In this document: positions 1 through 39,086 of the stretch, in pieces
Layout of the letters: the number at the start of each line of letters is the position of its first letter
Position numbering within the stretch: position 1 is the first letter of the stretch
The notes under the pieces: generated by a model
What the model saw: only the letters and a program-made list of their open reading frames with translations
Databases searched by the model: none
Told to the model about the DNA's origin: nothing
Assembly: GCA_014239775.1 (NCBI GenBank)
Contig: JAAZYG010000027.1
Span: 1-39,086, forward strand
Direction of reading: 5' to 3'
DNA: 39,086 nt
Origin: Candidatus Uhrbacteria bacterium
Lineage (GTDB): Bacteria; Patescibacteriota; Patescibacteriia; UBA9934; GWF2-40-263
Program-made: the position numbers and the translations under genes

Positions 1-48
1 CACAACCACTCCAAAAAATCTCTTCAAAATATTAAATCGTAAACTCAT
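1..48 (-). CDS. possible 5' end of a CDS truncated by the left window edge (MSLRFNILKRFFGVVV...)
   Basis: Reverse-strand ATG at 48..46 with 16 open codons to the edge, hydrophobic/basic N-terminus, divergent from secG; too short to identify. Confidence 0.35.
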   Translation of the reverse strand, partial: MSLRFNILKRFFGVVV

Positions 49-238
49 TTAATAAGTATTATTTAATAAAATTATAACATGTATACTAGTATCCTGCATG
101 AATAAAACACACCTCATAAACAATAAATAAAAAATAAACACAAACAACACATACCACCACCCTTATACCCCTTTATAATTCCATACTTTAATTATTTCTT
201 TTAAACAATACGTATAATTTTCTACAACCATGTCTCCA

Positions 239-267
239 TTGACTAAAAACCATGATTTTGCTAGACT
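239..267 (+). promoter_or_regulatory. putative sigma70-like promoter for secG (TTGACT-17 bp-TAGACT)
   Basis: TTGACT 239-244, TAGACT 262-267, 17-bp spacer; predicted start only about 3 nt before ATG 277. Confidence 0.45.
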
Positions 268-276
268 TTTTCCGTT

Positions 277-498
277 ATGAATACAGAAATAATATTAAAC
301 ATCTCACAAATTATTTTAGCTATATTGCTGATGATAACCATAATGATCCAATCTAAAGGTACTGGCCTTGGTGCAGCATTTGGTGGAGGTGGAAACGTGT
401 ACCGCACAAAACGTGGTGCTGAAAAAAAACTGTTTCAACTTACTATAATTTTTGCAATTTTATTTTTTGGTGTTGCACTAGTAAACGCACTTGTTTAG
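277..498 (+). CDS. secG: preprotein translocase subunit SecG
   Basis: 73 aa, two TM segments, SecG-like 'IQSKGTGLGAAFGGGGN' loop. Confidence 0.9.
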   Translation: MNTEIILNISQIILAILLMITIMIQSKGTGLGAAFGGGGNVYRTKRGAEKKLFQLTIIFAILFFGVALVNALV

Positions 499-595
499 AA
501 TAAAAATAGCGTTTTTCAAATATTTTTAGAAAGATATCAAAAAATTCTTTTCCAAAAACAAATCAGAAAGAAAAAATCACCCAAAGGACCTAACT

Positions 596-2419
596 ATGGC
601 CCAAGTTTTTTCTGTAACCAAAACAAAAAAAGTGCCATCATTCAGACAATGGAAACAATTATCTAATGTAATATCAAAAACAGAATCAAACATACTTACA
701 ATATCAATTTCATTAATTATACTTTCAATGTTTGCATTGCTTGGTTTGTTCGCAACATCAAACAGAATAGAAATACCAACACTAGGCGGAGAATATACAG
801 AGGCGCTTGTTGGTGAGCCTCAATTTATAAACCCACTTTATGCATCATCAAATGATGTAGATGCAGACATTGCTTCATTGATTTACTCAGGACTTTTAAA
901 ATTAGACCCGAACGATGGTCTGACAAATGATCTTGCATCAGAAATAAACATAAATGAAGACCAAACAGTATATACAATAACAATAAGAGACGACGCAAAA
1001 TTTCATAACGGAGACGAAGTAATGGCACGTGATGTCGTATTTACAATTAATGCAATTCAAAATTCATCCTACAGAAGTCCGCTAGCACACAAATTTAAAG
1101 ATGTAAGCATTGTCCAAGAAGATGATAAAATAATATCTTTTATTCTTGAAAGTTCAAATGTAAATTTTAAAAATGCATTAACAACAGGAATACTTCCAGC
1201 AGGACTTTGGGCAGAAATACTTCCACAAAACACACCTCTTGCAGCACTAAACCTACAACCAATTGGAAGTGGTCCATATAAATTTTTAGAATTTACAAAA
1301 GATAAAAAAGGATCAATTTTGTCATATACACTTAAAGCATACAGTGGTTATTATAATGAAAGCGCCAAACTACAGAACTTGACCTTTAAATTTTATCCTG
1401 ATACTTTTGCAGCCTTTGATGCCCTAAAAAATAAGCATGTTGAAGGAATTAATCTAGTGCCTTTCACAGAAATAGAAGACATACAACAAAACAAAAACCT
1501 CAACATACATCAACCTTACATACCAAAACAAACAACGTTGTTCTTTAACCAAAAAACAAACGAAACACTTAAAGATCTTAGTGTTCGATCTGCAATAGCA
1601 GCATCAATTGATAAAACAGGTGTGTTAAATGATGTACTAAAAGGAAACGAACGAATATCAAATACACCATTATTACCTGGTCAATATGGTTATGATGAAT
1701 TATTAAAAGGAATCGTATTTGATCTAGCAAAAGCAAACTCAACTCTTGATGAAGCAGGCTATAAATTAGCTGAAAATAAAATTAGGTTATTAAAAAATAC
1801 AGAAATAGAGAAAAAAGAAGATGACACAGAGGATGTAAATGTAGAAACAGATGCTTCTGAAGAAAATAATGAAAATACAACCGCAGAGGAAATCAAAGAA
1901 GACAACAAAACATTGTCTTTTACACTTACCACAATAGATAGTGAAGAATATATTTTAGTTGCAAAAAAACTAAAAGAACAAATCGAACAAACCGGTATCA
2001 AGATAGAGATAATAACAGTGCCTTCTGAAATATTCTTCTCTGAAATAATAGAAACAAGAAATTTTGAATTACTGCTAAGTGCAATAATGATGGATCAAAA
2101 TGCAAACCTAACACCATTTTGGCATTCTTCTAAATCACAAACTGGCTTAAATGTAACTGATTATAAAAATGATGATGTGGATATATTATTAGATGAATTA
2201 AAAGAAACAACAGACGAAACGAAAAAAATAGAGTCTTTAAGAAAAATACAAGAACAAATCCTACTAGATATCCCGGCAGTATTCTTATACCAATCAGCAT
2301 ATACATACGCCACGCCAAAAAAGATACAAAATGTTATAATAGAATCAATCACACAACCATCTGACAGATTCATGCATATAACAGATTGGTATCTAAAAAC
2401 AAAAAAGGTATTCAAATAA
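596..2419 (+). CDS. ABC transporter solute-binding protein, peptide/oligopeptide family (SBP_bac_5-like), N-terminal membrane anchor
   Basis: 'GGEYTEALVGEPQFINPLYASSNDVDADIASLIYSGLLKLD' and 'FHNGDEVMARDVVFTINAI' are typical of family 5 SBPs; acidic insert 'EKKEDDTEDVNVETDASEENNENTTAEEIKEDN'. Confidence 0.88.
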   Translation: MAQVFSVTKTKKVPSFRQWKQLSNVISKTESNILTISISLIILSMFALLGLFATSNRIEIPTLGGEYTEALVGEPQFINPLYASSNDVDADIASLIYSGLLKLDPNDGLTNDLASEININEDQTVYTITIRDDAKFHNGDEVMARDVVFTINAIQNSSYRSPLAHKFKDVSIVQEDDKIISFILESSNVNFKNALTTGILPAGLWAEILPQNTPLAALNLQPIGSGPYKFLEFTKDKKGSILSYTLKAYSGYYNESAKLQNLTFKFYPDTFAAFDALKNKHVEGINLVPFTEIEDIQQNKNLNIHQPYIPKQTTLFFNQKTNETLKDLSVRSAIAASIDKTGVLNDVLKGNERISNTPLLPGQYGYDELLKGIVFDLAKANSTLDEAGYKLAENKIRLLKNTEIEKKEDDTEDVNVETDASEENNENTTAEEIKEDNKTLSFTLTTIDSEEYILVAKKLKEQIEQTGIKIEIITVPSEIFFSEIIETRNFELLLSAIMMDQNANLTPFWHSSKSQTGLNVTDYKNDDVDILLDELKETTDETKKIESLRKIQEQILLDIPAVFLYQSAYTYATPKKIQNVIIESITQPSDRFMHITDWYLKTKKVFK

Positions 2420-2573
2420 ATATAAATACGCGCTTTTTTCTGGATGCAGAACAATTTGCATCTTAAAAAGATCACGTACCTAACACAAATCAAGAGAGAG
2501 AATTTAGTTCCTTAACAATTGAATACTTTAATTAGAAAACTAAATAGAATAAAAATATTTTTAAATTTAAATT

Positions 2574-4379
2574 ATGAATAATAAAAAACCAGGTCCCAGA
2601 AAGTCTTCTTCACGCAACACGCGTTCAAAGTCGACATTCAAAGGACGTGTATTTCGTGCAGAAAATTCAAAACCAAAAATGACTGCTCGCACGCAAACAA
2701 AAACAATCAGAACACCAGGAGGAGATAAACTAAAAATCATAGTACTTGGTGGTTGTGAAGAAGTTGGAAGAAACTGTACTCTACTGGAGTATAAAAATGA
2801 TATTATTATCATTGACATGGGTCTGCAATTTCCAGAAGAAAACATGCCAGGAATCGATTACATAATTCCAAACATGTCTTACTTAAAAGGTAAGGAGAAA
2901 AAAATAAAAGGCGTAATTATTACACATGGTCACTACGATCACATAGGTGCCATACCTCATACAATTCCAAATATTGGAAATCCAACAGTGTATGCATTAC
3001 CAATGTCTGCTGCAATTATTAAAAAGCGTCAAGAGGATTACCATACAACACCATTAAACCTAAAAGTGACAAAAGCAACTGATGTGCTAAAACTTGGATC
3101 CTTCAAGGTTTCATTTTTTCACATTAACCACAACATTCCTGATTCAGTAGGTATCGTGATTGAAACACCTGTAGGAGTAGTGTGTCATACAGGAGACTGG
3201 AAGTTCGACTTTCATCCTGCAGGAACAGAACATGCAGACTTCCAAAGAATTGCTGAAATTGGAAAAAATGGCGTACTTTGTTTAATGGGAGACTCAACAA
3301 ATGCAAACGTTGAAGGACACCAAATATCTGAAAAAATTATTGGTGAAGAATTAGAACGTATTGTAGAAAAAGCAAAAGGGCGTGTCATTGTAGGAACATT
3401 TGCTTCCCTTTTGTCTCGTGTAAAACAAATTATTGAAGCAGCAGAAAAGCTTGGTAAAAAAGTTGCAATTGATGGTTACTCCATGAAAACAAATGTTGAA
3501 GTTGCAAAACAACTAGGCTTTATAAAATGTGCACAATCAACCCTAATAAAACCAGAACAAATGGATGGATATCCTGATAATAAAATTGTTCTTATTTGTA
3601 CCGGTGCTCAAGGTGAAAAAAATGCAGCTCTAAACAGAATTGCAAATAACGACCACAGATCTGTAAAGGTAAGGAAAACAGATACGATAATATTTTCAAG
3701 TTCTGTAATTCCAGGAAATGAACAGTCTGTACAACGCTTAATGGATACCTTATACAGAAAAGGTCCGAAAGTTATAAACTATAAAATGATGGATGTGCAC
3801 GCTGGTGGTCATGCTAAAAAAGAAGACATCAAGTTAATGCTTGCATTATTTAAACCAAAATACTATGTACCTATTGAAGGAAACCATTTCCTTCTACGTG
3901 AAAATGCATCTGTCGCACACTCAATGGGGTGGGAAGAAAATAAAGTTTTTGTTGTAGACAATGGTCAAATCATGGAATTTTGGAAAGGTGGTGGAAAAAA
4001 GACTGACCAAAAAGTTCCAACAGACTATGTGTTTGTTGATGGTCTAGGTGTAGGTGACGTTTCACAAGTTGTACTACGTGATCGTAATGTTCTTGCAGAA
4101 GATGGAATGCTAGTTGTAATAGTGAGAATAGAAAGGCGTACAGGCAAACTAGTTGGTTCACCTGATATTATAAGCCGCGGATTCATCTTCATGAAAGAAA
4201 ATAAAAAACTTATAGAAGATACACGAAAGAAAGTTAGGCAGTTAGTAACAAATAAAGATAAAAAATCTGCAGCTGACACAAAATACATTCGTGAACAAAT
4301 AAGAGACGGTATCGGTTCATTTTTATACAAAAAAACTGAACGTCGCCCAATGATCTTACCTGTAATTATAGAAGTATAA
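2574..4379 (+). CDS. rnj: ribonuclease J (MBL-fold RNase with beta-CASP domain)
   Basis: 'ITHGHYDHIGAIPH' MBL motif, 'HTGDWKFD', 'GDSTNANVEGHQ', 'MDVHAGGHAKKEDIKLML'; basic N-terminal extension. Confidence 0.93.
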   Translation: MNNKKPGPRKSSSRNTRSKSTFKGRVFRAENSKPKMTARTQTKTIRTPGGDKLKIIVLGGCEEVGRNCTLLEYKNDIIIIDMGLQFPEENMPGIDYIIPNMSYLKGKEKKIKGVIITHGHYDHIGAIPHTIPNIGNPTVYALPMSAAIIKKRQEDYHTTPLNLKVTKATDVLKLGSFKVSFFHINHNIPDSVGIVIETPVGVVCHTGDWKFDFHPAGTEHADFQRIAEIGKNGVLCLMGDSTNANVEGHQISEKIIGEELERIVEKAKGRVIVGTFASLLSRVKQIIEAAEKLGKKVAIDGYSMKTNVEVAKQLGFIKCAQSTLIKPEQMDGYPDNKIVLICTGAQGEKNAALNRIANNDHRSVKVRKTDTIIFSSSVIPGNEQSVQRLMDTLYRKGPKVINYKMMDVHAGGHAKKEDIKLMLALFKPKYYVPIEGNHFLLRENASVAHSMGWEENKVFVVDNGQIMEFWKGGGKKTDQKVPTDYVFVDGLGVGDVSQVVLRDRNVLAEDGMLVVIVRIERRTGKLVGSPDIISRGFIFMKENKKLIEDTRKKVRQLVTNKDKKSAADTKYIREQIRDGIGSFLYKKTERRPMILPVIIEV

Positions 4380-4411
4380 AAAACACCCTCGCTCAAGCGG
4401 GGGTGTTTTCA
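4378..4411 (+). terminator. intrinsic terminator after RNase J
   Basis: AAACACCCTCGCT-CA-AGCGGGGGTGTTT hairpin followed by TTTTC. Confidence 0.85.
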
Positions 4412-4425
4412 TTTTAAGTACGCTT

Positions 4426-4434
4426 TGATACTAT
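4426..4434 (+). promoter_or_regulatory. putative extended -10 (TGaTACTAT) for trpS
   Basis: Located between the rnj terminator and ATG 4444; predicted start about 3 nt before the ATG. Confidence 0.35.
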
Positions 4435-4443
4435 TACGCACAT

Positions 4444-5430
4444 ATGGCAAGAGTACTTACAGCACTACAACCAACAGGAATACTACATCTTGGAAATTAC
4501 TTTGGTGCAATAGAACCATTTGTAACACTCCAAAATAATAATAACGAGAATATATTATTTGCAGTTGACTATCACGCAATTACAGTACAGCAGGATCCAA
4601 AAATGTTAAAAAATAACATCATGTTTGCAATAGCAACATACATTGCTGCTGGAGTAGATCCAAAAAAGACAATCTTGTTTCAACAATCACGCGTAAAACA
4701 ACACTCAGAACTATGTTGGATTTTAAATTGTATAGCATCAATGGGCGAACTGGAAAGAATGACACAATACAAAGATAAAGCTAATAAAAAGAATACTTCA
4801 ACAACAGTGGGTCTATTTGATTATCCGGTGTTAATGGCTGCTGATATCCTTTTATATGACACAGAAATCGTTCCAGTAGGAGCTGACCAGAAACAACATG
4901 TAGAGCTTGCACGTGACCTTGCACAGAGGTTTAATAATAAGTTTGGTAAAACTTTTACAGTACCTAAAGTAGAAATCAGAAAAGAAGGTTCACGAATAAT
5001 GGGACTAGACGATCCTAAATATAAAATGTCAAAATCTGCCCCAAGTCCAAAAAATTATATTTCCCTTATGGATGATAAGAAGACTGTACAAAAAAAGATA
5101 TCAAGCGCTACAACAGACTCAAACAGAGAAATCAAGTACGATAAATCAAGAAAGGGTTTAGCTAACCTAATGACAATATACTCATTGATCACAGGTCAAA
5201 GCTATAGAGAAATAGAACGTATATATAACAATAAAGGATATCAGGAATTTAAATACGATCTAACAAAACACACAAACAACTTTCTATCTCCACTGCAAGA
5301 TAAAATCAAAATTAATCTAGAAAATAAAAGTAACATAGTAAAAGTACTAGATAAAAATGCAAAAAAAGCAGAAAAAATTGCCGAAGAGAAAATGAAGATA
5401 GTTCGCAAACAACTTGGAATAACCATTTAA
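4444..5430 (+). CDS. trpS: tryptophanyl-tRNA synthetase
   Basis: 'LQPTGILHLGNYFGAI', 'FQQSRVKQHSELCWILNCIASMGELERMTQYKDK', 'YKMSKSAPS'. Confidence 0.95.
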   Translation: MARVLTALQPTGILHLGNYFGAIEPFVTLQNNNNENILFAVDYHAITVQQDPKMLKNNIMFAIATYIAAGVDPKKTILFQQSRVKQHSELCWILNCIASMGELERMTQYKDKANKKNTSTTVGLFDYPVLMAADILLYDTEIVPVGADQKQHVELARDLAQRFNNKFGKTFTVPKVEIRKEGSRIMGLDDPKYKMSKSAPSPKNYISLMDDKKTVQKKISSATTDSNREIKYDKSRKGLANLMTIYSLITGQSYREIERIYNNKGYQEFKYDLTKHTNNFLSPLQDKIKINLENKSNIVKVLDKNAKKAEKIAEEKMKIVRKQLGITI

Positions 5431-5459
5431 AATAAGCTCGATATGAGCTTATTTTTTTT
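5429..5459 (+). terminator. intrinsic terminator after trpS
   Basis: AATAAGCTC-gata-tGAGCTTATT followed by a T-tract. Confidence 0.85.
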
Positions 5460-5476
5460 ATGTGTATAACAAACCC

Positions 5477-5505
5477 TTGACACCTTAATTCCACTCGTGT
5501 AGAAT
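5477..5505 (+). promoter_or_regulatory. sigma70-like promoter TTGACA-17 bp-TAGAAT
   Basis: Perfect -35 TTGACA 5477-5482, TAGAAT 5500-5505, 17-bp spacer. Confidence 0.8.
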
Positions 5506-5544
5506 TCGCGCTTGTCAGCCTATATTTAAAGAAAGGAGGGGGGC

Positions 5545-5886
5545 ATGACTAGCTTGAAATTTGTAATTGTATTCTTAGGAGTACTCACATCCATTACACC
5601 CATTACATACAGTATTGTTAACTGGGAGACAGAGACAGAGACAAACAAAACCGTTCTTGTAGACAACATTGAATGGCAGGTAATTGATTCTGAGGATCTA
5701 CCAAATGGAATTTATTCTGTTGAAAAGATCCTGTCTGATCAGGGGGCACTGGTTGAAAAATTCAACTTTGGTGGTGTGCGGCACTTCTTAGTCCAAGGTT
5801 TAAACTATGTTAATGTTGGACAAAACTTTCAACAACTAACAATTGATGAACCTGCATCAATAAACATCGCTGATTCAGCACTCTAG
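5545..5886 (+). CDS. small secreted or membrane-anchored protein of unknown function
   Basis: 113 aa with N-terminal signal/TM; strong SD 'AAAGGAGGGGGG' upstream; own promoter and terminator. Confidence 0.8.
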   Translation: MTSLKFVIVFLGVLTSITPITYSIVNWETETETNKTVLVDNIEWQVIDSEDLPNGIYSVEKILSDQGALVEKFNFGGVRHFLVQGLNYVNVGQNFQQLTIDEPASINIADSAL

Positions 5887-5912
5887 CATCTCAAACTGAG
5901 ATGCTTTTTTAT
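5885..5912 (+). terminator. intrinsic terminator
   Basis: AGCATCTCA-aac-TGAGATGCT + TTTTTT. Confidence 0.85.
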
Positions 5913-5944
5913 TAAAACTATAAAAAATAAATAAATAACATATA

Positions 5945-5973
5945 TTGACAAATCACCTTATTTTTGCTATTAT
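5945..5973 (+). promoter_or_regulatory. promoter of rnpB (TTGACA-17 bp-TATTAT)
   Basis: TTGACA 5945-5950 and TATTAT 5968-5973; predicted start coincides with the RNase P P1 5' strand at about 5979. Confidence 0.85.
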
Positions 5974-5978
5974 TTTCC

Positions 5979-6413
5979 TGTTCTAGGAGTGTCGGGTGAT
6001 TGCGTTATTGGAAACAATACCGAGGAAAGTCCGAACACCTCTTGTACTGCAAAGCACAAGAACAAAGAAAGTCGTTAACGACGACCGAGTATAAGAATCA
6101 GTAATCGAGGAATTGGTTTACTTATTCCTCAATTACTGAATCAAAGCCTAGGGAAAGTGCCACAGAGACTATACTAACCAACACCTAGTGTTGGTAAAAC
6201 GTGAAAAGTGATGTGAGGTACCTGTCATTTATGAACAGATGCTACACATCTCGCTCTATGGTGACATAGATGCGTGGCAAACCCTTTCTGGTGTAAGAGC
6301 AAATTTGGTAGCTCGCATGAGCTTAATGGCAACATTAAGCCTAGATAGATAATCACCTCCTTCTTGTTTACAAGGAGAAGACAAAATTCGGCTTACAGAC
6401 ACGTCCTAGAACA
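5979..6413 (+). ncRNA. rnpB: RNase P RNA (bacterial, type A-like)
   Basis: P1 pairing TGTTCTAGGA (5979-5988) with TCCTAGAACA (6404-6413); 'GAGGAAAGTCCGAACACC', 'GGGAAAGTGCCACAGAGA', 'GGCAAACCC', 'TTCGGCTTACAGAC' conserved regions; long P12-like hairpin 'AATCAGTAATCGAGGAAT...ATTCCTCAATTACTGAATC'. Confidence 0.95.
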
Positions 6414-6460
6414 AGACCTTGCGCTACAAATAATAAATAAATATTTGTAACTTGAGGTCT

Positions 6461-6490
6461 AAAAATCCTCGTCAAAACGAGGGTTTTTTG
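6461..6490 (+). terminator. intrinsic terminator downstream of rnpB
   Basis: AAAAATCCTCGT-caaa-ACGAGGGTTTTTT. Confidence 0.85.
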
Positions 6491-6501
6491 ATAGCATTAT
6501 C

Positions 6502-7929
6502 ATGACTATGAAGAAATCAGAACTAGTTTTTACACTAACATTAGTACCCATTGATTTACTTTCTTTATTTGCTGCAGCATCAACTGCATATTATTTAAGA
6601 TTTCATCCTTATTTCACAGATATAAGACCAATAATTTTTGATCTAAGATTTGAACCCTATTTAAAAGTTATCATACCTATTATATTAATATGGATTTTTG
6701 TTTTTGCAATCACCGGACTGTATACAACAAAAAGAATTTCAATAGCATCAGAACTTACAAAAATAGGATTAGCATGTTCAAGTTCAATGGCACTTGTTTT
6801 TGCAATATCCTTTTTCTCAAGAATACTTTTTGAATCAAGATTTATAGCACTTGCAGCATGGATACTTTCAATAGTATTTGTATCTACATCACGACTTTTT
6901 ATAAGAGGACTCCAAAGATCCCTACTCAAATTCGACATAGGAACAAAACGCATAATTATCATAGGTAAAAATCAGACAGCCCAAGCTTTAATAGAAGAAT
7001 TCAACAAGAAAACAAGACTTGGTTTTAAGATTATTGGACAATATAAAAAATTTGACAAGTCAATTGCAACCAAAATAAAACGCTTAAAAAAAGAAGATAA
7101 AATTGATGAAATTATTCTTGCCGACCCATCTGTAAGCAAAGAAATTGCACTAGAAATAATCACACTTACAGATACAGAACATCTTGGATTTAAATATTCT
7201 GCAGATATGTTTACTGCTGCAGTTGGAAAATCTGTAATACACACATATGCTGGTATACCTATAATCGAAGTAAGTAAAACACCACTAGATGGATGGGGTG
7301 CGATATACAAAAGACTGTTTGATATAACAGGTGCATTAATACTGATAATATTATCCCTGCCAATACAGATAATAGTAGCTGTGGCACTTTTCATTGAACA
7401 ACCTGGAAATATTTTATTCTCCAGAACATCAGATGGTAAAAAAACACAACGAGTTGGACAAGGTGGAAAAACATTTTATTACTTCAAATTTAGATCAATG
7501 ATAAAAAACGCTCATAAGTTACGATTTGATAAAGAATTTATCGAAAAATATGGCAACGAACGAGAAGGCTCACCTTTGTTTAAATTAAAAAATGACCCAC
7601 GCATAACACCTGTAGGAAAATTTATAAGAAAATACAGCATTGATGAAATTCCAGAATTTTATTCTGTACTGATTGGAAATATGTCACTAGTTGGACCAAG
7701 ACCTCATCTACCAGAAGAAGTAAAAACATACAAAGATACACAAAAAAAGGTACTTACAATAAAACCTGGAATTACTGGATTATCACAAATCAGTGGACGA
7801 GCAGATCTTGACTTTAGCGATGAGGTTAGGCTAGATACATATTATATTGAACATTGGGGTCCTTGGTTGGATTTTTACATCCTACTTAAAACTCCATTGG
7901 TTGTTTTATTCAGAAAGGGGGCGTACTAA
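6502..7929 (+). CDS. polyprenyl-phosphate sugar-1-phosphate transferase (WcaJ/PssY-like, CoA_binding_3 + Bac_transf)
   Basis: N-terminal TM bundle; 'KRLFDITGALILIILSLPI', 'SIDEIPEFYSVLIGNMSLVGPRPHLPEEV', 'KPGITGLSQISGRADLDF'. Confidence 0.93.
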   Translation: MTMKKSELVFTLTLVPIDLLSLFAAASTAYYLRFHPYFTDIRPIIFDLRFEPYLKVIIPIILIWIFVFAITGLYTTKRISIASELTKIGLACSSSMALVFAISFFSRILFESRFIALAAWILSIVFVSTSRLFIRGLQRSLLKFDIGTKRIIIIGKNQTAQALIEEFNKKTRLGFKIIGQYKKFDKSIATKIKRLKKEDKIDEIILADPSVSKEIALEIITLTDTEHLGFKYSADMFTAAVGKSVIHTYAGIPIIEVSKTPLDGWGAIYKRLFDITGALILIILSLPIQIIVAVALFIEQPGNILFSRTSDGKKTQRVGQGGKTFYYFKFRSMIKNAHKLRFDKEFIEKYGNEREGSPLFKLKNDPRITPVGKFIRKYSIDEIPEFYSVLIGNMSLVGPRPHLPEEVKTYKDTQKKVLTIKPGITGLSQISGRADLDFSDEVRLDTYYIEHWGPWLDFYILLKTPLVVLFRKGAY

Positions 7930-7935
7930 ACAAAC

Positions 7936-9036
7936 ATGAAGATCGCACTCATTCACGACTATCTTATTCAAGACGGTGGTGCAGAAAAGGTATTAGATGT
8001 ATTTCAAGAAATCTGGCCTGAAGCACCGACATTTACACTGTTTTTTGACCCAAAGAAACTACCAACATTTGCTGGTAGGGATATTCGCACATCTTTTTTA
8101 CAAAAGATGCCTTTATCAAAATCGAAATACCAGTGGTACATAACCCTAATGCCTGTTGCCACAGAACATTATGACCTGTCTGAATTCGATGTTGTGCTTT
8201 CCTCAACAAGTGCATTTGCAAAAGGAGTAATAACAAGACAAGACGCACTGCATATATGCTATTGCCACACTCCCACAAGATACCTATGGTCTGATACACA
8301 CAGCTATGTATCTGAACTTAAAATACCAAAAATTATAAAGACACTCCTACCACCAATTTTATCCAAATTGCGCATTTGGGATAAACAAGCATCGGATCGC
8401 GTAGATGCTTTTATTGCAAACTCTCAAACAGTCAATCAAAGAATACAAAAATACTACAGAAGACAATCAGACATAATTCACCCACCGATTGATACACATA
8501 GATTTAATATTTCCAATAAAGAAAAAACGTATTTTTTAACTGGGGGAAGACTTGTTGCGTACAAAAGATTTGATCTGGTTGTTACAGCAGCAAATAAAAC
8601 AGGAATTAAAGTAAAAATATTCGGAACAGGCCCGGTAGAAAAAGAATTAAGAAAAATAGCAAAATCTAACATAGAATTTTTAGGTAAAATTTCAAATTCA
8701 AAACAAAATGAAATATACGCAAACGCAAAAGCATTTATACATCCACAAGAAGAAGATTTTGGTATTACACCAATAGAATCAATGGCGGCTGGTCGTCCTG
8801 TTATTGCATATAAAAAAGGTGGTGCTTCAGAAACAGTCATAGAGGGATTAAGCGGAGAATTTTTCGAAGAACAAAGTTGGGAAGAACTAGCAGACCATAT
8901 GATTAGATTTGATGACTCAAAATATAACCCTGTTTTAATAAAGGATTATGCAAATAAATTTAGTCGCGAAAGATTTAAATCTGAAATAAAAAACTTTATT
9001 GACTCAAAATGGAATAACAAAAATACAGAATTCTAA
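7936..9036 (+). CDS. glycosyltransferase family 4 (WbaZ-like)
   Basis: 'LIHDYLIQDGGAEKVLDVF', 'ICYCHTPTRYLWSD', 'FIHPQEEDFGITPIESMAAGRPVIAYKKGG'. Confidence 0.9.
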   Translation: MKIALIHDYLIQDGGAEKVLDVFQEIWPEAPTFTLFFDPKKLPTFAGRDIRTSFLQKMPLSKSKYQWYITLMPVATEHYDLSEFDVVLSSTSAFAKGVITRQDALHICYCHTPTRYLWSDTHSYVSELKIPKIIKTLLPPILSKLRIWDKQASDRVDAFIANSQTVNQRIQKYYRRQSDIIHPPIDTHRFNISNKEKTYFLTGGRLVAYKRFDLVVTAANKTGIKVKIFGTGPVEKELRKIAKSNIEFLGKISNSKQNEIYANAKAFIHPQEEDFGITPIESMAAGRPVIAYKKGGASETVIEGLSGEFFEEQSWEELADHMIRFDDSKYNPVLIKDYANKFSRERFKSEIKNFIDSKWNNKNTEF

Positions 9037-9038
9037 TT

Positions 9039-10172
9039 ATGCGAATTCTTATAGATATAAGGCATTTGTGCCAAGAAAAACAATCTGGTGTTGGTGAGTA
9101 TACAAAACAACTGCTACACGGAATTTTTAAAATCGACCAAGAAAATGAATACATTCTTTTTTCAACCGGCAGAACAAAACCAAAAGAAGAACATGGCGAA
9201 TATTCAAACGTACTATATCGACACATTAAAACACCGAATCAAATTATAAATACAAAATTCATTTTTCTAAAACACCCTTCAATAAATTGGTACGTAAAAG
9301 AAACAATAGATCTAATCTTTTTGCCAAATCTAAACATAACTGTATTACCAAATGACATTCCTTGTGTACTTACAGTACATGACATGACATGGAAAATTTT
9401 TCCAGAATTTTACTCAAAAAAAATGCAGGCTTGGCACAATCTTGTAAACCCAAAAAAACTAATTGATTACTCATCTAAAATTATAACCCCCTCACAAACA
9501 ACAAAAAACGATCTGCAAAATCTTTTTAAAAAAAATAGTGAGGCTATAACAGTTATACCTCACGGGTGTGATTTACAGTTTACACAAAAAATGGAAGCCA
9601 GAGACCATGGTGTTAGATCAAAATTCCATTTACCAAAAAAATTTATTCTATTCATAGGAACCTTAGAACCTAGAAAAAATTTACTAGCATTAATACAAGC
9701 AGTCGATGCATACAGAAGAATTACACACGATGATTTACATCTTGTCATTGCTGGTAAATGGGGATGGAAATCTCATAACCTAAGAAGACGTCTTTGGAAA
9801 AAAGATGTTAAATCCTGGGTACATCAAATGGGCTACATACCAGACAAAGACCGCGCAGCAATTTACAGATCAAGCGAAGCTTTAGTATGGCCATCAATAT
9901 ATGAAGGATTTGGTCTTCCAATACTTGAAGCAATGTCTTGTGGAACCCCTGTAATCACAAGCCACACTTCCTCTATTCCAGAACTTACTAATGACTGTGC
10001 ACTACTAATTGACCCCTATAACATAAATGACATAACTGATGCATTAATTGGATTAATGCAATCAAAACCATTACAAAAACAACTATCAAACAGAGGGATT
10101 GAAAGGGCAAAAAATTATAATTGGAACAAATCAGCTATTAAAACACTGGAATTATTCGAAACTTTCAAATAA
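9039..10172 (+). CDS. glycosyltransferase family 4
   Basis: 'IDIRHLCQEKQSGVGEYT', 'FIGTLEPRKNL', 'VWPSIYEGFGLPILEAMSCGTPVITSHTSSIPE'. Confidence 0.92.
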   Translation: MRILIDIRHLCQEKQSGVGEYTKQLLHGIFKIDQENEYILFSTGRTKPKEEHGEYSNVLYRHIKTPNQIINTKFIFLKHPSINWYVKETIDLIFLPNLNITVLPNDIPCVLTVHDMTWKIFPEFYSKKMQAWHNLVNPKKLIDYSSKIITPSQTTKNDLQNLFKKNSEAITVIPHGCDLQFTQKMEARDHGVRSKFHLPKKFILFIGTLEPRKNLLALIQAVDAYRRITHDDLHLVIAGKWGWKSHNLRRRLWKKDVKSWVHQMGYIPDKDRAAIYRSSEALVWPSIYEGFGLPILEAMSCGTPVITSHTSSIPELTNDCALLIDPYNINDITDALIGLMQSKPLQKQLSNRGIERAKNYNWNKSAIKTLELFETFK

Positions 10173-10198
10173 TTAAGATTGAAAGTGTACTTTTGTGG

Positions 10199-10227
10199 AT
10201 ATCCTGAGGAAAAAATCAGGATTTTTT
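10199..10227 (+). terminator. intrinsic terminator between GT genes
   Basis: ATCCTGA-ggaaaaaa-TCAGGAT + TTTTT. Confidence 0.7.
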
Positions 10228-10235
10228 GTTATAAT
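10227..10235 (+). promoter_or_regulatory. extended -10 promoter element TGtTATAAT
   Basis: Perfect TATAAT 10230-10235 with TG at -15/-14, right after the terminator and 20 nt before ATG 10256. Confidence 0.6.
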
Positions 10236-10255
10236 TTAGTTGAATCTGGGATTAT

Positions 10256-11383
10256 ATGTTGATTGGAATTGATGCTCGTATGTACGGGCCAAATGTGGGA
10301 GGTGGCGGTCTTGGTCGATATGTTGAACAGCTTATTTTGGAGCTACAAAAAATCGAAAACAATGATCGCTATGTTTTATTTTTAAAAAAAAATAATTTTG
10401 ATGATTGCAAGATCACAAAAGAAAATTTTTTAAAAAAAACAACAAACATTCATTGGTACACACTTAAAGAACAACTGTCTCTTGGAAAAATTATTGATGA
10501 TCAAAAACTGGACCTAATACACTTCCCTCACTGGAATGTACCACTGAACATAAAGACACCTTTCGTTGTAACCATACATGACCTCATACTTCTAGAAGAA
10601 CCATATTCATCTAGAACAACAACACGGAACAAACTGGTGCATAAAATTAAATACCTTGCATATAAAAAAGTATTAAAACATGCCATAACAAAATCAAAAC
10701 ACATAATTGCCATTTCACAATACACAAAGGACTCTATCCTGAAACATTTTCCAAACATAGCTTCTGAAAAGATAACAGTAATTTATCAAGGTGTTACAAA
10801 ATTAAACACACTAGAGGAAAAAACATCTGAAATAAAAGTACCTGACAATTATCTTCTTTACATTGGAAATGCCTACCCACACAAAAACCTAGAAACACTA
10901 ATAAAATCCTTTGTAGATATTAGTAAAATTAATCCTGAACTTCATTTGGTTCTTGCTGGGAAAAACGACATCTTCTATGAACGATTAAATAATTTTATCA
11001 AAAAACAAAATACTGTAATGGATAAAATTAAAATCATACCAAATCCAACTGATGCAGAAATTGCAGGCCTATATAAAAAAGCAGAAATATATGTATTCCC
11101 TTCTAGAATTGAAGGATTTGGATTACCAGCACTTGAAGCAATGCAATTTAAAGTTCCAGTAGCATCATCTAATACTGGAGCGCTGCCAGAAATACTACAA
11201 GATGCAGCAATATTTTTTTCTCCAACGAACAAAGAAGACATAACAACAAAAATCAACGAATTGCTCAACAACACAAACCTACAAAATTCATTGATTAACA
11301 AAGGCAATATCAGAATCAAGATGTTCTCATGGTCAAAAACTGCAGAACAAACAAACCGTATATATAAAACTTGTGCCAATTAA
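10256..11383 (+). CDS. glycosyltransferase family 4
   Basis: 'GIDARMYGPNVGGGGLGRYVEQL', 'YIGNAYPHKNLETLI', 'VFPSRIEGFGLPALEAMQFKVPVASSNTGALPE'. Confidence 0.92.
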   Translation: MLIGIDARMYGPNVGGGGLGRYVEQLILELQKIENNDRYVLFLKKNNFDDCKITKENFLKKTTNIHWYTLKEQLSLGKIIDDQKLDLIHFPHWNVPLNIKTPFVVTIHDLILLEEPYSSRTTTRNKLVHKIKYLAYKKVLKHAITKSKHIIAISQYTKDSILKHFPNIASEKITVIYQGVTKLNTLEEKTSEIKVPDNYLLYIGNAYPHKNLETLIKSFVDISKINPELHLVLAGKNDIFYERLNNFIKKQNTVMDKIKIIPNPTDAEIAGLYKKAEIYVFPSRIEGFGLPALEAMQFKVPVASSNTGALPEILQDAAIFFSPTNKEDITTKINELLNNTNLQNSLINKGNIRIKMFSWSKTAEQTNRIYKTCAN

Positions 11384-14093
11384 AAAACAAGTCAAACAAA
11401 AAAATAAAACACAAAAAAAGATCTTACATAAAGATACAAATATTTTAGGTTCTGTAACTAGCAAAAATTCTGATAAATATTTAAGAAAAGCTGTTACAAG
11501 AAAATCTTTAAGAGATACTACTACAAAACTTTTTGATAACTCATTACCTGAAATACTTTTATTTAATGGCATCTTAAATGGACATCACCTTAAAACTAAA
11601 ACTCATGTTGAGATTGGGAAACATACAATGTCACCACATGTTTTACATTTATCAATAACACCAAATCAAAACCTAATTATAGAAGATGGATATGATCCAA
11701 TTAGACTAAATTTAATAAATGGTAACTTTAATTTTGAGATAAACCCAAGTGAGGTAGTAGTAGACACATCAAATGACATAACTCTTTATGATAATGATGT
11801 ATTACATCAAATCACTGAAGATCTAAAAGAGCCAGATAAAACAATTGAGTATCCAATAATTGCACAAACCATGGTGTATGAAGATGTTCTAAAACCATAT
11901 TCACAAAAATTATATACATCACATATACGTTCTGCAATTACCCAAAGATTTTTTGAACCAAAAATAATACCAAAAGATATATTTTCCTATTTTGACTTTC
12001 CGGAATCAGAAAGTCATAACAAACAAGAAAATATAGAGGTTCCTAATCTAGACACTATTACACAAGAAATATGCTATGAAGAAACAAATACTAATAGCAA
12101 CAATTCAACAAAAATAAAGTTTGGATTACCTTTTGGATGGCAAAGAACAATAGGAGCTTTTGTTGCAATGTCTTTTGTGTTTGTTTTGCCATTACATGCA
12201 ATGAATCTTGTAAATAATTTACGTGATACAAAAATTGAAATTCAAAACCTTTCTGACAATGCTTTACACACACTTAAAAAAGGTACGAGTGCTGCATTAG
12301 TAAAAAATATTAACCAAGCAGAAACATCGTTTAAGGATGCGTCCGATCAATTTGCAAAAACACAACAAACAATCAATCAAATAGGTGGGCTTACAAATTC
12401 GATTCTTTCAACACTTCCTAGTACACAAAAAACATACAATACAGGACAAAATCTATTAAAAATGGGTGAATCTTTATCAATAGCCGGCGCAAGACTCTCA
12501 CAAGGTTTTCAAGCAATGGAAGCAGAACTAAATCCAACTCCTGTATCAAAAATAAAGATATTGTCCACTTTTACAAATGCTGCAATTCCACACCTAAAAG
12601 ACACTCAAAAATGGCTGGACAAAATCGATGTTGAAATGATTCCACAACAGCAACTAGAAGTTTTTTCATTATTACAAACAAAACTACCAACACTTATAAA
12701 TACAGTTGAGGAGTTTACAGAGCTTTCAAAGCTCGCAGAGCAAATATTAGGTGCAGATGGTACAAAGCGATATTTATTATTATTCCAAAACAACACAGAA
12801 CTTAGACCTACAGGAGGATTTATAGGAAGCTTTGCAGAAATAAAAATTAATAATGGTCTAATTGATTCATTGAACATACCAAAAGGAGGAAGTTATGATT
12901 TACAAGGTAGCCTAAAAACAAATCTTATAGCACCAAAACCCCTACAACTCCTAAAGGCTAGATGGGAGTTTCAGGACGCAAACTGGTTTGCTGACTTTCC
13001 TACAAGTTCAAGACAGGTAATTGAATTCTATACTGACTCAGGTGGACCAAGCGTAGATGGTGTCATTGCAATAAATGCAACTTACATCTCAAAATTACTA
13101 GGTCTACTTGGACCAATAGAAATGCCTGAATATTCCAGAATTATAAATGAAAAAAACTTTCTTTTTGAATCACAAAAAATAGTAGAACTTGAATATAATA
13201 AAAAAGAAAATGAGCCAAAAAAATTCATTGGAGATTTAGCGCCAAAATTATTGGCTAAAGTAATTAAGAAATCATCAAATGATTTTCTGGACTTAGCAGA
13301 TTTACTTGGTTCAGGACTTGCAACAAAAGAAATTCAGATATATTTACAGGATGAAAATTTACAAGAAGATATATTAAAACAAGGCTGGGGTGGTGCTATA
13401 AAACGCACAGAAGGAGATTACCTAATGATTGTAAACACAAATCTTGGAGGTGGAAAAACAGATGGTGTTATGACAGAAGACATTAATATTAATGTAAACA
13501 TGCAAACAAATGGATCTATAGTAAATACTGTAACTATAAAAAGAACCCACCATGGTAAACCAAATGCATTGTTTTCTGGTGTAAATAACGTAAACTACTT
13601 ACGGCTATACATTCCAAAAAAATCAAAATTAATACATGCAACTGGATTTAGTGAGCCAGATTCTTCACTATTTGAATCACCAAACCCAAAATGGACCATT
13701 GATGACGATCTGTACTATTCTCTTGCAAATTCCACAAAACACTTACAAAGTAACACAGATGTTATGGAAGAATCTGGGAAAACAGTATTAGGAAACTGGG
13801 TACAAACATCACCTGGAGAAACCTCTATAGTAAAATTTACTTATGAGCTACCATTTAAAATAAATGAGGAGGGTCAAGAAACTGCTATTGATGCAATTAA
13901 AAAAATTGTAGGCGTAAAAAAACATGATCGTTACACAATGATAATTCAAAAACAGTCTGGTGTAATCAATCGACAAACAAACATAAATTTACAATATCCA
14001 AAAAATAAAAAAATTCTCTGGTCATCAGATAATCTAAATAATCTAGTTGTATCAAATGAATCCGATGCTTTTGTAGGTGTATTGTTTGACTAA
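11373..14093 (+). CDS. DUF4012 domain-containing membrane protein
   Basis: GTG start overlapping the upstream CDS by 11 nt; one TM; 'YLLLFQNNTELRPTGGFIGSFAEIKINNGLIDSLNIPKGGSYDLQG...WEFQDANWFADFPTSSRQVIEFYTDSGGPSVDGVIAIN' is the DUF4012 signature. Confidence 0.88.
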   Translation: MPIKKQVKQKNKTQKKILHKDTNILGSVTSKNSDKYLRKAVTRKSLRDTTTKLFDNSLPEILLFNGILNGHHLKTKTHVEIGKHTMSPHVLHLSITPNQNLIIEDGYDPIRLNLINGNFNFEINPSEVVVDTSNDITLYDNDVLHQITEDLKEPDKTIEYPIIAQTMVYEDVLKPYSQKLYTSHIRSAITQRFFEPKIIPKDIFSYFDFPESESHNKQENIEVPNLDTITQEICYEETNTNSNNSTKIKFGLPFGWQRTIGAFVAMSFVFVLPLHAMNLVNNLRDTKIEIQNLSDNALHTLKKGTSAALVKNINQAETSFKDASDQFAKTQQTINQIGGLTNSILSTLPSTQKTYNTGQNLLKMGESLSIAGARLSQGFQAMEAELNPTPVSKIKILSTFTNAAIPHLKDTQKWLDKIDVEMIPQQQLEVFSLLQTKLPTLINTVEEFTELSKLAEQILGADGTKRYLLLFQNNTELRPTGGFIGSFAEIKINNGLIDSLNIPKGGSYDLQGSLKTNLIAPKPLQLLKARWEFQDANWFADFPTSSRQVIEFYTDSGGPSVDGVIAINATYISKLLGLLGPIEMPEYSRIINEKNFLFESQKIVELEYNKKENEPKKFIGDLAPKLLAKVIKKSSNDFLDLADLLGSGLATKEIQIYLQDENLQEDILKQGWGGAIKRTEGDYLMIVNTNLGGGKTDGVMTEDININVNMQTNGSIVNTVTIKRTHHGKPNALFSGVNNVNYLRLYIPKKSKLIHATGFSEPDSSLFESPNPKWTIDDDLYYSLANSTKHLQSNTDVMEESGKTVLGNWVQTSPGETSIVKFTYELPFKINEEGQETAIDAIKKIVGVKKHDRYTMIIQKQSGVINRQTNINLQYPKNKKILWSSDNLNNLVVSNESDAFVGVLFD

Positions 14094-14098
14094 TATGT

Positions 14099-15925
14099 AT
14101 GGCCAAAAAAAAGAAACGAACAAAAAGGGATCTAAAAAAAGAATTACGTGCAATTTATGAGGGAGCAGATGGAAAACTCCCAGATCTAAGCCAACTATCA
14201 CATAAAGGTAGATCTGGATTTACGTCCATGCTCATAAAAACCATTCTGTTATTATTAACACTTTCCATTATTGCATGGTCTGGTTTTTTTCTTTTTACAG
14301 AAGGTCTATTTAAAAACAATGAATCTTTATTAACTGAAATAGAAGGACCAGCCAAAATTAGATCAGGGGAACAGGTTAGTTATACTATTAGATATCAAAA
14401 TACAGGAGATGTGCCAATTGCCTCTTTGGATATGAAACTAAACCTTCCACAAAGCTTTCATTTAACATCGGCTGTGCCATCGCCTTTAAATGAAACTGAG
14501 TGGACGATCGGCTCCCTTTCCCCCAAATCAGATGGTGCAATAATAATACGTGGCATATTTTTATCTGAAGTTCCAAGCGAGCAAAGAATACAAGCACTAT
14601 TTACATATAAACCCGCGAATTTTAACTCTGAATTTCAAAAGATAACAAGTAAACAGGTAGAGATTAAAGATTCTGTTATAAAACTAGTACTAAACGGGCC
14701 TACAAAAGCACTTTCCGGTGATGATGTTGAATACGAAATAAAAATACAAAATAAAGGAAAAGAAACAATATATAATCTACGAATATTACCAATAATAAGT
14801 AATGACTTTTCTGTAAATATATCTGAACCCTCCTTTGAAAAGGATAAAAATTACTGGAGCATAGACACACTTGCTCCTGGACAATTTGAATCTGTATCAT
14901 TACAAGGCTCTTTTACAGCATCTGCATCAGCAGAACAGTTGCTAAGTGCTAAAGTTGGTTTTATTAAAGATGACATATTCCTAGAACAAGCAAACAAAGA
15001 ACATATAACAGACGTACTTGGAGGTTCGTTATCTTTTCATCTAATACTAGATGGGTCTGACAAAGATCAGACTATTAGTCCAAATAAAATACTTCGCGGA
15101 TTAATAGATTTTAAGAATAAAGGATCAGAAACAGCAGAAGACGTAAAATTCATTTTATCAATTGAAAGTGAGAAATCAGCTCCCATAGACTGGGAAAACG
15201 CAGACTTTGGTGTTGGAATAGTAACTAAAGAAAATATAATCTGGAGCAAAAAAGAAATAGACATTCTTGAAGAATTCAAACCAGGACAATCAGATGTTAT
15301 TGATTTTTCAATACCAATAAAAACAAATTTAGATTTAGACGATTCAGATACATTTACACTTACATTAATTGCAGATATAGAAAAAATTGGATCTATTACA
15401 ACAAAACGCACAATAGAAGCTACACCAATAAAAATTTCTATTAATTCGAATGCTAGTGTAAATGCACAAGCTGTTTATTTTACAGATGATGGTGTGCCAA
15501 TTGGTACAGGTCCTCTACCACCAAAAATAGGTGAAACAACAACATACAGAGTATTTTGGAATGTAAATAACAGCATACACGCCTTAGATAACGTAGAAGT
15601 CTCTACAATACTACCTCAAGATGTTGTATGGAGAGACTCTACAGATAAAAATATTGGGACTCTTAATTATAACCAAACTACCAGACAAGTTAGATGGACA
15701 TTTGATAAACTACCTTTAAATATACTTGGTGCAAATGCATGGTTTGACATATCAATCACACCATCAAATGATGATCTGGGTAAATTTGTAAAACTAACAA
15801 ATCAAATAAGTTTTGAAGCGATTGACAGCAAGACAAAAGATGAATTAAATCAAAGTCTAGATACATTAAGCACAGATCTACCAGGTGATGAATTTGCAAA
15901 AGGAAAAGGTGTAATTACAAACTAA
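14099..15925 (+). CDS. membrane-anchored protein with repeated DUF11/CARDB-like beta-sandwich domains
   Basis: One N-terminal TM, large ectodomain; repeats such as 'SGEQVSYTIRYQNTGDVPIASLDMKLNLPQSF' and 'SGDDVEYEIKIQNKGKETIYNLRILPIIS'. Confidence 0.8.
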   Translation: MAKKKKRTKRDLKKELRAIYEGADGKLPDLSQLSHKGRSGFTSMLIKTILLLLTLSIIAWSGFFLFTEGLFKNNESLLTEIEGPAKIRSGEQVSYTIRYQNTGDVPIASLDMKLNLPQSFHLTSAVPSPLNETEWTIGSLSPKSDGAIIIRGIFLSEVPSEQRIQALFTYKPANFNSEFQKITSKQVEIKDSVIKLVLNGPTKALSGDDVEYEIKIQNKGKETIYNLRILPIISNDFSVNISEPSFEKDKNYWSIDTLAPGQFESVSLQGSFTASASAEQLLSAKVGFIKDDIFLEQANKEHITDVLGGSLSFHLILDGSDKDQTISPNKILRGLIDFKNKGSETAEDVKFILSIESEKSAPIDWENADFGVGIVTKENIIWSKKEIDILEEFKPGQSDVIDFSIPIKTNLDLDDSDTFTLTLIADIEKIGSITTKRTIEATPIKISINSNASVNAQAVYFTDDGVPIGTGPLPPKIGETTTYRVFWNVNNSIHALDNVEVSTILPQDVVWRDSTDKNIGTLNYNQTTRQVRWTFDKLPLNILGANAWFDISITPSNDDLGKFVKLTNQISFEAIDSKTKDELNQSLDTLSTDLPGDEFAKGKGVITN

Positions 15926-15926
15926 T

Positions 15927-15953
15927 AAAACTCCGGTCTAAACCGGAGTTTTA
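15927..15953 (+). terminator. intrinsic terminator
   Basis: AAAACTCCGGT-cta-AACCGGAGTTTTA. Confidence 0.85.
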
Positions 15954-16004
15954 TATTTAAATATTATACATGTTATATTGTATATAGTCGTATAAGGAGA
16001 AAAG

Positions 16005-16484
16005 ATGACATGCGCACAATACTACATATTCATATTTAATATGATTTTCTTAATATCATGTGGGCAAACTGAAATAATCTCAGATGATAGTTCTTTAAAT
16101 AATATAGTTGGACAAGCTTATGATGGATATCTTATAGACGGGAATCTAGAAGATGAAATTGAAATCCTGGATAGCGCGTCTAAACTACAAATCACTTTTT
16201 CCGATAAAAATCCTCTAAGTGCGCAAATTTATTTTGAAGGTTCTATAAGAATTTTCTATATGATGTCATGGTGGGATATCACTGATGATATACAAAAAAA
16301 CATCGACAACCTTTATGTAGAAAATGAAAAACTTTCAGGTATAGTATTTATTAGGGATGTAGAGCTGGGATTTACGGGTCAATTTAATATCGACAAATCA
16401 GAGCTCACAATAACACTTGAAAAAATTGGCATGCTTACATTACACAAAATACAATCGGAAAATACAGCCGGAGATAAAACATAA
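16005..16484 (+). CDS. predicted lipoprotein of unknown function
   Basis: Signal peptide with lipobox 'IFLISC'; SD 'AAGGAGA' upstream; 159 aa. Confidence 0.75.
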   Translation: MTCAQYYIFIFNMIFLISCGQTEIISDDSSLNNIVGQAYDGYLIDGNLEDEIEILDSASKLQITFSDKNPLSAQIYFEGSIRIFYMMSWWDITDDIQKNIDNLYVENEKLSGIVFIRDVELGFTGQFNIDKSELTITLEKIGMLTLHKIQSENTAGDKT

Positions 16485-16506
16485 ATAGATCTCCGGTTTT
16501 TATTTT
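16468..16506 (+). terminator. intrinsic terminator whose left arm lies inside the 3' end of the CDS
   Basis: CCGGAGAT 16468-16475 pairs with ATCTCCGG 16489-16496, then TTTTTATTTTATTT; stop codon 16482-16484 lies in the loop. Confidence 0.75.
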
Positions 16507-16564
16507 ATTTACTAAAAGAAATAAATAGACTAAGCTGATAAAACTTAATTAGAAGGAGGGGCTA

Positions 16565-17155
16565 ATGAAGAATGTTTGTTTTGTTATATTACTTATTCAA
16601 ACAATGGGCTACCCATCAATTGCCTATGCAGAAAAACCAAAAGCACATTTACAACTTTCAATACATGCTAAAAAAACCAACATCCAAAACACAATTTTTG
16701 GATTTGCATCTGTCATAGAATCACCAAAAATATCAAAAAATCCTGATGTATGGATTGCATTAATAGGACCTAGACTAGATGGTTACGGTTGGTACTTAGA
16801 AGCAATGTCTGGTGCAATAATAAACCACGGCATTGGAATACCAATCCTAGACATACGTTTTGAACTAAATCCAAAAATGATCAAAATACCATTATATATA
16901 TGGGGAAATCCCAGAGTCATACTGGGTGAAGACTCTAATACATTTTATGGTTTTTTACAGATAAACTATGTACTACCATACAAGATTGCATTCATAGGAA
17001 TTGAGACAGAAAATTTAATACAATCAAATATTAAGGACTGCTCAGTTGGACCCCAACTAGTAATAACATTTAAACACATGCATCTTGTAACCTCCTACCA
17101 ATTTCATACTCTGGAAAAAAATCAGTTTTGGTTTCGTGCGTTAATTCATCTATAG
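16565..17155 (+). CDS. secreted protein of unknown function
   Basis: 196 aa, signal peptide 'MKNVCFVILLIQTMGYPSIAYA'; strong SD 'GAAGGAGGGG' upstream. Confidence 0.75.
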   Translation: MKNVCFVILLIQTMGYPSIAYAEKPKAHLQLSIHAKKTNIQNTIFGFASVIESPKISKNPDVWIALIGPRLDGYGWYLEAMSGAIINHGIGIPILDIRFELNPKMIKIPLYIWGNPRVILGEDSNTFYGFLQINYVLPYKIAFIGIETENLIQSNIKDCSVGPQLVITFKHMHLVTSYQFHTLEKNQFWFRALIHL

Positions 17156-17180
17156 ACCAAATATAAGGTCTATTTTTTTA
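17152..17180 (+). terminator. intrinsic terminator
   Basis: ATAGACC-aaatataa-GGTCTAT + TTTTTT. Confidence 0.75.
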
Positions 17181-18153
17181 TTAAATTTTTAATATACCTA
17201 ATATGTCTATACATCAAATATTGTACTGGCTTATGTGTATAATCATATGTTCCAGCATACTCAACATCTTCGCCACCAAAACCAAGTTTAAAACGAGTTA
17301 TACCTGCCCATTGATGATTTTTATCATTCTTGTCACAAACACCCCACCAATCATACCAATCAATACCCTTATACTTTGCGTCTTTAATTAAATACCAATG
17401 CAATAAATACGGTGCCATTAAATTTCTATTTAGATTAGATGACGCACCATGTAAATAAGTGCGCGTGCCACCAAAATCAATCATTATGTTTGCTGCCAAT
17501 ACCTGATCTTCAAAAGTAGCTGTTGCTAAAAACACATTACACTCCTCACTATTTAATTCACTTACCATTTTTTTATAATAATCTTTTTTGTGCAATCCAA
17601 AACCATCTCTTTTTGAAGTCTCTTCAAAAACATCCCAAACCAACTCAAAATCTACTGAAGATAAATTAACATGTACACCATTTTTTTCAGCAAGACGAAT
17701 ATTATATCTTGTTTTTTTATGCATGGATGCCATCAATTCATCTTCTGTTTTAGACAAATTTGTAATTATTGTCTTTGATGGCTGCACATGTGTTGTTTTA
17801 TAAAAACCAGGAAATTTAAGCTTGTTAGTAAAAGAATGATCGAATCTTACAAACCAATTATCCTTAATGATTAAATCTAAGATTTCTTTTACATAAGAAA
17901 ACCTCACACACACTGGACCACGTGGTACATAACAATAATCACCAAATAATTTCAGCTTTTTATGTACTATGTTTGAAATACCCCTCCACACACCATTCTT
18001 TTCAAAAATATACTGATCTACTGTATTACCTACCTTTGACTGAAACTCACCCCACTGCCATGAATTTAAAAACAGCCCAGAGCGTGGACCATTCTTTAAT
18101 AAAAATAAATTCCATTTATTTTTCGTTTTTGATTCTAATGGAATTTTCTGCAT
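17170..18153 (-). CDS. FemAB-family peptidoglycan bridge-forming aminoacyltransferase (GNAT-like)
   Basis: 'QWGEFQSKVGN', 'MASMHKKTRYNIRLAEKNGV', 'LLHWYLIKDAKYKGIDWYDWWG', 'FKLGFGGEDVEYAGTYDY'. Confidence 0.9.
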   Translation of the reverse strand: MQKIPLESKTKNKWNLFLLKNGPRSGLFLNSWQWGEFQSKVGNTVDQYIFEKNGVWRGISNIVHKKLKLFGDYCYVPRGPVCVRFSYVKEILDLIIKDNWFVRFDHSFTNKLKFPGFYKTTHVQPSKTIITNLSKTEDELMASMHKKTRYNIRLAEKNGVHVNLSSVDFELVWDVFEETSKRDGFGLHKKDYYKKMVSELNSEECNVFLATATFEDQVLAANIMIDFGGTRTYLHGASSNLNRNLMAPYLLHWYLIKDAKYKGIDWYDWWGVCDKNDKNHQWAGITRFKLGFGGEDVEYAGTYDYTHKPVQYLMYRHIRYIKNLIKK

Positions 18154-18850
18154 ATAATTTTCTGTATTTCTCTCTTTCTGGCTTAGTCAACATGTCTAAC
18201 TCAACTAAAATATCAAATACCAACAACACACTCATCACACTAGCACACACAAGTACATTTGATACAATTCCCGGTTCTTTTGAGATTATAAATGATATTA
18301 AACTTAAAATAACAATAACAACCATTGATACCCATGTGTATGGTGAAATAGAAGAAGTAAGATGAGAAGAAATTTGCTGCCTATGAAATGCAGCCTCTCG
18401 TGTTACAGACAGCATTTCTTGAAAAACAATCTTATCGTGATCTGTCTTAAGATTTAATAAATACACAGCATGTGTTAGATCATGAAATTCTGGATGAGAT
18501 AATTCATATTTAACAAAATCATTCTCACTGACTGTGTGTAAATATAATATAACCTGATTTCTGATACTAGATTTTAGACTAACTGGAATACTCATACTTT
18601 CAATTAAATGTGTGATCCTTCTCATTCTAGAAAGCTCCATTGAAATACTTAAATCCAACAATTTATTACGCTCAATTGTTTTATGAATAAGAAAACCTGC
18701 CAAGAAAACAAAAATTATCCCCATTGTTTTTGGGCCCATTATCTCAGGCGGGGGTAACTTTAAAACAGGAGCATACATCCAAACAATATATCCAATTGAA
18801 AAAATTACCATTAATCTAATTATATGAATGAAACGAAAAGTTTGTGACAT
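18116..18850 (-). CDS. four-TM membrane protein, possibly DUF4239/bestrophin-like (weak)
   Basis: ORF track starts at 18910, but ATG at 18850 ('MSQTFRFIHIIRL') fits the ruvA stop at 18852; two N- and two C-terminal TM segments. Confidence 0.7.
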   Translation of the reverse strand: MSQTFRFIHIIRLMVIFSIGYIVWMYAPVLKLPPPEIMGPKTMGIIFVFLAGFLIHKTIERNKLLDLSISMELSRMRRITHLIESMSIPVSLKSSIRNQVILYLHTVSENDFVKYELSHPEFHDLTHAVYLLNLKTDHDKIVFQEMLSVTREAAFHRQQISSHLTSSISPYTWVSMVVIVILSLISFIISKEPGIVSNVLVCASVMSVLLVFDILVELDMLTKPEREKYRKLYAENSIRIKNEK

Positions 18851-18851
18851 A

Positions 18852-19397
18852 TTATCTTGAAATTTGCTTAAGTGCTTGACGTATATAATCCTCTGTAGAA
18901 TCAGCTTCAATTTTACTGATCATAAGTTCGGCATCTTTTTTAGAATAACCTAGACCAACCAATGCTTCAACGGCATCAGAATCCAATAATGACCCCTGAG
19001 GTTCATCAAAAATTACACCTTTTAATTCTAAAATTATTTTTTGTGCTGTCTTTTTACCGACACCAGGAACACTAGTTAAAAATGTAATATCACTTTCTGC
19101 TATTTTTAATTTTACATTATTTATATCTGATGCAAAAATTATTTTTTGTGCACCACGAGGACCAACACCAGACACTGTTATTAACTTCCAAAATAACTCC
19201 AGTGCCGACATAGAAGTAAACCCAAAAAATTCACGTTCATTGTCTCGTATAACTTCATGTGTATACAAAGTAATGTCACCACTCATTCCATGTGCCACAT
19301 CCTCAGCTAAAACTATTTTATAACCTATTCCATCTCTTTCTAGAATAATATAACCAACTCCATGATACACAACTGTTCCTTTTATTAATACAATCAT
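18852..19397 (-). CDS. ruvA: Holliday junction DNA helicase subunit RuvA
   Basis: 'EFFGFTSMSALELFWKLITVSGVGPRGAQKII' and 'LTSVPGVGKKTAQKIILELKG' HhH motifs; C-terminal UBA-like domain. Confidence 0.95.
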   Translation of the reverse strand: MIVLIKGTVVYHGVGYIILERDGIGYKIVLAEDVAHGMSGDITLYTHEVIRDNEREFFGFTSMSALELFWKLITVSGVGPRGAQKIIFASDINNVKLKIAESDITFLTSVPGVGKKTAQKIILELKGVIFDEPQGSLLDSDAVEALVGLGYSKKDAELMISKIEADSTEDYIRQALKQISR

Positions 19398-19399
19398 AC

Positions 19400-20614
19400 C
19401 TACTCACCTTTAACAAACATTTTTTTATAAAATTCACCTGATCGTTTTGCAATCTCTTTATCAATTTCCTTAGAAAACATTGGTATTTTTGATTCACCCA
19501 AAATACCACTATGTATACTTCTCAGTATAACACCAAACTCAGGACCAGGTTGCATATTTAATACGCTCATTAATCCGCGACCATCCAAACCAAACTCTCT
19601 AAATAAACAACCGATCCTTTTCTTTTTATTTAACTCCTTAATTTTATCTACTGCAACTCTCCTATCTGGCAAAAAATCATGCTCAGAAATAAATGAATTA
19701 ATAATAAGACTACTGTCATGATAAGAATCTTTTCCATTATACTTCAACGACCCACAAACCATATCAATAAATACAGAAGCCTGAAGTAAATCTATAAAAT
19801 CATCTGCATCATATTTTTTAGACCTTGCAATATGTATATATTTTCCAATCTTACTAGGTTTAACTTTTTTAAAATCAGACACAAATTCTGTATGATGACT
19901 TATCAAATTTTCTATAATAGAACAGTCCCTGTTTGACAGACCATAAAATTTTGTAAAACGCATTAACAAAGCAGAATATACAGGTGAATGAATCAACCTT
20001 CCGTGATTATGATAATGAACCTCTATTTGATACTTATAAAAAAACTTTTGCTGTTTTTGCCTATCAGTACCACTCTCAGTTGAAGCAAACTTTTTAAATA
20101 AATTAATATATTCGTTGCGCAATCTAGAACGAACTTGATGATCTTTTATTGGATCATACGTCAACTTCATCTGAAATCCCCTCTCTGCACCTAAAGACAT
20201 GTCAGGTGCATCAAATGTAACAGAAGCCCACTTTGCAGCATCATGACACAATATAAACACTTCAAATAATGCAATTTTTTCTTTTATTATTTCTTCCATT
20301 TCTTCAATCTCTCCATAATATCCTTTCATCCTTCTAAATTCTTCAATATCAATCAAATGAAGTTTTTCTTCTGATATAGCATATAAAACCATTAACATTT
20401 TTCTTAAATGATCCCTGAGAAAAGGTCCTTCACCGTGATAACGAATGTCTTGTGGTGTATTAAGAGCATCTAAAATTAAAGGCTCTGATAATGAAACTCT
20501 CTCTAAAATTGATTCAGCTTTTTTATATAACAAAACATCCTCATCAATACGCCTCATTGCTGCATCTAAAAATTCTGTATCCGACTTTTCATGCACTGAA
20601 TTATATCTCCACAT
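19400..20614 (-). CDS. HD-domain protein with a C-terminus resembling class II CCA-adding enzymes, no nucleotidyltransferase domain
   Basis: 'LCHDAAKW', 'YHNHGRLIHSPVYSALLMRF', 'LISHHTEFV' HD-like His/Asp; 'LDGRGLMSVLNMQPGPEFGVILRSIHSGIL' resembles the CCA/poly(A) polymerase 'DLM..G..PGP.iG.iL' motif. Confidence 0.65.
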   Translation of the reverse strand: MWRYNSVHEKSDTEFLDAAMRRIDEDVLLYKKAESILERVSLSEPLILDALNTPQDIRYHGEGPFLRDHLRKMLMVLYAISEEKLHLIDIEEFRRMKGYYGEIEEMEEIIKEKIALFEVFILCHDAAKWASVTFDAPDMSLGAERGFQMKLTYDPIKDHQVRSRLRNEYINLFKKFASTESGTDRQKQQKFFYKYQIEVHYHNHGRLIHSPVYSALLMRFTKFYGLSNRDCSIIENLISHHTEFVSDFKKVKPSKIGKYIHIARSKKYDADDFIDLLQASVFIDMVCGSLKYNGKDSYHDSSLIINSFISEHDFLPDRRVAVDKIKELNKKKRIGCLFREFGLDGRGLMSVLNMQPGPEFGVILRSIHSGILGESKIPMFSKEIDKEIAKRSGEFYKKMFVKGE

Positions 20615-20617
20615 ATT

Positions 20618-21208
20618 TTAAACGGTTACACCTAAAAAATTATAAACAGCTGCATCAACAGCATTAGTAACATCTACAATTGAACCCATACCATCAATGA
20701 TACTATGTGCATGTTTTTTTAATGGAACAACATGCTCTCTATGCGCTGGTACAGCAACAGACCAATGATAATCGGTATTATAATTTGGTTGACGCTTCAA
20801 CCGTCGTTTAAGCGCAACATCTTCTGGTACATCTAACCAAAGTCTTAAATCAAACAAATTACGAATATTTTCATTTGAAAAAATATGTAGACCTTCTACA
20901 AATATTACAGGAGAAGGATTATATAAAACAGATCCTGTTCTGGAATTTTTACCTCTATTATAAATTGGTAAGAAAATAGAATTACCTCCTTTTAAATTCA
21001 ATAAAGCATCATACACTTCCTCCAAATACAAACTTTTAGGAAGGTCCCAATTTGGTAACCCACTCTCAAGTTTCGGACAATCTACTTCGGTTTTATAATA
21101 CGAATCAAACCTAAACCGCTTCACACCACCTTGTGCCTCCAAATGATCTGCTATTGTTGATTTACCTGCACCAGATATACCAGTTAATCCAATAAAAAAT
21201 GGCCTCAT
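20618..21208 (-). CDS. uridine kinase-like P-loop kinase
   Basis: Walker A 'GISGAGKST', 'RFDSYYK', 'NWDLPKSL', 'VIFVEGLHIF'. Confidence 0.85.
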   Translation of the reverse strand: MRPFFIGLTGISGAGKSTIADHLEAQGGVKRFRFDSYYKTEVDCPKLESGLPNWDLPKSLYLEEVYDALLNLKGGNSIFLPIYNRGKNSRTGSVLYNPSPVIFVEGLHIFSNENIRNLFDLRLWLDVPEDVALKRRLKRQPNYNTDYHWSVAVPAHREHVVPLKKHAHSIIDGMGSIVDVTNAVDAAVYNFLGVTV

Positions 21209-21267
21209 ATTAAAGCCATTTTACATCAATCTAGTAATTTCTAAAAATAAGTTAAAGTTATTTCTAG

Positions 21268-21630
21268 TTATTCATGATTCTTACTTAACACAACTACGGT
21301 TGAACCCAACAATTCTCCTGGATTTGTTGAATCCCTAAATACTTCAACAAAATTTAATCCAGATAAATAATCGTGAACTGCAGCCCTTAAAACACCGGAA
21401 CCGCGCCCATGAATAATCTTTACACCTTGTATGCCACTCATAAATTGTTGATTTAAAAAACTATCCAACTCTCGTAATCCAGCATCTACATCACTAGCAC
21501 CGTGTAAATCAATCTCTGGCGAACCACCTATTTCAGCAGACAATAAAATAGACTCATTTAAATCAACAATTTCTGTTTTTTGATTTTCTAACCCCTCTTT
21601 ATATAATTGTTTTTTCCACGGTTTTGGCAT
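21268..21630 (-). CDS. Smr-domain protein (MutS2 C-terminal-like nuclease domain)
   Basis: 'EIDLHGASDVDAGLRELDSFL...VKIIHGRGSGVLRAAVHDYL'. Confidence 0.88.
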   Translation of the reverse strand: MPKPWKKQLYKEGLENQKTEIVDLNESILLSAEIGGSPEIDLHGASDVDAGLRELDSFLNQQFMSGIQGVKIIHGRGSGVLRAAVHDYLSGLNFVEVFRDSTNPGELLGSTVVVLSKNHE

Positions 21631-21632
21631 AA

Positions 21633-22283
21633 TTAAGCTGCTAGTTTTTGCTCAGAATTATCACTCGCCAAATTTTCAGCTTTATTTTTTAAATATCCAT
21701 ACAATAACCATTCTCTTATTAAATCCTGACTTTGCTCATGAGATGTCCATATTCCAGCTCTGTCCAACCAATTATCAAATTGTTCCACATTACCTCTTCT
21801 AACGAATTCCTTGGCCAACAACTCTTCATTAACACCATCAAATATACCATCTGGAACTAAATCTATAATTTGTTTTAATTCATTTTTTTCAATTCCAGAC
21901 AGCATCTTACTTGCCGCACGAGGATTATCAGACACTTTGTCTAGTTCAATTAATACATTTCTTAATAAAGAAATTTTTTCATTATCTGAAAGCTCTATTG
22001 TGTTCTTAGGAATATCAGAAATAACATCATGAACCTCTTTTAAAATAGATACAAACTCCTCATTATCCTCTAAATCAATATCTTCACCTGAATACTTAGG
22101 CTCATATGCCTCCAATAATTCATTGACCCCTTTGTCTGTATCTGAATCCCATTTTTTTTCTTCACCGCTTTTAAACCAACTTAAAACACCTTTAACAAAA
22201 CCTTCCTTTTTTTCCATTACATCACCATCCGAATCATCACTATGCTCATTTTCTGTATTATATCTACCTGTTTCTTTTAACAT
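21633..22283 (-). CDS. hypothetical cytosolic protein, acidic N-terminal half
   Basis: Open 216-aa ORF in a tight operon. Confidence 0.7.
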   Translation of the reverse strand: MLKETGRYNTENEHSDDSDGDVMEKKEGFVKGVLSWFKSGEEKKWDSDTDKGVNELLEAYEPKYSGEDIDLEDNEEFVSILKEVHDVISDIPKNTIELSDNEKISLLRNVLIELDKVSDNPRAASKMLSGIEKNELKQIIDLVPDGIFDGVNEELLAKEFVRRGNVEQFDNWLDRAGIWTSHEQSQDLIREWLLYGYLKNKAENLASDNSEQKLAA

Positions 22284-22298
22284 ATTTATATATTTTAA

Positions 22299-23258
22299 TT
22301 AACCATCATCCTCATCTAGGATATCACGACCTATAATTTCTTCAAGTACATCTTCCATTGTAACCAAACCAACAAATTTACCTCGTTTTTCTGTAACCAA
22401 CGCCATGTGAGCATGCGCTTTAATCATGTCATTTAACAAACTATCTAAACGTCTTTTTCGTGACACACGAACCAAATTATGAGTACGCATCAAATTTTTA
22501 ACTAATTTTCCTTCAGCCATACCAATCAAATCCTTTGCATATAAAATACCTACAATATTATCCTGATTTTTAGAATAAATTGGTATCCGTGTATAACATA
22601 TTTCACGAATCTCATACAACGTCTTTTGATCTAATACTGTACTTTTTGAAAGCATGTATACATCTTTTCTATTGGTCATTATCACATCCACATGCTTTTC
22701 TGAAAATGAAAGCGCGCCAAGCAATATCCTCTCTTCATCTCTATCTACTTCAGAACGAGGATCATCTTCATGCATGCGAATGATATGTTCTAATTCTCTT
22801 TTTGACCAAATAGTTCTCATCTCTTCTCCTAAAACCTTATCTAAAATCCATGCCATTGGTTTTGCTATTGGATAAAATAAGATAATTATAACCTCAACCA
22901 TCCACGCAGTTCTTGCACCCAACTCCAATGCATAACGTGCAAAAGCAGCTTGTGGAATAATCTCACCAAATACAACTATTAAACCTGTTGCAGCTATTGC
23001 TGCAAAAACTCCACCTGCAACATTACCTAACATTATTGAAATAATAGAATTTACTGCAACATTACCCAAAAGCAAACTGACCAATAATAAATTACCTCTA
23101 CTTCTTACTCTATAAACTTTCTCTGCCCTAATATCACCAAGTTCTTTTTTTCTTTCAAGCTCAGTTGTGTCTAAACTAAATAAACCAAGTGTGAGACCAG
23201 AAAATAAAGCTGAAAAAAATATTAATAAAAATAACCACAAATAAATAATTAAATTCAT
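22299..23258 (-). CDS. CNNM/HlyC-CorC family protein (DUF21 + CBS pair)
   Basis: 'FFSALFSGLTLGLFSLDTTELERKK', CBS 'YTRIPIYSKNQDNIVGILYAKDLI' and 'HMALVTEKRGKFVGLVTMEDVLEEIIG'. Confidence 0.93.
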   Translation of the reverse strand: MNLIIYLWLFLLIFFSALFSGLTLGLFSLDTTELERKKELGDIRAEKVYRVRSRGNLLLVSLLLGNVAVNSIISIMLGNVAGGVFAAIAATGLIVVFGEIIPQAAFARYALELGARTAWMVEVIIILFYPIAKPMAWILDKVLGEEMRTIWSKRELEHIIRMHEDDPRSEVDRDEERILLGALSFSEKHVDVIMTNRKDVYMLSKSTVLDQKTLYEIREICYTRIPIYSKNQDNIVGILYAKDLIGMAEGKLVKNLMRTHNLVRVSRKRRLDSLLNDMIKAHAHMALVTEKRGKFVGLVTMEDVLEEIIGRDILDEDDG

Positions 23259-23264
23259 ACATTA

Positions 23265-24122
23265 TTATAAAACTTCCTCAATTGCTTTTTTAACATCTTT
23301 TAAACTAACAGTTTTTTTACCTTTTTCATTTCTATACCCCCAATTACGATCTAATCCAAATGTAAAACCACCAAACTTTTCTAGTAAATGCAATGCGTGA
23401 TCTGACTCTTGTACATAAATCAAATGACGAGCTTTTTCAATTATTATTAATGGTGTTGGCTTACCTATCTCATCTACAACTATACGCGATAACCTGGGTC
23501 TAAGTTGTAAATCAGCCCCACTCTTCACAATAAAAAAATTATTCCATTTTATTCTACGTTCCCATGACCTGTGTGCTGACTTTTGTTTATTAAGTTCTGT
23601 GCTTTTATTTTTCAATGGTGCAATCAGATCATCGTGATACGTTAAAACTTTTTTTACTTCAGACTTTATATAACCCTCATCAAATAAAGCCCAAACATAA
23701 CCTCTGTCCATAATAGCTATTCCACGAACCAAAAATGGATCAAAACCAAGTTTAATTAATTTTGTATCTGATAATTTAAATAATTGAATAAACTGCTCTA
23801 AAGAAGAACCCAGCATCTTGCCAGTCTTTGCATCATGCGCTCTATCTAATCCAGTATAATGATGATGATCAATTATTATTAATTCTGAAGTTATTTTTTT
23901 TAGCCGTGCCTCCATCTTTAACCCAGGCATTTCAACCACAATAACAGTTTTATATTTTTTATGCCTGATTTCTTTTGCAAAATCTCTTCCTTTATCTAAT
24001 GATGCACCGTGGGTTTGTCTGGATTTAATAGTATGTAAACCTATTTTATCTGCAATCTGAGAAATTAAAATAGCCTCAGCGTCGTTTGGTGGAATAATTA
24101 AGACAGTTGAGGCTATTTTCAT
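23265..24122 (-). CDS. DHH-superfamily-like phosphoesterase
   Basis: 'ELIIIDHHHYTGLDRAHD' DHH motif; 'GGFTFGLDRNWGYR' C-terminal motif; canonical motif I not clear. Confidence 0.65.
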   Translation of the reverse strand: MKIASTVLIIPPNDAEAILISQIADKIGLHTIKSRQTHGASLDKGRDFAKEIRHKKYKTVIVVEMPGLKMEARLKKITSELIIIDHHHYTGLDRAHDAKTGKMLGSSLEQFIQLFKLSDTKLIKLGFDPFLVRGIAIMDRGYVWALFDEGYIKSEVKKVLTYHDDLIAPLKNKSTELNKQKSAHRSWERRIKWNNFFIVKSGADLQLRPRLSRIVVDEIGKPTPLIIIEKARHLIYVQESDHALHLLEKFGGFTFGLDRNWGYRNEKGKKTVSLKDVKKAIEEVL

Positions 24123-24127
24123 ATATT

Positions 24128-27004
24128 TTATTTTTTAATAAAACCAAACGAAATATCAAATTCATTTATTCTAAAAGAGTCGTTTGTATTAGGCATATCT
24201 GATTGTGTAGTTAAATCCACTGAAGAAGTTGAATAAAGCAATGTATCCTTGTGTTCGGAAACCGCCTTTAACACTTCATCAGGACCGTTTATAACCAACA
24301 TGATCTTATCACTAATTGTTAATCCTGACTCTTTTCGTAAAGAATTTACTCTGCGGATTATTTCGCGAACTGTACCCTCTCGAACCAATTCAGTTGTTAA
24401 ATTTAGGTCTAAACTAACATCATAATCACCTTTTGTAATTTTAACATTTTTAATATTAACCTCATCCTTTATCAGGGTGATGTACTCTTCATTTAATTCC
24501 CCTGAAGGTATACTTACCTCCATTAATCCCAAAACCTGTCTAACATTAACACCTGCTTCAGACCTTCTTTCAAGAGCCTTGGAAACAATTGACCTTGTCC
24601 TGTTCATGGATTCCAGCATGTCAGTTTCTGAAACAGAATCTTTTGCAACAGGCCAAGAATCAAGATGTACGGACTCCAACTTTCCACCCACTCTTCGATA
24701 TATATTCTCTGATAAAAACGGAGTGAATGGTGCCATTAATTTTGAAAGTGTGAGCAAGCATTCCTGCAATGTATGAACTGCATGCTGCTTATCCTCTTTA
24801 TCAACACCTTTAAAACGATCACGACTTCTTCTCACATACCAGGTCGACAGATCGTTAATAAATGAACCTAAGTCACGCACAGTTTCTGTGATTATATAAT
24901 TTTCTAAACGATCTGTTGTCTCAATCACCAACTTATTTAATCTTAATAAAATCCACCTATCAAGCACATGCTCACTTTTACTTTCTTTTACCGAACCTTC
25001 TTCGAACATCTCATAAAAACTCACAACGTTCATTAACAAGTTGAAGTTTTTCTTAACCATGTCTGACAATGTTTTTTCATCAAACCTTTTTGATTCACCT
25101 GGCTGATTAATTGTATACATGTACCAACGCACAGCATCAGCACCATACTTATCAATCATGTCCATTGGCAAAACAATATTCCCCAAGGACTTAGACATCT
25201 TCTTTCCCTTTGAATCTAATACATGTCCTAAACAAATAACATTTTTGTACGGCCTCTCTTTTCCAAGTAGTGTAGAAACAGCCAATAACGTATAAAACCA
25301 TCCTCGCGTTTGATCTATTGCTTCGGAAATATAATCTGCAGGAAATGCATCACCAGAATCAACTAAATCTTTATTTTCAAACGGATAATGATGCTGAGCA
25401 AATGGCATCGCACCAGAATCAAACCAAACATCAATCAAATCTTTAGTTCTAAAATAATCTTTTCCATTCTGATGCAAAACAATATTGTCTACATAAGGCC
25501 TGTGTGGATCAAAATCATCACCAACATTGCTTTTATCTTTCGCCAACTCTCTTAACTGTTCAAAAGATCCAATACAAATTTTATCACCATCTTCTGATTC
25601 CCAAATTGGTAATGGAGTTCCCCAATATCTCTCTCGTGAAAAAGACCAATCTTTTACCTCACGCAACCATTCACCAAAACGACCATTCTGAATATGAGAA
25701 GGCTCCCAATTTATGTTTTCGTTTTCTTCTAAAAGTTTATCACGTAATTTACTCATTGCTATATACCAAGAGTCTTTTGCATAATAAATAACCTTTGTCT
25801 TACAACGCCAACAATGAGGATATGAATGAGTGTATTTTTTCTTAGAAAATAAAAGTCCTTTCTTTGCAAGATCCTTAATAATATCAATGGCGACTTCTTC
25901 ATCTACCACAAACTTACCTTCTAAAAAACCTGTTCCTTGAACAAACGTACCATCCTGATTTACCAAATGATACTTTGGTAAACCTATTTCATTACCTAAT
26001 TCAAAATCATCTTGACCATACATAACAGCAGTATGCACCACACCCGTACCATCCTCAGTTGTTACAAAATCTGCATGATGAATCTTGTACATATTCCCTT
26101 GCACATTCTCGTCCATTTCATTAAAAAATAAATCTTTCATGAATGAATACAACGGCTCATACTCTAAACCAACCAACTCAGACCCTTTTTGTTTTTCAAT
26201 AACCTCATATTTACCTTCTATGATCTCTAACCTACTTTCTGCCAACCACACAAATTCATCATCTATTTTTATCTTTATATAATCTATATCTTTACCAACA
26301 GCCAAAGCTACATTGCCAGGCAATGTCCAAGGAGTTGTTGTCCATGCAAGAATGGATTCATTTTCTTTTCCAAGAATTTTAAATCTTGCAGTAATTGTAA
26401 GATCTTTAACATCTTTATATCCCTGAGATAATTCATGACTAGACAATGATGTTCCACACCTTGGACAATGAGGTGTTACTCGATAATCTCTATACAATAA
26501 ATCCTTATCCCAAATTTGCTTTATAGCCCACCACAAAGACTCAACATATTCTGGTTTATAGGTTACATATGCATCATCAAAATCTAACCAGTAACCAAGC
26601 CTGTGTGTAAACTCCTCCCATTCTTCTTTATACTTCCAAACACTCTGTTTACATTTTTCATTAAACTTCTCCACACCATAATCCTCAATCTCATGCTTAG
26701 ACTTAAAACCAAGCTCCTTCTCAACCTCAAGTTCAACTGGAAGGCCGTGTGTATCCCAACCAGCTTTTCTTTTAACACTGTATCCTTGCATTGTTCTGAA
26801 TCGAGGAATGCAATCTTTAAACGCACGTGCTTCAACATGATGAATACCTGGATGACCATTTGCAGTTGGAGGTCCTTCAAAAAACACAAACGACCCCTTT
26901 GGAGCGTCTTTTTCTACTGTTTTTTTAAAAATTTGTTTATCTTTCCACTCTTTTAGAGTGTCTTGTTCTTGTTTAGAAAAATCCATACCATATGAGTATG
27001 CCAA
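24128..27004 (-). CDS. ileS: isoleucyl-tRNA synthetase
   Basis: 'FFEGPPTANGHPGIHHVEARAFKD', 'GWDTHGLPVELEVEKELG', 'DEDGTGVVHTA'-type editing region, 'KKMSKSLGNIV'; TTG start or internal ATG (MDFSKQEQ). Confidence 0.95.
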   Translation of the reverse strand: MAYSYGMDFSKQEQDTLKEWKDKQIFKKTVEKDAPKGSFVFFEGPPTANGHPGIHHVEARAFKDCIPRFRTMQGYSVKRKAGWDTHGLPVELEVEKELGFKSKHEIEDYGVEKFNEKCKQSVWKYKEEWEEFTHRLGYWLDFDDAYVTYKPEYVESLWWAIKQIWDKDLLYRDYRVTPHCPRCGTSLSSHELSQGYKDVKDLTITARFKILGKENESILAWTTTPWTLPGNVALAVGKDIDYIKIKIDDEFVWLAESRLEIIEGKYEVIEKQKGSELVGLEYEPLYSFMKDLFFNEMDENVQGNMYKIHHADFVTTEDGTGVVHTAVMYGQDDFELGNEIGLPKYHLVNQDGTFVQGTGFLEGKFVVDEEVAIDIIKDLAKKGLLFSKKKYTHSYPHCWRCKTKVIYYAKDSWYIAMSKLRDKLLEENENINWEPSHIQNGRFGEWLREVKDWSFSRERYWGTPLPIWESEDGDKICIGSFEQLRELAKDKSNVGDDFDPHRPYVDNIVLHQNGKDYFRTKDLIDVWFDSGAMPFAQHHYPFENKDLVDSGDAFPADYISEAIDQTRGWFYTLLAVSTLLGKERPYKNVICLGHVLDSKGKKMSKSLGNIVLPMDMIDKYGADAVRWYMYTINQPGESKRFDEKTLSDMVKKNFNLLMNVVSFYEMFEEGSVKESKSEHVLDRWILLRLNKLVIETTDRLENYIITETVRDLGSFINDLSTWYVRRSRDRFKGVDKEDKQHAVHTLQECLLTLSKLMAPFTPFLSENIYRRVGGKLESVHLDSWPVAKDSVSETDMLESMNRTRSIVSKALERRSEAGVNVRQVLGLMEVSIPSGELNEEYITLIKDEVNIKNVKITKGDYDVSLDLNLTTELVREGTVREIIRRVNSLRKESGLTISDKIMLVINGPDEVLKAVSEHKDTLLYSTSSVDLTTQSDMPNTNDSFRINEFDISFGFIKK

Positions 27005-27029
27005 GAGACAATAGAAAATGCAATAAGTA

Positions 27030-27038
27030 TGCTAACAT
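27030..27038 (+). promoter_or_regulatory. putative extended -10 (TGcTAACAT) for rpiB
   Basis: Within the 43-bp divergent ileS-rpiB gap; predicted start about 3 nt before ATG 27048. Confidence 0.3.
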
Positions 27039-27047
27039 GGTCCACAT

Positions 27048-27515
27048 ATGAATAAATCAACTATATATATAGGAGCAGATCATGCTGGATGGGAAATGAA
27101 ATCTCATTTAGAAGAATACCTGAAAAATAAAGGTTATTCTGTAATAGATATGGGAAATAAAGACCTTGTTGAAGATGATGATTATCCAGATTTTGGATAC
27201 GCAGTTGCTAAACGAGTTGTTACAGACACAGATTCTAAAGGAATAGTTATATGCGGTAGTGCTCAAGGTGTTTGTATTGTTGCAAATAAAGTTAAAGGAG
27301 TAAGAGCTGCAACAGCATTCAATAAAAATGTTGCAACAACCTCTAGAACCGACGATGATTCAAACATACTATGCTTACCTGGGTTGCATCTTTCACAGAC
27401 AGATGCTCTTGAAATAGCAGAAACATGGCTTGAAACAAACTTCTCAGGTGAACAACGACATGTTCGTAGATTAGAAAAAGTTTCAGAAATTGAAAACCAA
27501 GAATTTAAATCTTAA
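27048..27515 (+). CDS. rpiB: ribose-5-phosphate isomerase B
   Basis: 'YIGADHAGWEMKSHLEEYL', 'DDDYPDFGYAVAKRV', 'GIVICGSAQGVCIVANKVKGVRAA'. Confidence 0.95.
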   Translation: MNKSTIYIGADHAGWEMKSHLEEYLKNKGYSVIDMGNKDLVEDDDYPDFGYAVAKRVVTDTDSKGIVICGSAQGVCIVANKVKGVRAATAFNKNVATTSRTDDDSNILCLPGLHLSQTDALEIAETWLETNFSGEQRHVRRLEKVSEIENQEFKS

Positions 27516-27516
27516 T

Positions 27517-28206
27517 ATGTTAGAAATAGTACCAGCAATATTAGTACAGTCTGAAAAAGAGTTTCTAAAAAACTTACGATCAGTAGAAAATAATTGTTCT
27601 CTTATACAGATAGACATCTTGGATAATACTCTATTTAAGAACACAACATGGAATGATGCTAAGGCAGTTGGTCTTATTGATGTATCTGCAGCAGTCGAAC
27701 TGCACTTAATGGTTGAAAATCCAATACCTATAATTGAAGAATGGATGCACCATGTAAAAACTTTAAAAAGAGTAATAGTACACGCAGAAATGCACAGACC
27801 AATTGGATCCATAGTTTCTAGTATCAGAGATTTATCAGATTTAGAAGTTGCTGTTGCAGTAAATCCAGAAACACCACTCAGTGCAATAGAGGAGGTGATT
27901 CATTCAATAGACCAACTAACAATCATGAGTGTTCACCCTGGTTTTCAGGGACAAAAATTTGGTGACGAACAACATGTTGGAAGTGTAGAATCTATATTTC
28001 ATAAAATTGAACAAGCAAAAAACCACAGAAGCGATCTCATAATTGAGATAGATGGTGGAGTTACAGATGACCTAATAAAACCATTGGTACAGTCTGGTGT
28101 AAATCGAATTTGTGCAGGCTCATTAATCTTCAAAAATGATGAACCTGCAAAAAAACTTAAAGAACTTACAGAAATGTTAAAAACACTTAATAATTACACA
28201 AAATAA
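27517..28206 (+). CDS. rpe: ribulose-phosphate 3-epimerase
   Basis: 'EIVPAILVQ', 'ELHLMVENP', 'MSVHPGFQGQKF', 'IEIDGGV'; ATG at 27517 follows the rpiB stop (ORF track start 27490 looks over-extended). Confidence 0.92.
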   Translation: MLEIVPAILVQSEKEFLKNLRSVENNCSLIQIDILDNTLFKNTTWNDAKAVGLIDVSAAVELHLMVENPIPIIEEWMHHVKTLKRVIVHAEMHRPIGSIVSSIRDLSDLEVAVAVNPETPLSAIEEVIHSIDQLTIMSVHPGFQGQKFGDEQHVGSVESIFHKIEQAKNHRSDLIIEIDGGVTDDLIKPLVQSGVNRICAGSLIFKNDEPAKKLKELTEMLKTLNNYTK

Positions 28207-28269
28207 ACAACTTTTACTCTTTATTTGCATGTGATATACTTCACATATTCATAAATCATTAAAATAATT

Positions 28270-29085
28270 ATGACAAAATTTTTAACTTGGTTTAGCGCTC
28301 TTTCCTTTACAACTGCTATTGTTATCGCACTAATTCTTACAGGTACCACACAAAATGTATCTGCTGGTTCTTTAGTTACAATAGATGATCTGTATGCAGG
28401 AGATTTAATTAGAGGAGAAAGTTATTCTGCCGTTTATTATTATGGAAAAGATGGTTTTAGGTATGTATTTCCAAATGATAAGACATACTTTACTTGGTAT
28501 GATAATTTTGATGGTATAAAATGGCTCTCTGATTCAAATCTTGCAAAAATTCAAATAGGAAGCACTATTACATATAAGCCTGGTAATAAAATGATAAAAA
28601 TCAATTCAGATTCAAAAACATATGCTGTTGGTAAGAACGGCACACTAATGCATGTATCATCAGAAGAAATTGCAATTGGCTTATACGGATCAAATTGGAA
28701 TACAAAAATAGATGATGTGCCTGATGCGTTTTTTGCAAGCTACACAATGGGTAGTCCAATAGAATTTGCTAGTCAATTTAGTCCATCCGCTGAAATTGTA
28801 GAAGCATCATCAATTGGTACAGACAAAGGACTTACATCAGCAACAATGGTTGATATTACAGAGTCTGGATTTAATCCAACATCTACAACAATTAGTGCAG
28901 GAAGTGTAATAAGGTTTGAAAATAATACCAATGATAAACATGGCGTAAGTGCAGATAATACAAAATGGGGTACAGGAACAATGAATGGAGGCGAATCATT
29001 TCTTAAAAAATTTGATGAACCAGGAACATACAGTTATCACGATAAGTACGACTCACAACAAACAGGAACAATAATAGTTCAGTAA
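28270..29085 (+). CDS. secreted protein: N-terminal 'YVFPNDKTYFTWY' surface-type domain plus C-terminal cupredoxin-fold domain
   Basis: Signal peptide; 'SAVYYYGKDGFRYVFPNDKTYFTWYDNFDGIKWLS'; 'VDITESGFNPTSTTISAGSVIRFENNTNDKHGVSADN...EPGTYSYHDKYDSQQTGTIIVQ'. Confidence 0.8.
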   Translation: MTKFLTWFSALSFTTAIVIALILTGTTQNVSAGSLVTIDDLYAGDLIRGESYSAVYYYGKDGFRYVFPNDKTYFTWYDNFDGIKWLSDSNLAKIQIGSTITYKPGNKMIKINSDSKTYAVGKNGTLMHVSSEEIAIGLYGSNWNTKIDDVPDAFFASYTMGSPIEFASQFSPSAEIVEASSIGTDKGLTSATMVDITESGFNPTSTTISAGSVIRFENNTNDKHGVSADNTKWGTGTMNGGESFLKKFDEPGTYSYHDKYDSQQTGTIIVQ

Positions 29086-29114
29086 AAAAATCAGGGTTTA
29101 AACCCTGATTTTTT
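29085..29114 (+). terminator. intrinsic terminator, perfect 30-bp palindrome
   Basis: AAAAAATCAGGGTTTAAACCCTGATTTTTT. Confidence 0.88.
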
Positions 29115-29184
29115 ATTTACATATGTTGTACTTAATACATTACTCATAAACACATTCACAAAGAACAATTTGATACGTTAAATA

Positions 29185-29193
29185 TGCTACAAT
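29185..29193 (+). promoter_or_regulatory. putative extended -10 (TGcTACAAT) for the transketolase operon
   Basis: Predicted start about 3 nt before ATG 29203; a second TATAAT at 29197-29202 abuts the ATG. Confidence 0.45.
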
Positions 29194-29202
29194 AAGTATA
29201 AT

Positions 29203-30102
29203 ATGCCGAATCTTACAATAGGACCCAGGGTCAGAAAACCATTACACTTACACGACAAGCAATTAAAAGTACTTGAAAATATTGCAACTGAAATTCGAGT
29301 TGATTTAATAGATATGCTTGTAGAAGCTGGATCAGGTCATAGTGCAGGACCACTCGGAATGGCAGATGTGTTTGTTGCACTATATTTTCATATAATGATA
29401 CATGATTCTAAGAAACCAAACTGGAAAGACAGAGACCGTCTAGTTCTTTCAAATGGTCACATATGCCCTATCAGATATGTCACAATGGCACATGCTGGTT
29501 ACTTCCCAAAGAAACACCTAAATACACTTAGAAAATTTGGATCAATCCTTCAAGGTCACCCCGAAAGCGAAAAATTAATTGGATCAGAAACAACTTCTGG
29601 ACCACTTGGATCTGGATCATCTCAAGCAGTTGGAATGGCGTATGCCGGACTGCTAGACAAATCACCCTGGCGTGTTTATTGCATAATGAGTGATGGTGAA
29701 TTAGCAGCTGGACAAACATGGGAAGCAATGCTTTTTGCTGGAAAAAATAAACTGTACAACTGTACATTTATAATTGACAGAAACAACATACAAATAGATG
29801 GGACAACAGAAGACATAATGCCACTTGAACCATTGGAAGAAAAATTTAAGGCATTCAACTTAAACGTAATTAGGTGTGCTGGTAACAGCATCTCAGATTT
29901 TGTTAATGCAACAGAACATGCTCATGGTGTCAGCGAAAAACCAACAGTAATAATTGCGGACACAATTCCCGGATATGGCGTAGATTACATGGAGTATGAT
30001 TTTACATGGCATGGTAAACCACCAAAAAAAGGTGAAGAAGCAATAAATGCATTACATGCTTTAAGAACACTTGGTGGTAAAATTGAAAGCGAGCACGAAT
30101 AA
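29203..30102 (+). CDS. transketolase, N-terminal (TPP-binding) subunit
   Basis: 'SGHSAGPLGMADVFVALYF', 'RDRLVLSNGHICPIRYVTMAHAGYF', 'GSGSSQAVGMAYAG', 'MSDGELAAGQTWEAM'. Confidence 0.93.
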   Translation: MPNLTIGPRVRKPLHLHDKQLKVLENIATEIRVDLIDMLVEAGSGHSAGPLGMADVFVALYFHIMIHDSKKPNWKDRDRLVLSNGHICPIRYVTMAHAGYFPKKHLNTLRKFGSILQGHPESEKLIGSETTSGPLGSGSSQAVGMAYAGLLDKSPWRVYCIMSDGELAAGQTWEAMLFAGKNKLYNCTFIIDRNNIQIDGTTEDIMPLEPLEEKFKAFNLNVIRCAGNSISDFVNATEHAHGVSEKPTVIIADTIPGYGVDYMEYDFTWHGKPPKKGEEAINALHALRTLGGKIESEHE

Positions 30103-30103
30103 T

Positions 30104-31246
30104 ATGACCAAGAAAAATAAAAAACAAAAAGGACTGAATCGTAACATGCATCTTGCACGTAATATCCTAAATACAGAAAAAATAAAATACACACCAACAC
30201 GTAATGGATACGGTGAAGGTGTAGTTGAAGCTGGAAAAAATAATTCAAAAATAATGGTACTTTGTGCAGACTTAACAGAATCTACAAGATCACTTGAATT
30301 TAAAAATCATTTCCCTGATCGCTTTGTACAAATGGGTGTATCTGAACAATCAATGGCATCCATAGCTGCAGGAATGTCTTTAACAGGAAAGGTGCCATTC
30401 ATATCTAGTTACGCCGCATTCTCTCCAGGTAGAAACTGGGAACAAATAAAAACATGTATAGCGATACAAAATAGTAATGTAAAAATTGCTGGAGCACATG
30501 CAGGTGTGTCTGTTGGACCAGACGGCGCAACACATCAAATGATAGAAGATGTTGCATTAATGAGAGTAATGCCGAATATGAAAGTTATAGTACCAGCAGA
30601 TTCAATTGAAACAAAAAAATCTACTATTTTAGCAGCTAAACTAAAAGGTCCATGTTATCTGCGTTTTGCAAGAGAAAAATCACCAGTATTCACCACAGAA
30701 AAAACACCGTTTAAGCTAGGTAAATCTGAAATATACAGGTATGGATATGATCTAACAATTGTTGCTTCTGGACCAATTTTATATGAAGCACTACTTGCAG
30801 CAAATAAACTATCAAAGGAATTTGGAATTGAAGCAAGAGTAATTAACTCACATTCAATCAAACCATTTGATGCAAAAACCTTAATCGCAGCAGCAAAAGA
30901 AACAGGAGCTATAGTAACTGCTGAGGAAGCACAAGTTGCAGGCGGGCTTGCTGGAGTAGTTGCTGAAACATTATCTCTGACAACTCCAGTGCCAATTGAA
31001 AGAATTGGTATACAAGATAGATATGGAGAATCTGGAACACCAAGAGAAGTACAAGAAAGCATGGGGCTAACAAGTCCATTCATTGCAATGGCCGCACAAC
31101 GTGTACTTAAAAGAAAATTAGGTCAACGAGTTACAGTAATCCCAGAACACATATCCAGCGCAGATTCCTTAAGGATAGAAATGAGAAGAACTATAATTGA
31201 AAAGTCACTAAAACAAGCACCTAAAAAGTGGAAAGGAACTAAATAA
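30104..31246 (+). CDS. transketolase, C-terminal (pyrimidine-binding) subunit
   Basis: 'VLCADLTESTRSLEFKNHFPDRFVQMGVSEQSMASIAAGMSLTGKVPFISSYAAFSPGRNWEQI'; ATG 30104 follows the previous stop (track start 30071 over-extended). Confidence 0.93.
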   Translation: MTKKNKKQKGLNRNMHLARNILNTEKIKYTPTRNGYGEGVVEAGKNNSKIMVLCADLTESTRSLEFKNHFPDRFVQMGVSEQSMASIAAGMSLTGKVPFISSYAAFSPGRNWEQIKTCIAIQNSNVKIAGAHAGVSVGPDGATHQMIEDVALMRVMPNMKVIVPADSIETKKSTILAAKLKGPCYLRFAREKSPVFTTEKTPFKLGKSEIYRYGYDLTIVASGPILYEALLAANKLSKEFGIEARVINSHSIKPFDAKTLIAAAKETGAIVTAEEAQVAGGLAGVVAETLSLTTPVPIERIGIQDRYGESGTPREVQESMGLTSPFIAMAAQRVLKRKLGQRVTVIPEHISSADSLRIEMRRTIIEKSLKQAPKKWKGTK

Positions 31247-31251
31247 TATAT

Positions 31252-32223
31252 ATGTACGATCTTATTTCAGTTGGAGACATTAAACTTGATACATTTGTTT
31301 TATTAGATAAAGCTACATCATCGTGCAACCTACAAATGCCTGAATGTAAATTATGCATAGACTATGGTGCAAAAATAGATGTAGACATTGTTGATTCACA
31401 AATTGCCGGAACCGCACCAAATGTAGCAGTTGGAATTTCTCGCATGAATAAAAAAACTGCCGTAATTTCAAATATGGGACCTGATACAACACTCCGAATG
31501 GCTTTAGAAGTTCTAAAAAAAGAAGGTGTTTCAACAAAATACATCAGATCAATTAAAGGAGCTAAAAGTGCATACTCGGTTGTATTAAACTTTAAAGGAG
31601 AAAAAACAATACTTACCTCTCACAATAAAAAAAAATACAAAATACCAAAACCTATACAACCAATGAAATGGATGTATGTAGGTGAAATGGGACCAGGTTA
31701 TGAAACATTCTATTCTACAGCAGCAAATTATGTAAAGAAAAATAAAATAAAATTAGGAATCAACCCTGGTAGTATACAAATAGAAGAAAAAAAACCTCAG
31801 TTGTTTGAACTAATCAAACAAGCTGATGTGCTTTTTGTAAATCTAGAGGAAGCACAAGTAATTGCTGGAGAGCACACAACAGAAATACACCACCTGATTA
31901 CATCCTTATGGAAATTAGGTGCAAAAAATGTCGTTATAACAGACGGTAAAAATGGTGCATATGGATTCGATGGTAAAAATCTATATCACTCAAAAATTTT
32001 TCCTGGAAAATTAGTTGAAGCCACCGGTGCTGGCGATTCATTTGCAACAGGATTCATAGGTGCAAAAATGAATAACAAAACCATGCAAAACGCTCTGGCG
32101 TGGGGATGTGTAAACTCATCATCTGTAATTGGTTATGTAGGTCCACAAAAAGGACTACTCTCAAATAAAGAAATAATCAGGAGGCTCAAAAATAAAACAA
32201 ACTTTAAAGTAAAGGAAATTTAG
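31252..32223 (+). CDS. PfkB-family carbohydrate kinase (paralogue 1, Cys-rich insertion)
   Basis: 'VGDIKLDTFVLLDKA', 'AGTAPNVAVGISRMN', 'GAGDSFATGFIGA'. Confidence 0.92.
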   Translation: MYDLISVGDIKLDTFVLLDKATSSCNLQMPECKLCIDYGAKIDVDIVDSQIAGTAPNVAVGISRMNKKTAVISNMGPDTTLRMALEVLKKEGVSTKYIRSIKGAKSAYSVVLNFKGEKTILTSHNKKKYKIPKPIQPMKWMYVGEMGPGYETFYSTAANYVKKNKIKLGINPGSIQIEEKKPQLFELIKQADVLFVNLEEAQVIAGEHTTEIHHLITSLWKLGAKNVVITDGKNGAYGFDGKNLYHSKIFPGKLVEATGAGDSFATGFIGAKMNNKTMQNALAWGCVNSSSVIGYVGPQKGLLSNKEIIRRLKNKTNFKVKEI

Positions 32224-32224
32224 T

Positions 32225-33148
32225 ATGTTACAGACATTATCTTATGTTCTAAAAAAAGCTAATAAAAACAACTACGCAGTAGGTGCTTTTAATATAAATA
32301 ATCTTGAAATACTACAAGCTGTAATAAACGCAGCAGAACTAGAACAGTCTCCTGTTATCATACAAACATCTGAAGGTGCTTTGAACTATGCTGGAATGGA
32401 CGAACTAGGAACACTTGTACATTTAGCAGCAAAGAAAACAAAACTGCCAGTAGTTTTTCACCTAGACCATGGAAAAAATTACGACCTAGTAGTCAAAGCA
32501 ATTAAAAGTGGCTACTACACATCTGTAATGTTTGACGGCTCTTCCTTGCCATACAAAGAAAATATAAGGCTGACAAAAAAAATAGTAAATCTTGCTCATA
32601 AAAAAAATATATCAGTTGAGGCAGAGTTAGGTGCAATTGCTGGAATAGAAGATTTTGTGTCAGTAAAAGAAAAAGATGCTCATCTTACAAACCCTGAACA
32701 GGCAATAGAATTTGTTGAAAAAACTGGATGTGATGCACTTGCTATTGCGATTGGAACAAGTCATGGTGCATATAAATATAAATCGGCATCAAAACTAGAT
32801 TTCAAAAGACTACAGCAAATAAAAGAGTCAGTAAAATTACCAATTGTTCTTCATGGTGCATCAGGAATTCCTGCAAACATAAAAAAGATATGCATAAAAT
32901 ATGGATGTGATATAAAAAAAGCCAAAGGAGTATCAGATGCAAATATAAAAAAAGCTGTAAAACTTGGAGTAAACAAAATAAACATAGACTCTGATCTAAG
33001 ACTCGCCTTTGATGCTGGTGTAAGAAAATTCCTGAAAGAAAATCCATCAGAAATTGATCCAAGAAAAATACTAAATCCTGCAAAAGAATTAATTACAAAA
33101 GTAGTACGCCAAAAAATGCAAATGCTTGGCTGCTCAAACAAAGGATAA
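32225..33148 (+). CDS. fba: class II fructose-bisphosphate aldolase (FBA/KbaY/GatY family)
   Basis: 'YAVGAFNINNLEILQAVINAAE', 'VVFHLDHGKNYDLVVKAIKSGYYTSVMFDGSSLPYKENI', 'AIAIGTSHGAYKYK', 'LPIVLHGASGIP'. Confidence 0.92.
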   Translation: MLQTLSYVLKKANKNNYAVGAFNINNLEILQAVINAAELEQSPVIIQTSEGALNYAGMDELGTLVHLAAKKTKLPVVFHLDHGKNYDLVVKAIKSGYYTSVMFDGSSLPYKENIRLTKKIVNLAHKKNISVEAELGAIAGIEDFVSVKEKDAHLTNPEQAIEFVEKTGCDALAIAIGTSHGAYKYKSASKLDFKRLQQIKESVKLPIVLHGASGIPANIKKICIKYGCDIKKAKGVSDANIKKAVKLGVNKINIDSDLRLAFDAGVRKFLKENPSEIDPRKILNPAKELITKVVRQKMQMLGCSNKG

Positions 33149-33149
33149 T

Positions 33150-34124
33150 ATGTTTGATGTAATTACAATCGGATCAGCAACAAGAGACGTCTATTTAATA
33201 TCGTCGGCCTTTATTAAATTAGAATCAAACAAATTTGAAACTGGTGTTGGTGAATGCATGTCACTTGGATCAAAAATAGAATTAGATAAATTAATCCTAT
33301 CCACTGGAGGTGGTGCAACAAATGCAGCAGCAACATTTGGATCACTTGGTTTTAATACAGCTACAGTTAGCCGAATTGGAGATGATGCTTCGGGTAAGGA
33401 TGTTGTATCTGCTCTAAACAAATTTAATGTTAGTACAAAATTTATAAATGTAATACAAAAGGGACAAACTGGTTACTCGACACTGCTCACAATGCCAGAC
33501 GGTGAAAGAACAGTACTTGTATACAGAGGTGTTTCTGCTAATTTTCAGGCAAAAGACTTAGATAATAAAATTTTTGAGCAAACTAAATGGATATACATTA
33601 CTTCATTAAATGGAAACATGCCTCTTATTAAAAAAATTCTTAAACAAGCACAAAAAAATAACGTAAAAATTGCATGGAACCCAGGTAAAACAGAACTAGC
33701 TGCTGGAATTAAAATATTTGAGCCACTACTACCTTTTATAGATATTCTAAACATGAATAAAGAAGAAGGTAAATTATTAACAGGTAAAAAAACCATTAAG
33801 TCTATACTTCAAAGACTGGCAACAAAAGATAAAGTTAGATTAATTACAAATGGCAAAAATGGCACAACTGCACTATTTAACAATACAACCTTGTTTGCAG
33901 ACACAACTGGCACAATTGGAATCTCTAGTACTGGTGCTGGCGATGCGTTTGGATCAGGATTTTTATCAGGAATAATTAAAACAAATGACATAAAATACGC
34001 ATTAGCTGTTGGCACACTTAACGCTGAAGCAGTTATACAAAAAATAGGTGCAAAAAATGGCCTACTAAAAACATGGCCTACTAAAAAAAATATAAAAAGA
34101 ATTAAAATAACAGAAGTTAAATAA
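33150..34124 (+). CDS. PfkB-family carbohydrate kinase (paralogue 2)
   Basis: 'MFDVITIGSATRDVYLIS', 'STGGGATNAAATFGSLGF', 'STGAGDAFGSGFLSGII'; ATG 33150 follows the aldolase stop. Confidence 0.92.
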   Translation: MFDVITIGSATRDVYLISSAFIKLESNKFETGVGECMSLGSKIELDKLILSTGGGATNAAATFGSLGFNTATVSRIGDDASGKDVVSALNKFNVSTKFINVIQKGQTGYSTLLTMPDGERTVLVYRGVSANFQAKDLDNKIFEQTKWIYITSLNGNMPLIKKILKQAQKNNVKIAWNPGKTELAAGIKIFEPLLPFIDILNMNKEEGKLLTGKKTIKSILQRLATKDKVRLITNGKNGTTALFNNTTLFADTTGTIGISSTGAGDAFGSGFLSGIIKTNDIKYALAVGTLNAEAVIQKIGAKNGLLKTWPTKKNIKRIKITEVK

Positions 34125-34128
34125 AGAT

Positions 34129-35118
34129 ATGAAATATAAGGTCTTTGTAACACGCCAAATTCCAGATGATGGAATAAATATTCTTAAAAAAGACAAACGT
34201 ATTGATCTTGAAATATATAAATCTGATTTAAAAATACCAAGAAAAGAATTATTAAAAAGAATAAAAGGAAAAGACATAGTCTTATCTATTTTAACAGAAA
34301 AAATAGATAAGACTTTTTTTAAAACAGCAGGAGATAAATTAAAAATGGTTGCAAATTATGCAGTTGGGTATGACAACATAGACATAACAGAAGCAAATAA
34401 ACACAATGTAACAGTTACAAATACACCACATGATAAAATCTCTGAATCTGTTGCTGAGCATACGATAGCACTAATGTTTGCGGTGGCAAGACGAATATGT
34501 GAATCAGATAAATTTACAAGAGCTGGTAAATATAAAAACTGGGGGCCACAATTATTACTAGGTACAGATTTTTATGGAAAAACTATTGGAATAGTTGGTA
34601 CAGGAAGAATTGGAGCAGCAGTTGTAAGTAGACTACATGATGGGTTTAAAATGAAAGTTATTTATAATGATATAAAAAGAAACCCTGAACTTGAAAAGAC
34701 AACAGGAGCAAAATATAAATCATTAAATGAGCTATTAAAGCAATCTGATTTTGTTTCACTACACATACCCTTAACACCAAAAACCCATCACTTAATAAGC
34801 ACACGAGAGTTTAAATTAATGAAAAAAACAGCTTTTCTAATTAATACTGCACGAGGTCCAGTAGTTAATGAAAAGGCACTTCTTACTGCACTAAAAAGGA
34901 ATGAAATAGCAGGTGTAGGAATGGATGTATATGAATGCGAACCATTAATTGACTGTAACACTACAGATAAGCTATCTTTAGCACAAATGGATAATGTGGT
35001 ATTGACACCACACACTGCATCTGCCACTCTTGAAGCTAGGCAAGCAATGAGTAAAGTTGCTGCACAAAACATAATAGCTTTCATAAACGGCAAAGTACCA
35101 CCAAACAAAGTAAATTAA
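34129..35118 (+). CDS. D-isomer-specific 2-hydroxyacid dehydrogenase (glyoxylate/hydroxypyruvate reductase-like)
   Basis: 'KTIGIVGTGRIGAAVVSRL', 'NTARGPVVNEKALLTAL', 'GVGMDVYECEP', 'VVLTPHTASATLEARQAM'. Confidence 0.93.
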   Translation: MKYKVFVTRQIPDDGINILKKDKRIDLEIYKSDLKIPRKELLKRIKGKDIVLSILTEKIDKTFFKTAGDKLKMVANYAVGYDNIDITEANKHNVTVTNTPHDKISESVAEHTIALMFAVARRICESDKFTRAGKYKNWGPQLLLGTDFYGKTIGIVGTGRIGAAVVSRLHDGFKMKVIYNDIKRNPELEKTTGAKYKSLNELLKQSDFVSLHIPLTPKTHHLISTREFKLMKKTAFLINTARGPVVNEKALLTALKRNEIAGVGMDVYECEPLIDCNTTDKLSLAQMDNVVLTPHTASATLEARQAMSKVAAQNIIAFINGKVPPNKVN

Positions 35119-35135
35119 ATATTTAGGTTATTTAT

Positions 35136-35858
35136 ATGCAAGAACAGACTTCACAGAACAATTCAGGAGGGGATAAAAATAAGCAACCAACGCTAGTATA
35201 TGTCATCGCATCAATAATAATAGTCATGCTCTTATTTATTGCAAACTCAGCAAATGATACTAACACAGTCAAAAACGAACAAAGTGATATAAATAATGAA
35301 ATTGAAAAAATAGATGGTATGGTCAATGATAGAATAGACCCATCCAATCTAATCCAAGCAACTGAATTAAAAAACTTTAAAGATCTAACACAAGCCAAAG
35401 AAATTATAAACACATCTCAAGGCAAAACCTCTGACAAAGAAGAAATAGAAATGATTATATACGGCATTGTAGAGTCTGATAAAGAAAACATGGTTTATTT
35501 TGCAACAAAAAATCTAAACAAAAATACAGGTGAAGTTTTTACAGGTATATACCACTACAATACAGAAACCAATAGATGGCACAGAATTTATAAAAATACT
35601 TTTATAAAATCCGAAGACGAGTCAACAAGTTATTTAAGAGTAATAGGACGAATGGGTAACCAACTAATACTTTTTAAAGATAATACAAAACGTGAAAAAG
35701 AAAACTGCTCCTCATACTGGCTCATGGGAGATGAATCAGAATACGAACTTTCACTTCTTTACATAGACAGTCCATATTCAGAATTTGAAACATTCCATGT
35801 ACCACAAAAACTAAAAGATGAGGAAACAAAAAGAATTAAAGAATGCTTATCTAAATAA
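35136..35858 (+). CDS. hypothetical single-TM protein with extracytoplasmic domain
   Basis: 240 aa, TM 'LVYVIASIIIVMLLFIANSA'; no recognised domain. Confidence 0.75.
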   Translation: MQEQTSQNNSGGDKNKQPTLVYVIASIIIVMLLFIANSANDTNTVKNEQSDINNEIEKIDGMVNDRIDPSNLIQATELKNFKDLTQAKEIINTSQGKTSDKEEIEMIIYGIVESDKENMVYFATKNLNKNTGEVFTGIYHYNTETNRWHRIYKNTFIKSEDESTSYLRVIGRMGNQLILFKDNTKREKENCSSYWLMGDESEYELSLLYIDSPYSEFETFHVPQKLKDEETKRIKECLSK

Positions 35859-35890
35859 AAAAATCTCCAGTTTAACTGGAGATTTTTTTA
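35857..35890. terminator. bidirectional intrinsic terminator between convergent genes
   Basis: AAAAAAATCTCCAGTTTAACTGGAGATTTTTTTA. Confidence 0.88.
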
Positions 35891-35894
35891 TTAT

Positions 35895-37028
35895 TTATAC
35901 CTTTTGTTTTTTTGTATTTTTAAAAAAATATATAAATCCAAAAACAATAAGCACACCTATTAATACTAGTGCGTAGATATTATGCAACAACATAGATAAC
36001 ATTATTGTGATAAGCGATAAAACAAATGAAGAAATAAAAGTAACAATACCCAACAATGACCTACTTAAGGAACCAAACATTGGCACAACATCCAACAATA
36101 CACTTATAGGACCTAATAGAGACATCGAACCAAACCACATCATTAAAAAACCAATCCCCCTAAATAACCATTTAGATATTGTATATTCTGAGTGCATTGT
36201 AGTAATGGCATAATCATGTGACCCAACAAATAAACGATACAAATCATTGTTTTTATTATCTATAAATCTAATAATTTTGTCTCCGCTTAACTTACCAAAA
36301 ACAGTCCCCTCAAATCCTGGCTCTAATACCCTATAGCTGATACGTAAATCACCTATCTTTGGAGCATCAAAGCTTGCACTTTCAGATTTTGGTATATAAA
36401 CATACTGTCCACCAACAAGTTGTGAATCAGCATTTAACAAAATATTTTCCTCACTCAATACAAGTGTTTCACCTAAAGGTAATCGAATCTTGTTTGGATT
36501 AATTTTATAAATACCTATTGCAGCTTCTGTAGTTTGTTTAGATAAATTTACAATAGACTTAATTGGATTCTCATGACCATCTATATACTCAAAATCTGCA
36601 GTTTGAGAAGGATTAGACTGCCATTCCTTAATATACTTATAAGTTGTTTCTGTTGTTTCAGATCCACCCATATTTACAGAACTGCTTGTTTCAGTTTTTT
36701 CTTTCCAAGCATACATTTCAACAGTTCTATTTACAGAAACATAATCACCCTCCTTTAAAAAAAGTTTATCTGATAATTTTTGATTAGATGTAATGTTTCC
36801 TGTAACTGAAACCAATCCTCCTTTATTGATCGTATTCTCTGTTAATACACCTGAATCAATCACTTCTGCATTTGCAGCAATTAATGAGATGTCGGTTTTG
36901 CCTTCATTCCAATATAACACACCAAACGAAGCAAGAAATAATAAAAATCCAACCAAAATTCCTCCAAACGAACCCTTAATTCTACTACCGTAGCTTTTTC
37001 TGACAGTTTTTGTATATTGATCTGGCAT
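35895..37028 (-). CDS. TMEM43-like family membrane protein
   Basis: N-terminal TM, C-terminal TMs; 'KIGDLRISYRVLEPGFEGTVFGKLSGDKI', 'NPNKIRLPLGETLVLSEENILLN' resemble TMEM43. Confidence 0.75.
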   Translation of the reverse strand: MPDQYTKTVRKSYGSRIKGSFGGILVGFLLFLASFGVLYWNEGKTDISLIAANAEVIDSGVLTENTINKGGLVSVTGNITSNQKLSDKLFLKEGDYVSVNRTVEMYAWKEKTETSSSVNMGGSETTETTYKYIKEWQSNPSQTADFEYIDGHENPIKSIVNLSKQTTEAAIGIYKINPNKIRLPLGETLVLSEENILLNADSQLVGGQYVYIPKSESASFDAPKIGDLRISYRVLEPGFEGTVFGKLSGDKIIRFIDNKNNDLYRLFVGSHDYAITTMHSEYTISKWLFRGIGFLMMWFGSMSLLGPISVLLDVVPMFGSLSRSLLGIVTFISSFVLSLITIMLSMLLHNIYALVLIGVLIVFGFIYFFKNTKKQKV

Positions 37029-37116
37029 AATAATATTTTCTTAATTTTAAATCATATTACCATAAAATATTACGATTTTAGATAAATATTTTATTTAAGC
37101 ATGGTGGTAAGTTAAA

Positions 37117-37149
37117 ATAAAATACTCAAGATAACTCTTGAGTATTTTA
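37117..37149 (-). terminator. terminator downstream of tRNA-Ala
   Basis: AAAATACTCAAGA-taac-TCTTGAGTATTTT inverted repeat just 3' of the tRNA on the minus strand. Confidence 0.75.
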
Positions 37150-37226
37150 TGGTGGACCCAGGGGGACTCGAACCCCCGACCCCCTGCTTGCAAAGCAGGT
37201 GCTCTAGCCAACTGAGCTACGGGCCC
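37150..37226 (-). tRNA. tRNA-Ala (anticodon UGC), CCA encoded
   Basis: Reverse complement GGGCCCGTAGCTCAGTTGGCTAGAGCACCTGCTTTGCAAGCAGGGGGTCGGGGGTTCGAGTCCCCCTGGGTCCACCA; cloverleaf, G3:U70 identity pair, A73. Confidence 0.95.
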
Positions 37227-37265
37227 AAATAAGTAAAGTGGTTAAATAACACCCCAGCAGGCGAA

Positions 37266-37294
37266 ATATTATCAATATTTAATTAATGTGTCAA
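37266..37294 (-). promoter_or_regulatory. promoter of tRNA-Ala (TTGACA-17 bp-TAATAT on the minus strand)
   Basis: Plus strand TGTCAA 37289-37294 and ATATTA 37266-37271, 17-bp spacer. Confidence 0.8.
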
Positions 37295-37317
37295 TGTCAT
37301 TTCTTAGTATAAAATAG

Positions 37318-37323
37318 TATAAT
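37318..37323 (+). promoter_or_regulatory. -10 element TATAAT for the L,D-transpeptidase gene
   Basis: Perfect TATAAT; predicted start about 2 nt before ATG 37332; weak -35. Confidence 0.45.
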
Positions 37324-37331
37324 TCATACGT

Positions 37332-38660
37332 ATGAACCAACCTCAAAAAATAATATTAACAGCCTTAATATTATTAATATTGCCACAAACATCCTTTGCA
37401 AAACATAATGAATATATTCAAATAGAAATTCTAAATAATGATAAAAAAATAGATTTAAATATTGGAAATAAGGCTGGTGGTGTGAGTATAAATGCAGCTG
37501 ATCTTGGAAATGATGGCATACCGGAAATAATTGTTGGTAATGGACTAGGTTTTGAACCAAGAGTTAGAGTACTTCGACAAGATGGTACAGAAATTGGTTC
37601 ATTTCTTGCATACGCACCAAATGTGGGAATTGGTATTAATGTTATAACATGCGACATAACAGGAGATGGTTTTAATGAAATAATAGTTTCACCACAAAGA
37701 GGTGGTGGACCACATATAAGAATATTTAACAGATACGGAAAAGCAATCGATAACGGCGGATTCTTTGCTTATAATAAAAATTTTAAGGGTGGCGTAAATT
37801 TAGTATGCGGAAATTTAGATGATAGCAAACAGTCCGAACTGGTAACGTTACCTGGACCAGACGGAGGACCACATATAAAAGTATGGAACTTTTCTAATGG
37901 ACAAAGTAAGTTACTAAAACAATTTTTTGCATTTGATGCAAAAAATACAGTTGGGCTTGTCGGAACAATACATAAAAAAATCCTTCATGTATCTCAACAA
38001 AAAACATCTACACCTTTTATAAAATCTTTTTCAATTAATAGCCCTGTTACCTTGATCGATGAAAAAAGTTTGTCACTTCAAGTAGAAAGTGTTACTTCTA
38101 TATTTTTTGCAAATGATAAAAAGTACTTAACAACTTCATCATATGCAACAATGCATAATATTGATGATGGAATAAATGAAAAAATTAACAGTGTACATAA
38201 AAGTATAACCGGCACATCAGCAGACTTAAATAATGACGGTATTGAAGAGATTATTTTTACACCATCAAGAATTTTTACAAATGATAATCAAGAAAAAAAA
38301 ATTGAAGTGAATGTTTCAGAACAAAGATTATATGCATATAAAAATGGTTCATTAGAAAATACTTTTCTGATTTCAAGCGGATTAAATAACACAACACCTA
38401 TTGGAAAACATGATATATTAGCCAAATTAAAGGAGGTGCACTACAAATGGTTTTATGGTCCAAACGATCCAAGAAATTATGATCTTGGAATTATTCCATA
38501 TAATCTAAGAATTTATCCGCACATATATTTACACTACGCACCTTGGCACAATAATTTTGGACACAAGATGTCACATGGATGTATAAACGTCTCACTAGAA
38601 AATATGAAGTGGTTATACGCATGGTCATACGAAGGTATTCTAGTAGATGTGCATGAATAA
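37332..38660 (+). CDS. secreted FG-GAP/VCBS beta-propeller protein fused to a C-terminal L,D-transpeptidase (YkuD) domain
   Basis: Signal peptide; repeats 'DLGNDGIPEIIVGNGLG', 'DITGDGFNEIIVSPQRGGGPHIRIF', 'GPDGGPHIKVW', 'DLNNDGIEEIIFTPS'; 'KIEVNVSEQRLYAYKNGSL', 'TPIGKHDI', 'YLHYAPWHNNFGHKMSHGCINVS'. Confidence 0.92.
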   Translation: MNQPQKIILTALILLILPQTSFAKHNEYIQIEILNNDKKIDLNIGNKAGGVSINAADLGNDGIPEIIVGNGLGFEPRVRVLRQDGTEIGSFLAYAPNVGIGINVITCDITGDGFNEIIVSPQRGGGPHIRIFNRYGKAIDNGGFFAYNKNFKGGVNLVCGNLDDSKQSELVTLPGPDGGPHIKVWNFSNGQSKLLKQFFAFDAKNTVGLVGTIHKKILHVSQQKTSTPFIKSFSINSPVTLIDEKSLSLQVESVTSIFFANDKKYLTTSSYATMHNIDDGINEKINSVHKSITGTSADLNNDGIEEIIFTPSRIFTNDNQEKKIEVNVSEQRLYAYKNGSLENTFLISSGLNNTTPIGKHDILAKLKEVHYKWFYGPNDPRNYDLGIIPYNLRIYPHIYLHYAPWHNNFGHKMSHGCINVSLENMKWLYAWSYEGILVDVHE

Positions 38661-38683
38661 TCTTGTTTAGTAAAAAAAAATCT

Positions 38684-38712
38684 TTTACAATGTATATATC
38701 GTTTAGTACAAA
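38684..38712 (+). promoter_or_regulatory. putative promoter TTTACA-17 bp-TACAAA for the Lys/Ala-rich gene
   Basis: Moderate match with ideal spacing; implies a leader of about 114 nt. Confidence 0.35.
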
Positions 38713-38733
38713 GCGTCATGTGCTTACGAAACC

Positions 38734-38817
38734 ACTGCAACAAAAATTGCAGTACTCGATCGAGTATCTAAGTAAAGAAAATGAAACAGGGAGGATTTTT
38801 TGTAAACCAAGTTTCAT
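38734..38817 (+). promoter_or_regulatory. structured leader with three successive inverted repeats
   Basis: ACTGCAA/TTGCAGT (38734-38753), palindrome TACTCGATCGAGTA (38753-38766), ATGAAAC/GTTTCAT (38781-38817) with AGGGAGGA in the last loop. Confidence 0.5.
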
Positions 38818-38832
38818 ATAATTAATTTTAAT

Positions 38833-39086
38833 ATGCCCGCAAAGAAAAGAAAGCCGGCTAAGAAAAAACCTGCTGCTAAGAAAAAAGCAGCAAAGAAAAA
38901 GCCAGCAAAGAGGAAGGTAGCAAAGAGGAAGCCTGCTAAGCGTAAGCCAGCTAAGAAAAAAGCTGCTGCAAAGAGGAAGCCTGCTAAGCGTAAGCCAGCT
39001 AAGAAAAAAGCTGCTGCAAAGAGGAAGCCTGCTAAGCGTAAGCCAGCTAAGAAAAAAGCTGCTGCAAAGAGGAAGCCTGCTAAGCG
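38833..39086 (+). CDS. Lys/Ala/Pro-rich histone H1-like DNA-binding protein, truncated at the right edge
   Basis: ATG 38833, open to the edge: MPAKKRKPAKKKPAAKKKAAKKKPAKRKVAKRKPAKRKPAKKKAAAKRKPAKRKPAKKKAAA... Confidence 0.85.
   Translation, partial: MPAKKRKPAKKKPAAKKKAAKKKPAKRKVAKRKPAKRKPAKKKAAAKRKPAKRKPAKKKAAAKRKPAKRKPAKKKAAAKRKPAK
38923..39086 (+). repeat. exact 48-bp in-frame tandem repeat (3 full copies plus 20 nt)
   Basis: AAGAGGAAGCCTGCTAAGCGTAAGCCAGCTAAGAAAAAAGCTGCTGCA starts at 38923, 38971, 39019 and, partially, 39067. Confidence 0.95.

Follow-up and report, generated by a model that had tools for sequence, protein, structure and literature searches.

The stretch of DNA analysed here (the window; 39,086 nt) is the whole of contig C26 of a Candidatus Uhrbacteria genome and ends inside a tandem repeat. 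This raises the question of whether the repeat belongs to a real gene, what kind of product it would encode and how that product would be expressed. Uhrbacteria belong to the ultra-small CPR bacteria and have genomes of about 1 Mb; the assembly containing the window comprised 56 contigs (872 kb). A preliminary description had proposed an H1-like protein growing by exact 48-bp duplication. The features of the locus were as follows.

37332–38660, + strand: upstream neighbour with FG-GAP repeats and a YkuD L,D-transpeptidase domain, a conserved neighbour of the KAP gene
38663–38691, + strand: promoter-like site (TTGTTT at 38663–38668, 17-bp spacer, TACAAT at 38686–38691), assigned by consensus as read from the sequence
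38699–38729, + strand: predicted leader hairpin 1, outer stem TCGT/ACGA, inner stem GTAC/GTGC, loop AAAGCGTCAT, with GCGTC at 38713–38717
38734–38753, + strand: predicted leader hairpin 2, ACTGCAA...TTGCAGT
38753–38766, + strand: predicted leader hairpin 3, palindrome TACTCGATCGAGTA
38781–38817, + strand: predicted hairpin 4, ATGAAAC...GTTTCAT, with GGGAGG (38789–38794) in the loop region
38833–39086, + strand: 5' part of the KAP gene, 84 codons, open at the contig end and finished on contig C36 (L004:1–159)
38920–39086, + strand: exact 48-bp tandem array, 3.48 units in contig C26, each unit being 16 codons

The reading frame at 38833–39084 ran open up to the contig end and was rich in Lys, Arg, Ala and Pro (hence KAP). 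Its translation from 38833, MPAKKRKPAKKKPAAKKKAAKKKPAKRKVA(KRKPAKRKPAKKKAAA)n, agreed with the unit given in the preliminary description. Tandem Repeats Finder placed the array at 38920–39086 (period 48, 3.5 copies, 100% match, score 334), and the exact 48-periodic run made up the last 167 nt of the window, with units that were identical at synonymous positions as well, as had been claimed. The gene was also richer in GC (0.47) than the neighbouring gene (0.31) and the window (0.33), largely because of its Lys-AAG/Ala/Pro composition. If codons are drawn independently, the chance that all codons of two units are alike is approximately 1e-6 with the usage of the rest of the KAP gene and 5e-5 with the usage of the window; for three units the corresponding range is approximately 1e-12 to 2e-9. 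The units were thus identical far beyond an independent codon draw, which excludes composition and indicates that the copies arose by duplication. Codon identity therefore indicates that one 16-codon unit has expanded very recently in the window's genome, and similar events, with other unit lengths, recurred in relatives.

The other half of the gene was located on contig C36 (L004), which begins in the 48-bp array with 98 nt of exact period. The end of C26 and the start of C36 share 53 nt, in frame. On C36 the KAP gene closes with KSKVAKRKPAKRKPARRKKR and a stop codon, followed by a terminator. The next gene on C36 encodes a PHP-like protein (Pfam PHP_C match just under the cut-off), and in relatives its homologue lies directly downstream of the KAP gene in convergent orientation, which confirmed the order C26–C36. 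The joined gene measures at least 360 nt (119 aa, 4.4 units) with an exact array of 212 nt, and any extra unit would add 16 aa. Contig ends also cut the KAP gene in two other genomes (G067, C10/C18; G027, C14), and the earlier warning about unreliable assembly and a window ending in the repeat was well founded. On C36, 5S and 23S rRNA genes (L004:3439–6841) lie a short distance downstream of the KAP locus.

The named relatives carrying the KAP locus were Candidatus Uhrbacteria. In these relatives, the KAP gene sits between the YkuD/FG-GAP gene, usually at a distance of 110–420 nt from the KAP ORF, and the convergent PHP-like gene. A Lys/Arg/Ala/Pro-rich frame, usually starting with M(P/A)(A)KK, was present in every family member inspected. 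Its length ranged from 20 to 147 aa, and at five loci where it had first seemed absent, a very short form (20–25 aa) was recognized. Exact in-frame duplications were found of 48 bp (L131), 54 bp (L094), 57 bp (L139), 78 bp (L085), 117 bp (L129) and 123 bp (L109); as judged from these sequences, they show independent and recent events with other unit lengths. The length variation was observed between species, while the variation between cells that had been proposed earlier, and the tuning of nucleoid compaction ascribed to it, are putative. With the filter used, no KAP ORF was seen at Kerfeldbacteria and Falkowbacteria loci with a similar YkuD gene, and searches of plasmids with the KAP peptide and of the PDB gave no match. 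A match on contig C49 of the window's own genome was rejected, as it falls in the Ala/Lys-rich tail of another gene; this bS16-like ORF (L005:5316–5909) carries a long Ala/Glu/Lys-rich C-terminal tail.

The preliminary label H1-like held as a description of composition, but not as a profile assignment. The top Pfam match of KAP was PF07382 (HC2; 16.2–21.9 bits, gathering cut-off 40), and the top NCBIfam match, obtained for three family members, was NF038053 (hist_H1_lk_Burk; 16.1–21.1 bits, cut-off 80). Since these scores were far under the curated cut-offs, the resemblance to H1 is regarded as compositional. KAP is likely a polycation that binds nucleic acid, either DNA or RNA.

Beyond the other half of the gene and its conservation across Uhrbacteria, the present analysis adds a structured leader and a matching terminator. 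A TACAAT or TATAAT box preceded the leader at the same place in relatives, and on this promoter evidence the YkuD/FG-GAP gene is outside the predicted KAP transcription unit. The leader still preceded the KAP gene where the YkuD gene was not adjacent. In hairpin 1 the stem sequence differed among relatives and the loop CGCG(T/C)C was kept; the core of hairpin 2 in family leaders was CUGCA/UGCAG, and the family motif of hairpin 3, written as RNA, was GCUCGAUCGAGC. The hairpin 3 motif had one match in the window's own genome and occurred in 24 of the 43 family genomes, normally once and almost always before a KAP ORF. A leader pattern match in G029:C27 fell inside a coding gene and was dismissed as chance. 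Three loci (L095, L097 and L111) had the KAP ORF without the leader and the loop pairing described below, and L093 was without hairpin 1. In folding, the leader of the window had only a moderate advantage over shuffled sequences (z −1.9), and no relevant Rfam covariance model matched the leader region, either in the window or in relatives. A putative promoter of its own and a conserved three-hairpin leader for the KAP transcript are the new part of the analysis.

The KAP start in the window had no close Shine-Dalgarno sequence; GGGAGG lay approximately 40 nt upstream, in the loop of hairpin 4. A TATAAT sequence was noted approximately 10 nt before the KAP ATG, and a 14-codon ORF (ATGAAACAGGGAGG...TAA, 38781–38825) upstream of it. 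A close Shine-Dalgarno sequence was also missing in L013, L086 and L100, where GGAGGA was found further upstream. In L009, L010 and L019, the Shine-Dalgarno sequence was located between GTTCTGA and TCGGAAC beside the KAP start; these two segments could pair there, which would resemble sequestration of the ribosome site.

The loop of the KAP terminator, GACGCG, is the reverse complement of the hairpin 1 loop, CGCGUC. In a survey of 209 terminator-like hairpins from 24 sources, in both strand readings, loops of this type, G(A/G)CGCG, occurred almost only in KAP terminators; a second GACGCG-loop terminator shortly past the KAP terminator (L098:4360–4389) was the sole further one noted. Most genomes had the pair CGCGUC/GACGCG, while genera g6 and g15 had CGCGCC/GGCGCG and G007 had UGCGCC/GGCGCA. 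The window has AGCGUC/GACGCA, leaving 5 bp. The double change from U-A to C-G was placed in two separate clades on the YkuD tree. Counted on loop columns only, 98.6% of cells paired in the 6-bp loop helix, vs 94.9% when shuffled (0/500) and at most 62% when slid; the count was confined to these columns, without a covariance model, because the MAFFT alignment of the whole leader misplaced hairpin 2. With one genome per genus, complementarity was 150.3 with a genome's own terminator vs 127.8 (sd 4.7) with swapped ones (1/50,000 shuffles), in shuffles that retain relatedness between genera and with loop windows placed by motif, partly by hand. Genome-matched loops with compensatory changes suggest a 5'–3' kissing loop of the KAP mRNA, which is the simplest reading of the loop covariation. 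In other Uhrbacteria families (leaders such as L112–L121) no loop pairing was seen by eye and the terminator shape differed. Downstream of the KAP gene, the terminators of L112, L115 and L119–L121 have long stems that enclose an inner CCTGGAGG hairpin; their leader hairpin differs as well, which gives the same gene another architecture.

Alternative explanations were considered for the array, the loops and the product. The copy number could be an assembly product of a real gene with one or two units, since the contig breaks in the array, where short-read assemblers fail. In both contigs, however, two or more exact units follow one another in phase (167 nt in C26, 98 nt in C36), a short-read break requires an exact run beyond the assembler's resolving length, and the gene breaks the assemblies of two other genomes as well; we regard this explanation as very improbable. 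The matching loops might instead be DNA-level protein sites in opposite orientation, with no pairing of RNA, given that CGCGTC and GACGCG are one near-palindromic site on opposite strands. Their position in the apical loops of hairpins with varying stems, and the fact that the two loops of a genome change together, as seen in more than one clade, make this unlikely.

It is less likely still, although not as remote as an assembly product, that the main product is a structured regulatory RNA with a 5'–3' loop contact, its short ORF being either carried along as a variable passenger or used for translation-dependent control. The leader and terminator loops persist even where the ORF is down to 20–25 codons, and the leader matches no Rfam family, both of which would fit such an RNA; against it stand the Lys/Arg/Ala/Pro-rich frame in every member inspected, the in-frame duplications and the leaderless loci (L095, L097, L111) that keep the ORF. 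The alternative to which we give most weight, while still considering it rather doubtful, concerns the target: the polycation may bind rRNA, ribosomes or polyphosphate and not the chromosome. Small basic ribosomal proteins are similar in size to the Arg/Lys-rich forms of 20–40 aa, but the sequence singles out no ribosomal partner and the top profile matches are H1-like nucleoproteins. The precedent for a target of this kind is AlgP, an H1-like protein of Pseudomonas aeruginosa that associates with polyphosphate granules (PMC9239181).

The explanation we favour, and hold to be probable, joins these observations in a real, separately transcribed H1-like polycation gene with fast repeat-length change and a kissing loop between leader and terminator. 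KAP would be an intrinsically disordered polycation that most likely attaches to DNA (or RNA) through its charge and contributes to its compaction or coating. With no fold to keep, such a chain would tolerate in-frame tandem duplications and deletions, and its length may change fast through slippage or recombination. The gene would be expressed from a promoter of its own, and its transcript would begin with a structured leader. Pairing of the 5'-most hairpin with the transcription terminator, loop to loop, would join both mRNA ends and may act on mRNA stability or translation. Points that weigh against this explanation are the orthologues of just 20–25 aa, the purely compositional resemblance to H1, the 5-bp pairing and modest leader folding in the window, and the members that lack the leader, the loop pairing or hairpin 1. 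For the more specific claim, that a length-variable H1-like protein of this Uhrbacteria family has an mRNA whose 5'-terminal hairpin kisses its own terminator and so closes the molecule into a loop, we see an even balance of chances.

A fast-evolving H1-like gene conserved across Uhrbacteria is a candidate for a component of the nucleoid or one that binds RNA; it also breaks the assemblies of these bacteria. If the loop pairing is true, it would give a bacterial mRNA a conserved 5'–3' contact, open to in vitro tests without culturing of the organism. Loop closure would then perhaps protect both mRNA ends and allow the polycation to be expressed at a very high level, or to exert control itself. 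The RNA architecture is the part that merits an experiment.

Literature searches returned nothing relevant on H1-like proteins of CPR bacteria or on kissing terminators, and comparisons were drawn with the nearest described systems. Like Hc2 (HctB) of Chlamydia and BpH1 of Bordetella/Burkholderia, KAP is a Lys/Ala/Pro-rich low-complexity chain with basic repeats. The H1-like DNA-binding protein model from Burkholderia (NF038053), its best NCBIfam match, scored far below the cut-off. Hc2 of C. trachomatis varies from 165 to 237 aa through duplication and deletion of 36-aa elements (PMC2848022). KAP shares this in-frame change of length, in its case between species only, and differs in its 16-aa unit, in lengths down to 20 aa and in belonging to an unrelated phylum. 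Its leader and terminator loops are conserved; the consulted parts of the Hc2 paper contain no description of such loops (PMC2848022). AlgP has disordered Lys/Pro/Ala repeats (KPAA) whose number is rearranged among isolates (PMC9239181). KAP is likewise a Lys/Pro/Ala repeat chain with a changing number of repeats, but it has another unit, lacks the 124-aa N-terminal helical domain of AlgP and begins its repeats at the start codon. Because repeat-length change is known from Hc2 and AlgP, the central idea of the preliminary description amounts to known H1-like behaviour in a new lineage. At the RNA level, the closest parallel is the icaR mRNA of Staphylococcus aureus, in which the 5'UTR and 3'UTR base-pair through a 3'UTR motif and the Shine-Dalgarno region (PMC3868564). 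The KAP mRNA similarly has complementary 5' and 3' segments, which covary. In contrast to icaR, these segments are two hairpin loops, one of them that of the terminator, they lie away from the ribosome site, and their covariation extends across genera.
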